Positions 1 through 64,000 of a DNA stretch of 64,000 nucleotides are shown in pieces. The notes beneath the pieces were generated by a model that saw only the letters and a program-made list of their open reading frames with translations, made no database searches and was not told the DNA's origin. Location: contig NZ_CP117445.1 of assembly GCF_030687715.1 (NCBI RefSeq), positions 1,856,501 to 1,920,500 on the forward strand, read 5' to 3'. A program made the position numbers and the translations under genes. This DNA is from Pseudomonas sp. FP2196. GTDB taxonomy: Bacteria; Pseudomonadota; Gammaproteobacteria; Pseudomonadales; Pseudomonadaceae. Positions within the stretch are counted from its first letter, which is position 1. Each line of letters opens with the position of its first letter.

Positions 1-510
1 CCAAGTGTCGGCCTGATGCAGCCGTGGCGTTTCATCCGTATCAGCGACCGCACCCTGCGCGGGCAGATTCAGCATCTGGTGGAAGAAGAGCGCATCCGCA
101 CCGCCGAAGCCCTCGGCGAGCGCAGTGATGAGTTCATGAAACTCAAGGTCGAAGGCATCAACGACTGCGCCGAAGTGCTGGTCGCCGCGCTGATGGATGA
201 TCGCGAAAAACACATCTTCGGTCGTCGCACGCTGCCGGAAATGGACATGGCCTCGCTGTCCTGTGCGATCCAGAATCTGTGGCTGGCGTCGCGCGCCGAA
301 GGCTTGGGCATGGGCTGGGTCTCGCTGTTCGAGCCGCAGGCACTTGCCGATCTGTTGCAACTGCCGGCCGGGGCCAAGCCGCTGGCGGTTTTGTGCTTGG
401 GGCCGGTCAAGGAATTCTATCCGGCGCCGATGCTGGTACTCGAAGGGTGGGCGCAGGCGCGTCCGCTCAATGAGTTGCTGTATGAAAATTACTGGGGAGT
501 GAGTCAATGA
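1..510 (+). CDS. bluB: 5,6-dimethylbenzimidazole synthase BluB (5' truncated by window edge)
   Basis: BluB breaks down reduced FMN with oxygen to make 5,6-dimethylbenzimidazole, the lower ligand of cobalamin. The reading frame is open from base 1 and encodes [11 protein letters not shown], the flavin-binding motif typical of this nitroreductase-fold family. An ATG at 16 is therefore internal and the true start lies upstream of the window. The C-terminal half has the family's conserved [15 protein letters not shown] stretch and ends at 510. The stop overlaps the next start (ATGA), so the gene is translationally coupled to cobD and heads the cobalamin operon seen here. The identity is strong because both motif and context agree. 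Confidence 0.93.
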
Positions 511-1415
511 GTGTGGCGTTGTTGAGTGTCGCCGCAGTGGCGCTGGATGCGCTGCTGGGTGAACCGAAACGCTGGCATCCGCTGGTGGCGTTCGGCAATT
601 TTGCCGGGCGCATCGAGCAACGCTTCAACGCCGGTGGCCGTGGCTGGCGCAGTCATGGTGTCACCGCGTGGGTGATCGCGGTGCTGCCGCTGACGTTGCT
701 CGCCACCGCGTTTTCCTGGGCGCCATACGTGGGCTGGATCGTCGAGATTCTCGCGCTGTATTGCGCGCTCGGCATGCGCAGCCTCGGCGAACACGTCGAA
801 CCGGTGGCCAAGGCGTTGCGCGCTGATGATCTGGACGAGGCGCGCAAGCGTGTCGGCTATCTGGTCAGCCGCCAGACCAGCGAACTCGACAGCACTGCCG
901 TCGCTCGTGCCGCCACCGAATCGGTGCTGGAAAACGGCAGCGATGCGGTGTTCGCCGCGCTGTTCTGGTTTGCCGTGGCGGGCGCGCCGGGCGTCGTCCT
1001 CTACCGTTTGAGCAACACCCTCGACGCGATGTGGGGCTATCGCAACGAACGCTTCGAGCGTTTCGGCTGGTGCGCCGCAAAAATCGACGACGTCCTCAAT
1101 TACATTCCCGCACGCCTTGTGGCTTTGACTTACGCAGTGCTGGGCAAAACCCGACTGGCCTTGAAGTGCTGGCGTACCCAGGCGCCGAAATGGGACAGCC
1201 CCAATGCCGGCCCGGTGATGGCGGCCGGTGCCGGTGCGCTCGGTGTGGAACTGGGTGGCCCGGCGATTTACCACGGCGAACTGCATGAGCGTCCGCAACT
1301 GGGCGAGGGCGTTCAGGCCGATGCCGACTCTATTGATCGTGGCTGGCAATTGGTCCAGCGCGGCGTATGGTTATGGCTGCTGATTCTCTGCGTGGGGGCT
1401 GAATTCTATGCTTGA
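507..1415 (+). CDS. cobD: Adenosylcobinamide-phosphate synthase CobD/CbiB
   Basis: This integral membrane enzyme attaches the aminopropanol (phosphate) arm to adenosylcobyric acid. The 302-residue product has several hydrophobic segments and the family signature near its N-terminus, [17 protein letters not shown]. It also carries the conserved [18 protein letters not shown] and GGPAIYHG stretches. Length matches the family. It overlaps bluB by 4 bp and its 3' end overlaps cobC by 8 bp, so the block is read as one tightly coupled operon. In Salmonella nomenclature this is CbiB. Confidence 0.95.
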
Positions 1416-2400
1416 ACACGGTGGCCGGCTGCGCCAGGCTGCACTCGATTACGGTATCGCCGAGGCCGACTGGCTCGATCTGTCCAGCGGTCTGGCGCCG
1501 TGGCCGTTTCCGATCCCGGAAATCCCGCTGCGCGCCTGGGCACGCTTGCCGGAAACCGATGACGGTCTGGAGCAGGCGGCGTGCGATTACTACGGCGCAT
1601 CGCAAGTGCTGCCGGTGGCCGGCTCGCAAATGGCGATCCAGTTGCTGCCGCGTTTGCGTCGGGCGGGCAAGGTCGGCGTGCTGTCGCCGTGTTATGCCGA
1701 GCACGCCGAAGCCTGGCGCCGCAGCGGCTACATCGTGCGCGAAGTGCTGGAGCAGGAAGTCGAGTTCTTTCTCGACAGCCTCGACGTGCTGGTGGTGGTC
1801 AATCCGAACAACCCGACCGGCCTGAGCCTGACCCCGGCGCGCCTGCTTGACTGGCATGCACGACTGGCCCAGCGCGGCGGTTGGCTGGTGGTTGATGAAG
1901 CGTTCATGGACAACACTCCGCAGTTGAGTCTGGCTGCGCACACCCATCAGATCGGTCTGATTGTGTTGCGCTCGTTCGGCAAGTTCTTCGGTCTGGCCGG
2001 GGTGCGACTGGGTTTTGTACTGGCCGAGCGCAAGTTGCTCAAACTGCTCGCCGAACAGGTCGGGCCGTGGGCCGTCAGCGGGCCGACGCGGGTGCTGGGC
2101 CAAGCCTGTCTGCAAGACACCGAAGGCCACACACGCCAGCGGATTCGCAGCGATGAGGCCAGCGAACGGCTGGCGCTTTTGCTGGAGCGCTACGGTTTCA
2201 AACCGCAGGGTGGCTGCGCGCTGTTTCAGTGGCTGATCACCGAGCAGGCGCAAGCGCTGCACGAATTCATGGCCCGACGGGGAATTCTCCTGCGCATCTT
2301 CACCCACAACAGCAGTGTGCGTTTCGGCCTGCCCGCCAACGCGGCTGAAGAATCCCGTCTCGAACAAGCGCTGCAAGCGTTCGCCAAGGAAATCCAATGA
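1408..2400 (+). CDS. cobC: Threonine-phosphate decarboxylase (PLP enzyme)
   Basis: A class I/II aminotransferase-fold PLP enzyme that decarboxylates L-threonine phosphate to (R)-1-aminopropanol phosphate, the substrate of CobD. Visible features are an N-terminal HGGRLRQA motif, the NPNNPTG PLP-binding loop, VVDEAFMD, and the Schiff-base lysine in [15 protein letters not shown]. The length of 330 residues is normal. The start at 1408 lies within the last codons of cobD and the stop overlaps cobQ by 4 bp. It corresponds to Salmonella CobD. The name cobC follows the Pseudomonas/Rhizobium convention. Confidence 0.94.
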
Positions 2401-3848
2401 CAACGCTGATGGTGCAAGGCACCACGTCCGACGCCGGTAAAAGCACACTGGTGACGGCGCTGTGCCGCTGGGCGACCCGCCAAGGCGTGGCGGTGGTGCC
2501 CTTCAAGCCGCAGAACATGGCGCTCAACAGCGCGGTGACCGCCGACGGTGGCGAGATCGGTCGCGCGCAAGCGGTGCAGGCGCAAGCGGCGTTTCTTGAA
2601 CCGCACACCGACATGAACCCGGTGCTGCTCAAACCCAACAGCGATACCGGCGCGCAAGTGATCATCCATGGCCGCGCGGTCACCAGCATGAACGCCGTTG
2701 CCTATCACGATTACAAAGCCATCGCGATGAAAGCGGTGCTGGCCTCCCACGAGCGACTCAGCGCGGCCTATCCGTTGGTGATGGTTGAGGGCGCCGGCTC
2801 GCCGGCGGAGATCAATCTGCGTGCCGGCGATATCGCCAACATGGGTTTTGCCGAAGCAGTCGATTGCCCGGTGCTGCTGATCGCCGACATCAATCGCGGC
2901 GGGGTTTTCGCTCATCTGGTGGGCACACTGGAACTGCTGTCGCCGAGCGAACAGGCGCGGGTCAAAGGCTTCATCATCAACCGTTTTCGCGGTGACATCG
3001 CCTTGCTGCAACCTGGCCTCGACTGGCTCGAACAGCGCACCGGCAAACCGGTGGTCGGCGTGCTCCCTTACGTGATGGATCTGCATCTTGAGGCCGAGGA
3101 CGGCATCGATCAGCGCCAGACCGACAAGGCCGAGCAGGTGTTGAAAGTGGTGGTGCCGGTGCTGCCGCGCATCAGCAACCACACCGATTTCGATCCGCTG
3201 CGTCTGCACCCACAAGTGGATCTGCAATTCGTCGGCCCGGGGCAGACGATTCCTGCCGCCGATCTGATCATCCTGCCGGGCTCGAAAAGCGTGCGCAGTG
3301 ATCTGGCCTATTTGCGTGCCAATGGCTGGGATACGGCGATCAGTCGCCATTTGCGTTATGGCGGCAAAGTGCTGGGGATTTGCGGTGGTCTGCAAATGCT
3401 CGGTGAGCAGGTGCACGATCCGCTCGGTCTGGAAGGCGCGCCGGGTTCCAGCGCCGGGCTCGGTTTGCTCGCGTTCGAAACGACGCTGGAAGCCGAGAAG
3501 CAACTGCGCAATGTGCGCGGGCGGCTGGCGCTGGAAGATGCTGACGTCAGCGGCTATGAAATTCATGCCGGGGTGACCACCGGGCCGGCGCTGGAGAATG
3601 CAGCGGTGCAACTCGATGATGGTCGTTGCGACGGTGCGCAGAGTGTTGACGGGCAAGTGTTCGGCACCTATCTGCATGGCTTGTTCGAGTCGCCGGCGGC
3701 CAGTGCGGCATTGCTGCGCTGGGCCGGGTTGAGCGCTGTGCAAGAGGTGGATTACCACGGGTTGCGCGAGCGCGATATCGAGCGCTTGGCGGATCTGGTG
3801 GAGAGGCATCTGGATACTGATCTGTTGCGTCAGCTCTGTGGGATTTGA
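2397..3848 (+). CDS. cobQ: Cobyric acid synthase CobQ
   Basis: CobQ amidates four carboxylates of adenosylcobyrinic acid a,c-diamide using glutamine and ATP. The 483-residue protein has an N-terminal dethiobiotin-synthetase-like domain with the nucleotide-binding motif [18 protein letters not shown]. Its C-terminal class I amidotransferase-type domain carries the nucleophile region [13 protein letters not shown] (Cys) and the catalytic His in GTYLHGLFE. The stretch [13 protein letters not shown] is also family-typical. It is the last of four overlapping genes. A 142-bp gap holding a REP pair separates it from cobP. Confidence 0.96.
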
Positions 3849-3865
3849 ATTGTCTGTGCTGGCCT

Positions 3866-3960
3866 CATCGCGAGCCGGCTCACTCCGACAGGGTTATCCG
3901 GTTTACACAAAACTCAAGGCTGCTCGAGATCCTTTGTAGGAGTGAGCCTGCTCGCGATAA
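3866..3960. repeat. REP-type inverted pair (BIME) inside the cobalamin operon
   Basis: Two oppositely oriented copies of a palindrome with the core GAGCCTGCTCGCGA lie between cobQ and cobP, about 45 bp apart. The left copy is diverged (CGCGAGCCGGCTCACTCC). The right copy reads GTAGGAGTGAGCCTGCTCGC. This is the second of two REP families in the window (family B). Such pairs can form strong RNA hairpins and may modulate expression of the distal cob genes. Confidence 0.8.
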
Positions 3961-3990
3961 CGCCAGTCGCCTCAACACATAATTTTCAGG

Positions 3991-4521
3991 ATGTCCCCCA
4001 TGCTCCAACTGATCCTCGGCGGCGCCCGCTCCGGCAAAAGTCGTCTGGCCGAAAAACTCGCCACTGACAGTGCGCTGGCCGTGACCTACATCGCCACCAG
4101 CCAACCGCTGGATGGCGAGATGAATGAGCGCGTCGCCCACCACCGCGCTCGCCGTCCAGCCGAATGGGCACTCATTGAAGAACCGCTGGAACTGGCCCGC
4201 GTCCTGCGCGAAAACGCCAGTGCCGAGCGCTGCCTGCTGGTCGATTGCCTGACCCTGTGGCTGACCAATCTGCTGATGCTCGACGATGCCGAGCGTCTTG
4301 CTGTCGAACGCGAAGCCCTGCTCGACTGCCTGGCGTTACTGCCGGGTGAAATCATTTTTGTCAGCAACGAGACCGGAATGGGTGTCGTGCCGCTGGGCGA
4401 ATTGACTCGCCGCTACGTCGATGAAGCCGGTTGGCTGCATCAAGCTCTGGCTGAGCGCTGTCAGCGTGTTGTCCTGACCGTCGCCGGCCTGCCCCTGACT
4501 CTGAAAGGATCTGCGTTATGA
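3991..4521 (+). CDS. cobP: Bifunctional adenosylcobinamide kinase / guanylyltransferase
   Basis: Phosphorylates adenosylcobinamide and transfers GMP to it, activating it for nucleotide-loop assembly. The P-loop GGARSGKSR is at the extreme N-terminus. VAHHRARRP contains the histidine region that carries the GMP intermediate, and [13 protein letters not shown] and [11 protein letters not shown] are family hallmarks. The length of 176 residues is typical. An alternative ATG at 4000 gives MLQLILGG. The upstream one at 3991 has CAGGATGTCCCCC ahead of it, so the exact start is open by three codons. It overlaps cobT by 4 bp. It is called CobU in Salmonella. Confidence 0.95.
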
Positions 4522-5573
4522 CCCAAACCTGGTGGCTGAACCCGTGCAAACCGGTGCATGCCGATATCGTCGAGCAAGCCGAGGCGAGGCAACAGCAACT
4601 GACCAAGCCGGCCGGTTCGCTGGGGCGGCTTGAGTCGGTGGCGGTGCAACTGGCCGGTCTGCAAGGGCAGGTGAAGCCGACGCTTGAGCAGGTCTGGATT
4701 GCCATTTTTGCCGGTGATCATGGCGTGGTCGCCGAAGGCGTATCGGCGTATCCGCAGGAAGTCACCGGGCAGATGCTGCTCAACTTCGTCAGCGGCGGTG
4801 CGGCGATCAGCGTATTGGCGCGCCAGCTCAATGCACAGTTGGAAGTGGTGGATCTGGGCACGGTGACGGCATCGCTGAAACTGCCGGGCGTGCGCCACCT
4901 GAACATTGGCCCGGGCACGGCGAATTTCGTTCAGGGTCCGGCGATGACTCAGACCCAGGGCGAACTCGCGTTGCAGGCCGGGCGCGACAGCGTGTTGCGC
5001 GCCAAAGCGGCAGGCGCGCAGCTGTTTATCGGCGGCGAAATGGGCATCGGCAATACCACCGCTGCCAGTGCCCTGGCTTGCGCGCTGCTCGATTGTCCAG
5101 TGGTGCATCTGACCGGGCCCGGCACAGGTTTGAACGCCGAAGGCGTCAGCCACAAAGCGCAAGTGATCGAACGCGCACTGGCGTTGCACGCCGCGCAGCG
5201 TGGTGATGCGTTGCAGACGCTGTTCAACCTCGGCGGTTTCGAGGTTGCTGCGTTGGTCGGCGCCTATCTGGCCTGTGCGCAGGAAGGTATTGCGGTGCTG
5301 GTCGACGGCTTTATCTGCACAGTCGCCGCGTTGGTGGCAGTGCGCTTGAATCCGGCTTGCCGCGAGTGGCTGTTGTTCGGCCATCGCGGTGCCGAGCCGG
5401 GCCACCGTCATGTGCTGGAGACGCTGAACGCCGAACCGTTGCTGGAGCTCGGTCTGCGCCTGGGTGAGGGTAGCGGTGCGGCGTTGGCGGTGCCGTTGTT
5501 GCGTCTGGCCTGTGATCTGCACGGGCAGATGGCAACGTTCGCGGAAGCGGCGGTGGCGGATCGTCCGGCATGA
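4518..5573 (+). CDS. cobT: Nicotinate-nucleotide--dimethylbenzimidazole phosphoribosyltransferase CobT
   Basis: Makes alpha-ribazole phosphate from nicotinate mononucleotide and the dimethylbenzimidazole supplied by BluB. The 351-residue protein shows [20 protein letters not shown] near residue 70, [15 protein letters not shown] in the middle, and the C-terminal [15 protein letters not shown] with [11 protein letters not shown]. The last region holds the catalytic glutamate of the family. It is flanked by 4-bp overlaps with cobP and with the phosphatase gene. Confidence 0.96.
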
Positions 5574-6145
5574 CGTTGCGACTGGATCTGCTACGCCACG
5601 GCGAGACTGAACTGGGCGGCGGTTTGCGCGGCAGTCTCGACGATGCGCTCACTGAAAAGGGCTGGACGCAGATGCGCGAAGCCGTGATCGCGGGAGGACC
5701 TTGGGATCGACTGGTCAGTTCGCCGTTGCAGCGTTGCGCGCGGTTTGCCGCTGAGCTTGGCGAGCAACTGAATCTGCCGGTGCAACTGGACAAAGATCTG
5801 CAAGAGCTGCATTTCGGCGCTTGGGAAGGGCAGAGCGCGGCGGCGCTGATGAAGACTGATGCCGATGCTTTGGGATTGTTCTGGGCTGATCCCTATTCGT
5901 TCACGCCACCGCAGGGTGAGCCGGTCAGCGACTTTTCTGCGCGAGTGTTGGCAGCGGTTGCGCGGCTAAACGCGGCCTATGCGGGTGAACGGGTGCTGTT
6001 GATCAGTCATGGCGGTGTGATGCGTCTATTGCTGGCGCAGGCTCGGCGTTTGCCGCGTGAGCAATTGCTCAATGTCGAGGTGGGGCACGGCGCGTTATTT
6101 TCACTCACGGTCGCCGTTGATGGTTCGCTCAAGGAAGGTCACTGA
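5570..6145 (+). CDS. Alpha-ribazole phosphatase-type histidine phosphatase
   Basis: A phosphoglycerate-mutase-fold phosphatase. The N-terminal [15 protein letters not shown] has the catalytic RHGE, the middle has [11 protein letters not shown], and [13 protein letters not shown] holds the second catalytic histidine. The expected role is to dephosphorylate alpha-ribazole-5'-phosphate, or cobalamin phosphate, before or after CobS. The assignment rests mainly on its place between cobT and cobS with a 4-bp overlap at the start. In Salmonella this enzyme is CobC, which collides with the Pseudomonas name for the decarboxylase, so no symbol is given. Confidence 0.88.
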
Positions 6146-6146
6146 C

Positions 6147-6878
6147 ATGTTGCCGTTGTGGATCGCCCTGCAATTTCTCAGCAGTTTGCCGATTCGTTTG
6201 CCGGGGATGCCGGAGCCGGAACAGCTTGGGCGATCACTGCTGTTCTATCCGTTGGTGGGGCTGCTGTTCGGCGCGATTCTGTGGGCGCTGAACTTGGTGT
6301 TGGCCGGTGCGCCGTTGCTGCTGCACGCAGCGTTGCTGTTGACGGTGTGGGTGCTGCTCAGCGGCGCGTTGCACCTTGATGGCCTGGCCGACAGCGCCGA
6401 TGCCTGGCTCGGCGGATTTGGCGATCGTGAGCGTACGCTGACGATCATGAAAGATCCGCGCAGCGGGCCGATTGCGGTGGTGACGCTGGTGCTGGTGCTG
6501 CTGCTCAAGTTTGCGGCGTTGCTGGCGTTGATCGAACAACAGCAGACGATGGCGTTGATCATCGTGCCACTGCTCGGGCGGGCGGCGTTGCTGGGGTTGT
6601 TTCTGACCACGCCGTATGTGCGCGCCGGTGGGTTGGGGCAGGCGCTGGCGGACCATTTGCCGCGCAAGGCGGGGTGGTGGGTTCTAGCAGTTAGCGCTTT
6701 GGCTTGTGTGGTGATCGCCGGGTTCAAGGCAATCATCGCGCTACTGGTCGCTGTCGGTGTGTTTGTCTGGTTGCGGCATCTGATAATGCGGCGGTTGGGC
6801 GGGACGACCGGGGATACGGCCGGCGCGTTACTGGAGCTGCTGGAGATGGCGGTGCTGGTAGGGTTAGTGCTGGTCTAA
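6147..6878 (+). CDS. cobS: Adenosylcobinamide-GDP ribazoletransferase (cobalamin synthase)
   Basis: Integral membrane enzyme that joins adenosylcobinamide-GDP and alpha-ribazole to complete cobalamin. The ATG at 6147 is chosen because it starts MLPLWIALQFLSSLP, the standard N-terminus, and directly follows AAGGAAGGTCACTGAC. A longer in-frame extension exists but overlaps the phosphatase and is not family-like. The motif HLDGLADSADAWLGG and GDRERTLTIMKDPRSG are diagnostic. There are about six hydrophobic segments in 243 residues. It ends the operon and is followed by a REP pair. Confidence 0.95.
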   Translation: MLPLWIALQFLSSLPIRLPGMPEPEQLGRSLLFYPLVGLLFGAILWALNLVLAGAPLLLHAALLLTVWVLLSGALHLDGLADSADAWLGGFGDRERTLTIMKDPRSGPIAVVTLVLVLLLKFAALLALIEQQQTMALIIVPLLGRAALLGLFLTTPYVRAGGLGQALADHLPRKAGWWVLAVSALACVVIAGFKAIIALLVAVGVFVWLRHLIMRRLGGTTGDTAGALLELLEMAVLVGLVLV

Positions 6879-6903
6879 GGGTTTATGTTGAATGTGCTGG
6901 CCT

Positions 6904-6995
6904 CTTCGCTGGCAAGCCAGCTCCCACAGGAATTGAGGGTGTTTGCAGATTTTGTGAACACTTGCAAAACCTGTGGGAGCTGGCTTGCCAGCGAT
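6904..6995. repeat. REP-type inverted pair downstream of cobS
   Basis: Copies of the CTGTGGGAGCTGGCTTGCCAGCGA palindrome type face each other across about 45 bp (left arm CGCTGGCAAGCCAGCTCCCACAG). This is a variant of family B with TGGCTTGCCA replacing the GCCTGCTCGC core. No gene is visible between cobS and the MarR promoter. Confidence 0.82.
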
Positions 6996-7043
6996 GGCGG
7001 TGTGTCGGGCGGCACAAACCTTGTTGATAAACTCATGTGTAAC

Positions 7044-7079
7044 TTGATTTAACACAGTCGCGGGTATATACACGCACCA
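7044..7079 (+). promoter_or_regulatory. Promoter and operator of the MarR gene, predicted leaderless
   Basis: TTGATT at 7044-7049 and TATACA at 7067-7072 are spaced by 17 bp and form a good sigma-70 promoter. The expected transcription start falls on or within a base or two of the A of the ATG at 7079. The -10 lies inside GCGGGTATATACACGC (7060-7075), a near-copy of the perfect palindrome found at 7505-7520. No ribosome binding site can fit between operator and start codon. Confidence 0.65.
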
Positions 7080-7483
7080 TGCTTCCTTCTCAGTGTTTAT
7101 GCACCAACCTGCGTCGCGCCGCTCGTGGCGTCAGCAGGCATTACGACGGCGCTCTCGATGGCTTCGGGATCAACGTTGCCCAGTATTCTTTGCTGTGCAA
7201 TCTGCAACGTCTGGATCAACCGAGCATTTCTGAACTGGCCGAAGCCATGGGCCTGGATCGCAGCACCCTCGGGCGCAATCTGCGCGTGCTCGAAGGCGAA
7301 GGGCTGGTGGCGCTGGCTGAGGGCGAAGACATGCGCAACCGCATCGTCAAGCTCACCGATACCGGTGTGCAGCGCCTGGCGGCAGCTTTGCCGGCGTGGG
7401 AAGCGGCGCAGCAGCGGTTGATCGACCGCTTGGGTGCCGAGAAGCGTGAGACCTTGCTCAGACTGCTGGACGAACTGGCATAG
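7079..7483 (+). CDS. MarR-family transcriptional regulator
   Basis: A 134-residue winged-helix regulator. Residues roughly 45-110 carry SISELAEAMGLDRSTLGRNL followed by a wing with GEDMRNRIVKLTDTG, as in MarR/DUF24-like repressors. It is upstream of and co-directional with an MFS exporter gene, 52 bp apart, which fits a ligand-released repressor of its own drug or metabolite exporter. The only candidate start is the ATG at 7079. It sits 3 bp after an operator-like palindrome and has no Shine-Dalgarno. The inducer cannot be inferred. Confidence 0.9.
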   Translation: MLPSQCLCTNLRRAARGVSRHYDGALDGFGINVAQYSLLCNLQRLDQPSISELAEAMGLDRSTLGRNLRVLEGEGLVALAEGEDMRNRIVKLTDTGVQRLAAALPAWEAAQQRLIDRLGAEKRETLLRLLDELA

Positions 7484-7504
7484 CGCCGGTTTTTTCGGAT
7501 TCAA

Positions 7505-7520
7505 GCGGGTATATACCCGC
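7505..7520. promoter_or_regulatory. Perfect 16-bp palindromic operator upstream of the MFS gene
   Basis: GCGGGTATATACCCGC is a perfect palindrome located 16 bp before the exporter start. It matches 15 of 16 bases of the copy overlapping the regulator's own promoter (GCGGGTATATACACGC). Two such sites flanking a MarR gene are the expected arrangement for autoregulation and control of the exporter. A ribosome binding site GGAGA follows at 7524-7528. Confidence 0.8.
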
Positions 7521-7535
7521 GACTGGAGAATAACA

Positions 7536-8738
7536 ATGACATCGATGTGGCGTACGTGCGGTTGGGTGTTGCTGGGGAGTGCGCTGATCCTGGCGTTGTC
7601 ATTGGGCGTGCGGCACGGTTTCGGTCTGTTTCTGTCGCCGATGAGCGCGCAGTTCGGCTGGGGGCGTGAAGTGTTCGCCTTCGCCATCGCCTTGCAGAAC
7701 CTGATCTGGGGCCTGGCCCAGCCGTTCACTGGCGCGCTGGCCGACCGTTTCGGCGCGGCGAAAGTGGTATTGATCGGCGGTGTGCTCTACGCCTTGGGCC
7801 TGGTGTGCATGGGCTTGTCCGACTCGGCGATGACTCTCTCGCTGAGCGCCGGTTTGCTGATCGGTATCGGTTTGTCCGGCACCTCGTTCTCGGTGATCCT
7901 GGGCGTGGTCGGTCGCGCTGTGCCACCGGAGAAGCGCAGCATGGGCATGGGCATTGCCAGCGCTGCGGGTTCTTTCGGCCAGTTCGCCATGTTGCCGGGT
8001 ACGTTGGGGCTGATTGGCTGGCTTGGATGGTCCGCCGCGTTGCTGGTGTTGGGCCTGTTGGTGGCGATGATCGTGCCGCTGGTGAGCATGCTCAAGGACA
8101 AGCCGCTGCCGGTACTGGGCCATGAGCAGACGCTGTCCGAAGCTTTGCGTGAAGCCTGTTCGCATTCGGGGTTCTGGCTGCTGGCTTTCGGCTTTTTTGT
8201 CTGTGGATTTCAGGTCGTTTTTATCGGTGTGCATCTGCCGGCGTATCTGGTCGATCAACACCTGCCGGCCACGGTCGGCACCACGGTGCTGGCGCTGATC
8301 GGCCTGTTCAATATCTTCGGCACCTACACCGCCGGATGGCTGGGTGGACGCATGTCCAAACCGCGCTTGCTGACGGCGCTGTATCTGTTGCGCGCAGTGG
8401 TGATCGTGTTGTTCCTGTGGTTGCCGGTAACGACGACAACGGCCTATCTGTTCGGCATGGCCATGGGCTTCTTGTGGCTGTCGACGGTGCCGTTGACCAA
8501 CGGTACGGTGGCGACCTTGTTTGGTGTGCGAAACCTGTCCATGCTCGGCGGTATCGTGTTCCTGTTCCATCAACTCGGTTCATTCCTTGGTGGATGGCTG
8601 GGCGGAGTGGTGTATGACCGTACCGGGAGTTATGACTTGATCTGGCAAGTGGCGGTGCTTCTGAGCCTGCTGGCGGCTGCGTTGAATTGGCCGGTGCGCG
8701 AGCGTCCGGTCGAACGCCTGCAAGCGAGCGCCGTATGA
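7536..8738 (+). CDS. MFS transporter, MarR-linked
   Basis: A 400-residue major facilitator with about 12 hydrophobic segments. The motif-A-like loop is GALADRFGAAKVV between TM2 and TM3, and a central hydrophilic loop contains LKDKPLPVLGHEQTLSEAL. The fold resembles the oxalate/formate and monocarboxylate-type MFS group (QFGWGREVFAFAIALQNLIWG). The start at 7536 is preceded by GGAGAATAAC and yields MTSMWRTCGWVLLG. The open frame upstream overlaps the MarR gene and is not used. Its stop overlaps the next small gene by 4 bp. The substrate is unknown. Confidence 0.9.
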   Translation: MTSMWRTCGWVLLGSALILALSLGVRHGFGLFLSPMSAQFGWGREVFAFAIALQNLIWGLAQPFTGALADRFGAAKVVLIGGVLYALGLVCMGLSDSAMTLSLSAGLLIGIGLSGTSFSVILGVVGRAVPPEKRSMGMGIASAAGSFGQFAMLPGTLGLIGWLGWSAALLVLGLLVAMIVPLVSMLKDKPLPVLGHEQTLSEALREACSHSGFWLLAFGFFVCGFQVVFIGVHLPAYLVDQHLPATVGTTVLALIGLFNIFGTYTAGWLGGRMSKPRLLTALYLLRAVVIVLFLWLPVTTTTAYLFGMAMGFLWLSTVPLTNGTVATLFGVRNLSMLGGIVFLFHQLGSFLGGWLGGVVYDRTGSYDLIWQVAVLLSLLAAALNWPVRERPVERLQASAV

Positions 8739-8857
8739 GCCGACTCTGGCCACGTATTGCCGTCATCGCACTCGGCGGCGCCCTGCTGGCGCTGGTGTGG
8801 TGGGGCTGGCATCAGGGAGGTCTGGCGTTGATGCAGTTGGGCATGAGTATTTGCTAG
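8735..8857 (+). CDS. 40-residue single-span membrane peptide coupled to the MFS gene
   Basis: This short ORF starts at an ATGA overlap with the MFS stop. It begins MSRLWPRIAVIALGG, continues with a hydrophobic stretch (ALLALVWWGWH), and ends GMSIC followed by TAG. The positive N-terminus and single hydrophobic helix suggest a one-span inner-membrane peptide. The overlap argues for real, coupled translation. It may be an accessory to the exporter. I recognise no family. Confidence 0.6.
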   Translation: MSRLWPRIAVIALGGALLALVWWGWHQGGLALMQLGMSIC

Positions 8858-8911
8858 AACGTTGTCTGGCGAGTAACTTCGAAGCCTGACGACTTCTCAA
8901 GGATGCTCGAC

Positions 8912-9472
8912 ATGCTCAAGCGCTGGTGTGCTGTTCCCGCGTTGCTGATGGCGTTGACTGGCCTGGCTCAGGCCGCTGACTGTCCGGAATTGTTGCAAGG
9001 CTCGCTGCCCAAATTGCGCGCCAAGGAATCCATCGATCTGTGTCAACGCTATGCCGATAAACCGCTGGTGGTGATCAATACCGCCAGCTTCTGTGGTTTT
9101 GCGCCACAGTTCGAAGGCCTTGAGGCGCTCAATCAGCGCTACAAGGCGCAGGGGCTGGAAATGCTCGGCGTACCGTCGAACGACTTCAAACAAGAGTCCA
9201 AGGACAGCGCCGAGACCGCCAAGGTCTGCTACGCCAACTACGGCGTGACGTTCGCCATGACCGAGCCGCAAAAGGTACGTGGTGATGACGCCACGCATCT
9301 GTTCCAGGTGCTCGCTGCGCAGAGCAGTGCGCCGAAGTGGAATTTCTACAAATACGTGGTAGATCGCCAAGGCAAGGTGGTCGCCAGCTTCTCCAGCCTG
9401 ACCAAGCCCGATGATCCGGAATTCATTGCTGCGATCGAGAAGGCCATCGCCTCAAAACCCATCAAGCCCTGA
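8912..9472 (+). CDS. Exported glutathione-peroxidase-like protein
   Basis: A thioredoxin-fold peroxidase of the GPx family with a cleavable signal peptide ([14 protein letters not shown]). The peroxidatic residue is cysteine in [16 protein letters not shown]. The later [10 protein letters not shown] holds the conserved Trp and Asn. The usual NQFGGQEP motif is altered to NDFKQESKD, and a second Cys in [10 protein letters not shown] could act as resolving cysteine with thioredoxin-like donors. The ATG at 8912 is preferred over 8903 because AAGGA (8899-8903) abuts the earlier ATG but lies 8 bp from this one. Likely periplasmic peroxide detoxification. Confidence 0.88.
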
Positions 9473-9486
9473 CCCCGGATACCTCT

Positions 9487-9572
9487 GTAGGAGCTGCGGC
9501 ACGCTGCGATCTTTTGATCTTGCTTTTTTAAAGTCAAAAGATCGCAGCCTCGTTTCACTCGACAGCTCCTAC
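9487..9572. repeat. REP-type inverted pair, family A
   Basis: GTAGGAGCTGCGGCACGCTG and its inverted partner ending CAGCTCCTAC enclose GATCTTTTGATC-type inner arms. This is the first of several copies of the family whose core is GTAGGAGCTGCCGAAGGCTG followed by CGATCTTTTGAT. Confidence 0.85.
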
Positions 9573-9595
9573 AGGTCGCACAGGTTTCAGGCATT

Positions 9596-9634
9596 AAAAA
9601 GCCCCGCCTCTGTACACAGAGAGCGGGGCTTTTT
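9596..9634. terminator. Bidirectional intrinsic terminator between gpx-like and FadL-like genes
   Basis: AAAAAGCCCCGC and GCGGGGCTTTTT form a GC-rich stem with A/T tracts on both sides, placed between convergent genes. It can serve both strands. Confidence 0.92.
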
Positions 9635-9666
9635 AATGGGCGAGGGGTCAGCCTCGCCATACAGCA

Positions 9667-10938
9667 TCAGAAGCGGTAGGTCGCGCCGACACCGAAACCG
9701 TTTGCCGAGTTTTCATACTTGGCGTCGTAGGTCTGGCCACGGTTGTTTTCGTTGCGGATCTTGACCGACTCTTCCTTCAGGTACGAGTAGGCGACGTCGA
9801 TGGTCAGGTCGTCGGTCGGGCTCCAACCGGCACCGATACTGAAGATGGTGCGGTCGCCAGTCGGAATGCGTGGCGAGCGGTCTTCGTTATTGGTCGGCGA
9901 CTGGTCGAACGTCAGACCGGTACGCAGTACCCATTCCTTGTTCAACTGATACGACGTACCCACGGCGTAGGCCCAGGAGTCATGCCAGTTCTGGTCTTCG
10001 TTGATCGAACCGAACTGGCCGGCCAGCAGCGGCTGTACCCCGGAGTTCTTGACGGTGATTTTTTCCAGCTGGCTCCAGCGAGTCCAGGTGGTACCGGCAT
10101 ACACGTTCCAGCGATCATTGATGGCCTGGGTGACCGACAGGTCCACGGATTCCGGCGTGGTGATCTTCAGCGAAGCGTCGTACTTCTGATTGGCGCCCAG
10201 GCCGACGGCAGCCAGTGCGCCGTAGTTGACCTTGGTGTCGCCTTCGAGCTTGTAGTCGACTTTCGAGTGGTAGGTCAGACCGACGCGAGTGGTGTCGGTG
10301 GCTTGTACCAGCAAGCCGACGTTGTAGCCCAGTGCAGTGTCGTCACCCTTGATCTTGACCTTGCCGTCCGGCAGGGCCTGGGTGATCGACAGATTGGACT
10401 CCAGCGAGCCGTCGATGCGGTTGATGGTCGGACCGAAACCGATCGATACCTTGTCGTTGAAGGCGTAGCTGACGGTTGGCTGGAAGGTGATCACTTGTAC
10501 TTCGGACTTGCTGCCGAAGTAACGGCCGGCAAAGCCGTTTTCATAATCAGTGATCAGGCCGAACGGCACATAAACACCGAGGCCGAATGCCCAATGATCA
10601 TCGATCGGTTTGACGTAGAAGCCCATAGGTACAGCGGTGAGGGGCACCATGTCGCCTTTGTTGCTGCCGCCGTTGGGGCTGGAGCTGGCATTGCTGATAT
10701 CGGTATGAGCATCGACAACGGCTACACCGCCGGTCACTTGTTCGCGCTTGATGCGCGACATGCCGGCAGGGTTGCCATAAACAGTACTTGCGTCGTCTGC
10801 AGAAGAAGATCGCCCGGCAAAACCAGTCCCCATCCCACTGATGCTTTGTTCGTTGAGGGCAAAGCCGGCCGCGAAAATTTGAGTGGAGGCAAGGGTAACG
10901 GCGAGGCTAAGGGTGGTTTTGAGCATGACTTTTTTCAT
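9667..10938 (-). CDS. OmpP1/FadL/TodX-family outer membrane transporter
   Basis: A 423-residue beta-barrel for uptake of long-chain fatty acids or other hydrophobic compounds. The signal peptide is followed after the AAGFALNEQS cleavage region by the FadL N-terminal hatch signature GMGTGFAGRSSSADDAST and NPAGMSR. The protein ends in an aromatic residue (GATYRF), as expected for BAM-dependent barrel assembly. AGGAG lies 8 bp before the ATG. The gene is monocistronic and ends at a strong bidirectional terminator. The substrate is not determined by sequence, since the family also includes aromatic hydrocarbon channels. Confidence 0.92.
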   Translation of the reverse strand: MKKVMLKTTLSLAVTLASTQIFAAGFALNEQSISGMGTGFAGRSSSADDASTVYGNPAGMSRIKREQVTGGVAVVDAHTDISNASSSPNGGSNKGDMVPLTAVPMGFYVKPIDDHWAFGLGVYVPFGLITDYENGFAGRYFGSKSEVQVITFQPTVSYAFNDKVSIGFGPTINRIDGSLESNLSITQALPDGKVKIKGDDTALGYNVGLLVQATDTTRVGLTYHSKVDYKLEGDTKVNYGALAAVGLGANQKYDASLKITTPESVDLSVTQAINDRWNVYAGTTWTRWSQLEKITVKNSGVQPLLAGQFGSINEDQNWHDSWAYAVGTSYQLNKEWVLRTGLTFDQSPTNNEDRSPRIPTGDRTIFSIGAGWSPTDDLTIDVAYSYLKEESVKIRNENNRGQTYDAKYENSANGFGVGATYRF

Positions 10939-11084
10939 TATTAGAACTCCTGGTGATCACCGGGGCGAAAATTACCAACATTTTCGTCCAAGCGCTATAG
11001 TCCGTATGCCTTGAGTTAGAGCGGTTTTGTAGGACAATCCGACCAAAATCGCGACCTGTTGTGCGATCTTCTGAAACCGGTCGG

Positions 11085-11567
11085 TCAGCAGGCGACCTGA
11101 TTCACCGTTGAAACACAGGTGTGCCAGGCATAAGTGAAGTCGCGCAGACGACCTTGGGGCTGAAAGGTCTGACGCCAGATACGCGCCATTCCCAGCAAGT
11201 CATTCGAATCGGGGAGGGTGGGGTTTTGCTCTTCGACCAGCAGCCAGGCAATGGCCGTGGCGTAGCGCAGATTGACCGTCAATTCCAGGTGTGGGCCGGT
11301 CAGGAAGGCATGCTGACTGGCGAGGCCTCGAACCAGGCTGGCGCGTTCCGGATCGAGTGCCAGGTAATCATCCCAAAGGGCTTGATGGCGGTGCTCGGCG
11401 ATGCGGTAGAGCCCGTGGCCACGGCGGTCATGCAGGGCGGAACCCAGGGCTGACTGGCTGGCGGCGATGCCCAGCAGCAGAGATTCGGCAGTCGCGCTGT
11501 GGCGTCCCAGATAAATCAGCGTGGGACGGATCACGTAGCGGCACAGTTCGCTGGCAGCGATACCCAT
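11085..11567 (-). CDS. Orphan protein resembling phage lysozyme-like/transglycosylase fold
   Basis: 160 residues with no signal peptide. The stretch YLGRHSATAESLLLGIAASQ, then SALGSALHDRRGHGLYRIAE and HQALWDDYL, follows the layout I know from phage-associated lysozyme-like proteins (AESLLLGTAAQES...GGGPALGIFQMEP...DIW). In those the glutamate after AAQ is the candidate catalytic residue. Here it reads AASQS, so the acid is missing, and the GIFQMEP element is reduced to GLYRIAE. No phage genes surround it. It may be a degenerated or repurposed domain. The functional call is weak, but the coding call is good, with GAGGG just upstream of the ATG. Confidence 0.7.
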   Translation of the reverse strand: MGIAASELCRYVIRPTLIYLGRHSATAESLLLGIAASQSALGSALHDRRGHGLYRIAEHRHQALWDDYLALDPERASLVRGLASQHAFLTGPHLELTVNLRYATAIAWLLVEEQNPTLPDSNDLLGMARIWRQTFQPQGRLRDFTYAWHTCVSTVNQVAC

Positions 11568-11789
11568 AAAACCCTCGGTTCTTGTTATTAATGGCGAGTC
11601 CTGAGGGGGGGCTTGGCAGCTGTGGATCGGTTCAGGCTCGCCGCAAGCGGATCACGCCGCTTGAGTTGAAGTGTAGTGTCATATTCGCGACGTAAAGGCC
11701 TGTTTTTAAAATATTTCTGGCTGCGAGTTATAACCCTTATATCCGATGGTGCTTACGCGCCAAGACTAAAAAGTGAAACATCAGGCAAT

Positions 11790-11820
11790 AAAAAGCCCCG
11801 CGTTTTAAGCGAGGCTTTTG
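11790..11820 (-). terminator. Intrinsic terminator of the 74-residue gene
   Basis: Read on the minus strand, AAAAGCCTCGC pairs with GCGGGGCTTTT and is followed by T-rich sequence. It sits 22 bp after the stop of the minus-strand gene at 11842-12066. Confidence 0.8.
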
Positions 11821-11841
11821 CTTTTGCAGCCTTTGCGGCTC

Positions 11842-12066
11842 TCAGGCAATTAATGCCTGACGGGTGCGGTCGATCACGGCCTGCAGCGGTTCGGCGCTGG
11901 AGTATTGATCGGGGTACAGACGCTCGCTGTGGCGGGCGATCCCGTGTTCATTGACGACGGTGAAGCTGAAGCAGCCTTTGCGAGCGGCCATGATCAGGCA
12001 GTTCATTGGAGCAAAAGCATTGGTTAGGGTGCGAATGGCATCCTGAGTATGGATTTGAGTAGACAT
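11842..12066 (-). CDS. Small conserved-looking protein (possibly DUF3509-like)
   Basis: A 74-residue cytoplasmic protein beginning MSTQIHTQDAIRTLTNAF and containing FTVVNEHGIARHSERLYP, then EPLQAVIDRTRQALIA. The pattern of a short beta strand with a D/N-x-x-G turn, an R-rich strand and a C-terminal amphipathic helix resembles the small DUF3509 proteins of Pseudomonas. The resemblance is from memory and weak. AGGTGTTCCT-type sequence upstream on this strand contains a plausible ribosome site, and an intrinsic terminator follows. Role unknown. Confidence 0.6.
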   Translation of the reverse strand: MSTQIHTQDAIRTLTNAFAPMNCLIMAARKGCFSFTVVNEHGIARHSERLYPDQYSSAEPLQAVIDRTRQALIA

Positions 12067-13029
12067 AGTTATTAGGTGTTCCTACAAATGACACGGATAA
12101 GAACCGTGCAGCGTTAAAACGTTCCAGTAATGTCGACCACCATTGGTCGAACAAAGAACCCGACTGGAACAAAGCAGCCAGTTTGAAGCGCTGATAATTT
12201 GGCGCGCTTGGGCTGGCAGGTAGGTACTTAGGAGGGCAGGCATCACAACGAGGGCAAAGGTTCTGGGCCCGGGGTGAAGATCCTGATCAATTTGCAGGTT
12301 GGTTCGGTCAGAGTAAGTGGTCTTCGCAACACCCTTCGCATCATTCGAAGGCAGTGTCGTCGCAAGATTTACCTGGAAACCATCGAGGGGTCGTTCCCGC
12401 TTTTTTCGGTGAAGGCTTCTGTGAAGAAGGTTGACCGTGGGGATGTGTTCGACCGGAATTGACTTTCAGCTTGGTACTAACGCCGCGGATACTAACGGAT
12501 CGAAACGGGTAAAGCAAACTCTGGGTGGAAAAAGATTGCAGTCGCTAGCCGGGCCTGCTTCGAGAGGCGGTGGAGCGCCCTGAATTGGCTCACGTCTCGA
12601 CCGCTGGTCGGTGAAGGATTCTTCATGAAACTGCACGTCACAGCGGCTTATCCCCAGGAATGCTGCCAAAACGGCCCGAAAAAGCGCATGCATATAACCG
12701 GGTAACAGGTACTTGTGCACATTAGTTGCGCGCGCTGTAACGGCGCTGTCACATCAATCCTGACTCCGGTGGCTGCCTGTAACGAAAGTTTAAGTCAATG
12801 AAAAACATCGCTTTTTTTTGTTGGTGAAAAAATCGTCAGTTTGACTGCGAGCCCCATTCCACAAGGCTTTGCGACGGTTGGAGGGCGGTTGTCCACTGAG
12901 TTATCCACAGCTTCTGTGGATTGTCCCGAGCGCTTGCTCTAGGACGGGCGTGCCGGGTTATTTTTCGACTTTACCTGTAAGAAAAAGAGAGTAGAGTGGC
13001 GCGCCTTCCGATCTGTCCCACAGTGCTTT
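12067..13029. other. Gene-poor interval of about 960 bp
   Basis: Only short ORFs occur (for example 62 codons at 12274-12462 plus and 84 codons at 12466-12720 minus). They lack convincing ribosome sites and show no family features, so none is called. A TCGACCACCATTGGTCGA inverted repeat is at 12134-12151, and DnaA-box-like sequences lie near 12901-12920. The rest shows no structure that I can interpret. A small RNA or long 5' leader cannot be excluded. Confidence 0.4.
12902..12920. promoter_or_regulatory. Inverted DnaA-box-like pair
   Basis: ATCCACAGCTTCTGTGGAT is a perfect inverted repeat with 8-bp arms, extended on the left to TTATCCACA, the consensus DnaA box. It lies about 110 bp upstream of the Sel1 gene. 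Whether DnaA binds is untested. Isolated boxes occur by chance, but paired inverted ones are less frequent. Confidence 0.45.
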
Positions 13030-13353
13030 ATGAAGTTTCGCTCAGTATCAGACTCTGTTACCTCAGAACCTCCCCGTGTTACCTCCCCTAAGCGATTTTC
13101 CGTGCGCGTGGCCGAGTGGCTGCTCGACAGCCCGCGCCTGAGCGACAGCCATAACGCCAAACACCTGGCCGGCCGCCTGCTCAAGCAACCCGCGCGCGAA
13201 GGCGTGGTCGCCGCACAAAGCCGTCTCGGCCAGTTGATGTGCCGTGAGTGTGGCAATGCCCGGGATCGCCGCATCGGTCAGGATCTGTTACGCCAGGCCG
13301 CCCGCGCCGGCGATCACCGTGCGCAACAGGAACTTGGCCTCATCGAAGACTGA
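13030..13353 (+). CDS. Sel1-like repeat protein, short
   Basis: A 107-residue protein whose C-terminal half holds two Sel1-type helical repeats (KHLAGRLLKQPAREGVVAAQ followed by GQDLLRQAARAGDHRAQQEL). The N-terminus is basic and has no signal peptide. Sel1 repeats mediate protein-protein contacts, and no specific partner is visible. The ATG at 13030 lacks a clear Shine-Dalgarno. It is co-directional with rmuC 55 bp downstream. Confidence 0.75.
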   Translation: MKFRSVSDSVTSEPPRVTSPKRFSVRVAEWLLDSPRLSDSHNAKHLAGRLLKQPAREGVVAAQSRLGQLMCRECGNARDRRIGQDLLRQAARAGDHRAQQELGLIED

Positions 13354-13414
13354 GCTGTCCAAGTTCTGACACGTTGGTTAACCTTCAGACTTTATTGGAT
13401 CGGCAGGAGTGGCT

Positions 13415-14893
13415 ATGGCTATGGACTTGACCAGCGTGCTGCTCGGTCTCGCAGGGGCGGGGCTGCCGCTGCTGGCGTTGGCCTGGCAACTGCAACGCCG
13501 GGCGAGCGACCGACAAGCCGAAGTGGCGTTGCTTGAAGAGCGGCTGGCCATGGCGCAACTGGCGCATGACGGGCTCAACGCTCAACTCGATGCCAGCCGT
13601 GACGAAGTTGCCGATCTCGGCCAGGCCAACGCGGCCAAGCAAGCTGATCTGGCGGCTCTGCGCCGCGAAGTCGAGTTGTTGCAAATCGAGCGCGACGACG
13701 CCCGTGATGCCTCTCATGCCTGGAACCTCGAACGCGCCAACAAAGAGGCGGAACTGCGTCGCCTCGACGCTCAGGCGGCTTCGCTGAACGCCGAGCTGCG
13801 CGAGCAACAGGAAAGTCACCAACAGCGTCTCGACGACCTTCAGGGCTCGCGTGATGAGTTGCGTGCGCAGTTTGCCGAACTGGCGGGCAAGATCTTCGAC
13901 GAGCGCGAACAGCGTTTCGCCGAGACCAGCCAGCAGCGTCTTGGCCAGTTGCTCGATCCGCTCAAGGAACGCATTCAGTCTTTCGAAAAACGCGTGGAAG
14001 AAAGCTATCAGGCCGAGGCTCGTGAGCGCTTTTCGCTGGCCAAGGAGCTGGAGCGTTTGCAGGCGCTCAATCTGCGCCTGAGTGATGAAGCGACCAACCT
14101 GACCCGGGCCCTGAAAGGCCAGAAAACCCAGGGCAACTGGGGCGAGCTGATCCTTGAGCGCGTGCTGGAACACGCAGGTCTCGAGAAGGGCCGCGAGTAC
14201 CAGACCCAGGTCAACCTCAAAGGCCCGGATGGCGAGCGCTTCCAGCCGGATGTGATCATTTATTTGCCGGGCGACAAACAAGTGGTGGTCGACTCCAAGG
14301 TCAGCCTCACGGCGTATCAACAGTACGTCGCCGCCGACGACGATACGCTTGGGCAGATCGCGATCAAACAGCACGTGCTGTCCCTGCGCAATCACGTCAA
14401 AGGCCTCGCCGGCAAGGATTACAAGCGCCTGGAAGGCCTGCACAGTCTCGATTTCGTTTTGCTGTTCGTACCGATCGAAGCGGCGTTTTCGGCGGCACTG
14501 CAGGCCGAGCCTTCGTTGTTTCAGGAGGCGTTCGATCGCAACATCGTCATTGTCAGCCCGACCACGTTGCTGGCGACTCTGCGAGTCATCGACAGCCTGT
14601 GGAAGCAGGAACGCCAGAGCCAGAACGCCCGGGAAATCGCCGAGCGCGCCGGTTGGCTCTACGACAAGTTCGTGCTGTTCATTCAGGATCTGGATGAGGT
14701 CGGCAATCGCTTGCAGCAATTGGACAAAGCCTACAGCTCAGCACGCAACAAACTGACAGAAGGGCGCGGCAACCTGGTCAGCCGCAGTGAGCAACTCAAG
14801 CTGCTCGGTGCGCGGGCGAGCAAGAGTCTGCCAGCGGATCTGCTGGAGCGGGCGATGACGGATGTCGATGGCTTGGTCGAGTTGCCGGAATAA
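13415..14893 (+). CDS. rmuC: DNA recombination protein RmuC
   Basis: RmuC limits inversions between short inverted repeats and is a PD-(D/E)xK-like putative nuclease. The protein has an N-terminal membrane anchor (SVLLGLAGAGLPLLALAW), then a long coiled coil to about residue 190. The conserved domain that follows includes TQGNWGELILERVLEHAGL, VVVDSKVSLTAY and FVLLFVPIEAAF. AGGAG at 13405-13409 suits the ATG at 13415. A GTG at 13409 and an ATG at 13421 are alternatives. The length of 492 residues is normal. Confidence 0.94.
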   Translation: MAMDLTSVLLGLAGAGLPLLALAWQLQRRASDRQAEVALLEERLAMAQLAHDGLNAQLDASRDEVADLGQANAAKQADLAALRREVELLQIERDDARDASHAWNLERANKEAELRRLDAQAASLNAELREQQESHQQRLDDLQGSRDELRAQFAELAGKIFDEREQRFAETSQQRLGQLLDPLKERIQSFEKRVEESYQAEARERFSLAKELERLQALNLRLSDEATNLTRALKGQKTQGNWGELILERVLEHAGLEKGREYQTQVNLKGPDGERFQPDVIIYLPGDKQVVVDSKVSLTAYQQYVAADDDTLGQIAIKQHVLSLRNHVKGLAGKDYKRLEGLHSLDFVLLFVPIEAAFSAALQAEPSLFQEAFDRNIVIVSPTTLLATLRVIDSLWKQERQSQNAREIAERAGWLYDKFVLFIQDLDEVGNRLQQLDKAYSSARNKLTEGRGNLVSRSEQLKLLGARASKSLPADLLERAMTDVDGLVELPE

Positions 14894-14898
14894 GGATC

Positions 14899-14967
14899 AA
14901 AAGATCGCAGCCTGCGGCAGCTTCTACATGGGATCTATGTAGGAGCTGCCGCAGGCTGCGATCTTTT
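14899..14967. repeat. REP-type inverted pair, family A, between convergent genes
   Basis: AAAAGATCGCAGCCTGCGGC and its inverted partner ending in GCAGGCTGCGATCTTTTT form a long hairpin with a short loop, followed by T residues. It lies between convergent rmuC and the hybrid kinase and could double as a bidirectional terminator. Confidence 0.85.
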
Positions 14968-14972
14968 TGCTT

Positions 14973-17900
14973 TTACAGCGGCAAATACCGACTCAACAAC
15001 GCCCGCAACGCCGCCGGTTTCACCGGTTTGGCCAGATAATCCAGCCCCGCCGCATGCACCTGCGCGACCATCTCCGGACGCCCGTCCGCGCTGATCACCA
15101 CGCCCGGCACAGGTTCACCGAGGCTGGTGCGCAACCACGCCATCAACTCGGTGCCGGTATCGCCGTTATCCAGGTGATAGTCGACCAACGCCAATTGCGG
15201 CCGCACCCCGTCATTGAGCAGCGCCTCACACTCCTCTCGGTTGCGCGCCGTCCATACCTGACAGCCCCAGCGGCTCAGGAGGCTGTTCATGCCAATCAGA
15301 ATGCTGTCTTCGTTATCGATGCACAGCACCCGCGCGCCGCTTGGCAACTTGCCGTTCAGCTCGACAGCAGCGCTCGCCGGCAGAGTCTGCGTGCAAGCCA
15401 GCGGCACACTGACACTGAACACACTGCCGCGCCCTGGCCATGAACGCACGCGTAGGGTGTGACCGAGTACACGGCACAAACCGTCAGCGATCGCCAAGCC
15501 CAGTCCCAGACCTTTTTCCGCGCGGGTCTGATGGCTGTCGAGGCGTTTGAACTCTTCGAAAATCACCTGCTGCTTGTCTTCCGGAATACCCGGCCCGCGA
15601 TCCCAAACCTCCAGACACAACTCTCCACCACGTCGACGCACACCCAGCAGCACCGGGCCTTTGGCGTAGCGGAAAGCGTTGGTCAGGAAGTTCTGCAGAA
15701 TCCGCCGCAGCAACTTGATGTCGCTGTCGATGCGCAAATGGCTGCCACGCACACGGAAGCTCAAACCTTGTTCCTGCGCCAGCGCCTTGAACTCGGCACC
15801 TAGGGTGTCGAACAGCTCATTGACCGCAAACGCCTTGCAATCGGGGTTGATCTTGCCGTTTTCCAGGCGGGAAATGTCCAGCAGATCACTGATCAGGTCT
15901 TCAGCCGAGCGCAACGAACTGTCGAGGTGGTGAACCAATTTCTGCGCCTCGCTGCTCAAACCGTCGTCCTGATGGGAGAGGGCGGCGGAGAACAGCCGAG
16001 CGGCGTTCAACGGTTGCATCAAGTCATGGCTGACTGCCGCGAGAAAGCGGGTTTTCGACTGGTTGGCGGCCTCGGCGGTGCCCTTGGCTTCGGTCAAGGC
16101 GACGTTGAGCTGCGAGAGTTCTTGAGTCCGTTCGCTGACCCGTTGCTCCAGCCCCTCGTTGGCCTCGGTCAGCGCCTGCTCGGCTTCGCGGAACGCGGTG
16201 ATGTCGGTAAAGCTCATGACGAAACCGCCGCCGGGCATCGGGTTGCCGATCAGCTCGATCACCCGGCCGTTGGGGAAAAGTCGTTCAGACGTATGCGCGC
16301 GGCCCTGACGCATCCAGTGCAGGCGTCGGGCGACGTGGACTTCCGCTTCGCCGGGGCCGCACAAACCGCGTTCGGCGTTGTAGCGAATGATGTCGGCAAT
16401 CGGCCTGCCGACGCTGATCAGGCCGTCCGGGTAGTTGAACAGCTCCAGATAGCGCCGATTCCACGCCACCAGTTTCAGCGACTGGTCGACCACGCTGATG
16501 CCCTGGGTGATGTTCTCGATGGCGCCTTGCAGCAGGGCGCGGTTGAACTGCAACACTTCCGAGGCTTCGTCAGCAATTCGGACGACATCCTCCAACTGCA
16601 TTTCCCGACCTTCGATGGCGGCTTTTACTACAGCTCTTGTCGAAGACGCGCCGAGGACACCCGCCAGCAATCGCTCGGTGTGGGCGATCCATTCATCGTC
16701 GGCGTTCTGATTCGGGTTGAAGCCTTTGCCTTGGCGATAAGCGAAACGGATAAAGCTCTGCCGTGCGCGTTCTTCACCGACAAAGCGTGCTGCCAGTTGC
16801 AGCAAATCATCAATCTGCACCGCCAGCATCGAGCGCGCACTCGGCCGGGCATTGATTTCCTGACCGATGAAACGCCCAGCCTGCCAGTGCTCCGAAACAC
16901 GTGTGCGAGATAGCACCGAAACCCAGGCGAACAACGTGAAATTGCCCGCGAGCGACAACACCACGCCTTGGGTCAATGGCGTGATTGGCAGATTCAGCGG
17001 GTTGCTGTGCAGCCACGCCAGGCCCGGAAACGTGTCCAGCGGCCAGCCGAGGCTGCGCGCGGCAATCGGCAGGATCAACGTGTAAAACCATAGGAAAGTC
17101 CCGGTAGCGAGACCGGCAAACACGCCACGACGGTTGGCCTGTTTCCAGTACAGCGCGCCGAGCATGGCTGGAGCCAGTTGCGTCACCGCCGCGAAGGCGA
17201 TCTGGCCGATGGTCGCCAGGCTGGCGGTGGAGCCGAGCAAACGATAGGCGACGTAAGCCAGCAACAGAATCACTACGATGCTGACCCGGCGCACCGACAG
17301 CATCCACTGGCGGAATACTTCGAACGGGCGCTCGGCGTTGTTGCGCCGCAATAGCCACGGCAACAGCATGTCGTTGGAGACCATGGTCGACAGCGCCACG
17401 CTGGCGACGATGACCATGCCGGTCGCCGCCGAAGCGCCGCCGATAAACGCCAGCATTGCCAGCGCCGGATGGGCCTGGGCCAGTGGGAGGCTGATCACGA
17501 ACGAATCCGGCAGCACATCGCTCGGCAGCAGCATCTGGCCGGCGAGGGCGATGGGGACTACAAACAGCGCGGCCAACGCGAGGTAAGCGGGGAACACCCA
17601 TTTGGCCAGGCGCAGATCCTGCGGATCGATGTTCTCGACCACTGTAACGTGGAACTGCCGAGGCAGGCAGATGATCGCCATCATCGCCACGCCGGTCTGC
17701 ACCACCATCGACGGCCAATTAATCGTTTCCTTCCAGTATTCCTCGAGGCGCGGGGCGAGCATCGCCTGATTGAACAGATCGTCGAAGCCGTCATACAGGC
17801 CATAAGTGACAAACGCGCCGACGGCGAGAAACGCGAACAGCTTGACCAGCGACTCAAAGGCAATCGCCAGCACCATGCCACGGTGGTGTTCCGTGGCGTC

Positions 17901-18443
17901 GAGGTTGCGCGTGCCAAAGACGATGGTGAACAGCGCCAGGACCAGGGACACGATCAGCGCGGTGTCTTGGGCGCGGGTGCCCATGGCGTCGGCACCGGCG
18001 CCGATCAACAGGTTTACGCCAAGGACGATGCCCTTGAGTTGCAGGGCGATGTAGGGGAGGACGCCGACCAGACAGATCAGGGCCACGACCACCGCCAGCG
18101 ATTGCGATTTGCCGTAGCGCGCGGCGATGAAGTCAGCGATGGAGGTGATGTTCTCCTGCTTGCTGATCATCACCATTTTTTGCAGGACCCACGGCGCGCC
18201 GACCAACAGCAGGATCGGCCCGAGGTAAATCGGCAGGAATGACCACAGCTGTTCGGCGGCCTGGCCGACCGCGCCGAAAAACGTCCAACTGGTGCAATAA
18301 ACCGCCAGCGACAGGCTGTACACCCAGGCACGCACTCGCGGCGGCAGCGGCGCACTGCGACGGTCGCCGTAGAAGGCGATGGCGAACATGATGGCCATAT
18401 AGGCCAGGGCGACGACGGCGATCAGCCCGGTGGACAACGGCAT
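14973..18443 (-). CDS. mxtR: Symporter-domain hybrid sensor histidine kinase (MxtR/CrbS type)
   Basis: A 1156-residue hybrid kinase. Residues 1 to about 500 form a sodium:solute symporter-like (SLC5) domain of about 13 membrane spans (LAVYCTSWTFFGAVGQAAEQ). PAS-type sequence follows around 640-740 (ITQGISVVDQSLKLVAWN). The HisKA/HATPase module has the phosphoacceptor in AAVSHDLMQPLN near residue 806 and the N/G boxes (NFLTNAFRYA, DRGPGIPEDK, GLGLGLAIADGL). The C-terminal receiver carries Asp in LALVDYHLD near 1088. This order matches MxtR of Pseudomonas and CrbS, which control acetate and carbon use through an ErdR/CrbR regulator not present here. The ATG at 18443 follows GGGAG, and an upstream in-frame extension lacks family support. 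Confidence 0.9.
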   Translation of the reverse strand: MPLSTGLIAVVALAYMAIMFAIAFYGDRRSAPLPPRVRAWVYSLSLAVYCTSWTFFGAVGQAAEQLWSFLPIYLGPILLLVGAPWVLQKMVMISKQENITSIADFIAARYGKSQSLAVVVALICLVGVLPYIALQLKGIVLGVNLLIGAGADAMGTRAQDTALIVSLVLALFTIVFGTRNLDATEHHRGMVLAIAFESLVKLFAFLAVGAFVTYGLYDGFDDLFNQAMLAPRLEEYWKETINWPSMVVQTGVAMMAIICLPRQFHVTVVENIDPQDLRLAKWVFPAYLALAALFVVPIALAGQMLLPSDVLPDSFVISLPLAQAHPALAMLAFIGGASAATGMVIVASVALSTMVSNDMLLPWLLRRNNAERPFEVFRQWMLSVRRVSIVVILLLAYVAYRLLGSTASLATIGQIAFAAVTQLAPAMLGALYWKQANRRGVFAGLATGTFLWFYTLILPIAARSLGWPLDTFPGLAWLHSNPLNLPITPLTQGVVLSLAGNFTLFAWVSVLSRTRVSEHWQAGRFIGQEINARPSARSMLAVQIDDLLQLAARFVGEERARQSFIRFAYRQGKGFNPNQNADDEWIAHTERLLAGVLGASSTRAVVKAAIEGREMQLEDVVRIADEASEVLQFNRALLQGAIENITQGISVVDQSLKLVAWNRRYLELFNYPDGLISVGRPIADIIRYNAERGLCGPGEAEVHVARRLHWMRQGRAHTSERLFPNGRVIELIGNPMPGGGFVMSFTDITAFREAEQALTEANEGLEQRVSERTQELSQLNVALTEAKGTAEAANQSKTRFLAAVSHDLMQPLNAARLFSAALSHQDDGLSSEAQKLVHHLDSSLRSAEDLISDLLDISRLENGKINPDCKAFAVNELFDTLGAEFKALAQEQGLSFRVRGSHLRIDSDIKLLRRILQNFLTNAFRYAKGPVLLGVRRRGGELCLEVWDRGPGIPEDKQQVIFEEFKRLDSHQTRAEKGLGLGLAIADGLCRVLGHTLRVRSWPGRGSVFSVSVPLACTQTLPASAAVELNGKLPSGARVLCIDNEDSILIGMNSLLSRWGCQVWTARNREECEALLNDGVRPQLALVDYHLDNGDTGTELMAWLRTSLGEPVPGVVISADGRPEMVAQVHAAGLDYLAKPVKPAALRALLSRYLPL

Positions 18444-18595
18444 GCAACACTCCCGACAGAAGACTCCCCGGCACTCCTGCCCGGGCGGACAGTCTCGCAT
18501 GAGTGCGGCGGTTAGTCAGTGTCGACCAAGGTCGTGGCGTGGCGGGGTGTCGCAGGTTTAGAACCGGGTGGCATTTGGGTGGCCGGGCGGGCCTC

Positions 18596-18732
18596 TTCGC
18601 GAGCAGGCTCGCTCCCACAGAGTTCAGCATCGTTCACAAAATCTCTGTAGGCGCTATCGAGTGAAACGAGGCTGCGATCTTTTGATCTTCAAAATCAAGA
18701 TCAACAGATCGCAGCGTGCCGCAGCTCCTGCA
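18596..18732. repeat. Mixed REP cluster: one family B copy and a family A pair
   Basis: CGCGAGCAGGCTCGCTCCCACA (family B) is followed by a diverged family A pair with GATCGCAGCGTGCCGCAGCTC and an upstream arm containing GAGGCTGCGATCTTTTGATC. The cluster lies between two minus-strand genes, downstream of the TetR gene and upstream of the hybrid kinase. Confidence 0.75.
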
Positions 18733-18743
18733 TGGCTATCGAG

Positions 18744-19286
18744 TCAATCCTGCTGCAATGCAATATCAATCAACCGGTGCAGCTCTTCCACCTCCAGCGC
18801 CGCTGCCGAAAACAGAATCCGAAACACCACCGGCGCCACCACCAGATTGATCATCCGATCAACACTCGGCGCCGTTTCGGTCGGGTGACGCTCAATGATC
18901 GTCTGCAACTGCGCCCCGATAATCGTCACGCAATACCCCGGCGTGGCGCTCGCCTGCACGTCGCGCATCATGTTGCGACCGGGTTCGGAACTCATTTCGT
19001 CGAGGTATTGCTCGGCCCACGCGCGGACATCGCTGCGCAGGCTGCCGGTTTGCGCCGGCTCGCTGTCGGGGCGCATGCGGGCGAGGGCGACGTCGGCCAG
19101 CAACGCCGCCAGATCACCCCAGCGCCGATAAATCGTCGACGGCGTCACCCCGGCGCGCGCCGCGATTTGCGGCACGGTCACGGTCGAGCGTTCCTGTTCT
19201 TGCAGAAGCGCGCGGACTGCCGAATGAATCGACTCTTGCACTCGGGCGCTGCGACCGCCCGGGCGTAAACCTTCTTTAATAGCCAT
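18744..19286 (-). CDS. TetR-family transcriptional regulator
   Basis: A 180-residue one-component regulator. The N-terminal HTH is VTVPQIAARAGVTPSTIYRR with the TetR-type WGDLAALLADVA extension. The C-terminal ligand/dimer domain resembles the TetR_C group found in such drug-exporter repressors. The start at 19286 gives MAIKEGLRPGGRSARVQESI. A longer open frame upstream would run into the divergent promoter and is rejected. It is divergently transcribed from an MFS gene 91 bp away, the classical repressor/exporter arrangement. Confidence 0.9.
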   Translation of the reverse strand: MAIKEGLRPGGRSARVQESIHSAVRALLQEQERSTVTVPQIAARAGVTPSTIYRRWGDLAALLADVALARMRPDSEPAQTGSLRSDVRAWAEQYLDEMSSEPGRNMMRDVQASATPGYCVTIIGAQLQTIIERHPTETAPSVDRMINLVVAPVVFRILFSAAALEVEELHRLIDIALQQD

Positions 19287-19331
19287 GCGGCAGACCTTAA
19301 CACAAAGAATTTGCTTTAAGCGTGAGGCGGT

Positions 19332-19376
19332 AGCACACTCCGCAAAAGCTAATTTTTCGCTTTTGCGGAGTGTGCT
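19332..19376. promoter_or_regulatory. Long perfect hairpin/palindrome ending 1 bp before the MFS start codon
   Basis: AGCACACTCCGCAAAAGC (19332-19349) and its exact inverse complement GCTTTTGCGGAGTGTGCT (19359-19376) are separated by a 9-base AT-rich loop. The right arm contains the only Shine-Dalgarno-like bases (GCGGAG) for the ATG at 19378. As DNA it could be a TetR operator. As RNA it would sequester the ribosome site. Confidence 0.75.
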
Positions 19377-19377
19377 C

Positions 19378-20565
19378 ATGAACAGCCCTGTTTCGAACCG
19401 TCCCAGCCTGTGGTTTCTGGCGATCACCTTACTCAGTTTTCTCGCCGCTTCCACCGCGCCGACGCCGTTGTATCACCTGTATCAGGATCAACTGCACTTC
19501 TCGGCAGCGGTACTGACCCTGATTTTCGGTGTCTACGCGTTGAGCCTGCTGGCGGCTCTACTGACCGTCGGTTCGCTCTCGGATCATTTGGGACGCAAAC
19601 CTGTGATCTTCACCGCCGTGCTGCTCAATGCGCTGGCGATGTTGCTGTTTATCTATGCCGACAGCGTCAGTTGGTTGATCGGAGCGCGAGTACTGCAAGG
19701 TTTTGCCACCGGCATGGCCACAGCGGTGTTAAGTGCGACGCTGCTCGATACTGACCGCCAACACGGGCCATTGATTAATAGTGTTGCCCCGTTGCTCGGT
19801 ATGGCATTGGGGGCAATGGGCTGTGGTTTACTGGCCGAATTTGCCCCGGCGCCGTTGCAACTGACTTACTGGCTGCTGCTCGCGCTGTTTGTGGGGCAGG
19901 CTTTGTACGTCTGGCGCCTGCCGGAAAGCGTTACGCCGCAAGTCGGGGCGTGGGCCTCGTTGCGGCCGACTTTGCATGTACCGGTTCAGGCCCGTGCAAC
20001 GTTGTGGCGAGTGCTGCCGCTGAACACCGCGACCTGGGCGCTCGGCGGTTTTTACGCATCGCTGGCGCCATCGCTGGTGCGCACCGCCACCGGTTCCACC
20101 TCCAACCTGATCGGCGGCGCGACCGTGGCAGCGTTGACCGTGACTGGTGCGCTGATGATTTTCACCTTGCGTAATGGTGTCGCCACTCGGGCCTTGCAGA
20201 TAGGTGCAAGCTTGCTGCCCAGCGGTCTGGTGCTGATTCTGCTGGGTGTGCACAGCGCCAGTCTGTCGCTGTTTTTCCTCGGTACGCTGGTCGCCGGTTG
20301 TGGTTTTGGTTCAGGCTTTCTCGGTGCGGTACGCAGCCTGGTGCCACTGGCGTTGCCCCATGAACGGGCCGGGTTGATGTCGGCGTATTACGTGTTGAGC
20401 TATCTGGCGTTTTGCTTGCCGGCTCTGCTGGCAGGACATTTCACTCATAGCTTCGGCCTGCTTGCCACGACTGATGCGTATGGCGGGGTACTCATCGTAC
20501 TGGCCGTCGGTGCTTTGTTACTCAGTCTGCGTCCGCAACCGGCCAAAGTGTGCAGCGCTCCATAA
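19378..20565 (+). CDS. MFS transporter, divergent from TetR
   Basis: A 395-residue major facilitator with 12 predicted spans. The motif A loop is GSLSDHLGRKPV after TM2. ARVLQGFATGMATAVLSATL is the TM4/5 region of the DHA1-like drug exporters. It starts at 19378 (MNSPVSNRPSLWFLAITLLS). The frame is open upstream but would include the hairpin and TetR promoter. The substrate is unknown. Repression by the adjacent TetR protein is the natural inference. Confidence 0.88.
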   Translation: MNSPVSNRPSLWFLAITLLSFLAASTAPTPLYHLYQDQLHFSAAVLTLIFGVYALSLLAALLTVGSLSDHLGRKPVIFTAVLLNALAMLLFIYADSVSWLIGARVLQGFATGMATAVLSATLLDTDRQHGPLINSVAPLLGMALGAMGCGLLAEFAPAPLQLTYWLLLALFVGQALYVWRLPESVTPQVGAWASLRPTLHVPVQARATLWRVLPLNTATWALGGFYASLAPSLVRTATGSTSNLIGGATVAALTVTGALMIFTLRNGVATRALQIGASLLPSGLVLILLGVHSASLSLFFLGTLVAGCGFGSGFLGAVRSLVPLALPHERAGLMSAYYVLSYLAFCLPALLAGHFTHSFGLLATTDAYGGVLIVLAVGALLLSLRPQPAKVCSAP

Positions 20566-20617
20566 CAGCGGCGCTTTCGGTTAGCCTTGCCCAGTCATTC
20601 TGTTCCCGGATCCACTC

Positions 20618-20929
20618 ATGAAGATTATTCGCAGCAAGGCCTTCACCGCCGACCGAGCCTGGGGCGCACTCGATATCGCCAACATGAACGGCATCACCAC
20701 TCGTCTGCACTGGACGGATCAACCGTACAAATGGCACGTCAATGACGGCGAAGAAGTGTTCGTGGTGCTCGATGGGCAAGTACAGATGCGCTATCGCGAA
20801 AACGGTGAAGAAAAGCAGACGTTGCTCGAAGTCGGCGACATCTTCCATGCCTCGGTCGGCACCGAACACGTTGCTCATCCGCAGGGTGTGGCGCGGATTC
20901 TGGTGATCGAAAGCGAGGGTAGCGTGTAA
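20618..20929 (+). CDS. Small cupin-domain protein
   Basis: A 103-residue single-domain cupin. Motif 1 is represented by WHVNDGEEVFVVLDGQVQMR (metal-binding His and Glu of the H-x-n-E set) and motif 2 by GDIFHASVGTEHVAHP (second His). Such stand-alone cupins are often mannose-6-phosphate-isomerase-like or of unknown function. It lies 52 bp after the MFS gene on the same strand, and a plausible ribosome site is weak. No substrate can be named. Confidence 0.82.
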   Translation: MKIIRSKAFTADRAWGALDIANMNGITTRLHWTDQPYKWHVNDGEEVFVVLDGQVQMRYRENGEEKQTLLEVGDIFHASVGTEHVAHPQGVARILVIESEGSV

Positions 20930-21034
20930 TTGCTTATCTACAAAACAGATAACAGTTAGAGAAATTACCCGTTATATAGATATTCGATTCAGATCTACCA
21001 TGGACTCAACCTCACCAGAGGACAGGAGTTCATG

Positions 21035-22186
21035 ATGACTTGCCCCAACATTGTTAAACCCGGCATCAAGCCGCTTAGCCAACTTCAGCATCCGCGCGAA
21101 GTGATCCGCCAATTCACGCCGAACTGGTTTGCCGCGACCATGGGTACCGGTGTGCTGGCTCTGGCGCTGGCGAATTTGCCGGTCGCCATTCCAGGATTGC
21201 ACGCCTTGGCCGAAGGGCTGTGGCTGTTCAACATTCTGTTGTTCACTCTGTTTACCGCTGCCTACGCCGCGCGCTGGATTCTGTTCTTCGACGAGGCGCG
21301 GCGAATTTTCGGGCATTCCACGGTGTCGATGTTCTTCGGCACTATTCCAATGGGCCTGGCGACGATCATCAACGGCTTTCTGCTGTTCGGCCTGCCGCGT
21401 TGGGGCGATGGCGTCATCCCTCTCGCCGAGGTGCTGTGGTGGATTGATGTGGCGATGTCGTTGGCCTGCGGCGTGTTGATCCCCTACATGATGTTTACCC
21501 GCCAGGAACACAGCATCGACCAGATGACGGCCGTTTGGCTGTTGCCTGTGGTAGCCGCAGAGGTTGCAGCGGCCAGCGGTGGGTTACTCGCACCGCACCT
21601 GAGCGATGCCCACTCGCAACTGGTGGTGCTGACCACAAGCTACGTGCTCTGGGCATTTTCCCTGCCGGTCGCGTTCAGCATTCTGACGATCCTGTTGCTG
21701 CGCATGGCCCTGCACAAACTGCCCCACGAAAACATGGCCGCATCGAGCTGGCTGGCCCTGGGCCCGATCGGCACCGGTGCGTTGGGCATGCTGCTGCTGG
21801 GCGCTGACGCGCCGGTCATCTTCGCCGCCAACGGTTTGCCGGGTATTGGTGAGATCGCTGCGGGCCTTGGTTTGGTGGCCGGGATCACGCTGTGGGGCTT
21901 CGGTCTGTGGTGGATGCTGATGGCGCTGCTGATTACCGTGCGCTATCTGCGAGACGGCATTCCGTTCAACCTGGGTTGGTGGGGCTTTACCTTCCCGTTG
22001 GGCGTTTATTCGCTGGCAACGCTGAAACTTGCCAGCACCTTGAACCTCGGCTTTTTCAGTGTGGTCGGCGGCGTGCTGGTGTCGTTGCTGGCGGTGATGT
22101 GGCTGATTGTGGGCAAACGGACGGTGCAAGGTGCGTGGCGTGGCGAACTGTTTGTCTCGCCCTGCATTGCAGGTTTGAAGAAATAA
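21035..22186 (+). CDS. TDT/SLAC1-family anion channel or transporter
   Basis: About 383 residues with ten hydrophobic spans. REVIRQFTPNWFAATMGTGV is the N-terminal hallmark of the tellurite-resistance/dicarboxylate transporter (TDT) family, which includes TehA, Mae1 and SLAC1. AGGAG at 21024-21028 favours the ATG at 21035 over the one at 21032. The gene stands alone, with a 100-bp AT-rich promoter region upstream. Whether it carries sulfite, malate or tellurite-related anions cannot be read from sequence. Confidence 0.87.
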   Translation: MTCPNIVKPGIKPLSQLQHPREVIRQFTPNWFAATMGTGVLALALANLPVAIPGLHALAEGLWLFNILLFTLFTAAYAARWILFFDEARRIFGHSTVSMFFGTIPMGLATIINGFLLFGLPRWGDGVIPLAEVLWWIDVAMSLACGVLIPYMMFTRQEHSIDQMTAVWLLPVVAAEVAAASGGLLAPHLSDAHSQLVVLTTSYVLWAFSLPVAFSILTILLLRMALHKLPHENMAASSWLALGPIGTGALGMLLLGADAPVIFAANGLPGIGEIAAGLGLVAGITLWGFGLWWMLMALLITVRYLRDGIPFNLGWWGFTFPLGVYSLATLKLASTLNLGFFSVVGGVLVSLLAVMWLIVGKRTVQGAWRGELFVSPCIAGLKK

Positions 22187-22281
22187 CCTGAAAAGTTTAG
22201 GTAAGGTGTGGCCTGGATCGCGGTTCGAGATTCCAATACAAGAACCCAGGCCTCACTACCAACATCAGGGAAACACGGAAG

Positions 22282-24156
22282 ATGAGTCACCCCTCACAGT
22301 TCAACCTGCTGCGCACCCGGCGTTTCTTGCCGTTTTTCATCACGCAGTCGCTCGGTGCGTTCAACGACAACGTGTTTAAGCAGTCGCTGATCCTCGCCAT
22401 TCTCTATCGGCTGACCATCGAGGGTGACCGCTCCATCTGGGTCAACTTGTGTGCGCTGCTGTTTATCCTGCCGTTCTTTCTGTTCTCGGCGCTGGCCGGG
22501 CAGTTCGGCGAGAAGTTCGCCAAGGACGCGCTGATCCGTCTGATCAAACTCGCGGAAATCGCGATCATGGCGGTAGGATCGGTCGGCTTCTTGTTCGATC
22601 ACCTTTCGCTGATGCTGGTAGCGCTGTTCGCCATGGGCACCCACTCGGCGCTGTTCGGGCCGGTGAAGTATTCGATCTTGCCTCAGGCGTTGCGTGAGGA
22701 AGAGTTGGTTGGCGGCAACGGTCTGGTGGAGATGGGTACATTCCTGGCGATTCTCGCCGGGACCATCGGCGCCGGGATCATCATGTCCTCGACCCACTAC
22801 GCGCCGCTGGTGTCGATCGCCATCGTCGGCATTGCCGTGCTGGGTTATCTGGCCAGCCGCAGCATTCCCCGCGCAGCGGCGTCATCGCCAGAAATGCGCC
22901 TGAACTGGAATATTTTCAGTCAGTCCTGGGCCACATTGAAACTAGGCTTGGGCCAGACGCCTGCGGTGTCGCGTTCGATTGTCGGCAACTCGTGGTTCTG
23001 GTTTGTCGGAGCTATTTATCTGACGCAGATCCCGGCCTACGCCAAGGAGTGGATGCACGGCGACGAAACCGTGGTCACGCTGATTCTAACGGTGTTCTCG
23101 GTGGGGATCGCGCTGGGCTCGATGCTTTGCGAGAAGCTCTCCGGGCGCAAAGTCGAGATCGGTCTGGTGCCGTTCGGCTCGTTCGGTCTGACCGTGTTCG
23201 GTTTGCTGCTGTGGTGGCATTCCGGTGGAATTCCCGACAGTGTCACCGGCCATAGCTGGACCGAAGTGCTTAGCTTTGGCCACACCTGGGCGGTACTGGT
23301 CGACATCCTCGGCCTCGGTATTTTCGGCGGTTTCTACATTGTGCCGCTGTATGCATTGATTCAGTCGCGCACCGCTGAGAACGAGCGGGCGCGGGTGATC
23401 GCGGCCAATAACATTCTCAACGCGCTGTTTATGGTGGTGTCCGCCATCGTTTCAATCGTGCTGTTAAGCCTGGCCAAGCTGTCGATCCCGCAACTGTTTC
23501 TCGTGGTGTCGCTGCTGAACATTGGCGTCAACGCCTACATCTTCAAGATCGTCCCCGAGTTCAGCATGCGTTTCATGATCTGGCTGCTTAGCCATTCCAT
23601 GTACCGCGTCGAGCATCGCAACCTTGAAGCGATCCCGGATGAAGGCGCGGCGTTGCTGGTGTGCAACCACGTGTCGTTCGTTGATGCGCTGTTGATTGGC
23701 GGCGCGGTGCGTCGGCCGATTCGCTTTGTCATGTACTACAAGATCTACAACTTGCCGGTGCTGAACTTTATCTTCCGCACGGCGGGGACCATTCCGATTG
23801 CCGGACGCAATGAAGACATCCAGATCTACGAAAAAGCCTTCACCCGGATTGCCCAATATCTTAAGGACGGTGAACTGGTGTGCATCTTCCCGGAGGGCAA
23901 GTTGACGGCCGACGGAGAGATCAACGAGTTCAAGGGCGGACTCAAACGGATTCTGGAGGAGACACCCGTGCCGGTGATTCCGCTGGCATTGCAGGGGTTG
24001 TGGGGGAGTTTCTTCAGTCGCGATCCGAACAAGGGCGTGTTCCGCCGGTTGTGGTCGCGGGTGACGTTGGTGGCGGGGGCGCCGGTGACGGTTGAGGCGG
24101 CAGAGCCATTGAAGTTGCAGTGGTTGGTGGGGGCGTTGCGCGGCGCCGTTAGATAG
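22282..24156 (+). CDS. MFS (LplT-like) fused to 1-acylglycerol-3-phosphate acyltransferase
   Basis: A 624-residue fusion. Residues 1 to about 400 are an MFS domain with FITQSLGAFNDNVFKQSL, as in lysophospholipid flippase LplT. The C-terminal PlsC domain starts near 440, with the catalytic HX4D box in CNHVSFVDALLIGG near 462 and the substrate motif FPEGKLTADGEINEFKGG. The likely role is to import or flip lysophospholipids and re-acylate them in one polypeptide, by analogy with LplT-Aas. The acyl-ACP synthetase domain of full Aas fusions is absent here. A SAM-independent membrane repair role is inference. Confidence 0.9.
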   Translation: MSHPSQFNLLRTRRFLPFFITQSLGAFNDNVFKQSLILAILYRLTIEGDRSIWVNLCALLFILPFFLFSALAGQFGEKFAKDALIRLIKLAEIAIMAVGSVGFLFDHLSLMLVALFAMGTHSALFGPVKYSILPQALREEELVGGNGLVEMGTFLAILAGTIGAGIIMSSTHYAPLVSIAIVGIAVLGYLASRSIPRAAASSPEMRLNWNIFSQSWATLKLGLGQTPAVSRSIVGNSWFWFVGAIYLTQIPAYAKEWMHGDETVVTLILTVFSVGIALGSMLCEKLSGRKVEIGLVPFGSFGLTVFGLLLWWHSGGIPDSVTGHSWTEVLSFGHTWAVLVDILGLGIFGGFYIVPLYALIQSRTAENERARVIAANNILNALFMVVSAIVSIVLLSLAKLSIPQLFLVVSLLNIGVNAYIFKIVPEFSMRFMIWLLSHSMYRVEHRNLEAIPDEGAALLVCNHVSFVDALLIGGAVRRPIRFVMYYKIYNLPVLNFIFRTAGTIPIAGRNEDIQIYEKAFTRIAQYLKDGELVCIFPEGKLTADGEINEFKGGLKRILEETPVPVIPLALQGLWGSFFSRDPNKGVFRRLWSRVTLVAGAPVTVEAAEPLKLQWLVGALRGAVR

Positions 24157-24176
24157 TCGGTGACGGGGCTGTCCCC

Positions 24177-24267
24177 ATCGCTGACAAGCCAGCTCTCACA
24201 GGTTTCTGGATGTACACGGGATTCGTGCTCACTGGAAATCCCTGTGGGAGATGGCTTGCCAACGATG
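24177..24267. repeat. REP-type inverted pair, family B variant
   Basis: CGCTGACAAGCCAGCTCTCACAG faces CTGTGGGAGATGGCTTGCCA across about 45 bp. It lies between convergent genes, where it may act as a transcription barrier. Confidence 0.8.
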
Positions 24268-24281
24268 AGGCCAGTGGTGCG

Positions 24282-24596
24282 CTAGGCGCTGACCTTAAGG
24301 CCGATCAACCCGGTGATGATCAACGCCACACTGGCCAATCGAATCAACGCCATTGACTCGCCAAACAGAATGATCCCGGCAATCACCGTGCCCACGGCAC
24401 CCACGCCGGTCCAGATCGCGTAGGCCGTGCCCAGCGGCAATTCCTTCATCGCAAGGCCGAGCAGGCCTAGGCTGATGGCCATGGCCGCAACGGTCAGTGC
24501 AGTGGGAAGTGGACGGCTGAAGCCATCGGTGTATTTCAGGCCGACGGCCCAGCCGACTTCGAACAGGCCGGCGCAAAACAGAATGATCCAGGACAT
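24282..24596 (-). CDS. sugE: SMR-family guanidinium exporter (SugE/Gdx)
   Basis: A 104-residue, four-span small multidrug resistance protein. The first helix carries the essential glutamate in [16 protein letters not shown]. The pattern WA-x-GLK and [14 protein letters not shown] is typical of the SugE/Gdx subgroup, which exports guanidinium in exchange for protons. A guanidine-II riboswitch lies directly upstream on the same strand, which makes the substrate assignment much firmer than family membership alone. Confidence 0.93.
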
Positions 24597-24617
24597 GAGA
24601 GACCTCCATCGATTGAC

Positions 24618-24668
24618 GGGGTCGTCCCCAGATTAAAAAACTCGATCGAGCCGCGAGGTCGTCCCCGC
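24618..24668 (-). ncRNA. Guanidine-II (mini-ykkC) riboswitch
   Basis: Read on the minus strand there are two small hairpins with identical ACGA loops: GCGGGGACGACCTCGC (24668-24653) and GGGGACGACCCC (24629-24618). They are joined by about 23 bases, and a GGAGG ribosome site for sugE follows. Tandem stems with ACGR loops are the defining feature of the guanidine-II class, which switches on SMR exporters when guanidinium binds. Confidence 0.93.
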
Positions 24669-24716
24669 GTTGCGCGATAGAGTGCCGCGCATTAACCCGG
24701 GGATCAAGTTTCCCGA

Positions 24717-25682
24717 TCAGTCCGTCGCTCGTTGAGCCAGCGCCTGTTCATCTTCTTTTTCGCTCATCCGCCGGAAGTAAGTGGAGAGCAACGCCCCGGA
24801 GATGTTGTGCCAAACGCTGAACAACGCGCTCGGCACCGCTGCCAGTGGCGAGAAGTGCGCGCTGGCCAGTGCTGCACCCAACCCCGAATTCTGCATGCCG
24901 ACTTCCAGCGCCAGCGATTTGCGCTGAGCCAGCGGCAATTTGAATAGACGTCCGGTGAAGTAACCCAGCAAGTAGCCGAAGCTGTTGTGCAACATCACCA
25001 CCGCCATGATCAGCAGGCCGGATTCGGCGATTTTCGCCTGGCTGGCGGCCACCACGGCGGTGACGATGATCACGATGCTGACCACCGAGACCAGCGGCAA
25101 AACATCCACCGCGTGACGCACCTTGTCACCGAGCAGACGTTGCGCGACCACGCCAAGGATGATCGGCAGCAGCACCACTTGCAGGATCGACCAGAACAGC
25201 TCCATGAACGACACCGGTAACCACGCCGAAGCCAGCAACCAGATCAGCGCCGGGGTCAGCAGCGGGGCGAGGAGGGTGGTGACGGCGGCGATGGCCACTG
25301 ACAGCGCCAGATCGCCGCGAGCCAGCCAGGTCATCACGTTGGAAGAAGTGCCACTTGGGCAGCAACCGACCAGAATCACGCCGACGGCGATCTCCGGGGG
25401 CAGGTGAAAAATCTGGCAAAGCAACCACGCCACGCCGGGCATGATCACGAAGTGCGCAACCACGCCCAGCGCCACACGCCATGGATGGCGGGCGACAGCG
25501 GCGAAGTCATCAAGTTTGAGGGTCAGGCCCATGCCGAACATGACCAGCCCGAGCAGCGGCACGATCGCGCTTTTCAAGCCGAGGAACCACGAAGGTTGCA
25601 GGAAGGCCACGACGGCGAAAATCAGAACCCAGTAAGCGAAGGTATTGCCGACAAAGCGGCTGAGTGCAGCCAGTGCGCGCAT
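24717..25682 (-). CDS. Bile acid:sodium symporter-family (BASS) transporter
   Basis: A 321-residue membrane protein with ten hydrophobic spans. GLVMFGMGLTLKLDDF and VGCCPSGTSSNVMTWLARGD are signatures of the BASS/SBF family, and LEVGMQNSGLGAALA is the second conserved cross-over motif. AAGGAA precedes the ATG at 25682 by 6 bp, and the longer open frame adds an unlikely leader. Bacterial members carry pantoate, keto acids or other organic anions with sodium, so the substrate here is undetermined. Confidence 0.9.
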   Translation of the reverse strand: MRALAALSRFVGNTFAYWVLIFAVVAFLQPSWFLGLKSAIVPLLGLVMFGMGLTLKLDDFAAVARHPWRVALGVVAHFVIMPGVAWLLCQIFHLPPEIAVGVILVGCCPSGTSSNVMTWLARGDLALSVAIAAVTTLLAPLLTPALIWLLASAWLPVSFMELFWSILQVVLLPIILGVVAQRLLGDKVRHAVDVLPLVSVVSIVIIVTAVVAASQAKIAESGLLIMAVVMLHNSFGYLLGYFTGRLFKLPLAQRKSLALEVGMQNSGLGAALASAHFSPLAAVPSALFSVWHNISGALLSTYFRRMSEKEDEQALAQRATD

Positions 25683-25735
25683 GGCTTGTTCCTTGTTATG
25701 TGAAAGCGTTAGGAAGCTAAGCATACGGTGCTTGC

Positions 25736-25818
25736 AAAAAGATCGCAGCCTTCGGCAGCGCCTACAGGAAAATGCATTCCAAATTCAGGGGGCTGCCGAA
25801 GGCGGCGATCTTTTTTTT
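25736..25818. repeat. REP-type inverted pair, family A
   Basis: AAAAGATCGCAGCCTTCGGC with partner GCCGAAGGCGGCGATCTTTT flanks a 30-bp spacer. It lies between the BASS gene start and the rdgC stop, both on the minus strand, and ends in eight T residues on the plus strand. Confidence 0.85.
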
Positions 25819-25856
25819 CAGGCACCCTCTATAGATGAAGGTGCTTGCGAGGGGCT

Positions 25857-26777
25857 TTAGATTCCCTGCGGAGTCTCTTCACCACCCAACGCTTCAACCA
25901 GCGCCGGCAGGAAGTCGCCGAAGGTCAGCATCATCAGGGTGAAGCTGGCATCCAGTTGACCGAGGGCTTCGTCGCCGCCGTCCTGTTCCGCCTGATCCTG
26001 CAGCAGGTCTTCGAATTTCAGGCGTTTGACGGTCATCTTGTCATCGAGCATGAACGACAGCTTGTCCTGCCAGGCCAACGACAACTGAGTAACGACTTTG
26101 CCGGTGCTCAGGTGCAGCTGGATTTCTTCGCTGGTCAGGTCCTGACGCTTGCAACGCACGATGCCGCCGTCTTCGTGGGTGTCGCGCAGTTCGCACTCGT
26201 CCAGCACATAAAAGTCGTCGGCGGCTTTTTGGGTGGTGACCCAGTCAGTCATGACGGCGGTAGGTGCCATTTTCACGGTCAGCGGACGAACGGGCAGGGT
26301 GCCGATCACTTCACGCAAGGTCGACAGCAGGTCTTCGGCGCGTTTCGGGCTGGCCGAGTTGACCAGGATCAGGCCCTGTTTCGGCGCGATGGCAGCGAAG
26401 GTCGACGAGCGACGGATAAAGGCGCGCGGCAAGAACGCCTGGATGATTTCATCCTTGATCTGGTCGCGTTCTTTCTTATAGACCTTGCGCATCTGCTCGG
26501 CTTCGATCTCTTCGACCTTTTCCTTGACCGCGTCGCGCACGACGCTACCCGGCAGAATGCGTTCTTCTTTACGCGCAGAAATCAGCAGGAAGTCGCCGCT
26601 GATGTGCACCAGTGGAGCATCTTCGCCTTTGCCGAACGGCGCGACGAAACCGTAGGTGGTCAACTCCTGGCTTGCACATGGACGCGCCAGTTTGGTGGCC
26701 AGTGCAGTTTCCAGCGCCTCGGCATCGACAGGCAGGTCTTGGGTCAGGCGATAGATAAGCAGGTTTTTGAACCACAT
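25857..26777 (-). CDS. rdgC: Recombination-associated protein RdgC
   Basis: RdgC is a ring-shaped, sequence-independent DNA-binding protein that dampens RecA activity. The N-terminus [20 protein letters not shown], the [20 protein letters not shown] block and the C-terminal [16 protein letters not shown] are characteristic. The length of 306 residues matches. The ATG at 26777 is chosen over one eight codons upstream because MWFKNL is the conserved start and GGAG lies ahead of it. Confidence 0.95.
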
Positions 26778-26887
26778 GGGGTGAGTCTCTCCTTTATACA
26801 AAGGGGGGCATTATTGTCTTCGCCGTGGCATAGGCCAACCCTTCTCTAAGCCTTTGGAAGGCCTGAGAAAATTATTTAAAAAAGTGC

Positions 26888-26916
26888 TTGCCAGAGGTGG
26901 GGTCGCTCCGTAGAAT
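26888..26916 (+). promoter_or_regulatory. Sigma-70 promoter of the first tRNA pair
   Basis: TTGCCA (26888-26893) and TAGAAT (26911-26916) are separated by exactly 17 bp, 21 bp before the first tRNA base. A GC-rich discriminator (GCGCGCC) follows, as expected for a stringently controlled stable-RNA promoter. Confidence 0.75.
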
Positions 26917-26936
26917 GCGCGCCACACCGAAGCGAA

Positions 26937-27012
26937 GGGTGATTAGCTCAGCTGGGAGAGCGTCTGCCTTACAAGCAGAATGTCGGCGGTTCGATCCCGT
27001 CATCACCCACCA
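26937..27012 (+). tRNA. tRNA-Val (TAC anticodon), copy 1
   Basis: A 76-nt cloverleaf with acceptor GGGTGAT/ATCACCC, anticodon loop CTTACAA, T-loop GGTTCGATCC and an encoded CCA end. Confidence 0.97.
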
Positions 27013-27031
27013 TTCGTTTCATGTGTTTAGC

Positions 27032-27108
27032 GCAGCGGTAGTTCAGTCGGTTAGAATACCGGCCTGTCACGCCGGGGGTCGCGGGTTCGAGTCCCGTCCG
27101 CTGCGCCA
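27032..27108 (+). tRNA. tRNA-Asp (GTC anticodon), copy 1
   Basis: A 77-nt cloverleaf with acceptor GCAGCGG/CCGCTGC, anticodon loop CTGTCAC, T-arm GGGTTCGAGTCCC and encoded CCA, 19 bp after tRNA-Val on the same transcript. Confidence 0.97.
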
Positions 27109-27148
27109 TATTCGGTAACCTGGAACACTGAACGCCAGGTCACCACGG

Positions 27149-27173
27149 AAAAACCCGCTGAGGCGGGTTTTTT
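27149..27173 (+). terminator. Intrinsic terminator after tRNA pair 1
   Basis: AACCCGCTGAGGCGGGTT followed by a run of T residues. Confidence 0.92.
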
Positions 27174-27280
27174 TCTGTCTCAAGTTTGTACGTTGTACCC
27201 GCGGGATGTGTCGTTTCATCGGTTTTCGGATTTTTTTGAAAAAAACTTCAATTAAATCAACACTTTACGAAAACTTGTGG

Positions 27281-27286
27281 CATAAT
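27281..27286 (+). promoter_or_regulatory. -10 element of the second tRNA pair promoter
   Basis: CATAAT followed by GCGCCCC lies 20 bp before tRNA-Val copy 2. A weak -35 (TCAACA) lies 18 bp upstream, preceded by an AT-rich tract (27225-27275) that resembles an UP element. Confidence 0.6.
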
Positions 27287-27306
27287 GCGCCCCGTAACGA
27301 AGCGAA

Positions 27307-27382
27307 GGGTGATTAGCTCAGCTGGGAGAGCGTCTGCCTTACAAGCAGAATGTCGGCGGTTCGATCCCGTCATCACCCACCA
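27307..27382 (+). tRNA. tRNA-Val (TAC anticodon), copy 2
   Basis: Identical in sequence to copy 1, offset by exactly 370 bp, with the same AGCGAAGGGT lead-in. Confidence 0.97.
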
Positions 27383-27401
27383 TTCGTTTCAAGCGTTTCG
27401 C

Positions 27402-27478
27402 GCAGCGGTAGTTCAGTCGGTTAGAATACCGGCCTGTCACGCCGGGGGTCGCGGGTTCGAGTCCCGTCCGCTGCGCCA
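27402..27478 (+). tRNA. tRNA-Asp (GTC anticodon), copy 2
   Basis: Identical to copy 1, again offset by 370 bp. The 19-bp spacer after tRNA-Val differs slightly (AAGCGTTTCG for ATGTGTTTAG). Confidence 0.97.
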
Positions 27479-27518
27479 TATTCGGTAATCTGGAACACTG
27501 AACGTCAGATCACCACAG

Positions 27519-27545
27519 AAAGCCCGCCCAGTGCGGGCTTTTTGC
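27519..27545 (+). terminator. Intrinsic terminator after tRNA pair 2
   Basis: AAAGCCCGCCCAGTGCGGGCTTTTT. The stem differs from the terminator of pair 1, although the flanking TGGAACACTGAACG is shared. Confidence 0.92.
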
Positions 27546-27684
27546 TGTCTGGCGTTTGTATTTCTTCGCCGCATATAACTATGTAGTGCCTGCCAGGCGC
27601 GCCGCTTTCGGACAATGGGCAATGTTCTTCATCACCCGTGAGGGTTTTGGAGCCAATCCCATTGCCTTTCGAGAGTCGGACCCA

Positions 27685-29064
27685 ATGCCTTCAATTCCTC
27701 CTGAAACCGTTACTCCAGCCCCCGCCGAGGATGCGGATGCGCTGTCATTCATGGCGGCCAATCCTGCCTTTCTTTCGAGCGATGATGCCGCAGCGTGCCT
27801 GCACGGTTTGTTGAAGACCCCGCAGAGCAGCGAACTTCACTGGTTCATCCTGAAAAGCGGAGAAGGGCAGTTCTTCTGCGCCCCGCGTATTGACGCCACT
27901 GTATCCGGTGATGAAGCACTTCACCGCGACGTAGCAACGGTGCAGCGTCTGGTGCTTGCGGTGACAGTCAGTGCGACTGAGCCGTTGACGATTCCAAAGG
28001 GGTTTACTCTTGAAGCGAGTTTTCACGCCCGTCCGAGCAAGGCAAAAGCCGCCGAAGAAGCTATCGCCGAATGGGTTCAGCGCAATCGGTTTTTTACAAT
28101 GTCCGATTTGTCGGCGGTAATGAGCGCGCGTCGAAAATACTCGAAGTGCTATCTAAGCGTGCGCAACGGCGGCCTTATCTCATACACCTCGACCAATCTG
28201 CCCTTTGAAACGGAGCTGTCGCCGCAGCTTATGAAAACCCTCAATGGCCAGCCACGGCGATTCGAGAGTCTGTATGAAGACGGGGCGGTGCCAAGCAGTG
28301 TGTGGATCCTGCTGGCCCTGGCGGCGGGAGAAGTGAGCGTTGTAGTCCCCGGCGATCTCTGGCGACACCGAGGTCAGCTCAAGGCCAGTTGGCGATCGGA
28401 CATCCTGACTGCGCAACCCGCAATCGAACGGGTGCCGATCTTTGGGCCTATCTGTCGAGATGCCAAGGATGTGGCGGCTTATCTGCGTAGCAAGTTACCC
28501 GCGTCGCTGTCGGCATACCCGAACGTCGGCTTCGTTCTCAAACACAACGCCAGTAACTTTTTTGTTGTCACTGAACCTGTCTCCAGCCATTACGCCAGCT
28601 TTGACCGAGCCGTTCTGTTTCCCAGGGACCAACACGGTAATCCATTGATTCCCGCAGAGTTTCGGGTGCATGGCATTTATCACTCGATCCAGCCGTTACC
28701 GGTGGATCAATCCGCTTCGGACGGAGGTGATCTTTACCAGAATTTTTTCTCCCCTGCGGATCTCAAGGTCGGCCTCGATCGCTTGAGCGTGGCACCTCAT
28801 CAGCGCATTTTTGCAATCACTCCCGATGGGGCGGTCTTGCGTTTTGCCAAGCCGATCATGCCCAAAGTCCTGGCGTTGACCACAGAACTTGCTCAAGACC
28901 TCGAGCAGAAAATCATATCCGGCGACATGAGCCCGCAGACGTATGTCAACAAAGTCGCCGACGCCGGAACTCTCAGTGTCCTTCTGGCGAGCAAGACCTG
29001 GGCGCACGTCGGAAGGGTTACGGCATCCTTCAGTACGGATGTCACTGACGCGCCGGTTACCTGA
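27685..29064 (+). CDS. Protein with two copies of a DUF4329-like domain
   Basis: 459 residues from the ATG chosen at 27685 (MPSIPPETVTPAP). The frame is open back to 27556, with a further ATG at 27622, and no strong ribosome site decides. There is no signal peptide. The N-terminal half (WFILKS, then FTLEASFHARP, then NRFFTMSDLSAVM) and C-terminal half (GFVLKH, then FRVHGIYHSIQP, then NFFSPADLKVGL) repeat the same order of elements, so I read an internal duplication. FSPADL followed by a short strand (IFAITPDGAVLRF) and a YH turn resemble DUF4329, a fold related to JAMM-like domains. Catalytic residues look incomplete. Function unknown. Confidence 0.75.
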   Translation: MPSIPPETVTPAPAEDADALSFMAANPAFLSSDDAAACLHGLLKTPQSSELHWFILKSGEGQFFCAPRIDATVSGDEALHRDVATVQRLVLAVTVSATEPLTIPKGFTLEASFHARPSKAKAAEEAIAEWVQRNRFFTMSDLSAVMSARRKYSKCYLSVRNGGLISYTSTNLPFETELSPQLMKTLNGQPRRFESLYEDGAVPSSVWILLALAAGEVSVVVPGDLWRHRGQLKASWRSDILTAQPAIERVPIFGPICRDAKDVAAYLRSKLPASLSAYPNVGFVLKHNASNFFVVTEPVSSHYASFDRAVLFPRDQHGNPLIPAEFRVHGIYHSIQPLPVDQSASDGGDLYQNFFSPADLKVGLDRLSVAPHQRIFAITPDGAVLRFAKPIMPKVLALTTELAQDLEQKIISGDMSPQTYVNKVADAGTLSVLLASKTWAHVGRVTASFSTDVTDAPVT

Positions 29065-29067
29065 TGA

Positions 29068-30231
29068 TCATTGGCTGTTGCGCTGGTGGCGATAGTCGCT
29101 GACCGCTTCGTACACCGCTTTACGCAGTCGGTTGATTCCGCCGATCGGGCGATGCGCTTCGATGCCAAACCATGGGTTGAACGACAGGTTGTCGCATTGC
29201 AGATTCTGCTGTGGTGTATCGAAATCCTGAGGTGGCAGGGTGATGCGGGCCACGGGTTCGAACGGTGCATCCTGCTCGCGCCACTGGATGCTGGTGTCCT
29301 CGATCGGCATGTATTTATTGGCGTCCTGACGCTGAATCTGTAGCACGTAACAAGCGGGCACCCGATCCGTGGATAACTGCTTATTCAGGGCGCCGCGCAG
29401 GAAGTTCGGCAAGTCGTGGTTCTGCTTGGGCAAAGTGTAGGCTGGGCAATTGTCCGGATCGGGCGTTACCCGAAATTTCACATTGGCCTCACCAAACTTG
29501 TAGGGCGATACCGAGAAGTAAGTCGTCCCTGTCGGACTGTCCGGCGGCGGCGCCAGTGTTGCCAGCGCAATAAACAGATGGCGGATTTGCCAGGTGCGTG
29601 GATCCCATCCCGGAAAAAACGCCATGACCTTTTTGCCGTCAGCCTGCGCCGCCACATTCTGACGATACTCGGCGACATCGCTGACAAAGAAGTTCGGGTG
29701 ACTGAACATCACGAAGTCTTGTTCGTGCTGTTGCTGGCGGTTACCGAGTAGCTGTATGCCTGGCACGTCGAGCAACTTGATCGCCATGCCACGGGCGTCG
29801 CGCATGCTGTCGAACTGCGGATAGGCATTGCCATTGGATAGTCGAATCATCGCCTGCCAGGTTTTACCCGGCTCGCTGAAGACACCCTGTCGCAATGACT
29901 GTGCCAGTTGCGGCAGAACCTGCACCTGCGCTTTCACACAACCATGGGCCTTGGCGTGAGCGTCGCGTAAATAGCGAGTGCCTGCGCGGTGTTGATCGAC
30001 GATGCGCACGGCCGTCTGGATCACATCCTGAGTCATGGCCGACTCGCCTGGCGGAATCTGCTCCAGTGCTGAAACCGGGCCACGGTGCTGCCAGGCAAAC
30101 CATGCCGTGGCGACGGCCCAGCCGAGCAGTCCGATGGCGAAAACTATCAACAACGTTTTGCCCAGCAATCGTCCCAGCCACAACCAGATTCTGGCCAACA
30201 ACGGCATTTCTTTCTTGAAGGTCGAGATCAT
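29068..30231 (-). CDS. Membrane-anchored catalase-family haem protein (SrpA-like)
   Basis: 387 residues with an N-terminal membrane anchor (LLGKTLLIVFAIGLLGWAVA). RYLRDAHAKAHGCVKAQ aligns with the distal-histidine region of catalases, and MRDARGMAIKLLDVPG, DFVMFSHPNFFVSD and the C-terminal RPIGGINRLRKAVYE follow catalase-family order. It is shorter than true catalases and belongs to the group of exported catalase-like proteins. Its start overlaps the stop of the upstream di-haem cytochrome gene (ATGA), so the two are translated together. Peroxidase rather than catalase activity is likely but unproven. Confidence 0.85.
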   Translation of the reverse strand: MISTFKKEMPLLARIWLWLGRLLGKTLLIVFAIGLLGWAVATAWFAWQHRGPVSALEQIPPGESAMTQDVIQTAVRIVDQHRAGTRYLRDAHAKAHGCVKAQVQVLPQLAQSLRQGVFSEPGKTWQAMIRLSNGNAYPQFDSMRDARGMAIKLLDVPGIQLLGNRQQQHEQDFVMFSHPNFFVSDVAEYRQNVAAQADGKKVMAFFPGWDPRTWQIRHLFIALATLAPPPDSPTGTTYFSVSPYKFGEANVKFRVTPDPDNCPAYTLPKQNHDLPNFLRGALNKQLSTDRVPACYVLQIQRQDANKYMPIEDTSIQWREQDAPFEPVARITLPPQDFDTPQQNLQCDNLSFNPWFGIEAHRPIGGINRLRKAVYEAVSDYRHQRNSQ

Positions 30232-32045
30232 GGCAATTGCGCCTCCAGCGGGCCGCCCAACACCTTCAGGTATTCCAGCAATGCCCAACGTTCTTCGGGC
30301 TGCAACAGCCGGCCGATAACGCCATTGCCGCGCTCGCCGGCGCGGAATTCATGGCCGCTGTTGTGGTTGCCAGTGATCCGCGTGTCGAACACAAAACCAT
30401 TGGTAAACGCTTCGGTGCGATAGCCCAGATGTCGCGGGTCGTATTCGAAGGTGCCTTTAAAGAAGGTGGTGGCGCGCTCATCCTGCGGCGAAAGCAATTG
30501 ATAAATGCTTGGCACCGAACCGTTGTGCAGAAACGGCGCGGTAGCCCAGATGCCGGCCAGTGGGCGCGCCTTGTAGGCGACTTTTTCACGCACGCCGATG
30601 GGCAGGCCGAAACCGTCCAGGTCAGACTTTTCCTCTGGCGTGACTTTCGCCTCGCGATAGGCGCGGTTTTCGACAAATGCGGTGACGTAAGCCAAACCTT
30701 TGGCTACGGACAACTGGCTCAGATCCAGCGGCTCACTGGGTGTCGGATGCAGCTTCACATCCATTTTTTCCAGTTCTTTGAGATCCCATTGCAGGGCTGT
30801 CAGGTCGAAGCGATGGGTGGCGATGTTGTTGGCGGCGCTCGGATCGGTACCGATGACGTCTACCGGTAACATGTGCAGATGCTGCACCCAGCGATCGCCT
30901 TCCTGAATCCTGCGTGGGACGTGGCAACCAGCGCAGGTCTCGACGAACAGCGTGCGGCCTCTGGCTGCGAGCGGCTTGTCGATGGCACCCAACAGATCTT
31001 CGGGCCAGGCGGGCGGTTGCAGGTGTTGCAGGGTTTTTTCGATTTTGTGCAGGTCACGCACACGGACGCTGGAGGCGTAACGGTCATCGCCTTGCAGCGG
31101 CTGGCCGTTGGCGTCGAAGAAATTCAGGGTGGCGCCGACGCCCAAGGCTTCACCGATGTTGCGCGCCATAGGCTGTTGTGCCGAACCGTTCCACTGCACC
31201 CAGTCGAAGGTCCACATGTCCCAAAGCTGGGGGTAGTCCACCGGCGCATTGGCCACGCGATAGTTGGCAGGGGAAATGGCGTCGCCGAACGTCGCGTTCG
31301 CTATCCGCCCGAATGCATCGGCGCGGCCCGGGCCTTCCTCGGTGGGGTAGAGGCCGCGGTGTGTGTCGTTCCAGGCGACTTTCAGGAAGGTGTTCAGCGT
31401 GACTTTGAAGTCCTTGCGCAGTTGCTCGTGGCGGGCGTCGTAGTCATTGCCCAGCACATTTCGCGCAAAGCGCTCGAATTTCCACGGATTGAGGTAAGTC
31501 GACGTAAGGCTGGCGACCAATGCCTGTCCGAAACTACCGCCGCGTAATGTCGGAACGCTGGAAGGCAGTACGTGCTGCGCCGTGCCTCCGTCGATGCGGA
31601 CAGCATGGCCTTTGAAGCGCAATTCGCCGGTGTGGCAAGCCGCACAAGTTATGTCCAGATAGTGCTCGGTGCTCCCGGGATTCTGGTGTCGCGCAAAGCC
31701 GACAGGCAGGTTGCCGGGATTGCCCGGCGTGGCTTTCTGTTGCGGATCGATGAGAAAACCGAAGCGCGCGAGGTATTCGGGGGCGGCGAAACGTTGCTGC
31801 GAAAAGGGCAACTCCAGCGCCTGAAACCACTCATAGCGCAGCCCTTTGACTTGCGTGCCCTGGGGCGTGAAGTAATAGGTCTGTCGTTCTTCTTCCGCCC
31901 ACTGATTCAGGTAATGCACCTGCTGCGCGGGGGTGTAGAAGGGCATTTTCGGATTGGCCACGTAGTACAAAACCACCGCGAGGACGAGTCCCAGCAGCAC
32001 GACGACCAGAGCCAGCACGCGGAATAAAAGGCGCAAGATAAACAT
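30228..32045 (-). CDS. Di-haem c-type cytochrome, RoxA/cytochrome-c-peroxidase-like
   Basis: 605 residues with one N-terminal membrane span (LLGLVLAVVLYYVANPKMPF) and two haem-binding motifs, CAACH near residue 135 and CAGCH near 370. The C-terminal LAGIWATAPFLHNGSVPSIY is shared by RoxA-like and MauG/CcpA-type di-haem proteins. It should sit on the periplasmic face and exchange electrons with a peroxide- or oxygen-dependent partner. It is the first gene of a two-gene operon with the catalase-like protein. Confidence 0.85.
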   Translation of the reverse strand: MFILRLLFRVLALVVVLLGLVLAVVLYYVANPKMPFYTPAQQVHYLNQWAEEERQTYYFTPQGTQVKGLRYEWFQALELPFSQQRFAAPEYLARFGFLIDPQQKATPGNPGNLPVGFARHQNPGSTEHYLDITCAACHTGELRFKGHAVRIDGGTAQHVLPSSVPTLRGGSFGQALVASLTSTYLNPWKFERFARNVLGNDYDARHEQLRKDFKVTLNTFLKVAWNDTHRGLYPTEEGPGRADAFGRIANATFGDAISPANYRVANAPVDYPQLWDMWTFDWVQWNGSAQQPMARNIGEALGVGATLNFFDANGQPLQGDDRYASSVRVRDLHKIEKTLQHLQPPAWPEDLLGAIDKPLAARGRTLFVETCAGCHVPRRIQEGDRWVQHLHMLPVDVIGTDPSAANNIATHRFDLTALQWDLKELEKMDVKLHPTPSEPLDLSQLSVAKGLAYVTAFVENRAYREAKVTPEEKSDLDGFGLPIGVREKVAYKARPLAGIWATAPFLHNGSVPSIYQLLSPQDERATTFFKGTFEYDPRHLGYRTEAFTNGFVFDTRITGNHNSGHEFRAGERGNGVIGRLLQPEERWALLEYLKVLGGPLEAQLP

Positions 32046-32306
32046 CCTTGTCGAATTGTTGCGCTGTTATGCCTGACCATGACCCTGTGCGGCAAGTGGC
32101 CATTACGCCAGATGTTGGGGGAATGTAAGTCGTTCGTTGTCGCGACCAGATGACATAAGCTTCATCATTGCTTTGCCCAAATGCGTTTTAATCCCTGAAC
32201 TTATCGCAGGTTTACTGCTCTCATGCCGGTAGCCATTGGTCGTGGCGGCCTGATAAGCTCGCGGCTTTACTCGATTGCCCTTTCGGCGCATGAACAAGGA
32301 AATAGC

Positions 32307-33023
32307 ATGAAACAGCATCGGTTGGCGGCGGCGGTAGCCCTGGTTAGCCTGGTCCTCGCGGGTTGTGATTCGCAGACCAGCGTAGAGCTGAAAACCCCGG
32401 CGCAAAAAGCTTCCTACGGTATCGGCCTGAACATGGGCAAGAGCCTTGCTCAGGAAGGCATGGATGATCTGGACTCCAAAGCGGTAGCCCAGGGCATCGA
32501 AGATGCCGTCGGCAAGAAAGAACAGAAGCTGAAAGATGAAGAGCTGGTCGAAGCCTTCGCCGCGCTGCAAAAGCGTGCTGAAGAGCGTATGGCCAAAATG
32601 AGCGAAGAGTCGGCATCCGCCGGCAAGAAATTCCTCGAAGAAAATGGCAAGAAGGCGGGTGTGACCACTACCGCTTCGGGCCTGCAATACGAAGTCGTCA
32701 AGAAAGCCGACGGCCCACAGCCTAAGCCGACTGACGTAGTGACTGTTCACTACACCGGCAAGCTGACCAACGGCACCGTATTCGATAGCTCCGTCGAGCG
32801 CGGTAGCCCGATCGATCTGCCAGTAAGCGGCGTGATCCCGGGTTGGGTTGAAGGTCTGCAATTGATGCACGTTGGCGAGAAGTACAAACTGTACATCCCT
32901 AGCGATCTGGCTTACGGCGCACAATCGCCAAGCCCGGCAATCCCGGCCAACTCGGTTCTGGTCTTCGACCTGGAACTGCTGGCCATCAAGGATCCAGCCA
33001 AAGAAGGCGCCGCGGCCAAGTAA
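32307..33023 (+). CDS. FKBP-type peptidyl-prolyl isomerase lipoprotein
   Basis: 238 residues. The signal peptide ends in the lipobox LVLAGC, so the protein is lipidated. With DSQ after the Cys the +2 residue is Asp, which favours retention at the inner membrane by the Lol rule, although that rule is less strict in Pseudomonas. Residues about 30-120 are the FKBP N-terminal dimerisation domain (KASYGIGLNMGKSLAQEG), and the C-terminal domain has VTVHYTGKLTNGTVFDSS and IPANSVLVFDLELL. It resembles Mip/FkpA foldases. The ATG at 32307 follows AAGGAAATAGC. A hairpin follows the stop. Confidence 0.92.
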   Translation: MKQHRLAAAVALVSLVLAGCDSQTSVELKTPAQKASYGIGLNMGKSLAQEGMDDLDSKAVAQGIEDAVGKKEQKLKDEELVEAFAALQKRAEERMAKMSEESASAGKKFLEENGKKAGVTTTASGLQYEVVKKADGPQPKPTDVVTVHYTGKLTNGTVFDSSVERGSPIDLPVSGVIPGWVEGLQLMHVGEKYKLYIPSDLAYGAQSPSPAIPANSVLVFDLELLAIKDPAKEGAAAK

Positions 33024-33039
33024 TTAGCCAAGGCTTCGA

Positions 33040-33071
33040 CAACAACGCCTCGCTTATGCGGGGCGTTGTTG
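33040..33071 (+). terminator. Hairpin terminator of the FKBP gene
   Basis: CAACAACGCC pairs with GGCGTTGTTG around a 12-base loop. The T-run is poor, so termination may be weak or the structure may stabilise the mRNA end. Confidence 0.6.
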
Positions 33072-33273
33072 CATCTGGACCCTGGCAAGGGTAAACAGAG
33101 CGAACCGATGGCGGTCGGGGGAGTCATAGCCTTTGAGGCTGCCCGCACTAGACGCCCTGAGCCGCCAAGTCAATGAAATATTGGGGTTTTTTATGTGAGT
33201 AAAAAACGCCCGATCTGAGCGCAGCCCTTATGAAACGGGGCTTTCAGCGCTGAAATGCAGCTCTGTTCACAAG

Positions 33274-33298
33274 GTTATCCACAATTTGTGTGGATAAC
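33274..33298. promoter_or_regulatory. Perfect inverted pair of consensus DnaA boxes
   Basis: GTTATCCACA (33274-33283) and TGTGGATAAC (33289-33298) are exact inverse complements around a 5-bp spacer. Each contains the strict consensus TTATCCACA. The element lies 19 bp before the YkvA start codon, overlapping its probable promoter or leader. Confidence 0.7.
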
Positions 33299-33317
33299 AT
33301 TTCAACGGGAGGAATAG

Positions 33318-33773
33318 ATGAAAGCTCCGTGGAATTTCGCTCGATTCCTGCCTCTGGCCGGCCGTCTGCTGGCTCGCGGTCGCCTGCCGACGCTGCTGTT
33401 TGCCGTGGCCAGCAAGGGCGCCGCGCAAGGCAATAGACTCGGCAAGCTCAAGGATGATCTTCGTTTGCTTCAGGCCTTGTGCCTGGCCTACTGGCGCGGT
33501 GAGTACCGGGCGATCAGCCCGAAAGCCTTGATTTCGGTGGTGGCGGGGTTGATGTATTTCCTCAGCCCGGTGGATGCTATCCCGGATTTTATCCCGGTAT
33601 TCGGCATGCTTGATGACATCGCCGTCCTCGCCTGGCTGATGAAAACCCTCGACGATGAACTCAACGCCTTCCGACTTTGGCGCAATCGCCAGCGTCCGGA
33701 AAAACTCGCGGTCGTCGAACGCCTGCCCGATACCCCTGAGCAATTGCAGATTCAGGGCCCGAAAAAGCCCTGA
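33318..33773 (+). CDS. YkvA-family (DUF1232) membrane protein
   Basis: 151 residues. The central YRAISPKALISVVAGLMYFL with SPVDAIPDFIPVFGMLDDIA is the DUF1232 signature, a conserved short hydrophobic segment of unknown role. GGGAGGA precedes the ATG by about 6 bp. It is unusual in having a perfect inverted pair of DnaA boxes immediately upstream. No function is assigned to the family. Confidence 0.88.
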   Translation: MKAPWNFARFLPLAGRLLARGRLPTLLFAVASKGAAQGNRLGKLKDDLRLLQALCLAYWRGEYRAISPKALISVVAGLMYFLSPVDAIPDFIPVFGMLDDIAVLAWLMKTLDDELNAFRLWRNRQRPEKLAVVERLPDTPEQLQIQGPKKP

Positions 33774-33885
33774 TTCCCCCATCCCGCCTGCAGATAGATA
33801 CCCCCCGCGACCTTGGCCGCTGTTAGGATTACACTTCTAGGGAAAAGTGCTGACTCGCTAAGTGTTGTTGTCCTACGGGGTAGTC

Positions 33886-34227
33886 ATGGATATTCAGATA
33901 ATTGCACGCGATGGCGAACCCGAATATGCGGTTTTGCCATGGGCTCAGTATCAGTCTCTACTGAAAGCAGCAGGCATCAACGAAACACCGTCGCGACAGG
34001 CGCCAGCGCCGCTCGCGGCAACACCAGACCTGATTCTTCCAGGTCTGGATCAACTACGCAGTTTGCGCGAAGGGAAGGGCATCGCCATCGAGGCGCTGGC
34101 CCGCACGGTAGGCATCAGCCCGTCTTATCTGGCCATGATCGAAAGTGGCGAGCGTCTGCCCGACGCCGCGATTCGCCGCAGCCTGGCCTGGGAGCTGACG
34201 GTGCCAGGGTGGAGGGATGAATCGTGA
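33886..34227 (+). CDS. XRE-type helix-turn-helix regulator with antitoxin-like N-terminus
   Basis: 113 residues. The first 30 (IIARDGEPEYAVLPWAQYQS) look like the strand-helix N-terminus of Phd/VapB-type small regulators. Residues about 58-105 form an HTH_3 domain (LRSLREGKGIAIEALARTVG then ISPSYLAMIESGERLP). It overlaps the next gene by 4 bp (GTGA). The combination suggests a DNA-binding autoregulator of this three-gene unit, but the partner does not look like a known toxin. Confidence 0.8.
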   Translation: MDIQIIARDGEPEYAVLPWAQYQSLLKAAGINETPSRQAPAPLAATPDLILPGLDQLRSLREGKGIAIEALARTVGISPSYLAMIESGERLPDAAIRRSLAWELTVPGWRDES

Positions 34228-34595
34228 GCGTACGCATCAGTCGTCAACATTGGGACGGATTGCTGGGGGAGCTGGATCAGGCGCGCAGGCAGCGCCATCT
34301 GTTGACCTATCGGGCCTTGCTCGAACGTTTGCAATTGCCGACACCGGCGATGCAAACCTTGACGGCCGCGTTGGAGCATCTGGCCGCGCTGGATGCCAAG
34401 GCCGAACAACCATTGCGCAGTTCGCTGGTGATAAGTCAGGGCGCCAGTCGCTTGCCGCGTACCGGTTTTTTTGAATGCGTCGAGCGCCTGGGGCGTTTTT
34501 CCGGGCCGTCCGATGGCGTTGCCGCAGCGTCATGGCATGCTTCGGAAGTCGTCAGAGTCTTCGAATACGAGTACCCGGAATCGGCGGAGGCTTGA
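34224..34595 (+). CDS. Unrecognised protein coupled to the XRE regulator
   Basis: 123 residues from a GTG start that overlaps the regulator's stop. It is mostly helical in appearance: ISRQHWDGLLGELDQARRQR, then LPTPAMQTLTAALEHLAALD, then a conserved-looking FFECVERLGRFSGPSDG and SWHASEVVRVFEYEY. There is no signal peptide or membrane span. Charged residues and Trp/His are compatible with a nucleic-acid or protein-binding role, but I recognise no family. Tight coupling on both sides implies a shared job with the XRE protein. Confidence 0.75.
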   Translation: MSVRISRQHWDGLLGELDQARRQRHLLTYRALLERLQLPTPAMQTLTAALEHLAALDAKAEQPLRSSLVISQGASRLPRTGFFECVERLGRFSGPSDGVAAASWHASEVVRVFEYEYPESAEA

Positions 34596-35003
34596 GTGTT
34601 TTTACGACTCAAGGCGCGAGCTGGTTACTGGCTGGCTCGCCGACTTTTTCATTGGTCGTGGTTTGTTCGCCAGCCCCGAGGCTGGCGCTGGCTCGAGGGG
34701 CAGTTCGCACGCATGGCAGCCCTCGGTAACGTCAGCGCGCAAAGCTTCTACGGCCACATCCTGGCCTTTCGCGGTGTAGGCCTGGGTGCACGTGAAGAAG
34801 GCGTGCGCTTGTTGCGGCTGGCGGCACTGGCCGGCGATGGCAAAGCGGCTTATCAGGTCGGGGTGATCTGCCTGACAGGTACACCGAGCAAAGCGTCGGA
34901 CCCTGTTGAGGCCGCACGCTGGTGGAGCATGGCCGCCAAGGCCGGGCATCCGTTGGCCGAGCATAAGTTGAAAGAGCTGAGTGCCCGGGATTCAACGCAG
35001 TAA
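34596..35003 (+). CDS. Sel1-like repeat protein with amphipathic N-terminus
   Basis: 135 residues from a GTG directly abutting the previous stop, with GGCGGAGG ending 5 bp upstream. The N-terminus RAGYWLARRLFHWSWFVRQP is aromatic and basic and may associate with membrane. Three Sel1-type repeats follow (GVRLLRLAALAGDGKAAYQV and DPVEAARWWSMAAKAGHPLA). It is the second Sel1 protein in the window (compare 13030). An adaptor function is the only general inference. Confidence 0.83.
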   Translation: MFLRLKARAGYWLARRLFHWSWFVRQPRGWRWLEGQFARMAALGNVSAQSFYGHILAFRGVGLGAREEGVRLLRLAALAGDGKAAYQVGVICLTGTPSKASDPVEAARWWSMAAKAGHPLAEHKLKELSARDSTQ

Positions 35004-35193
35004 GTCTATCTGTGTCTGCTCAATAAACGTGGCGTGAGGGAAACTTCACACCACGTTTGCGTTTTCGCCTGCCTGTTTGTTTTTTTGGATAGTTTGAGGA
35101 TTAGTCCTACATCTATTGCCTACTTGCCTGACTTCTTTCCTGATTGATCCCCCGCACAGTTCCCGCGCCTAATTTTTGCGCGAGGGAACGTTC

Positions 35194-35241
35194 ATGCTCG
35201 ACCCGGTTATTCAGTCCACCCCGCACCCAAGCGTGCGTTGA
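35194..35241 (+). CDS. 15-codon leader ORF coupled to the Rhs gene
   Basis: ATG at 35194, preceded by GCGAGGGAACG, encodes MLDPVIQSTPHPSVR and stops at TGA 35239-35241, whose last base is the A of the Rhs ATG (TGATG). The Rhs ATG itself has no good ribosome site, so translation of this leader probably feeds re-initiation at Rhs. Alternatively it is the true Rhs N-terminus displaced by a frameshift. Confidence 0.5.
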   Translation: MLDPVIQSTPHPSVR

Positions 35242-38200
35242 TGGAAGCCATCACCCGTATCGAGCAAGCACTCGACAGCTTCCCTGACACCCTCAGTCTC
35301 TACCGCGAGCAGCTCAAACACTGGGCCAGCCGTGCCTCCGACACAGTCAGCCATGCTACCGATCTGCCGTCGTTGATGGGCATGGAGCGGATCATCCGCT
35401 TTGGTGAGAGCAATACCGCCGTCAGCAGTAGCGACGACCAGTTTTTCTCCAGCGTCGTCCAGTGCCCGAAGGGCGGGCTGATGTTGATCGAGAGCAAGTT
35501 CGAATCGGTGTATGACATCCCGCTGGGCAACATCAAGGTCGATGTGGTGGCGGTGGATGGCGGTGAAAAAACACCGGTGACCCTTGATGCCCAGGGCAAA
35601 GGGGAGTTCAAGGGCGCAGAGGGCAAGTTCTACCGGGTGCAAGTACACGGTGCTGTCAGCCCGGAACAGGTTGAAGTTCTTTTTGAGTCCTACGATGGCC
35701 TGACCCTTGAGCTGGATGATTGGCTGCGTAGCGAATGGCAGGGGTTCAAGCCACAGTGGTCGCAGTCGGTGGCGACTGCGGCGAGCAACGGCTTGCTTGC
35801 CGGGAGTTGGGCGGCGATTGAGGGGGTGTGGGGCAGCATCGGGATGCTGTCGGACATTCTCAAAGATCCTGGGGCGTTTGCCGAGCAATTGGGCAGTGGT
35901 GCAACTGATCTGATCAATCTGGCAGCTACCGCGCCTGAGGTGATGGAGCAGCTTCAACTGCTGGTCAGTGACGAGGCGACCCTGTGTTTGCTGCTACGCA
36001 CGGCGAGTCTCTGGCTGGAGATGTTGCCGCCCAGTGAGATCGCCGGCAAAACCGCTCAAGCGGCGTCGATGATGATCGTGCAATTGCTGCTCGATGTGCT
36101 GATCAGCGTTGTGTTGACGTTCGCCAGTGGTGGCGCTGGGATCGCTTATCTGACGCTGCGTCTGGCAGATCGCGCGGTTCAATTGCTGTCAGCGGTGACG
36201 CGGCTGGTGAAGGCGTTGTTTGCCATCGTCAACGGCTTCATCAAGTACGTTGATCAATACAAAACCGTTGCCGCGCGCGGCATAGCGGCCGGCGTGAAAA
36301 AAGGCCGGATGCAACTGCGCTGGAATGCCAAGCGCAACGCCTCGCTGAAGAAAGACGAACCTCACGACGATAAGCCCGATCAGGCTAAAAACCCCAACGG
36401 CGACAGCGCCGACTGCGTGCCCTCGACCTGCACCAACGGCTGCCCGGTGTCGATGGTCACTGGCGAGGAACTGCTGACCCTGACGGATGGCACGCTCGAT
36501 GGACTGCTGCCGTTCGAGTTCACCCGCTTGTATCGCACCAGTGCCGCTGAAATCGATGTCGGGCTGGGGTTTGGCTGGAGTCATTCTCTGGCGCATCGGC
36601 TGGAGTTCGATGGCGATTTTGTTGTTTGGGTCGATCACGAAAATCGGCGCACGCGGTTTCCAGTGCCGAGTGCTGAACGGCCGGCGATTCACAACAGTTT
36701 GTCGCGGGCGGCGATTTTTCTAGGGGATGAGCCGCAGGAACTGATTCTCGCGCTGGCGGGGGACACGGCGCGGTTTTATCACTTTCGGGCCGGGCGGCTG
36801 ACGGCGGTCAGTGATGGGTATGGCAATCGTCTGACCGTGCAGCGGGATCGATCCGACAGGGTTCAGCGACTGGATAACGGGGCGGGTCGGGCGCTGCTGT
36901 TGCGTTATGAGCGGGCTCATCTGGTCGGCGTTGATTACCAAACGTTTTGTGAGGGTGGCTGGCACACCGAACAAACCCTTGCCAGTTACCGCTACGACGC
37001 CTATCAGCACCTGATCGAAGCCTCTAACGCCGTTGGCGACAGCGAGCGTTACGACTACGACGATCTGCACGTCATTCTTCAGCGTCAGCTGACCGGTGGC
37101 GCGAGTTTCTTCTGGAAATGGGAGCGCTCAGGCAAGGCTGCCCGCTGCGTGCGCCACTGGGCGTCGTTCTCGCAGATGAACACGCGTTACGTCTGGTCCG
37201 ACGACGGCAGTGTCGCGGTGCATTACGTCGATGGCACCGAAGAAACTTACGTGCACGACGACCGTGCGCGGCTGGTGCGCAAGGTCGAGGCTGACGGCGG
37301 CGAACACCTCAAGGCCTACGACGATCAGGGTCGCTTGGTCGCCGAGCAGGATCCGCTTGGCGCCATTACCGAATACCGTTACGACGAAGTCGGACGGCTG
37401 ATCGCGCTGCTTCCGCCGGACGACGAGCCGACATCCTACGAATACCGCAATGGTTTCCTGCACAGCCGCTCTCGCGGCGAGGCGGTGTGGACATACCGGC
37501 GCAATGCCCAGGGTGATGTTACCGAAGCGGTTGATCCTGACGGGCAGGTTACGCATTACCACTACGATGCGCGTGGGCAGTTGCTGTCGATCCGCTATCC
37601 GGACACCAGTCGGCATGTGCTGGTCTGGAACACGCTCGGCCAGTTGGTTGAAGAAACCCTGCCCGATGGCGGTGTGCGGCGCTTTTCCTACGATGCGCTG
37701 GGGCGGCGGAGCACAACGCAGGACGAACACGGCGCGATCACGCGTCAGCACTGGGACGCCGTTGGCCGACTGATCCAGACGACTTCTCCTACGGGGGCCA
37801 CCCGCACCTACAGCTACGGCGCTTACAACCAGGTCACCGCCGAACGCGACGAACTCGGCCGCATCACTCGCTACGAATATGACGACGACCTGCATCTGGT
37901 CTCCCGACGGATCAATCCTGACGGCACGCGGGTGCAATACCGCTACGACCATGCGCGACTGCTGCTGACGGAAATCGAAAACGAGTCCGGCGAAAAGTAC
38001 CTTCTGGACTACACGCCCACCGGACTGATCCGACAGGAAACCGGTTTCGATGGGCGGCGCACGGCCTACGCCTATGACCTCAACGGTCATCTGCTGGAAA
38101 AGACCGAATTCGGCGATGACGGCTCGACGTTGGTCACCGGATACGAACGCGATACCGCCGGCCGCCTGCTGGTCAAAACCCTGCCCGACGGGATCAAGGT

Positions 38201-40025
38201 CGAATACCGCTACGACCGCCTCGGCCGTTTAACCGGCGTCGACGATGGCCAGAAACATCCGCTGGCTTTCGAATACGACCTGCAGGACCGGCTGATCACC
38301 GAGCATCAGGGCTGGGGCACCCTGCGTTACGCCTACGACATCTGCGGCCAGCTCAAACGCATGCGCCTGCCGGACAACAGCAAACTCGATTATCACCATG
38401 CCAAGGGCGGCGCGCTCAGAGCCATCGACCTCAACGGCGCGTCACTGACCCGCCACGTTTACCAGTCCGGTCGTGAACAACAACGCCAGCAAGGCCTGCT
38501 GCTCAGCGAATATACCTACGACGATCAGGGCCGCTTGCTCGCCCATGCCGTAGGCCATCAACACGATTCGCTGTACCGCCGCGACTATGCCTACAGCGCC
38601 AACGGCAACCTCGAGCACATCGCCGACACCCGCCACGGCCAGCGCACCTACGGCTATGACGCCCTCGACCGTTTGATCCGTGTGCGCCACTCGCGCGACG
38701 AACTGCCGGAATCCTTCGCCCACGACCCGGCCGGCAACCTGCTCATGCAGGACCGCTCCGGGCCGACGCAGATCAAAGGCAACCGCCTGCTGATGCAGGG
38801 TGACCGCCACTACGACTACGACGCCTTCGGCAACCTGATCCGCGAACGCCGCGGCACCGCGCAGAAACTCGTCACCGAATACCGCTACGACTGCCAACAC
38901 CGCCTCATCGGCCTGACCCGCCCCGACGGCAAGACCGCCAGTTACCGCTACGACGCCTTCAACCGGCGCATCAGCAAAACCGTCGACGGCGCCATCACCG
39001 AGTTCTTTTGGCAAGGCGACCACCTCGTCGCCGAAAGCAGCCAAACCCACCACCGCAGCTACGTCTACGAACCCGGCACCTTCCGCCCGCTGGCGCTGCT
39101 CGACGGCAAAGGCCCGAAAAAGGCCTGCCCGTTCTATTACCAACTCGACCACCTCGGCACCCCGCAGGAACTCACCGACTACAGCGGCGAAATCGTCTGG
39201 TCGGCGCAATACGACGCCTACGGCAAAGTCGCCGCGCTGACCCTCGCCGCCGAGGAATACCTGGACCAGCCACTGCGCTTTCAGGGGCAGTATTTCGACG
39301 CTGAGAGTGGACTGCATTACAACCGGCATAGGTACTACGACCCACGGCTGGGCCGGTATCTGACGCCGGACCCGATCAAGTTGGCGGGTGGGTTGAATCA
39401 GTACCAGTACGTGCCGAATCCGACGGGGTGGGTGGATCCGTTGGGGTTGAGTTCGAACTGTCCGCCGCCGAAGAAGCCGGGTTGTGCGGTGCCGGGTGAT
39501 GTAAGTGGAGCTAAGGTCAATGAAGGTGAGCCAGCGCTGCCGAAGATGACAGCGCAGGAGCGGAGGGCGAGGATTGATGAACTAGCCGAGGAAAATGCAA
39601 AGCGGCGTGTTAGTGAGTATGAAAAAATTTATGACATGCACACTGTGAAAAAACATAGTTCGGAAATTTCTGATCCAGCTCTCAAACAGCGAGCGATCAA
39701 TGGAGCGGATCCTCATACCGGTGAGGTCCCGAAAGGTGCCAAAGGTAATCCAAGCTCTCAGTTTCATAGCTGGCGCATGCATTTGGGTGCCTTGAATAAA
39801 GCGATGACGAAGGATAAAAACGGTTTGATTAGGCATACAGGAAAGGATCAGAAGAAAAATCCAATAGTTAGGTTGGAACTGCCTGGAGCTGGGCGCGGTT
39901 ACAGACCCAATAAAAAAGATTCACAAAATCCGGGGCTTAATGAGGATATGGATTGGTTTGAGGTTAAATTCGACAAAGTGAATACACAGGAGCCTTTTAC
40001 GGGCTTCCCCGCGGAGGGAAAATGA
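35241..40025 (+). CDS. Rhs-family polymorphic toxin with variable C-terminal tail
   Basis: 1594 residues. Residues 1 to about 390 are an N-terminal region with hydrophobic helices near 265-330 (LLLDVLISVVLTFASGGAGI). A DUF6531-type start follows with CTNGCPVSMVTGEELL. About 900 residues of YD repeats come next, then the Rhs core end GRYLTPDPIKLAGGLNQYQY and PTGWVDPLGLSS near 1415. The last 180 residues are unrelated, AT-rich in DNA, and hold HTVKKHSSEIS, PSSQFHSWRMHL, NPIVRLEL and GRGYRPN. That layout is reminiscent of RNase A-like/BECR toxin tails, which I cannot confirm. No VgrG or PAAR gene is adjacent. Confidence 0.9.
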   Translation: MEAITRIEQALDSFPDTLSLYREQLKHWASRASDTVSHATDLPSLMGMERIIRFGESNTAVSSSDDQFFSSVVQCPKGGLMLIESKFESVYDIPLGNIKVDVVAVDGGEKTPVTLDAQGKGEFKGAEGKFYRVQVHGAVSPEQVEVLFESYDGLTLELDDWLRSEWQGFKPQWSQSVATAASNGLLAGSWAAIEGVWGSIGMLSDILKDPGAFAEQLGSGATDLINLAATAPEVMEQLQLLVSDEATLCLLLRTASLWLEMLPPSEIAGKTAQAASMMIVQLLLDVLISVVLTFASGGAGIAYLTLRLADRAVQLLSAVTRLVKALFAIVNGFIKYVDQYKTVAARGIAAGVKKGRMQLRWNAKRNASLKKDEPHDDKPDQAKNPNGDSADCVPSTCTNGCPVSMVTGEELLTLTDGTLDGLLPFEFTRLYRTSAAEIDVGLGFGWSHSLAHRLEFDGDFVVWVDHENRRTRFPVPSAERPAIHNSLSRAAIFLGDEPQELILALAGDTARFYHFRAGRLTAVSDGYGNRLTVQRDRSDRVQRLDNGAGRALLLRYERAHLVGVDYQTFCEGGWHTEQTLASYRYDAYQHLIEASNAVGDSERYDYDDLHVILQRQLTGGASFFWKWERSGKAARCVRHWASFSQMNTRYVWSDDGSVAVHYVDGTEETYVHDDRARLVRKVEADGGEHLKAYDDQGRLVAEQDPLGAITEYRYDEVGRLIALLPPDDEPTSYEYRNGFLHSRSRGEAVWTYRRNAQGDVTEAVDPDGQVTHYHYDARGQLLSIRYPDTSRHVLVWNTLGQLVEETLPDGGVRRFSYDALGRRSTTQDEHGAITRQHWDAVGRLIQTTSPTGATRTYSYGAYNQVTAERDELGRITRYEYDDDLHLVSRRINPDGTRVQYRYDHARLLLTEIENESGEKYLLDYTPTGLIRQETGFDGRRTAYAYDLNGHLLEKTEFGDDGSTLVTGYERDTAGRLLVKTLPDGIKVEYRYDRLGRLTGVDDGQKHPLAFEYDLQDRLITEHQGWGTLRYAYDICGQLKRMRLPDNSKLDYHHAKGGALRAIDLNGASLTRHVYQSGREQQRQQGLLLSEYTYDDQGRLLAHAVGHQHDSLYRRDYAYSANGNLEHIADTRHGQRTYGYDALDRLIRVRHSRDELPESFAHDPAGNLLMQDRSGPTQIKGNRLLMQGDRHYDYDAFGNLIRERRGTAQKLVTEYRYDCQHRLIGLTRPDGKTASYRYDAFNRRISKTVDGAITEFFWQGDHLVAESSQTHHRSYVYEPGTFRPLALLDGKGPKKACPFYYQLDHLGTPQELTDYSGEIVWSAQYDAYGKVAALTLAAEEYLDQPLRFQGQYFDAESGLHYNRHRYYDPRLGRYLTPDPIKLAGGLNQYQYVPNPTGWVDPLGLSSNCPPPKKPGCAVPGDVSGAKVNEGEPALPKMTAQERRARIDELAEENAKRRVSEYEKIYDMHTVKKHSSEISDPALKQRAINGADPHTGEVPKGAKGNPSSQFHSWRMHLGALNKAMTKDKNGLIRHTGKDQKKNPIVRLELPGAGRGYRPNKKDSQNPGLNEDMDWFEVKFDKVNTQEPFTGFPAEGK

Positions 40026-40441
40026 TGCTGAAAGACCCATTTTTAAATGAACGCTTCGAACCTGACTTAATGTGGTTCGTTGGGATATTTGATGTTTATG
40101 ATAGAGAGGAGACCAAGGGTGTAGAGCTCGAGGCTTATGATCCGAATGATCAAGCTGATAGAAGTATGCTAATAAAGAAGTATTGCTTGAATCAGCCTTA
40201 TCTCTCACATAGGCATAAATTGGCTCTCATTGAAAATCTAGAGGCGGTGCTTAAGGATCCAAACTTCGATTTTCAAGCTATATTTGAAATAGATGAATGC
40301 GAAACAAACAGTTGGCCGCGTGAGGAATGGTATTCATTAGAAAGTCCACGTAGGTTTTTTCAAGATGTCTATCAACTAGCGACAGAAATCTGGAAAGAGG
40401 ATCTGTTGATGGCTGCTAGTGAAGATAAGTCGGCTTGGTAA
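40022..40441 (+). CDS. Putative immunity protein for the Rhs tail
   Basis: 139 residues, acidic, with no signal peptide, starting at an ATGATG that overlaps the Rhs stop. It contains DLMWFVGIFDVYDREETKGV, LSHRHKLALIENLEAVLKD and a C-terminal FFQDVYQLATEIWKED. The AT-rich codon use matches the Rhs tail and differs sharply from both flanking regions, as expected for a toxin/immunity cassette swapped as a unit. I recognise no immunity family, and the call rests on position, size and composition. Confidence 0.75.
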   Translation: MMLKDPFLNERFEPDLMWFVGIFDVYDREETKGVELEAYDPNDQADRSMLIKKYCLNQPYLSHRHKLALIENLEAVLKDPNFDFQAIFEIDECETNSWPREEWYSLESPRRFFQDVYQLATEIWKEDLLMAASEDKSAW

Positions 40442-40454
40442 ACTAAAAATCAAG

Positions 40455-42245
40455 TCAACGTTGTACGCTAAGTTGCAATCGATGTAGCTCGGCAGAGGCG
40501 AGACTATCAATCACATGCACGCTATACCCCGGAATATTCTTCGCATGATGCTTAGCCTGCGAAGCCATCTCCGCAAGCTGACTAGCATCGAGTTGTGCGC
40601 ACGCTTCGGGATGCAAATGCACCACGCCAATGGATAGCGACAACAACGGAAATTCCTGACGTACACCCTGTCGATTCGGCGCGATGAAGCAGCCGGCTTC
40701 GAGGTGTTCGGGGCGGTAGAAGCGGCGGCATTGGCTTTGGAAGTCGTCGAGTAACTGGTTGAGGCGTTTGCGCCAGTCTTCGGGGCCGAGGACGAGGAGG
40801 AAGTCGTCGCCGCCGATGTGGCCGACGAAGTCGCGGGTAGGATCGACGCGTTCGTTGAGGCACTGCGCCAGGCACAGCAGGACTTCATCGCCGCGGCCGT
40901 ATCCGTAGATGTCATTGAAGGGTTTGAAGCTGTCGATGTCGACGTAGCAGATGACCGATTCGCGACCTTGTTGCAGCAGGCGGGTCAGGCATTGCTGGAT
41001 CGGTACGTTGCCGGGTAGCAGGGTCAGCGGGTTGGCGTAACGGGCCTGCTGGATTTTCAGTTCGGTGATCAGTTTAAGCACGTCGATCACCCGACCGAGG
41101 CCGAGATAGCTGCCGTTGAGGGTAATGATGAAGTCTTCTTCGATCCGCTGACGGGCGCGGCTGGTGATCAGGCGACTGACCTGTTGCAGCGACTGGCTCA
41201 TTTCCACGGCGAGGAAGTCGTCGTTCATAAGACGGCTGATCGGCTTGCGGGCGAAAAGGTCGGTGGCGAATGGCTTGAGCAGGGCATCCGACAGCGAGTG
41301 GCGATGGACGATGCCGCAGGGTTGGCCCTGTTCGTCGAGCACTGCCAGTGAGTTGAGATTGGCCTGGCGGCGGAAGGCTTCCAGCACGGTGGCGGTCGGC
41401 GTATCGCGATGCACGGCCGGTTGGTCGTTGAGCAGGGCGCTGAGGTCGCTGCCTTCGTCGTTTAATGCCACGCTGGCGCTGTCGTGTTTGGGCATCAAGG
41501 CGCGGGCATCGCGAGGCGGATGTTCTTGCGGTCGACTCAGCAAGTAACCCTGCACCAAATCCACGCCCATCTCGGTCAGCACAGCCAACTCTTCTGGGAG
41601 TTCGATGCCTTCGGCAATGACTTGCGCCCGGGAGGCTTTGGCTATCTGCAGGATCGAGCCGACGAATTCTCGCTTCAATGCATCCTGATGAATGCCATCA
41701 ATGAAATGCCGGTCGATCTTCACGTAGTCCGGACGCAGCTCTGACCACAGGCGCAGGCTCGAATACCCGGCGCCGAGGTCATCCAGTGCAATCGAAAAAC
41801 CCATCGCCCGATAGTGATGTAGAGCCGTTTGCAGCAACTGAAAGTCGTCGATTGGCGTCTGTTCAGTGAGTTCGATCACCACTTGGCTCGGCGGGATGCC
41901 GAAGTCTTGCAGCAATTGCAGTGTCCGCCCTGGCTGATGCGCGGCTTCGAGCAACGACTCCGGCGAGACGTTGAGAAACAGTTTGCCCGGCAGTTGCTGT
42001 TCGTTGAAACGGCGGCAAGCGCTTTGCCGGCAGGCGATTTCCAGTTCGCTCAAGCGTCCGGCCTGACGCGCCACCGCGAACAGCGCGATGGGCGAGTGCA
42101 GAGGGCTATTGGATGGGCCGCGAGTCAGCGCTTCGTAACCGAGGATACGTCGCTCGGAGAGGCAAATGATCGGCTGGAACAGGCTGTGTAAACCGCTTTG
42201 AGTCAGGATCGAGCTCAAGGCACTCAGCTGTTCGGTTGTGGTCAT
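40455..42245 (-). CDS. EAL-CBS-GGDEF cyclic-di-GMP protein
   Basis: 596 residues in an unusual N-to-C order. The EAL phosphodiesterase domain spans residues about 10-245 (YEALTRGP, ELTEQTP, DDLGAGYSSL, KIDRHFI, EGIEL, QGYLLSRP). All the usual metal and substrate residues are present. A pair of CBS domains lies at about 270-400. The C-terminal GGDEF domain runs from about 420 (YVDIDSFKPFND, GYGRGDEVLL, HIGGDDFLLVL), and its signature is GGDDF instead of GG(D/E)EF. I infer a phosphodiesterase whose activity is tuned by a nucleotide-binding CBS pair, with a weak or sensory cyclase domain. It has its own promoter after the prc terminator. Confidence 0.92.
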   Translation of the reverse strand: MTTTEQLSALSSILTQSGLHSLFQPIICLSERRILGYEALTRGPSNSPLHSPIALFAVARQAGRLSELEIACRQSACRRFNEQQLPGKLFLNVSPESLLEAAHQPGRTLQLLQDFGIPPSQVVIELTEQTPIDDFQLLQTALHHYRAMGFSIALDDLGAGYSSLRLWSELRPDYVKIDRHFIDGIHQDALKREFVGSILQIAKASRAQVIAEGIELPEELAVLTEMGVDLVQGYLLSRPQEHPPRDARALMPKHDSASVALNDEGSDLSALLNDQPAVHRDTPTATVLEAFRRQANLNSLAVLDEQGQPCGIVHRHSLSDALLKPFATDLFARKPISRLMNDDFLAVEMSQSLQQVSRLITSRARQRIEEDFIITLNGSYLGLGRVIDVLKLITELKIQQARYANPLTLLPGNVPIQQCLTRLLQQGRESVICYVDIDSFKPFNDIYGYGRGDEVLLCLAQCLNERVDPTRDFVGHIGGDDFLLVLGPEDWRKRLNQLLDDFQSQCRRFYRPEHLEAGCFIAPNRQGVRQEFPLLSLSIGVVHLHPEACAQLDASQLAEMASQAKHHAKNIPGYSVHVIDSLASAELHRLQLSVQR

Positions 42246-42261
42246 GGCAATCTCTGGCGAT

Positions 42262-42312
42262 AAAAAAAGGACTGGGAGCGCTCTCGATGAAGAGAGTGGC
42301 TCCCAGTCCTTT
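42262..42312 (-). terminator. Strong intrinsic terminator of prc
   Basis: On the minus strand AAAGGACTGGGAGC pairs with GCTCCCAGTCCTTT (14-bp arms plus an inner CTCTC/GAGAG stem), followed by a T7 run. It sits between the prc stop and the EAL gene start. Confidence 0.9.
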
Positions 42313-42379
42313 ATTGCACGACAGAATGATGACTGTTTGATGACGATCCGGGGATCGTCAGCATTAAATTGCCATCACC

Positions 42380-44464
42380 TTACTTCTTGGCCACCTGATT
42401 GCTCAGTTTCAGGTAATCCAGCAGAACGCGCCCGGTTTCGCTCAGGTAGGCATCGTCTTCCGGTTTGACCTTGTCCTGCTCGGCTGCCGCGAGGGCGTCT
42501 TCGTCTTCTTTCTTCAGCTCTTTGAGCGGTTCTTCGCCCTTGGCCTTGCGACGGAGGTTCTCCATCACCAGTTGCTTGGCGTCGATGCTGGTGTGCTGGG
42601 CACGACGATCCGCTTCATTGAGGCTGACGGTTTTTTCTTCCATCAGCTTCTGCGCCAGCGCCAGCTTGTCACGAATGAACACGAACTCGGCATCCTTGGC
42701 AGTGCGAGTGTCATGCTCGGACTTGAGCTGAGCCAGGAACGGCTTGAACGGATCGGCTGCCGGTTTGATCGCGGCCTTGATGGTGTCCCACGGCATGGCT
42801 TCCGGCAGGGCACTCTCGCCGATTTCCTTGGTGTCGATCAGTGACGGATAGTCGATGTCGGGCAACACGCCCTGATGCTGGGTGCTCTGACCGGAAACCC
42901 GGTAGAACTTGGCCAGGGTCAGTTTCAGTTCGCCATGGTTCAGCGGCTGAATGGTCTGCACGGTGCCTTTGCCGAACGTCTGGCCACCGATGATCAGCGC
43001 GCGGTGATAGTCCTGCATGGCGCCGGCGAAGATCTCCGAAGCCGAGGCGGACAGGCGGTTGACCAGCAGCGCCATCGGGCCTTTGTAGAACGCACCCGGG
43101 TTTTCATCTTCCAGCACGTCGACGCGGCCATCGGCGTTACGCACAAGTACGGTCGGGCCTTTGTCGATGAACAGGCTGGTCAGTTCGGTGGCTTCCTGCA
43201 GGGAACCGCCGCCGTTGTTGCGCAGGTCGATGACCACGCCGTCGACTTTGTCTTTCTGCAACTCGGTCAGCAGTTTCTTGACGTCGCGAGTGGTGCTCTT
43301 GTAGTCCGGATCTCCGGCACGGAAAGCCTTGAAGTCGAGGTAGAAAGCCGGGATCTCGATGACGCCCAGTTTGTAGTCCTTGCCGTCCTGTTTCAGGTTC
43401 AGCACGGATTTTTTCACGGCCTGGTCTTCAAGCTTCACCGCTTCACGGGTAATCGGCACGATCTTGGTGGTCTGGTCGTTTGGTGCATTGCTGGCCGGAA
43501 TCACTTCCAGGCGCACCACGGTGCCTTTCGGGCCACGGATCAGCTTGACCACTTCGTCCAGACGCCAGCCGACCACATCGACCATCTCTTTGTTGCCTTG
43601 GGCAACACCGATGATCTTGTCGGCAGGGGCGACCTGTTTGGTCTTGTCGGCAGGACCGGCAGGCACCAGACGCACGACTTTCACCTGATCGTTGTCGCTC
43701 TGCAACACGGCGCCGATGCCCTCGAGGGACAGGCTCATGTTGATGTCGAAGTTTTCCGCATTATCCGGCGACAGATAGTTGGTGTGCGGATCGTAGGACA
43801 TGGCGAAGGTGTTGATGTACGCCTGGAAGATATCTTCCGGACGGGTCTGATCCAGGCGAGACAATTGGTTCTTGTAGCGCTTGGTCAGGGTTTCCTGGAT
43901 CTGCTTCGGCTCTTTGCCGGCGATCTTCATCCGCAGCACTTCGTCCTTGACGCGTTTGCGCCACAGGTCGTCAAGATCGGCGGTGGATTTGAGCCAAGGG
44001 GCGTCCTTGCGATCGATCAGCAAGGTTTCCTTGGTGGTGAAGTCCATCTTGTCGACGCCTTTGTTCAGCTCGGCAAGGGCGAAGTCCAGACGCGCCTTGA
44101 CGCGATCCAGATAGCGCTTGTAGATGGTGAACCCGGCGTTGAGGTCGCCGCTTTTGAGGAAGTCGTCGAACTGGGTCTTCCACTTGTCGAATTCGGCGAT
44201 GTCGCTGGCCATGAAATAGCTGCGCGACGGATCCAGCAGCTTGAGATAGCTGTCGTAGATGATCACCGAGCGCGCATCGTCGAGCGGCGGCTTGCTGTAG
44301 TGGTGACGCTTGAGCAACTCGACGACGTTCAGGCTGGCGATGACTTCATCGCGATCAGGCTGCAATTTGTCCCAGCTGTTGGCTGCGAATGTATTGCCCG
44401 ACACCGGCAACAGGCCGATGCCGATGAAAAGAGCGAGGGCGGTGCTGGGGAGCAAATGCTTCAT
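42380..44464 (-). CDS. prc: Carboxy-terminal (tail-specific) protease Prc
   Basis: Periplasmic serine protease that trims C-termini of envelope proteins and degrades cell-wall hydrolases with lipoprotein adaptors. About 694 residues with a signal peptide (LALFIGIGLLPVSGNTFA). A PDZ domain lies near 235-320 (SLEGIGAVLQ, VVGWRLDEVVKLIRGPKG). The catalytic serine is in NRLSASASEIFAGAM and the lysine in QTFGKGTVQ. The ATG at 44464 gives a standard signal peptide. An upstream ATG at 44497 would add eleven residues. Length and C-terminal domain match Pseudomonas Prc. Confidence 0.94.
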   Translation of the reverse strand: MKHLLPSTALALFIGIGLLPVSGNTFAANSWDKLQPDRDEVIASLNVVELLKRHHYSKPPLDDARSVIIYDSYLKLLDPSRSYFMASDIAEFDKWKTQFDDFLKSGDLNAGFTIYKRYLDRVKARLDFALAELNKGVDKMDFTTKETLLIDRKDAPWLKSTADLDDLWRKRVKDEVLRMKIAGKEPKQIQETLTKRYKNQLSRLDQTRPEDIFQAYINTFAMSYDPHTNYLSPDNAENFDINMSLSLEGIGAVLQSDNDQVKVVRLVPAGPADKTKQVAPADKIIGVAQGNKEMVDVVGWRLDEVVKLIRGPKGTVVRLEVIPASNAPNDQTTKIVPITREAVKLEDQAVKKSVLNLKQDGKDYKLGVIEIPAFYLDFKAFRAGDPDYKSTTRDVKKLLTELQKDKVDGVVIDLRNNGGGSLQEATELTSLFIDKGPTVLVRNADGRVDVLEDENPGAFYKGPMALLVNRLSASASEIFAGAMQDYHRALIIGGQTFGKGTVQTIQPLNHGELKLTLAKFYRVSGQSTQHQGVLPDIDYPSLIDTKEIGESALPEAMPWDTIKAAIKPAADPFKPFLAQLKSEHDTRTAKDAEFVFIRDKLALAQKLMEEKTVSLNEADRRAQHTSIDAKQLVMENLRRKAKGEEPLKELKKEDEDALAAAEQDKVKPEDDAYLSETGRVLLDYLKLSNQVAKK

Positions 44465-44550
44465 GCTGATTCGACGCGGGGACAATTGATAACGCATATT
44501 AGGCCGTCTTTGAAGTCGCCGGTTCTACGAGAGCCGGTCGCATAATGCAA

Positions 44551-44575
44551 AAAGCCCGGCGCTACAGCTTCGGGC
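44551..44575 (-). terminator. Terminator-like hairpin between divergent prc and oxidoreductase genes
   Basis: On the minus strand AGCCCG pairs with CGGGCT around a loop of about 12 bases and is followed by TTTTTG. It lies upstream of prc, where it could stop antisense transcription out of the oxidoreductase region or act as a prc leader attenuator. Confidence 0.5.
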
Positions 44576-44602
44576 TCAGTCCAGACTCACTATGGAGGCA
44601 CT

Positions 44603-45565
44603 GTGAAGGCATTGCAAGGCGTGGAAGGTCAAGTGGCATGGGTTGAAGAGCCGAGTCCTACGTGTGATGTAGGACAAGTCCGCATTCGAGTGGCGGCAGC
44701 CGGCCTCAATCGCGCCGATTTATTACAGAAAGCAGGGCTTTATCCGCCGCCCCCAGGAGCCAGCCAAGTGCTCGGTCTTGAGTGCTCCGGGGTGATCAGC
44801 GAGGTCGGTGCGGGCAGTTCGTGGCAAGCCGGCGACCGGGTCTGCGCCCTGCTGGCCGGGGGTGGCATGGCTGAAGAGGTGGTCGTCGACGGGCGGCACG
44901 TGCTGCCGGTTCCCGAAGGCGTGTCGTTGATCGAGGCGGCGGCATTACCCGAGGTTTATGCAACGGTCTGGCTGAATGTGTTTCAGCTTGCGGCGCTCAA
45001 ACCGGGTGAGAAAGTTCTCTTGCATGCGGGGGCAAGTGGAATCGGTTCAGCCGCTATTCAGCTGTGCAAGGCGTTCGGCAATCCATGTTGGGTCAGCGTC
45101 GGCTCGACCGAGCGTTTGGCTTACTGTGAAGCATTGGGCGCTCAGGGCGGCGTAGTGCGTACGGATGATCTGGAAAGCCTGCGCGACTTCGGCCCGTTCG
45201 ATGTGATTCTCGATCCGGTCGGCGGTAACTACTCGGCGCTCAATCTCAAGCTCATGGCGCTGGATGGGCGCTGGGTGTTGATCGGTTTGATGGGCGGCCG
45301 TGAGGCGAAACTGGATCTGGCACAGGTGTTGGCCAAGCGTGTGCAACTGCTGGGCTCGACGTTGCGCAGCCGTGACGATCAGTTCAAGACGGATTTGTTC
45401 AGCGACTTGAGCCAGCATGTCTGGCCGCTGTTTGCCGAAGGGCGGTTGAGTCCGCAGTTGGCCAAGGCTTTCCCGGTGAAAGACGCCGAGGCGGCGTTTG
45501 CCGAGCTGGCGAGCAATACCGTTGCCGGGAAACTGGTGTTGGTGATTGACGAAAGTTTGAGCTGA
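44603..45565 (+). CDS. Zinc-independent NAD(P)H quinone oxidoreductase (PIG3 type)
   Basis: 320-residue medium-chain dehydrogenase/reductase. The GroES-like N-terminal domain has AAAGLNRADLLQKAGLYPPP, a hallmark of the PIG3 branch. The Rossmann domain has HAGASGIGSAAIQLCKAFGN. It lacks the zinc ligands of alcohol dehydrogenases. PIG3-type enzymes reduce ortho-quinones with NADPH. It is transcribed divergently from prc and is monocistronic, ending just before a REP pair. Confidence 0.92.
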   Translation: MKALQGVEGQVAWVEEPSPTCDVGQVRIRVAAAGLNRADLLQKAGLYPPPPGASQVLGLECSGVISEVGAGSSWQAGDRVCALLAGGGMAEEVVVDGRHVLPVPEGVSLIEAAALPEVYATVWLNVFQLAALKPGEKVLLHAGASGIGSAAIQLCKAFGNPCWVSVGSTERLAYCEALGAQGGVVRTDDLESLRDFGPFDVILDPVGGNYSALNLKLMALDGRWVLIGLMGGREAKLDLAQVLAKRVQLLGSTLRSRDDQFKTDLFSDLSQHVWPLFAEGRLSPQLAKAFPVKDAEAAFAELASNTVAGKLVLVIDESLS

Positions 45566-45580
45566 AAGAAAGGCCAGATC

Positions 45581-45657
45581 AAAAGATCGCAGCCTTCGGC
45601 AGCTCCTACAGTGGAATGTGTACACCCTGTAGGAGCTGCCGAAGGCTGCGATCTTTT
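45581..45657. repeat. REP-type inverted pair, family A, near-perfect
   Basis: AAAAGATCGCAGCCTTCGGC and GCCGAAGGCTGCGATCTTTT are perfect inverse complements, with AGCTCCTAC/GTAGGAGCT continuing inward. It lies between convergent genes and may terminate both. Confidence 0.9.
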
Positions 45658-45661
45658 GCTT

Positions 45662-46315
45662 TTATTTCCAGAGATGGATCGGCCAGCCAGCCTTTTCAGC
45701 GTGCTCAAGCAATACCGGATCCGGATTAACCACGTGCGGGAAATCCACCTTCAGCAGCAACGGCAAATCGTTGCGTGAGTCGGAATAGAAACTCGCGCCC
45801 TCCAGATTCTCTTCTTCAGCATCCAGCCATTCCAGCAGCCGGGTGATCTTGCCTTCGCGGTAGGTCAGGGTGCCAACGGTGTGGCCGCTGTAAACGCCAT
45901 GGGCGACTTCCAGTTCAATGCCCAGAACCTCGTCGATGCCCAACCGATCAGCAATCGGTTTGACCAGGTGGGTGCCCGATGCCGAGATCACCAGAATCCG
46001 GTCGCCGGCCTTGCGGTGTGCGGCGATGGCTTTGGTCGCGTCGCTGAAGATGATCGGTTCGATGAAGTCTTCAACCCACGGGCCGACCAAGTGCTCGACT
46101 TCTTCCGGGGTACGGCCGATCAGTGGTTCGAGGCTGAAGTCCATGTAGTCTTCCATGCGCAATTTGCCATGGCTGTAGGCATCCATCAGCTCGTTGTTTT
46201 TGCGCATGTACGATTCGGGATCGACCCAGCCCAAACGGCCCATCTGCTCGCTCCAGAGGGTGGCGCAGTCGCCATGGATGAGGGTTTCGTCCAGATCAAA
46301 AATTGCCAGGGCCAT
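45662..46315 (-). CDS. HAD-superfamily (SerB/IB-type) phosphatase
   Basis: 217 residues. The nucleophile motif is IFDLDETLIHGDC, motif II is ILVISASGTH, and motif IV is YSDSRNDLPLL. This is the HAD-IB group that includes phosphoserine phosphatase-like and CicA-type enzymes. It closes the ABC/phosphodiesterase operon on the minus strand, 34 bp after the ATPase gene. A natural reading is that it removes phosphate from the molecule released by the phosphodiesterase. The family is broad, and an unrelated housekeeping role is possible. Confidence 0.88.
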   Translation of the reverse strand: MALAIFDLDETLIHGDCATLWSEQMGRLGWVDPESYMRKNNELMDAYSHGKLRMEDYMDFSLEPLIGRTPEEVEHLVGPWVEDFIEPIIFSDATKAIAAHRKAGDRILVISASGTHLVKPIADRLGIDEVLGIELEVAHGVYSGHTVGTLTYREGKITRLLEWLDAEEENLEGASFYSDSRNDLPLLLKVDFPHVVNPDPVLLEHAEKAGWPIHLWK

Positions 46316-46349
46316 CAGTGCAGTTCTCTCTTCAACGTCAGCAAAGTCA

Positions 46350-47339
46350 TCAGGCTACCTCACACAGGGCCGTCGGATCGATGGAAAGTGCCAGACGCTG
46401 GCCGTCGGGGTGCAGATCGGCGGCCGAACGGTTAAGCACATCCACCACCAACTCTACGCCGCGCGCTTCGACGCGATAGCGGATGACGTTGCCGAGCAGG
46501 CTGTGGCTGCGGATCTGTGCGTCGAGTTCGCCAATCAGGCTCAGTTCGATGGCTTCCGGGCGAATGGCGATGCGGTGGTTGATCGGGCGCTGCAACAGCT
46601 TCGACGCGTCGTCGGCATCGAGCAGGTTGTAATTGCCGATGAAACCGGCGGCGAACACATCGACAGGCGCGGTGTACAGGGTTTCGGCGTCGCCGCTCTG
46701 TACGATTTTTCCCTGATTCATCAGAAAAATCCGGTCAGACATGGTCAGTGCTTCTTCCTGATCGTGGGTGACGAAAATCGTGGTCAGGCCGAGTTCACGC
46801 TGGATCTGACGGATCTGTTCGCGCAGGTGCTTGCGAATCCGTGCGTCGAGGGCCGACAGCGGCTCATCCAGCAGCAACAGGCGCGGACGAGTGACCAGCG
46901 AACGGGCGAGGGCAACGCGCTGACATTGGCCACCGGAAAGCTGATGCGGATAGCGACTGGCGAAGTCGTTCAGTTCAACCAGTTTCAACACTTCGGCAAC
47001 GCGTTTATGGCTGTCGTCGGCATTGACTTTTTGCATGCGCAAACCGAAGGCGACGTTCTGTTCCACGGTCATGTTGGGAAACAGCGCGTAGCTTTGGAAC
47101 ACCATGCCGATGCCACGTTTCTGCGGGCTCAGCGGCACGATGTCGACGCCATCGAGCAGGATCTTGCCACCATCGACCGGCGTCAGCCCGGCGATGCAAC
47201 GCAGCAGGGTGGATTTGCCGCAACCGGACGGGCCGAGCAGGGTGACGAATTCGCCCTTGTTGATTTCGCAGTCGATGTCGCTGAACACCGTGGTGCCAGC
47301 GTAGTTTTTTTGGAGATGTTGGACGCTGACATAGCTCAT
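46350..47339 (-). CDS. ABC importer ATPase (Fe3+/AEP/polyamine type)
   Basis: 329 residues with Walker A GPSGCGKSTLLR, signature LSGGQCQRVALARSL, Walker B LLLLDEPLSALD and the H-loop FVTHDQEEALTMSD. A C-terminal TOBE-type regulatory domain follows from about 250. This is the CUT1/PotA-like class that pairs with two different permease subunits. It overlaps the preceding permease by 4 bp. The substrate is set by the binding protein (49952) and cannot be decided here. The mix with a phosphodiesterase points to an organophosphorus compound. Confidence 0.92.
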   Translation of the reverse strand: MSYVSVQHLQKNYAGTTVFSDIDCEINKGEFVTLLGPSGCGKSTLLRCIAGLTPVDGGKILLDGVDIVPLSPQKRGIGMVFQSYALFPNMTVEQNVAFGLRMQKVNADDSHKRVAEVLKLVELNDFASRYPHQLSGGQCQRVALARSLVTRPRLLLLDEPLSALDARIRKHLREQIRQIQRELGLTTIFVTHDQEEALTMSDRIFLMNQGKIVQSGDAETLYTAPVDVFAAGFIGNYNLLDADDASKLLQRPINHRIAIRPEAIELSLIGELDAQIRSHSLLGNVIRYRVEARGVELVVDVLNRSAADLHPDGQRLALSIDPTALCEVA

Positions 47340-48136
47340 TCGCTTTTGTCCTTGTTCAGAATGTTGGCGATCCAGGTCAGGACCAGCACGAATAGGAAGT
47401 AGGAGATGACCAGCGCACTAGTGAAGTGGCCGCTGCTGTTGCGCATGTTGTTCAGATAAACCTGCAGGGTTTCGTAGCGGGTGCCGACGAGGATGTTGGC
47501 GAAGACGAACTCACCGAACAGGAACGAGAACGACAGCAGCAGCGCCACCATCAGGCCTTTGCGCAGGTTCGGCAGCACCACCAGAATGGCTGCCTGAAAG
47601 GTGCTCGCGCCGAGCAGTTGGGCCGCGTCCATCAGGTCGCGCAGATTGATCGCTTGGAGGTTGTTGGTGATCGCCCGGTACATGAACGGCAGCGCCACGG
47701 TGAAGTAGCAACCGATCAGAATCCACGGCGTACCAACCATCGCCATCGGCCCGGAACCGTAGAGCTGCAGCAGGCCAACCGACGACACCACTGGCGGCAC
47801 CGCGAAGGGCAGCAGAATCAGGATGTTCATCAGCGCATCGAGTTTTGGGAAGTGGTAATGCACCACAAATAACAGCGGCAGGATCAGCACCACCGACAGC
47901 ACCAACGCGCCGACGCACACCAGCAATGACTGGCCGAAGGCGTGGAGGAAGCGTGGATCGCTCCACAACTGGATGTACCACTTAAAGGTAAAGCCGCTGG
48001 GCAGGATGGTCGCCGACCAACTGCTGGCGATTGAGTAAATCAGTGTGCCCACAAGCGGTGCCAAGAGGATGGCGAACAGCAGGTAGACCACGACGCGGTG
48101 GTAGAGGCCGGCCGGGCCGGATTCAGCGCGAGACAT
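47336..48136 (-). CDS. ABC importer permease subunit 2
   Basis: 266 residues with six hydrophobic spans. The EAA loop reads LMDAAQLLGASTFQAAILVV, followed by LPNLRKGLMVALLLSFSFLF, as in PotC/PhnV-like permeases. It overlaps the upstream permease by 14 bp and the ATPase by 4 bp. It forms a heterodimer with the product of 48123-48959. Confidence 0.92.
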   Translation of the reverse strand: MSRAESGPAGLYHRVVVYLLFAILLAPLVGTLIYSIASSWSATILPSGFTFKWYIQLWSDPRFLHAFGQSLLVCVGALVLSVVLILPLLFVVHYHFPKLDALMNILILLPFAVPPVVSSVGLLQLYGSGPMAMVGTPWILIGCYFTVALPFMYRAITNNLQAINLRDLMDAAQLLGASTFQAAILVVLPNLRKGLMVALLLSFSFLFGEFVFANILVGTRYETLQVYLNNMRNSSGHFTSALVISYFLFVLVLTWIANILNKDKSE

Positions 48137-48959
48137 GGTAGCTCCTCTTCAACAGCAGTTGATGCACGACGGTCACGATGGTCATCAGCGCCACCAGCAC
48201 CACGGCCAGCGCACTGGCCAGATTCGGATCGAGGGAGATATCGCCGGAGACCATCGCCGCGATGCGGATCGGCAGCACGTTGAAGTTGCCGGTGGTCAGT
48301 GCGTACACCGTAGCGTAGGCGCCGAGGGCGTTGGCCAGCAGGATCACGAACGTGCCGAGCAGGGCAGGGGTCAAGACCGGCAGACCGATGTGCCGCCAGA
48401 ACTGCCAGCCGTTGGCGCCGAGCAATTCGGCGGACTCGCGCCAGTCTTCGCGCAAGGCATCGAAGGCCGGGTAGAGCAGCAGCACGCCGAGGGGAATCTG
48501 GAAAAAGGTGTAAAGGATGATCAACCCGGTTTTCGAGTACAGGTTGAAGTCCTCGATGATCCCGGCCTGCTTCAACATGATGGTGATGCTGCCGTTGAAG
48601 CCGAGCAGGATGATGAACGCGAAGGCCAGAGGCACGCCGGCAAAGTTGCTGGTCATGTTGGCGAAGGCATTCACGAAGTTGCGCAGTTTCGAGTCGACCC
48701 GGCGCAGGGAATACGCACCGAGCACGGCGATGATGATGCCGAACACACTCGACCAGAAACTGATTTCCAGGCTGTACTGGATCGCCTGTCGATAGAACTT
48801 CGAACTGAAGATCTTGCTGAAGTTTTCCAGGCCCCAACCAGACTCTTCCGATTGCAGGCTGTTGATCATCACCCAGATCAGCGGCGCGATTTCAAACACG
48901 ATAAAGAACAGGGCGAAGGGCACCAGGCACAGTGCCGCCAGCCATTTGCCGCGAGTCAT
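48123..48959 (-). CDS. ABC importer permease subunit 1
   Basis: 278 residues with six hydrophobic spans (CLVPFALFFIVFEIAPLIWV at the N-terminus) and the EAA loop REDWRESAELLGANGWQFWR. The start at 48959 (MTRGKWLAAL) lies 5 bp after the phosphodiesterase stop. An alternative ATG at 48986 would overlap that gene by 22 bp. PotB/PhnU-like. It is co-translated with its partner downstream. Confidence 0.9.
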   Translation of the reverse strand: MTRGKWLAALCLVPFALFFIVFEIAPLIWVMINSLQSEESGWGLENFSKIFSSKFYRQAIQYSLEISFWSSVFGIIIAVLGAYSLRRVDSKLRNFVNAFANMTSNFAGVPLAFAFIILLGFNGSITIMLKQAGIIEDFNLYSKTGLIILYTFFQIPLGVLLLYPAFDALREDWRESAELLGANGWQFWRHIGLPVLTPALLGTFVILLANALGAYATVYALTTGNFNVLPIRIAAMVSGDISLDPNLASALAVVLVALMTIVTVVHQLLLKRSYHVSR

Positions 48960-48964
48960 GGCAT

Positions 48965-49771
48965 TCACTTGAGTAGCTCCCGGCACACAGGTTTGTCGTG
49001 AGGCACGCCGAGCAGTTCGCAGACCGTGCCGCAGATTTCCGTCTGCTTCGGTGCAGCGTCTGCGTTGAGGCTGAAGGTGTCGCCGAGGACGAACAGCGGC
49101 ACCTGGCGTTCTTCCGGCAGCAGGCCGTTGTGCGAGCGGTCGTTGTTCATGCCGTGGTCAGCAGTTACCAGGACTTGATAGCCAGCGTCGAGCCAGCCTT
49201 GCAAATAGTCGGCGAGGATGATGTCGGCGAACCGTGCGCTGTTGCGGTATTGCGCAGTATCGAGGCCGTGCTTGTGGCCGGCGTCGTCGATGTTCATCGG
49301 GTGGATCAACAGGAAGTTCGGCGCGTGGCGCAGGCGCAGGTTTTCCGCGTCGGCGAACAGGTGTGAATCCGGGTAGTGATCTTGCCAGTAGAAATGGCCG
49401 TACTGGATTGGCAGTGTCGGATCGTCAGTGTGACGGTCGCGGGCGGCCACGAACGGCGAGCGGTTATACAACTCGCTGACCCAGTGATAGGCGGCAGCGG
49501 CGGTTTTCAGGCCTGCATCGCGGGCGTAGTGATAGATGCTGCGCTGATTGGAGAGGCGCGAGACGTCGTTGTGGACGATGCCGCTGTCGATCGGCGGCAC
49601 GCCGGTGAGGATGCATTCGTAAAGCGGTCGGGACAGGGCGGGCAACTCGCACTCCAGCTTATAGAGTGCGGCGCGTCCTGCGCCAACGTAAGCCTGCAGA
49701 TGCCCCATGGCGTGACGCGCGACTTCGTAATTGAGGCCGTCGAGCACGACAAGGATGACGTTGTGCTTCAT
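48965..49771 (-). CDS. Alkaline-phosphatase-superfamily phosphodiesterase/pyrophosphatase
   Basis: 268 residues, cytoplasmic (no signal peptide). ILVVLDGLNYEVARHAMG supplies the first metal Asp. LSRPLYECILTGVPPIDSG corresponds to the nucleophile region of nucleotide pyrophosphatase/PhnA-like enzymes, although the usual Thr appears as Ser. HPMNIDDAGHKHGLDT and VTADHGMNNDRSHNG carry the remaining metal ligands. It belongs to the NPP/phosphonoacetate-hydrolase branch. Encoded inside an ABC importer operon, it probably splits the imported phosphorus-containing substrate. Confidence 0.87.
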   Translation of the reverse strand: MKHNVILVVLDGLNYEVARHAMGHLQAYVGAGRAALYKLECELPALSRPLYECILTGVPPIDSGIVHNDVSRLSNQRSIYHYARDAGLKTAAAAYHWVSELYNRSPFVAARDRHTDDPTLPIQYGHFYWQDHYPDSHLFADAENLRLRHAPNFLLIHPMNIDDAGHKHGLDTAQYRNSARFADIILADYLQGWLDAGYQVLVTADHGMNNDRSHNGLLPEERQVPLFVLGDTFSLNADAAPKQTEICGTVCELLGVPHDKPVCRELLK

Positions 49772-49821
49772 AGGGGCAAAAACTCCGCGAAACAGGAAAT
49801 TTCAATTTCAACCCGGATCCC

Positions 49822-49913
49822 CTGTGGGAGCGAGCCTGCTCGCGAATGCGCCAGATCATTCAACATTGATGTCGACTGACACAACGCCTTCGCGAGCAGG
49901 CTCGCTCCCACAT
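49822..49913. repeat. REP-type inverted pair, family B, inside the importer operon
   Basis: CCTGTGGGAGCGAGCCTGCT and AGCAGGCTCGCTCCCACA face each other across about 45 bp, between the binding-protein gene and the rest of the operon. BIMEs in this position often uncouple a highly expressed binding-protein mRNA from its distal genes. Confidence 0.88.
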
Positions 49914-49951
49914 TTGGATCTCAACAGATTACGCAGTAGGGATCAGCCGCT

Positions 49952-51019
49952 TTATTTCATCTCGACAATGACTTCTTCGTTCCACTTCTGCGGCAGGCCT
50001 TTGGAGGTTTTCTCCCACGCATCGGCGTCCTTGATCGGCGTGACCTTTTTGTACTGCTCGTTCGGCAGCAGTTTGGCTTTCACGTCTTCCGGCAGTTGCA
50101 GGTGCTCAGCACGGATCGGGCGGGCGTTGCCGCGAGCGAGGTTGGTCTGGCCGGCGTCGCTGAAGATGTATTCGCGGGTCAGCTTGGCGGCGTTCGGGTT
50201 CTTCGCGTATTTGTTGATGATGGTGGTGTAGCCGGAAATCACCGAACCGTCAGACGGGATCAGCACCACGTAGTCATCCGGGTTGGCCATCTTGGCCTTG
50301 TAGCTCAGGCCGTTGAAGTCCCAGACCACGCCGACTTCGATCTCGCCTTTTTCCATGGTGGCGATGGTCGGGTTGGCCATCGACAGACGACCTTGCTTGG
50401 CGATGTCTGCGAACATCAGCAGGGCTGGCTGGATGTTTTTCTCGTCGCCACCGTTTGCCAGCGCAGCGGCGAGGACACCGTTGGCGGCTTGCGCAGCGGT
50501 GCTCACGTCACCGATGGAAACCTTGTATTTGCCGCTCTTGAGGTCAGCCCATTTGGTCGGGACTTCGGAGCCGTGCAGCAGCTTCTTGTTGACGATGAAA
50601 GCGATGGTGCCGGTATAGGCAAGTGCCCAGTTGCCATCCTTGTCCTTGGCCCAGTCCGGTACTTGATCCCAGGTACTTGGTTTGTACGGTTGCACCACGC
50701 CTTGCTTGACCGCGATCGGGCCGAAGGCAGCACCGACGTCGCCGATGTCGGCGCTGGCATTATCTTTTTCCGCAGCGAACTTGGCGATTTCCTGGGCCGA
50801 GCTCATGTCGGTGTCGATGTGTTTCAGACCGTATTTTTTTGCCAGGTCTTCCCAGGTGCCTTTCCAGTTGGCCCAGTCATCGGGCATGCCGACGCTGTTG
50901 ACGGCGCCTTCCGCTTTCGCAGCGGCTTCGAGGGTTTTCAGATCGGTGTCGGCCGCCATGGCGGCGGTACACATTGCAATGGTCGAGCCTAACAGTGTTG
51001 CCAGGAAAAGCTGTTTCAT
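49952..51019 (-). CDS. Periplasmic substrate-binding protein of the ABC importer
   Basis: 355 residues with a signal peptide (LGSTIAMCTAAMAAD). It is a class II binding protein with EAAAKAEGAVNSVGMPDDWA, typical of the Fe3+/thiamine/2-aminoethylphosphonate group, and VGVVWDFNGLSYKAKM in the second lobe. Promoter-proximal gene of the minus-strand operon. A regulator-type operator lies 46-58 bp upstream. Iron-type tyrosine ligands are not evident, which argues against ferric iron as substrate. Confidence 0.9.
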   Translation of the reverse strand: MKQLFLATLLGSTIAMCTAAMAADTDLKTLEAAAKAEGAVNSVGMPDDWANWKGTWEDLAKKYGLKHIDTDMSSAQEIAKFAAEKDNASADIGDVGAAFGPIAVKQGVVQPYKPSTWDQVPDWAKDKDGNWALAYTGTIAFIVNKKLLHGSEVPTKWADLKSGKYKVSIGDVSTAAQAANGVLAAALANGGDEKNIQPALLMFADIAKQGRLSMANPTIATMEKGEIEVGVVWDFNGLSYKAKMANPDDYVVLIPSDGSVISGYTTIINKYAKNPNAAKLTREYIFSDAGQTNLARGNARPIRAEHLQLPEDVKAKLLPNEQYKKVTPIKDADAWEKTSKGLPQKWNEEVIVEMK

Positions 51020-51371
51020 TCCGAAGCTCCTTGGTCGTGTTCAACGCTGCGATTGCGGTTTGTGTTGGTCTAGGTCAGCAATACCTGAGCCAATTTAAGG
51101 GGGCGGGATGACACTTTCATGTCGGTAGCCTTGCTTCAGGCCTTTTATTTGCCTGGTAATGGCGGCTGCCAGATAAGCGTAGACCATGCTCAAAGCCCCG
51201 GTGGGCAAGGGACTTGGCCGATGTATTGCAAGTCGTTAGGGCGACCGTTGAGCAGGTTTGTCATCTCTCGGTCATCTGCACTGCCTAGGCTTGCAACACT
51301 CGTTAACGGCTTGCAGGTCGTTCGGTTTTTGCCCTGAAACAGTGCTGGTCTAGTCCAGATAGGTAACGTTG
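51020..51371. promoter_or_regulatory. Divergent control region of the ABC cluster with two TGGTCTAG sites
   Basis: This 352-bp interval has no gene. TGGTCTAGTCCA at 51346-51357 is an imperfect palindrome (extended CTGGTCTAGTCCAG) just upstream of the regulator start. TGGTCTAGGTCA at 51066-51077 is a half-matching copy upstream of the binding-protein gene. Both resemble the TGGTCTAGACCA operator of HutC/UTRA regulators such as DasR and NagR. Confidence 0.7.
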
Positions 51372-52085
51372 ATGCGCGATGAGGCAACAAAAGCGGTGAC
51401 AGCGATTGGCCAGGTGTTGCAGGAGCAACTTGACCACGGGCTATTGGCGCCCGGCAGCAAATTGCCGGCCGAGCGCAAGCTCAGTGAGTTGTTTGGCACG
51501 ACGCGGATTACTGTGCGTGAGGCGTTGTTGCAGTTGGAGGCGCAGGGGCAGATTTATCGTGAGGAGCGGCGGGGCTGGTTCGTTTCGCCACCGCGTCTGG
51601 CGTACAACTTGATGCAGCGCAGTCACTTTCACGCGATGGTCAGTGCGCAGGGACGGGTGCCTTCGACCGAGGTGATTTCGGCGCGGTTGTTACCGGCGTC
51701 GGCGGCGGTGTGTGCCTGGCTGCAGCTGCCCGCGCTCTCCAGCGTGATTCAGATTTGTCGGTCGCGGCGGATTGACGGGCGGTTGGTGCTTTATGTTGAG
51801 CACTATTTGAATCCGCAGTTTTTTCCGGGGATTTTAGAGTTTGATTTGAATCAGTCGATGACTGAGTTGTATGCGCGGCATTACGATTTGCACTATGGGC
51901 GGGTGCGGTTTGAGATTGTGCCTACGTCGTTGTCGGTGGATGCGGCGGCGGCTTTGCGGGTGTCGGTGGGGAGTCCGGGGTTGCGGATTGCTCGGGTCAA
52001 TTATGATCAGCATGAGCGGTTGATTGATTGTGATCTGGAGTTTTGGCGGCATGATGCGATTCATGTATCGGTTGATGTGGTTTGA
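51372..52085 (+). CDS. GntR-family regulator with UTRA effector domain
   Basis: 237 residues. The N-terminal winged helix is LAPGSKLPAERKLSELFGTT followed by RITVREALLQLEAQGQIYRE. The UTRA ligand domain starts near 85 and ends in the family-typical RIARVNYDQHERLIDCDLEF. The ATG at 51372 follows AGGTAACGTTG. Divergent from the ABC/phosphodiesterase operon, with operator-like sites on both sides of the interval. It probably represses transport until the substrate or a phosphorylated derivative is present, as PhnR/PhnF-type members do. Confidence 0.91.
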   Translation: MRDEATKAVTAIGQVLQEQLDHGLLAPGSKLPAERKLSELFGTTRITVREALLQLEAQGQIYREERRGWFVSPPRLAYNLMQRSHFHAMVSAQGRVPSTEVISARLLPASAAVCAWLQLPALSSVIQICRSRRIDGRLVLYVEHYLNPQFFPGILEFDLNQSMTELYARHYDLHYGRVRFEIVPTSLSVDAAAALRVSVGSPGLRIARVNYDQHERLIDCDLEFWRHDAIHVSVDVV

Positions 52086-52420
52086 TCGTTTTGGGGGCAT
52101 ATCCGTTACTTCGGGTGTTGCTGATTAGGGTTCCGCCCTTATGGCGGGTCACTTTTTCCAGACGCCGAAAAAGTAACCAAAAAGGCTTGCTCCTACGTGC
52201 GGCCCGCTCGCTAAAGCTCGGGGTTCCTTCGCTCCAGGATCGATCCGGGCGCAGCGCCTGCGGTTTGCTTCGCTGCACCTCCTCTCGCTGTGTTTGGCTG
52301 CGCCAAACGGTCGCTGCGCTCCCACGCCTGGATCAATCCCTCCACTCAGCCTTCCGACGTCGCCCGTGGATCAAGATCAAAAGCGGTAATCGAGCTTGCG
52401 CTCATTGTGTTGAGTGGGGC
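52086..52420. repeat. Long dispersed Pseudomonas repeat (non-coding)
   Basis: The interval starts GGGTTCCGCCCTTATGGCGG and continues with GTCACTTTTTCCAGACGCCG and AAAAAGTAACCAAAAAGGCT, then several short inverted repeats (GCAGCGCCTGCGG/CTTCGCTGC, GTTTGGCTGCGCCAAAC). I recall this as a recurrent intergenic sequence of Pseudomonas genomes. A 151-codon frame runs through it, but its composition and peptide (arginine/serine rich, no family) argue against coding. No other gene is seen up to 52645. Confidence 0.6.
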
Positions 52421-52452
52421 GGCATGCGCCGCGAGCGGGGTGTACTCATTTT

Positions 52453-52625
52453 CTTGTGGGAGCTGGCTTGCCAGCGAAGGCGGCCTGACAGCCGACCTGT
52501 TTCCTGCGGTTGTACTCGATCCAATTGTAGGAGTTAGCCTGCTCGCGAAGGCGCCCTTCCGACCGGCTCGTCTCTGGCAGGCTGCACACGGTCCAAATGT
52601 GGGAGCGAGCCTGCTCGCGAGGGCG
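52453..52625. repeat. Three REP copies in direct orientation
   Basis: CTTGTGGGAGCTGGCTTGCC (52453), ATTGTAGGAGTTAGCCTGCT (52523) and AATGTGGGAGCGAGCCTGCT (52595) lie on the same strand about 70 bp apart. This differs from the head-to-head pairs elsewhere in the window. Confidence 0.8.
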
Positions 52626-52645
52626 CCCCCACAGTCACTCCATCT

Positions 52646-53980
52646 CTATTTTGCTGCCCCGGCATTGGCATACAAATAATCCGTCGCCAACGATGCCAAT
52701 GTCCTCACTCCAACCACCAGCGCCGACTCATCCACAAAGAACTCCGGATTGTGATTCGGCGCAGCCTTGCTCATGTCTTGGTCTCGCGGAGTCACGCCGA
52801 GAAAAACAAACAGCCCCGGCACGTCCTTGGCAAAGAACGAAAAGTCTTCCGCGCCACCCACCAGCGGTGCATTCACCACGTCATCCTTGGCCGCCCACTT
52901 CAGCGTCGGCAACATCTTTTCTGTCAGCGCCGGGTTGTTAATCGTCGGGTCGTATTTTTCGATGATGGTCACGTCGGCTTTCGCGCCGCCGCTTTCGGCG
53001 ATTTTTTCGACGGTCTGGCGCACGTCCGCATGCAGTTTCTGGCGGATGCCGTAGTCGTAGGAGCGGATGGTGCCGGTCATGTCGACGGATTCGGGAATGA
53101 TGTTGTAACGGGTGCCGCCGTTGATGGTGCCGATGCTGACGACAGACGGGAAAGACGAAATATCGGTGCGGCGGCTGACCACGGTTTGCAGGCCGACGAT
53201 GGTTTGGGCGCCGACGGTGATCGGGTCGATGCCGTCCCACGGACGGCCAGCGTGGGTTTGTTTGCCGAGGATTTTGATGCGCAGGTCGTCGGAGCTGGCG
53301 AGGGTGGCGCCTGGGCGGTAGGCGATCTGGCCGGCAGGGACGCCGGCCCAGACGTGAAGGCCGAAGACGGCGTCGGGTTTGGGGGCTTTCATCACGCCTT
53401 CTTCGACCATCATTTTCGCGCCCCAGGTGTTTTTGCCGTCGGGGATGAAGTCGCTCGGGCCTTCCTCGGCGGGCTGGAAGTAGAACACCACGGTGCCGGG
53501 CAGGGTGTCGCGCATGCCGGTGAGGATTTTCGCCGTGCTGAGCAAGATCGCAGTGTGGGCGTCATGGCCGCAGGCGTGCATGACGTCGACTTCTTTGTCG
53601 AGGTAGGTGCCTTTGGCTTTCGAGGCGAACGGCAGGTCGGCGACTTCCTTGACCGGCAGTGCGTCCATGTCGGCGCGCAACGCAACGGTCGGGCCGGGAA
53701 GGGCGCCTTTGAGGACGGCGACGACGCCAGTGCGGGCGACGCCGGTTTTGACTTCCAGGCCCATGGCTTGCAGTTGTTTGGCGACCAGTTCCGACGTGCG
53801 TTTTTCCGTGTTGCCGAGTTCTGGGTGGGCGTGGATGTCGCGGCGGGTTTCCAGCAGTTCGGGTTCAAGCTGTTTGGCTTGTACGGCGATTTGTTCGCGG
53901 GTGCTGTCCAGCGTGGCAGCGCCCGCGTGACCAGCGAGCAGGGTGATGAAAACGGCCTGGGCAATGCGTGTCAGCTGCAT
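52646..53980 (-). CDS. Exported M20-family amidohydrolase/carboxypeptidase
   Basis: 444 residues with a signal peptide (AVFITLLAGHAGAATLDS). HACGHDAHTAILL contains metal ligands of the di-zinc centre, FYFQPAEEGPSDFIPDG the catalytic/metal Glu pair, FGLHVWAGVPAG another His, and GGAEDFSFF the terminal ligand region. IAYRPGATLASSDDLRI marks the lid/dimerisation insert. This group includes hippurate hydrolase and indole-acetyl-amino-acid hydrolases. The secreted form probably deacylates or cleaves N-acyl amino acids or dipeptides. Monocistronic. Confidence 0.9.
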   Translation of the reverse strand: MQLTRIAQAVFITLLAGHAGAATLDSTREQIAVQAKQLEPELLETRRDIHAHPELGNTEKRTSELVAKQLQAMGLEVKTGVARTGVVAVLKGALPGPTVALRADMDALPVKEVADLPFASKAKGTYLDKEVDVMHACGHDAHTAILLSTAKILTGMRDTLPGTVVFYFQPAEEGPSDFIPDGKNTWGAKMMVEEGVMKAPKPDAVFGLHVWAGVPAGQIAYRPGATLASSDDLRIKILGKQTHAGRPWDGIDPITVGAQTIVGLQTVVSRRTDISSFPSVVSIGTINGGTRYNIIPESVDMTGTIRSYDYGIRQKLHADVRQTVEKIAESGGAKADVTIIEKYDPTINNPALTEKMLPTLKWAAKDDVVNAPLVGGAEDFSFFAKDVPGLFVFLGVTPRDQDMSKAAPNHNPEFFVDESALVVGVRTLASLATDYLYANAGAAK

Positions 53981-54044
53981 CGGGTTTCTCCTTGTTTATT
54001 GTTCTTGGCTTCCCTGCCTGTGACCCGCACGTCGTGCCTAAGTG

Positions 54045-56198
54045 CTATTCCTTCGGCTGACCACCGCCGGCAGTGATCACTTGCACGCTCATGCGCGGTG
54101 TCGCCAGATCCAGCCCGGCTTCGTCCAAGTGACGTTTGAGCGACAGGTTGAAGGCTCGGGAAACTTCCCACTGTTTGATCGGCGCGGTCTTGAAGCGCGC
54201 ACGCAGAATCGCGCTGCCGGACTCGAAACTCTCTACACCCTGAATCTCCAGCGGCGACCAGATGTTGCGGCGTTGCAACGGATCAGTGCGCATTTTCTGG
54301 CCGACGTCGCGCATCAGTTTGATCGCGTCGTCGATTTCCATGTTGTACGGCACCGCCACGCGGAAGATCGCGTAGCCGAATTCCCGCGAGTAGTTCTTGA
54401 TGCTTTTGATTTCGCTGAACGGGATGGTGTGGACGATACCGTCGATGTCACGTAGACGAACCGTACGGATGGTCAGGCCTTCGACGGTGCCGAGGTGGCC
54501 GCCGACGTCGACGTAATCGTCGATGGCCAGCGAGTCCTCAATGATGATGAACAGGCCGGTGATCAAGTCCGCCACTAGCGACTGTGCACCGAAACCGATG
54601 GCCAGACCGATCACACCGGCACCGGCCAGCAGTGGTGTGACGTTCATGCCCATGTTCGCCAGGGCGACGATCAGCGCGATGATGAAAATCGCCACGAACA
54701 GCACGTTGCGGATCAGCGGCATCATGGTTTGCGCCCGCGCATTGGCCAGGCCTTTGCGCGAGCGGGTGAGGGCGTGGTGCACGGCGGTGTCGGCGAGGAT
54801 CCAGATCAGCCAGGAGAAAACCAGTGTGCCGATCAGGCTGAAGAGTTTGACGCTGATGTCATGGCCTTCGCCTTCGGCAAAACCGATCAGCGACTGGCCC
54901 CACACGCGCAGGCCGAGTTCGATGAAAACCAGCCAGACGAGCAAATGCGCGAGGGTATAGAAGAAGTTTTTCAGGCGCTCGGAATAGAGCGCGTGGCGTT
55001 TTGGTCCGCGTTGCGGTTTCAGCGAGTGCCTGCGCACGAGGCCGTTGATCACCATGCACAACACCAACAGTACGGTGCAGATCAGCGACTGACGCAGCGC
55101 GGTGCTGGTGTCGCCGGCTGAGACGAAGGTGGCGAACAGCGAGATGCCGACCAGCACCAGCGCTGGTACGTACCAGAAGGTGCCGAGGATTTCGATGGTG
55201 TCGCTGAGGGCGCGGCGGGTCAGGCGTCGGGACAACGGCTGGTTGCGGATCAGGTGGGCAATCGGTCGGCGGAAACGCAGGATGAACAGCCCGGTCGACA
55301 GCGCGGCGAGAACATTGGCGATGGTCGCGGCGGTGTGCGCCAGATGCACACCGAGGCTCTCGATCAGGCGCGGGTCGTTCAGCGCCTCCCCGAAGGCGGC
55401 GAAGCTGCCGATTAGCCACAACGGCCGAAACGCCTGATGGCGCAGGATGTACAACGCGCGATGGCGGTGTGGGCCGTCGAGCAGGGAAAAAGCGATCACG
55501 CAGATCGCCGAGAAGCAGGTGCCGACCACCAGCGCATAGGCCAGCACCATCGCCAGGCTTTTGCCCAGAGACGATGGCAGCGCATAACTCATGTAGACGG
55601 TGATCACCAACGCGATCAACCACGGCCCGAGCTTGCGCAATGCGAAGCGCAGCATGTCGACGGCCCTGGGGTGTTGCGGCAGTTCTTCAGTGAGTCCGAA
55701 ACGCATGCGCACCCGGTGACTGACCCAGATCAGCGCGGCGGCAAGCAGGCTCCAGACCATCAGGATCATGGCGAAGCCGAAAATGATCGGCAGCCATTCA
55801 CTGGCGGGCAGCATCAGCGCTTTCAGCTCATCCTTGGCCAGATTGAATTCGTTGGACCAGCGAGTGACCGGGCTGTCAGCACCGGAAAACTGCTTCTCGA
55901 AATTGGCCAGGGTGCCGCCAATCAACCCGAGTACGCCTTCTTCGGGAGAGGCCTGGGCTTTTTTCGTGGCATCGCGCAGTTTTTTCAGATCGGTCAGCAA
56001 CTGTGCACGTTGCTTGTCGTTTTCCAGCGACTTGATGACTTCGTCGAGGGATTGCCCCAGCGGTTCCTGGGCTTCTGGCTGGGTCTTGGTGGTGTTGAGC
56101 AGGCCCGGTAGACCAACCGCGTGGGCGGGCGCCATGGGCAGCAGCGTCATCAGGCAGATGAGGAACAGGCAGGGCAGAGCAAAAAGACGAGCAAACAC
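54045..56198 (-). CDS. Large MscS-family mechanosensitive channel
   Basis: 717 residues. A signal peptide (LICLMTLLPMAPAHAVG) leads into a periplasmic region with coiled-coil character (DEVIKSLENDKQRAQLLTDL). About ten membrane spans follow, and the C-terminal MscS core starts near 520 with the pore helix LLAGAGVIGLAIGFGAQSLV. The beta domain has SLAIDDYVDVGGHLGTVEGL and TIRTVRLRDIDGIVHTIPFS. The order is close to YbiO-like channels. It releases solutes on hypo-osmotic shock. Confidence 0.9.
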   Translation of the reverse strand: MFARLFALPCLFLICLMTLLPMAPAHAVGLPGLLNTTKTQPEAQEPLGQSLDEVIKSLENDKQRAQLLTDLKKLRDATKKAQASPEEGVLGLIGGTLANFEKQFSGADSPVTRWSNEFNLAKDELKALMLPASEWLPIIFGFAMILMVWSLLAAALIWVSHRVRMRFGLTEELPQHPRAVDMLRFALRKLGPWLIALVITVYMSYALPSSLGKSLAMVLAYALVVGTCFSAICVIAFSLLDGPHRHRALYILRHQAFRPLWLIGSFAAFGEALNDPRLIESLGVHLAHTAATIANVLAALSTGLFILRFRRPIAHLIRNQPLSRRLTRRALSDTIEILGTFWYVPALVLVGISLFATFVSAGDTSTALRQSLICTVLLVLCMVINGLVRRHSLKPQRGPKRHALYSERLKNFFYTLAHLLVWLVFIELGLRVWGQSLIGFAEGEGHDISVKLFSLIGTLVFSWLIWILADTAVHHALTRSRKGLANARAQTMMPLIRNVLFVAIFIIALIVALANMGMNVTPLLAGAGVIGLAIGFGAQSLVADLITGLFIIIEDSLAIDDYVDVGGHLGTVEGLTIRTVRLRDIDGIVHTIPFSEIKSIKNYSREFGYAIFRVAVPYNMEIDDAIKLMRDVGQKMRTDPLQRRNIWSPLEIQGVESFESGSAILRARFKTAPIKQWEVSRAFNLSLKRHLDEAGLDLATPRMSVQVITAGGGQPKE

Positions 56199-56275
56199 TA
56201 GGCGGTCAACCTCGCAAGGGGCGGATTCGCTGGAGTGTACGAGGCCGCATTAATCAATGCGAGCCGGGCGCGGAT

Positions 56276-56452
56276 TTATTCGTTGAGTTTGGCGAGGATC
56301 TTGTAGACCACGGTGGCGAGGATCGTCAGCATGCCGATCCACATGGCGAACACACCGGCGTTCTTGTCGCGGAAGTTGAAGCCGACGGCCAGCAGGATCA
56401 TTCCGCTCAGGATGGGAATGAGCATGGCGTGGAAGGATGACATCGAGATCAT
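56276..56452 (-). CDS. 58-residue two-span membrane protein
   Basis: An unlisted short gene. It reads MISMSSFHAMLIPILSGMIL, then LAVGFNFRDKNAGVFAMWIG, and ends TVVYKILAKLNE, giving two hydrophobic helices separated by a charged NFRDKN turn. AAGG lies about 10 bp upstream of the ATG at 56452. Codon use matches the neighbours (third-position G/C). It sits upstream of the MscS gene on the same strand, 77 bp away. I know of small two-span proteins of this type in Pseudomonas but no function. Confidence 0.65.
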   Translation of the reverse strand: MISMSSFHAMLIPILSGMILLAVGFNFRDKNAGVFAMWIGMLTILATVVYKILAKLNE

Positions 56453-56519
56453 GGTGACGGCCTTGTCGGAAGGGAGGATTTGAGTCTAGGTCGGTTTTAC
56501 GTCCGGAGTGTTGATCTAT

Positions 56520-56596
56520 GTAGGAGCTGCCGCAGGCTGCGATCTTTTGATTGTAAAAAACAAAATCAAAAGATCGCAGCCTTCGGCAGCTCCTAC
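56520..56596. repeat. REP-type inverted pair, family A
   Basis: GTAGGAGCTGCCGCAGGCTG and CAGCCTTCGGCAGCTCCTAC enclose GATCTTTTGAT/ATCAAAAGATC inner arms and a short A-rich loop. Confidence 0.9.
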
Positions 56597-56636
56597 AGGG
56601 TTTGCGATTGCCTCGAAAAAAATGCTCGTTCAGGGA

Positions 56637-57926
56637 TTACGGCAATTCGCGGCAGGCGTAGAACGCGCTCAGCACTTTGACCAAGTGCGCCAGGTCGTGG
56701 CTGCCGCACAGTTCGCGGATCGAGTGCATGGCAAAGGTTGGCAGGCCGATATCGACGGTACGCACGCCCAGGTGGCTGGCGGTGATCGGGCCGATGGTCG
56801 AGCCGCAGCCCATGTCGCTGCGCACCACGAAGCTTTGTACCGGCACTTCTTCGGCCATGCACAGGTGACGGAAGAACCCGGCGGTTTCGCTGTTGGTGGC
56901 GTAGCGCTGGTTGCTGTTGACCTTGATCACCGGGCCGGCGTTGAGTTTCGGGCCGTGGTTGGCGTCGTGCTTCTCGGCGTAGTTGGGGTGTACGCCGTGG
57001 GCGTTGTCGGCCGAGACCAACAGGGATTTCTGGATGGTACGAACAAACTCGTCACCTTCCGGCAACAAGCGACGCAGGGTCTGTTCGAGCATCGGGCCAT
57101 CGGCACCGCAGGCCGAGCAGGAGCCGACTTCTTCGTGGTCGTTGGCGACCAACACGCAGGTTTCCTCGGTCTCGGCAGTGAGCAGGGCTTGCAGGCCGGC
57201 GTAGCACGACAGCAGGTTGTCGAGGCGCGCGCCGGCAATGAAGTCGCCGTTCAGGCCAATCACCGCAGCACTTTGCGTGTCGTAGAAACTCAGCTCGTAA
57301 TCCAGCACCACGTCGGCATTGAGGCCGTGTTCGCGGGCCAGTTGATCGGTGAGTACGGCTCGGAAGTCGACACGCTCGTCACCGGCAAACTGCGCGAGGA
57401 TCGGCGGCAATTCGGTCTGGGCATTGATCGCCCAGCCTTGGTTGGCTTCGCGATTGAGGTGAATGGCCAGGTTGGGAATGATCGCGATCGGCGCCTTGAA
57501 GTCGATCAACTGGCTCTCGACCTTGCCGTCACGGCGGAAGGTCACGCGGCCGGCCAGCGACAGATCGCGGTCGAACCACGGCGCCAGCAGCGCGCCGCCG
57601 TAGACTTCGACGCCCAATTGCCAGAAGCCCTGTCGTTGCAGCTCCGGTTGCGGCTTGACCCGCAGGCATGGGCTGTCGGTGTGCGCGCCCACCAGGCGAA
57701 TACCGCCGTGCAGCGGCGAGTGACGGCCCATTTTGACCGCGACGATCGAGGAGTCGTTACGGGTAACGTAGTAGCGGCCGTTGGCCTCAGTGGTCCATGG
57801 CTCGCGCTCGTCGAGGCGCACAAAACCGGCGGCCTCCAGACGTTGAACAAGGCTGGCGGTGGCGTGGAACGGGGTAGGGGAGGCCTTGAGGAAGTCGATC
57901 AGGCCTTGGTTCAACTCTTCGCGCAT
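56637..57926 (-). CDS. apeB: M18-family aminopeptidase
   Basis: 429 residues. The zinc-ligand and catalytic motifs of M18 (aspartyl aminopeptidase-like) enzymes are visible: [54 protein letters not shown] and the C-terminal [16 protein letters not shown]. Length is normal for the PepC/ApeB group. Cytoplasmic, with no signal peptide. It removes N-terminal residues from peptides and forms large oligomers in the family. The gene is flanked by REP pairs on both sides. Confidence 0.94.
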
Positions 57927-57997
57927 AAGAAGCTCCAGACAGCAGTGGGCGGGAGTTTAACGCATCGGCCGGGGAATTGAATCTGCACCGGATCCCT

Positions 57998-58101
57998 GTA
58001 GGAGCTGCCGAAGGCTCGGGCCGCGATCGGACGATCTTTTGATCTTGTTTTTGATTTACGAAACACCAGATCAAAAGTTCGCAGCCTTCGGCAGCGCCTA
58101 C
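57998..58101. repeat. REP-type inverted pair, family A, with insertion
   Basis: GTAGGAGCTGCCGAAGGCTC faces GCAGCCTTCGGCAGCGCCTAC. The left copy has an extra GGGCCGCGATCGGA between the two arm halves, so the pairing is interrupted. Confidence 0.8.
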
Positions 58102-58120
58102 AGGGGTTCGGCGGTGCTTG

Positions 58121-58756
58121 TCAGAACGGGGCCGGGCACTCGAAGCGCAGGCGCTCGCCGGTTTGCGGATGGGTGAAGCTGAGCATGCTCGCGTGCAGGC
58201 ACAGGCGTGGCCAAGCGGCCAGGGCTTGCTCGTGGGCGTAGAGCCCGTCACCGAGCAGCGGATGCCCGATGGACAGCATGTGCACGCGCAACTGGTGCGA
58301 GCGACCGGTAATCGGCGTCAGCTCGACGCGGCACCAGTCGCCGCAACGTTCCAGCACGCGCCAGAAGGTCAGCGCATGCTTGCCGAATTCGTGGTCGACC
58401 ACGTGGCGCGGCTTGGTTGGCGGATCGTAGCGCAACGGCAGGTCGATGCTGCCGCTGTCCAGTTCCGGCTGACCCCAGGCCAATGCGGTGTAGGCCTTTT
58501 CGGTTTCGCGGTCGTGAAACTGGCGCGACAGTTCGCGGTGAGTGTCGGCGTCACGGGCGAGCAGAATGATACCGGAGGTTTCCCAGTCCAGACGGTGGAC
58601 GATGCGCGCCTCCGGGTAGCCGTTTTCCTGCAGGCGGGTAATCAGGCAGTCCTTGTTGTCGTCGGCGCGACCGGGCACCGAGAGCAGCAGGGTCGGTTTG
58701 TCGACCACCAGTACGGCGGCGTCCTGATGGATGATGCGGATGTTGGACAACGGCAT
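58121..58756 (-). CDS. rluA: rRNA/tRNA pseudouridine synthase RluA
   Basis: 211 residues. The catalytic aspartate is in IVHRLDWETSGIILLA. TEKAYTALAWG and the C-terminal PITGRSHQLRVHMLSIGHPL are RluA-family motifs. There is no S4 domain, which with the short length fits RluA (dual 23S rRNA U746 and tRNA U32) rather than RluC/D. Probable monocistron upstream of the min operon end, on the same strand. Confidence 0.92.
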   Translation of the reverse strand: MPLSNIRIIHQDAAVLVVDKPTLLLSVPGRADDNKDCLITRLQENGYPEARIVHRLDWETSGIILLARDADTHRELSRQFHDRETEKAYTALAWGQPELDSGSIDLPLRYDPPTKPRHVVDHEFGKHALTFWRVLERCGDWCRVELTPITGRSHQLRVHMLSIGHPLLGDGLYAHEQALAAWPRLCLHASMLSFTHPQTGERLRFECPAPF

Positions 58757-58847
58757 TAAAACAGCCTCGTAACAAATGCCAACGGCGGCTCAAAGCCATT
58801 CCGGGGTCGGAATGGCCCTGAGCCGCCGCAGCGACTACCGGATCGAC

Positions 58848-59102
58848 TTAACGATCAGGCAGGGTGATGTTGAGTTCCAGAATCGAGCAACTGCCCTGGC
58901 TTTCCAGTGCAACATGTACGTCGTCGTTACCGATGTTGACGTACTTGCGGATCACGTCGACCAGTTCCTTTTGCAAGGCTGGCAAGTAATCCGGCGTGCT
59001 GCGCTGGCCGCGCTCATGCGCCACGATGATCTGTAGACGCTCTTTCGCTACCGAGGCGGTACTTGGCTTTTTGTTGGCACGAAAGAAGTCAAAAAGGTTC
59101 AT
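58848..59102 (-). CDS. minE: Cell division topological specificity factor MinE
   Basis: 84 residues. [20 protein letters not shown] holds the N-terminal membrane-targeting helix, and [20 protein letters not shown] is the conserved MinD-binding strand/helix. Start and the MinD stop overlap by 1 bp (TAATG). MinE drives MinD off the membrane and creates pole-to-pole oscillation. Confidence 0.97.
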
Positions 59103-59914
59103 TACCTACCTCCAAACAGGCGCTCGAAGAATCCCTTCTTCTCGACATCGAGGAAACGGTGGGCTTTTTCTTTGCCCAGCAAGCGGTCGACGGTATCGCT
59201 ATATGCCTGACCGGCATCGCTCTGGTCGTCGAGAATCACCGGCACGCCCTGGTTGGATGCCTTGAGCACCGCCTGGGATTCCGGGATCACGCCGAGCAGC
59301 GTTACCGAGAGGATTTCCTTGACGTCTTCAACGCCAAGCATTTCGCCCTTTTCAACACGCTCCGGGTGGTAGCGGGTGATCAGCAGGTGTTCCTTGATCG
59401 GGTCTTCGCCACGTTCGGCGCGACGCGATTTGCTCGCCAGCAGGCCGAGCATGCGGTCCGAATCTCGTACCGAGGACACTTCCGGGTTGGTCACGACGAT
59501 CGCTTCGTCAGCGAAGTACATGGCCAGGTGCGCACCTTTCTCGATGCCCGCCGGGGAGTCGCAGACCACGAACTCGAATTGTTCCTTGAGCTCCATCAGG
59601 ACTTTTTCCACGCCTTCGACAGTCAGCGCGTCTTTGTCGCGGGTCTGACTGGCGGCCAGTACGTAGAGGTTTTCCAGACGCTTGTCTTTGATCAGAGCCT
59701 GTTGCAGATTGGCTTCGCCGTTGACCACGTTGACGAAGTCATACACTACGCGGCGCTCGCAACCCATGATCAGGTCAAGGTTACGCAAGCCCACGTCGAA
59801 GTCGACGATCACTGTTTTGTGGCCGCGCAGAGCGAGGCCGGTACCGATAGCGGCGCTGGTGGTGGTCTTACCCACACCACCCTTGCCGGATGTAACCACG
59901 AGAATCTTGGCCAA
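59102..59914 (-). CDS. minD: Septum site-determining ATPase MinD
   Basis: 270 residues. The deviant Walker A motif is [14 protein letters not shown], with [17 protein letters not shown] and [13 protein letters not shown] as switch motifs. The C-terminal amphipathic helix [17 protein letters not shown] targets the membrane. It binds MinC to block polar FtsZ rings. It is followed immediately by minE, and a 169-bp gap separates it from minC. Confidence 0.98.
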
Positions 59915-60083
59915 GGTGTTTCACCCCTAAGGAAGAAGGACTTTTTAGCCCCTGAAAAACATCTCTTGAAAACTACTGCAGTCGGACAGCCTTGGCTGGA
60001 ATTCGGCTTTTGGCCTTTTTCCTACTTCGTTTGAGCCGTTTTCGCTACGTTTTAGAGATGCTTGGAAAATGCGGCAGTATCCG

Positions 60084-60821
60084 TTAAAGCCGAATGATGT
60101 TCAACACGTCGCCCGATAGGCTGACCTGTACGCCCGAGCCCCACATCGGATCGCGACGCAAGTCTTCGGAAACCTTGTAGTGGCCTGCGATGGAGATCAG
60201 TTCAGCGCTCAATTGCTGACAGAAAATCCGCGCCTTGGTGTCGCCCTTGACCCCGGCCAGCGCACGACCGCGCATCGGGCCGTATACATGGATGTTGCCA
60301 TCGGCAAGAAGTTCCGCCCCCGGACTGACCGAGGACACCACGACCAGATCGCCACCCTGGGCGTATATCTGTTGGCCACCACGCACTGGCGTAGTGATGA
60401 CACGGGTCGGTTTGATGGTCGGCTCAGGCGGCTTTTCCGGCTTCTTTTTGACTTCGGCTTCCGGTGTTTCCAGCGGCCGCTCACGGGCGCCGGATGGCGG
60501 CAGCACCGGAATGTCGATGGCGATGGCGGCGGCGATGTCTTCGATACGGCTGGCCCGAATCGCCAGGGTGCGCAGGCCATGCTGACGGCACACGCGCATC
60601 AGGCCCGGAAGGTCGACTGCGCCTTCGCTCGGCGGCAGTTTGTCCAGCGCCAGGACCAGCGGCGCGTTGCTGAAGAAGTTCGGCGCCTGGGCAACTTTGG
60701 CGGCCAATTGCCGATCGAGGCTTTCGAGGTCGTTACGGGCCAGTTCCAGCACAGTAATGGCCAGCATGCTGCCCTTGAGCTGGAATACGGGATCTTGGTC
60801 TAACGGGTCGGTTTGGCTCAT
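60084..60821 (-). CDS. minC: Septum site-determining protein MinC
   Basis: 245 residues from the ATG at 60821 ([17 protein letters not shown]). The N-terminal FtsZ-binding domain extends to about 110. A proline-rich, lysine-containing linker ([14 protein letters not shown]) follows, then the C-terminal beta-helical domain with [20 protein letters not shown] and [20 protein letters not shown], which binds MinD. The frame is open further upstream into the divergent lpxL promoter, which is rejected. Confidence 0.96.
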
Positions 60822-60903
60822 GTCGGCATACAACGGCTTGTCACTAAAAGTGCCGAGACTTATAACGAGAACGCCCGCGAGCCGCAAGCCGGGTCGAACG
60901 ATG

Positions 60904-60909
60904 TAGAAT
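60904..60909 (+). promoter_or_regulatory. -10 element for lpxL in the minC/lpxL divergent region
   Basis: TAGAAT lies 30 bp before the lpxL ATG, and the bases that follow (GCGCGG) resemble a GC-rich discriminator. The -35 is not clear, so this is a tentative call. Confidence 0.4.
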
Positions 60910-60938
60910 GCGCGGCCACTGTATTTACGGAAGCTTTA

Positions 60939-61871
60939 ATGGATCGCCCGCGTTTTCGAAAAGCATTTCTTGCTCCACGCTTCTGGCCGCTCTGGTGCGG
61001 GCTGGGGCTTTTGTGGCTGATCGTGCAATTGCCGTATCCGGCGTTGCTGACCATCGGTCGATTTTTGGGCGCCTTGATGTATCGCGTGGCCGGCGACCGG
61101 CGGCGCATCGCCAAGCGCAATCTTGAGCTGTGCTTCCCGGAAAAATCCGCCGCCGAGCGCAAACGCCTGCTCAAGGCAAACTTCGCCTCCACCGGCATCG
61201 CCTTTTTCGAAATGGCGATGAGCTGGTGGTGGTCCCGCGAGCGTCTGGCGAAACTGGCCCACGTCGAAGGTCTGGAGCATCTGCAAAAGGCCCAGCGCGA
61301 AGGCAAAGGCGTGATCCTCATGGCCGCGCATTTCACCACGCTGGAAATCGGTGCGGCACTGCTCGGTCAGCAACACACCATCGACGGCATGTACCGCGAA
61401 CACAAAAACCCGTTGTTCGACTTTGTCCAGCGCCGTGGTCGGGAGCGACACAACCTCGATTCGCTGGCGGTAGAGCGCGATGACGTGCGTGGCATGCTCA
61501 AGCTGCTGCGTTCGGGCCGGGCGATCTGGTATGCACCGGATCAGGACTACGGCGCCAAGCAAAGCATCTTCGTGCCGCTGTTCGGCATTCAGGCCGCGAC
61601 CGTGACCGCGACCACAAAATTTGCCCGGTTGGGTAAAGCGCTGGTGGTGCCGTTCACTCAGGAACGTCTGGCCGATGGCAGCGGTTATCGCCTGACCATC
61701 CATCCGCCGCTGGAAGACTTCCCTGGCGAGACCGAAGAGGCCGACTGCATCCGCATCAATCAGTGGGTCGAGAGCGCATTGCGTGCTTGCCCCGAGCAAT
61801 ACCTGTGGGCGCATCGCCGCTTCAAGAGCCGTCCACCAGGCGAGCCGAAGCTGTACGCCAAACGCGGTTGA
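60939..61871 (+). CDS. lpxL: Lipid A late acyltransferase LpxL/HtrB family
   Basis: 310 residues, one N-terminal membrane span (WCGLGLLWLIVQLPYPALL). The catalytic HX4E box is in AAHFTTLEIGAALLG, followed by IDGMYREHKNPLFDFVQRRG and WYAPDQDYGAKQSIFVPLFG, all characteristic of lipid A lauroyl/myristoyl acyltransferases. The ATG at 60939 gives MDRPRFRKAFLAPRFW. Whether it adds laurate or 2-hydroxylaurate cannot be told from sequence. Confidence 0.93.
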   Translation: MDRPRFRKAFLAPRFWPLWCGLGLLWLIVQLPYPALLTIGRFLGALMYRVAGDRRRIAKRNLELCFPEKSAAERKRLLKANFASTGIAFFEMAMSWWWSRERLAKLAHVEGLEHLQKAQREGKGVILMAAHFTTLEIGAALLGQQHTIDGMYREHKNPLFDFVQRRGRERHNLDSLAVERDDVRGMLKLLRSGRAIWYAPDQDYGAKQSIFVPLFGIQAATVTATTKFARLGKALVVPFTQERLADGSGYRLTIHPPLEDFPGETEEADCIRINQWVESALRACPEQYLWAHRRFKSRPPGEPKLYAKRG

Positions 61872-61903
61872 ACCAATCCCTATAAGCACCATGGAGTGTT
61901 GCG

Positions 61904-63076
61904 ATGAGCCCAGCGAAACCGGTCACAGGTTTGATTCTTTCCGGCGGCGGGGCTCGGGCGGCGTATCAGGTGGGGGTGCTGGCGGCGATTGCCGAGCTGC
62001 TGCCGTTGGGCGCCGACAATCCGTTTCCGGTGATCGTCGGCACCTCGGCCGGGGCGATCAACGCGGTCAGTCTGGCCAGCGGCGCTACGGATTTTCGCGC
62101 CGCCATCGAACGCCTGACCCTGTTCTGGCAGGGCTTTCGCAGTCATCGCGTGCTGCGCAGTGACTGGCCGGGCGTGATTCGCCAGGCCAGTCGCTTTGTC
62201 AGCCACAGCCTGCTCGGCCTCGGTCGCCAACTGCCGGTGGCGCTGCTCAACAGTTCGCCACTGCGCGACCTGCTCAATGAAAAACTCCATATGCCCGGCA
62301 TCGCCGAGTCCATCGCGCGCAAGCAATTGCACGCGGTGGCGGTGACCGCGTTTGGCTACGAGTCGGGACAAGCGGTGACGTTCTATCAGGGTGGCGGCAA
62401 GATTGATTCGTGGTTGCGCCATCGACGCATCGGTGTGCCGACACAATTGTCGGTGGAGCATCTGCTGGCCAGTTCGGCGATTCCGCTGTTGTTCGCGCCG
62501 GTGAAAATCGGCGAGGAATATTTCGGTGACGGCGCGGTGCGGCAATCGGCACCGATCAGCCCGGCGTTGCACCTTGGCGCCAGTCGAGTGCTGGTGGTGG
62601 GCGTCAGCGGCAACCCGCGCGGGTTCGATCCGGAGCAGCCACTGGAGCGCACCTACACCGGCCAACAGCCGACGCTGGCGCAGATCGGCGGGCACATGCT
62701 CAACAGCACGTTCATTGACAGCCTGGAGGGCGATATCGAGCTGCTTAAGCGTCTCAACCAATTTAGCCAGCTCATGCCAGAAGGTACGCCGACTCGCGAG
62801 TTGGGTGTGGCGCCGGTAGAGGTGTTGGTGATTTCGCCGAGTCAGCCAATCGATGAGATCGCGGCGCGACACAGGCAGGAATTGCCGGCGGCGTTGCGTT
62901 TGTTTTTGCGTGGACCGGGGGCGACCAAGACCAGTGGGGCAGGGGTGTTGAGTTACCTGCTGTTCGAGGCGGGGTATTGCAGCGAATTGATCGATCTGGG
63001 GCGGCGCGATGCGTTGGCCAAGCGTGAGGAGCTTTGCCGTTTTCTGGGGATTGCCGAGGCGGTAGTTCCGGCCTGA
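61904..63076 (+). CDS. Patatin-like phospholipase
   Basis: 390 residues. The oxyanion-hole motif is LILSGGGARAAYQVGV, the nucleophile elbow GTSAGAIN, and the dyad aspartate lies in EYFGDGAVRQSAPISPA. The C-terminal third (LPAALRLFLRGPGATKTSGA) matches the subgroup with DUF3336-like extensions rather than ExoU. There is no signal peptide, so the enzyme probably acts on membrane lipids from the cytoplasm. It follows lpxL by 32 bp and may share its transcript. Confidence 0.92.
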   Translation: MSPAKPVTGLILSGGGARAAYQVGVLAAIAELLPLGADNPFPVIVGTSAGAINAVSLASGATDFRAAIERLTLFWQGFRSHRVLRSDWPGVIRQASRFVSHSLLGLGRQLPVALLNSSPLRDLLNEKLHMPGIAESIARKQLHAVAVTAFGYESGQAVTFYQGGGKIDSWLRHRRIGVPTQLSVEHLLASSAIPLLFAPVKIGEEYFGDGAVRQSAPISPALHLGASRVLVVGVSGNPRGFDPEQPLERTYTGQQPTLAQIGGHMLNSTFIDSLEGDIELLKRLNQFSQLMPEGTPTRELGVAPVEVLVISPSQPIDEIAARHRQELPAALRLFLRGPGATKTSGAGVLSYLLFEAGYCSELIDLGRRDALAKREELCRFLGIAEAVVPA

Positions 63077-63092
63077 GATTTGTGGTGTTGCT

Positions 63093-63186
63093 ATCGCGAT
63101 CGGGCTCACTCCTACGGGGATTTATGTCGTGCGCGCAAACGGCGTCGACAGTGAACCCCCTGTAGGAGCGAGCCTGCTCGCGATGG
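63093..63186. repeat. REP-type inverted pair, family B
   Basis: TCGCGATCGGGCTCACTCCTAC faces GTAGGAGCGAGCCTGCTCGC across 44 bp. It lies between the convergent patatin and Tsx-like genes. Confidence 0.85.
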
Positions 63187-63208
63187 CGTCCTTGCGGACG
63201 CCGCCGGA

Positions 63209-63994
63209 TCAGAAGTGGTACTTGACCAGGAAGCTCGTGGTGCTCTGATTGGTCTTGAACGCACCGGTGTCGTCGATCCCGTACTTGTCTTTCCAGTAGT
63301 CGTACTCAACACCGACATACAACTGCTTCTCGCCGAAACTCAGCGCCTTGCCCAGGTCGTATTTGACCTGTGGGTTGAAGTGCAGGTTGGCGTGGTAATC
63401 GCCCTTGGAGTTGGAGTCGTTGTCGGTCACCCAATCCATGAAGCCGTCGATCAGGATGTCCGACTTGCCCACCGGGATGGTGTAGGACCAGACCGGGGTG
63501 ATCTGCCAGACGTTGTCACCGGCGCGTGCACCTTGGGTGTGGCGCTGGTAGAAGTTCAACTGGAAGTAGTCGAAGCCCGGGATGGCCAGGTCGAAGCCCG
63601 GACCGATCAGGTACGACTCGGTGTCGCCTTCGCCGAACTCGTAGGTCATCGCCAGCAGAACGTCTTTGATCGGGCCGAACTCGATCTTCTGGTCGAGCAC
63701 TTTGCCCAGCGAGATGCGCGGGCTGAACTCACCGTAGTAGGTGTTCGGGCCGTTGCTGAAGTCCTTGCCACCGTTGTAGAAGATCTTGTCGAAGAAGAAG
63801 AAGTTATCCCCGTACTTCCACGCATCGGCGTGCTCGAAGGTGACGGTCTGCTGGATGCGCGGGTTGACCTGGAAGTCCTTGCCATAGAGGTAGGTCAGGC
63901 TGTTGTTCTGCCATTGCAGCAGGCCTTCGGCCATGGCCTGCCCCCCGGCCAACATCGATCCCGCGAGCATCAGGCTGGTGCACATACGTTTCAT
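63209..63994 (-). CDS. OmpK/Tsx-family nucleoside-specific outer membrane channel
   Basis: 261 residues with a signal peptide (LMLAGSMLAGGQAMAEG). The N-terminal WQNNSLTYLYGKDFQVNPR and QTVTFEHADAWKYGDNFFFF are typical of Tsx-like porins. The C-terminus TSFLVKYHF ends in the aromatic residue required for barrel insertion. The gene is complete, with its start 6 bp from the window end, so its promoter is outside. Nucleoside uptake is the family function, and specificity is not established here. Confidence 0.9.
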   Translation of the reverse strand: MKRMCTSLMLAGSMLAGGQAMAEGLLQWQNNSLTYLYGKDFQVNPRIQQTVTFEHADAWKYGDNFFFFDKIFYNGGKDFSNGPNTYYGEFSPRISLGKVLDQKIEFGPIKDVLLAMTYEFGEGDTESYLIGPGFDLAIPGFDYFQLNFYQRHTQGARAGDNVWQITPVWSYTIPVGKSDILIDGFMDWVTDNDSNSKGDYHANLHFNPQVKYDLGKALSFGEKQLYVGVEYDYWKDKYGIDDTGAFKTNQSTTSFLVKYHF

Positions 63995-64000
63995 TCGGTT

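Follow-up and report, generated by a model that had tools for sequence, protein, structure and literature searches.

A putative RNase A-like toxin and its candidate immunity gene form an exchangeable cassette at the end of a Pseudomonas Rhs gene

Introduction

Rhs shells have been described to sever their own C-terminal toxin by means of an aspartyl-protease motif and to keep the toxin enclosed (PMC10684867). For the RNase A-like toxin CdiA-CT of Yersinia kristensenii (5E3E; RNAse_A_bac, PF18431), the residues reported to be needed for full activity are His175, Arg186, Thr276 and Tyr278 (PMC9086364), and its immunity protein CdiI is described as consisting of eight helices (PMC9970974). A further motif, [RK]H, [KR], [ST]xxP, was printed for the Ntox41 toxins in 2012 (Zhang et al. 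2012, PMC3482391).

Here we analyze a 64,000-nucleotide stretch (the window) of the 6.2 Mb chromosome of Pseudomonas sp. FP2196, in which an Rhs gene ends in an AT-rich tail overlapping a small gene. We conclude that this segment is quite probably an exchangeable Rhs toxin-immunity cassette, in which the tail would be an RNase A-like, RNA-cutting toxin and the gene at 40022 its immunity gene.

Results

The Rhs delivery gene

The Rhs ORF and the 139-aa ORF behind it are both present as the preliminary description had them, with a 4-base overlap (Table 1). Relatives of the Rhs protein come from Pseudomonas, and at a threshold of E 1e-30 this backbone is present in 104 of the 149 genomes compared for the genus; the window's own genome has 8 copies. 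Pfam and NCBIfam scans (PF05593, PF03527, TIGR03696) revealed a DUF6531 plug (residues 401-474), YD repeats and an Rhs core that is closed at 39449 by DPLGL (residues 1400-1404), so that the protein has the YD-repeat shell and DPxGL core end of polymorphic Rhs toxins. A PDB search returned solved Rhs shells, RhsA 7q97 among them, as sequence relatives, and no Pfam family matched the first 400 residues.

Self-cleavage is expected after L1404, because D1378 and D1400 lie 22 residues apart, matching the spacing in DPXGX18DPXG although K stands here for the first G, and because of what has been described for Tse5 (PMC10684867). The shell would thereby hold a 191-residue fragment made up of a constant linker and a 141-residue toxin domain. 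This fragment would enter a neighboring bacterium, likely through a type VI system encoded by the genome, which has two VipB genes elsewhere. As the Pfam scan gave no PAAR match in the Rhs protein and no VgrG or other secretion gene among the ten nearby ORFs scanned, we only infer the type VI route.

Upstream of the Rhs gene, window positions 33862-35003 carry a small HTH protein, an ORF of unknown kind and a Sel1-repeat protein, and neighboring minus-strand ORFs at 29068-32045 resemble catalase (a weak match, E 1.3e-7) and a cytochrome c of the RoxA-like kind.

Table 1. Features of the Rhs gene and its cassette (positions in the window)
Feature	Position	Strand	Basis or remark
Rhs ORF	35238-40025	+	Stop codon 40023-40025
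Rhs delivery part, residues 1-1404	35238..39449	+	Pfam/NCBIfam scans, PDB relatives
Constant linker, residues 1405-1454	39450..39599	+	DNA homology to tail-B alleles ends 39589-39617; GC 0.592
Toxin domain family "A", residues 1455-1595, predicted RNase A-like ribonuclease	39600..40025	+	Structure model, 5e3e match, homologues, GC 0.448
H1468-x4-H1473 (HTVKKH)	39639..39656	+	Both His invariant, 54/54; H1473 predicted general base, His175 equivalent
R1485	39690..39692	+	Invariant, 54/54; predicted Arg186 equivalent
SSQF motif, 1506-1509	39753..39764	+	Invariant, 54/54; aligned with SSTF of RNAse_A_bac tails (hhalign)
T1588-G-F1590-P	39999..40010	+	T1588 invariant, 54/54; predicted Thr276-x-Tyr278 equivalent
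Putative immunity gene, 139 aa (or 138 aa from 40025)	40022..40441	+	Behind 30/30 distinct assessable family-A toxins; acidic, all-helical
3' junction zone	40442..40540	.	Blastn against alleles: homology resumes; Pfam

Tail exchange between strains

Composition changes along the end of the Rhs gene. GC and GC3 are 0.614 and 0.753 in the core, 0.592 and 0.531 in the linker (39452-39598), 0.448 and 0.390 in the toxin part, and 0.400 and 0.381 in the small gene. The GC3 of the toxin part and small gene lies below that of all 93 comparison windows (minimum 0.464, next 0.579, median 0.743), which are each 140 codons long and were drawn from 35 further ORFs of the window; these ORFs were chosen by length, and a few of them may be non-genes.

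We used the EAL/GGDEF gene (40455-42245, minus), at whose 3' end the junction zone of this convergent gene pair lies, as an anchor for the locus, and the Rhs side was assessable in 20 relatives. Four of these (G010, G011, G016 and G019) have an Rhs gene at this place, as found by a text pattern that strongly diverged Rhs genes may escape. Among nine family-A loci (L002-L010) compared with the window by blastn, 5 align unbroken and the other 4 align to 40372-40427 and again from 40462-40501. Four loci with a second tail type, B (L014, L016, L018 and G019), align to 39598-39617 and again from 40452-40512, while the alignment breaks at 39545 and resumes at 40516 in G011, and breaks at 39449 and resumes at 40539 in G010. 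G016 also has a type B tail; its homology stops at 39589 and resumes at 40020, and the small gene is thus kept behind a foreign toxin. Judging from these breakpoints, exchange with type B takes place some 50 codons into the released fragment, past the constant linker. Strains with tails A and B share this linker, which belongs to the released fragment but not to the A/B swap.

The swapped toxin/immunity cassette proposed in the preliminary description is therefore demonstrated directly by alleles at the same locus: a conserved shell carries an exchangeable C-terminal toxin among strains, as in polymorphic Rhs toxins. The borders do need correction. The AT-rich shift is real, but it does not start at 39,460; the sharp change comes at about 39,600, and the swap against tail B begins about 140 bases later than first placed. 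The return to normal, first put at about 40450, comes at about 40,450-40,540 in both composition and homology, varying by allele.

We surveyed tails in 30 loci, one from each of the 30 best genomes for the Rhs backbone, the window itself (L124) included. A text pattern gave the tail in 27 of them; the HMM assigned L147 and L152, which the pattern missed, to family A, and a contig end truncates L153. By HMM and eye, 16 loci carry family A or variants, 9 family B and 4 other types, two of which we take to be ParB-like; the last is the cut one. Tail B (HFLEKHG...TxY; L014-L023, L126-L131, L133, L144, L145) is a second unnamed family that has the same linker and is probably a remote relative of family A; the RNAse_A_bac profile touched 1 of 9 tail-B members (E 0.018).

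Several loci hold remnants. In L022 and L131 (G016) the family-B tail loses its likeness to related tails towards the end and terminates prematurely, as a frame change would cause, with the family-A immunity gene still downstream. Behind the main cassette, L020, L021, L134 (same place as L072) and L135 contain short, displaced fragments of family-A toxins, each accompanied by an immunity gene of its own. In L118, a family-A toxin/immunity pair is closely followed by an RNAse_A_bac toxin piece (G017:C1:1118511-1118783) that covers profile positions 21-113 of 113. Four of the further Rhs copies of the window's genome (L154-L157; G000:C1 1216500-1223300, 1978800-1981800 and 3795000-3798500) have other tails: two with YLYRGD...STS segments are presumably ADP-ribosyltransferase-like, one with a GGSRVRGD...SDLDVGF segment is, we assume, nucleotidyltransferase-like, and the remaining one could not be named by motif.

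Predicted fold and active site of the toxin domain

The family-A tail is basic (pI 9.7, net charge +8), has 53 homologous clusters and occurs in 5 of 38 genomes, the window's own included. Neither the tail nor the small protein was matched in Pfam, NCBIfam, PADLOC or PDB sequences, and the profile search suggested beforehand found no sequence model that recognized the tail, in agreement with the preliminary view that no recognized family is involved. In particular, RNAse_A_bac (PF18431; curated cut-off 27 bits) matched none of 25 family-A tails at E up to 10, and the window's own genome has no PF18431 match. Among the papers listed in literature searches, no title or abstract opening named the family-A tail or its immunity family, which is weak evidence of absence. 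The tail is not unique, given its 53 clusters and its presence in 5 of 38 genomes; its predicted fold is a known one, and its residues fit the 2012 Ntox41 motif.

One of five toxin models exceeded pLDDT 70 (85.6), the others ranging from 67.7 to 58.5. Structural comparison returned 5e3e, the CdiA-CT of Y. kristensenii, as the best match (13-18% identity over the match), with a lead of 3.8 Z units over the second. The remaining rows shown were RNase A relatives, and the predicted structure has the RNase A fold of Ykris-type toxins. Foldseek gave the toxin model no match under E 0.001, with cyclase and isomerase chains at ranks 2-4 (TM 0.14-0.15 of query). The motifs HTVKKH, SSQFHSW, NPIVRLEL and GRGYRPN, which had suggested an "RNase A-like/BECR" toxin, all occur in the tail in the order claimed. 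The predicted fold and the active-site positions bear out the first half of that suggestion and place the tail in the RNase A branch rather than in a classical BECR clade.

To set the register, 5e3e_B was aligned with RNAse_A_bac tails, fixing the catalytic positions, and hhalign carried these to tail A. H1473 falls on His175 and R1485 on Arg186, in an alignment that has a probability of about 3% and covers the N-terminal half only; its score was attained in just 1 of 200 column shuffles. With its ends at 148-281, the structural alignment places T1588 on Thr276 and F1590 on Tyr278 if it is gap-free near the end. The His, Arg and Thr equivalents of Ykris-type toxins, H1473, R1485 and T1588, are present in 54/54 tails, and the SSQF motif is probably structural in role. 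Residue 1590 is F in 50 of the 54, Y in 3 and missing in 1 (P0009), and F also occupies the Tyr278 position in several Pseudomonas PF18431 tails. Phe is unable to serve as an acid.

Because of the fold and these residues, the domain is expected to cleave RNA as described for the Ykris toxin. The reaction would be of the RNase A kind and need no metal ion: H1473 would act as the base, R1485 would stabilize the transition state, and T1588 would occupy the acid site next to F/Y1590. Alternatively, the tail could be a toxin of another fold, whether a non-nuclease or a classical BECR RNase such as those of the colicin D/E5, EndoU and RelE types; a common alpha+beta arrangement would then account for its match to RNase A. 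Such a reading could appeal to the single confident model out of five, to Ntox41, whose motif fits the tail and which a 2012 survey predicted to be BECR (PMC3482391), and to the filing of the Ykris toxin as "RNase A/BECR" (PMC9086364). We nevertheless consider it unlikely, as the lead of 5e3e over the next match, the RNase A relatives in the further rows shown and the catalytic His, Arg and Thr of 5e3e in register with tail A all argue against it.

The small gene as putative immunity gene

The small protein is acidic (pI 4.4, net charge -15), and its model is all-helical with eight helices (pLDDT 87.3). A single-sequence search found 39 relatives and a profile search 567, the best 120 of which carry no Pfam domain, and Foldseek/VIA found no well-matching solved fold; the immunity candidate had been said to match nothing known, and sequence and model searches indeed gave it no family or fold. 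Many relatives are 138 aa long, so translation may start at the second ATG (40025). The gene occurs in 7 of 38 genomes, in one of them as a short piece only.

An immunity relative starts within 60 bases (<=60) of the toxin in 14/14 family-A cases in 22 loci and 18/18 in 30 loci, one further family-A toxin at a locus edge (L149) being left out of the count, and it accompanies 0/10 and 0/9 family-B tails in the two sets. As the sets overlap, we counted pairing as distinct DNA, which gave an immunity relative with toxin A in 30/30 cases and with tail B in 0/18; 4 distinct immunity copies have no toxin A directly upstream. The product of the 40022 gene would bind the basic toxin by its acidic surface and so shield the producer and its kin.

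That the 139-residue gene is a passenger, with protection coming from elsewhere, might be argued from its lack of a detected family or fold and from the 4 toxin-free copies. Yet these copies have the appearance of orphan immunity genes, displaced short toxin-A pieces (L020, L021, L134, L135) retain the small gene too, and the strict pairing with toxin A and the opposite charges of the two proteins make a passenger very improbable. Least credible of all is that the AT-rich tail has decayed or become inert: such tails may drift, and P0009 (1/54) has no residue at position 1590, but the reading frame is open, polar residues are invariant across 54 tails down to 45% identity, and the downstream gene is retained in each assessable case.

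Discussion

Although the kind of system is well known, the toxin family and the immunity family of this cassette are both new. Neither has a name, both recur in Pseudomonas, and they enlarge the small group of RNase A-like toxins from bacteria; the active-site residues proposed for tail A can be put to the test. The different cassettes that strains carry at a single site provide a clean natural record of Rhs tail exchange, including one strain in which the old immunity gene persists behind a different toxin. More speculatively, and with perhaps only a modest chance of being right, tail A may form a separate RNase A-like clade in which the acid role has moved off Tyr (His-Arg-Thr plus Phe, with a second invariant H1468), maybe directed at a single defined RNA site, and be paired with a new all-helical immunity family that spreads independently as orphan protection. 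If so, this Rhs shell would be the object of competition among two or three diverged families of the RNase A-like kind.

Among known systems, RhsA (7q97) and Tse5 share with the window's protein a YD-repeat shell related by sequence, and Tse5 also the DUF6531 plug and aspartyl-protease end (PMC10684867), whereas the window's N terminus lacks a PAAR match and the toxin differs. The ribocin RbcN of P. aeruginosa, compared by description, is likewise a Pseudomonas protein; it is predicted to fold like RNase A and has essential His, Thr and Tyr residues, but it targets animal ribosomes, and the available text does not present it as belonging to an Rhs protein (PMC13189344). MafB2-CT/MafI2 of Neisseria, also compared by description, resembles the cassette as a diverged RNase A-like toxin with an immunity partner; its proposed acid residues are histidines, however, and the architecture of MafI2 differs (PMC9970974). 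The likeness to Ntox41 is by the printed motif alone, which fits at K1472-H1473, R1485 and T1588-G-F-P (PMC3482391). From CdiA-CT/CdiI of Y. kristensenii, tail A is set apart by 13-18% identity, the failure of PF18431 to match it, a Phe mostly in place of Tyr278 and an Rhs rather than CdiA carrier, and neither sequence profile nor Foldseek/VIA detected a relation of the small protein to CdiI, a miss that does not show a different fold. What the two systems have in common is the predicted fold, the order and register of His, Arg and Thr, and a C-terminal toxin paired with a small all-helical immunity protein, with eight helices in CdiI (PMC9970974) and eight in our model.
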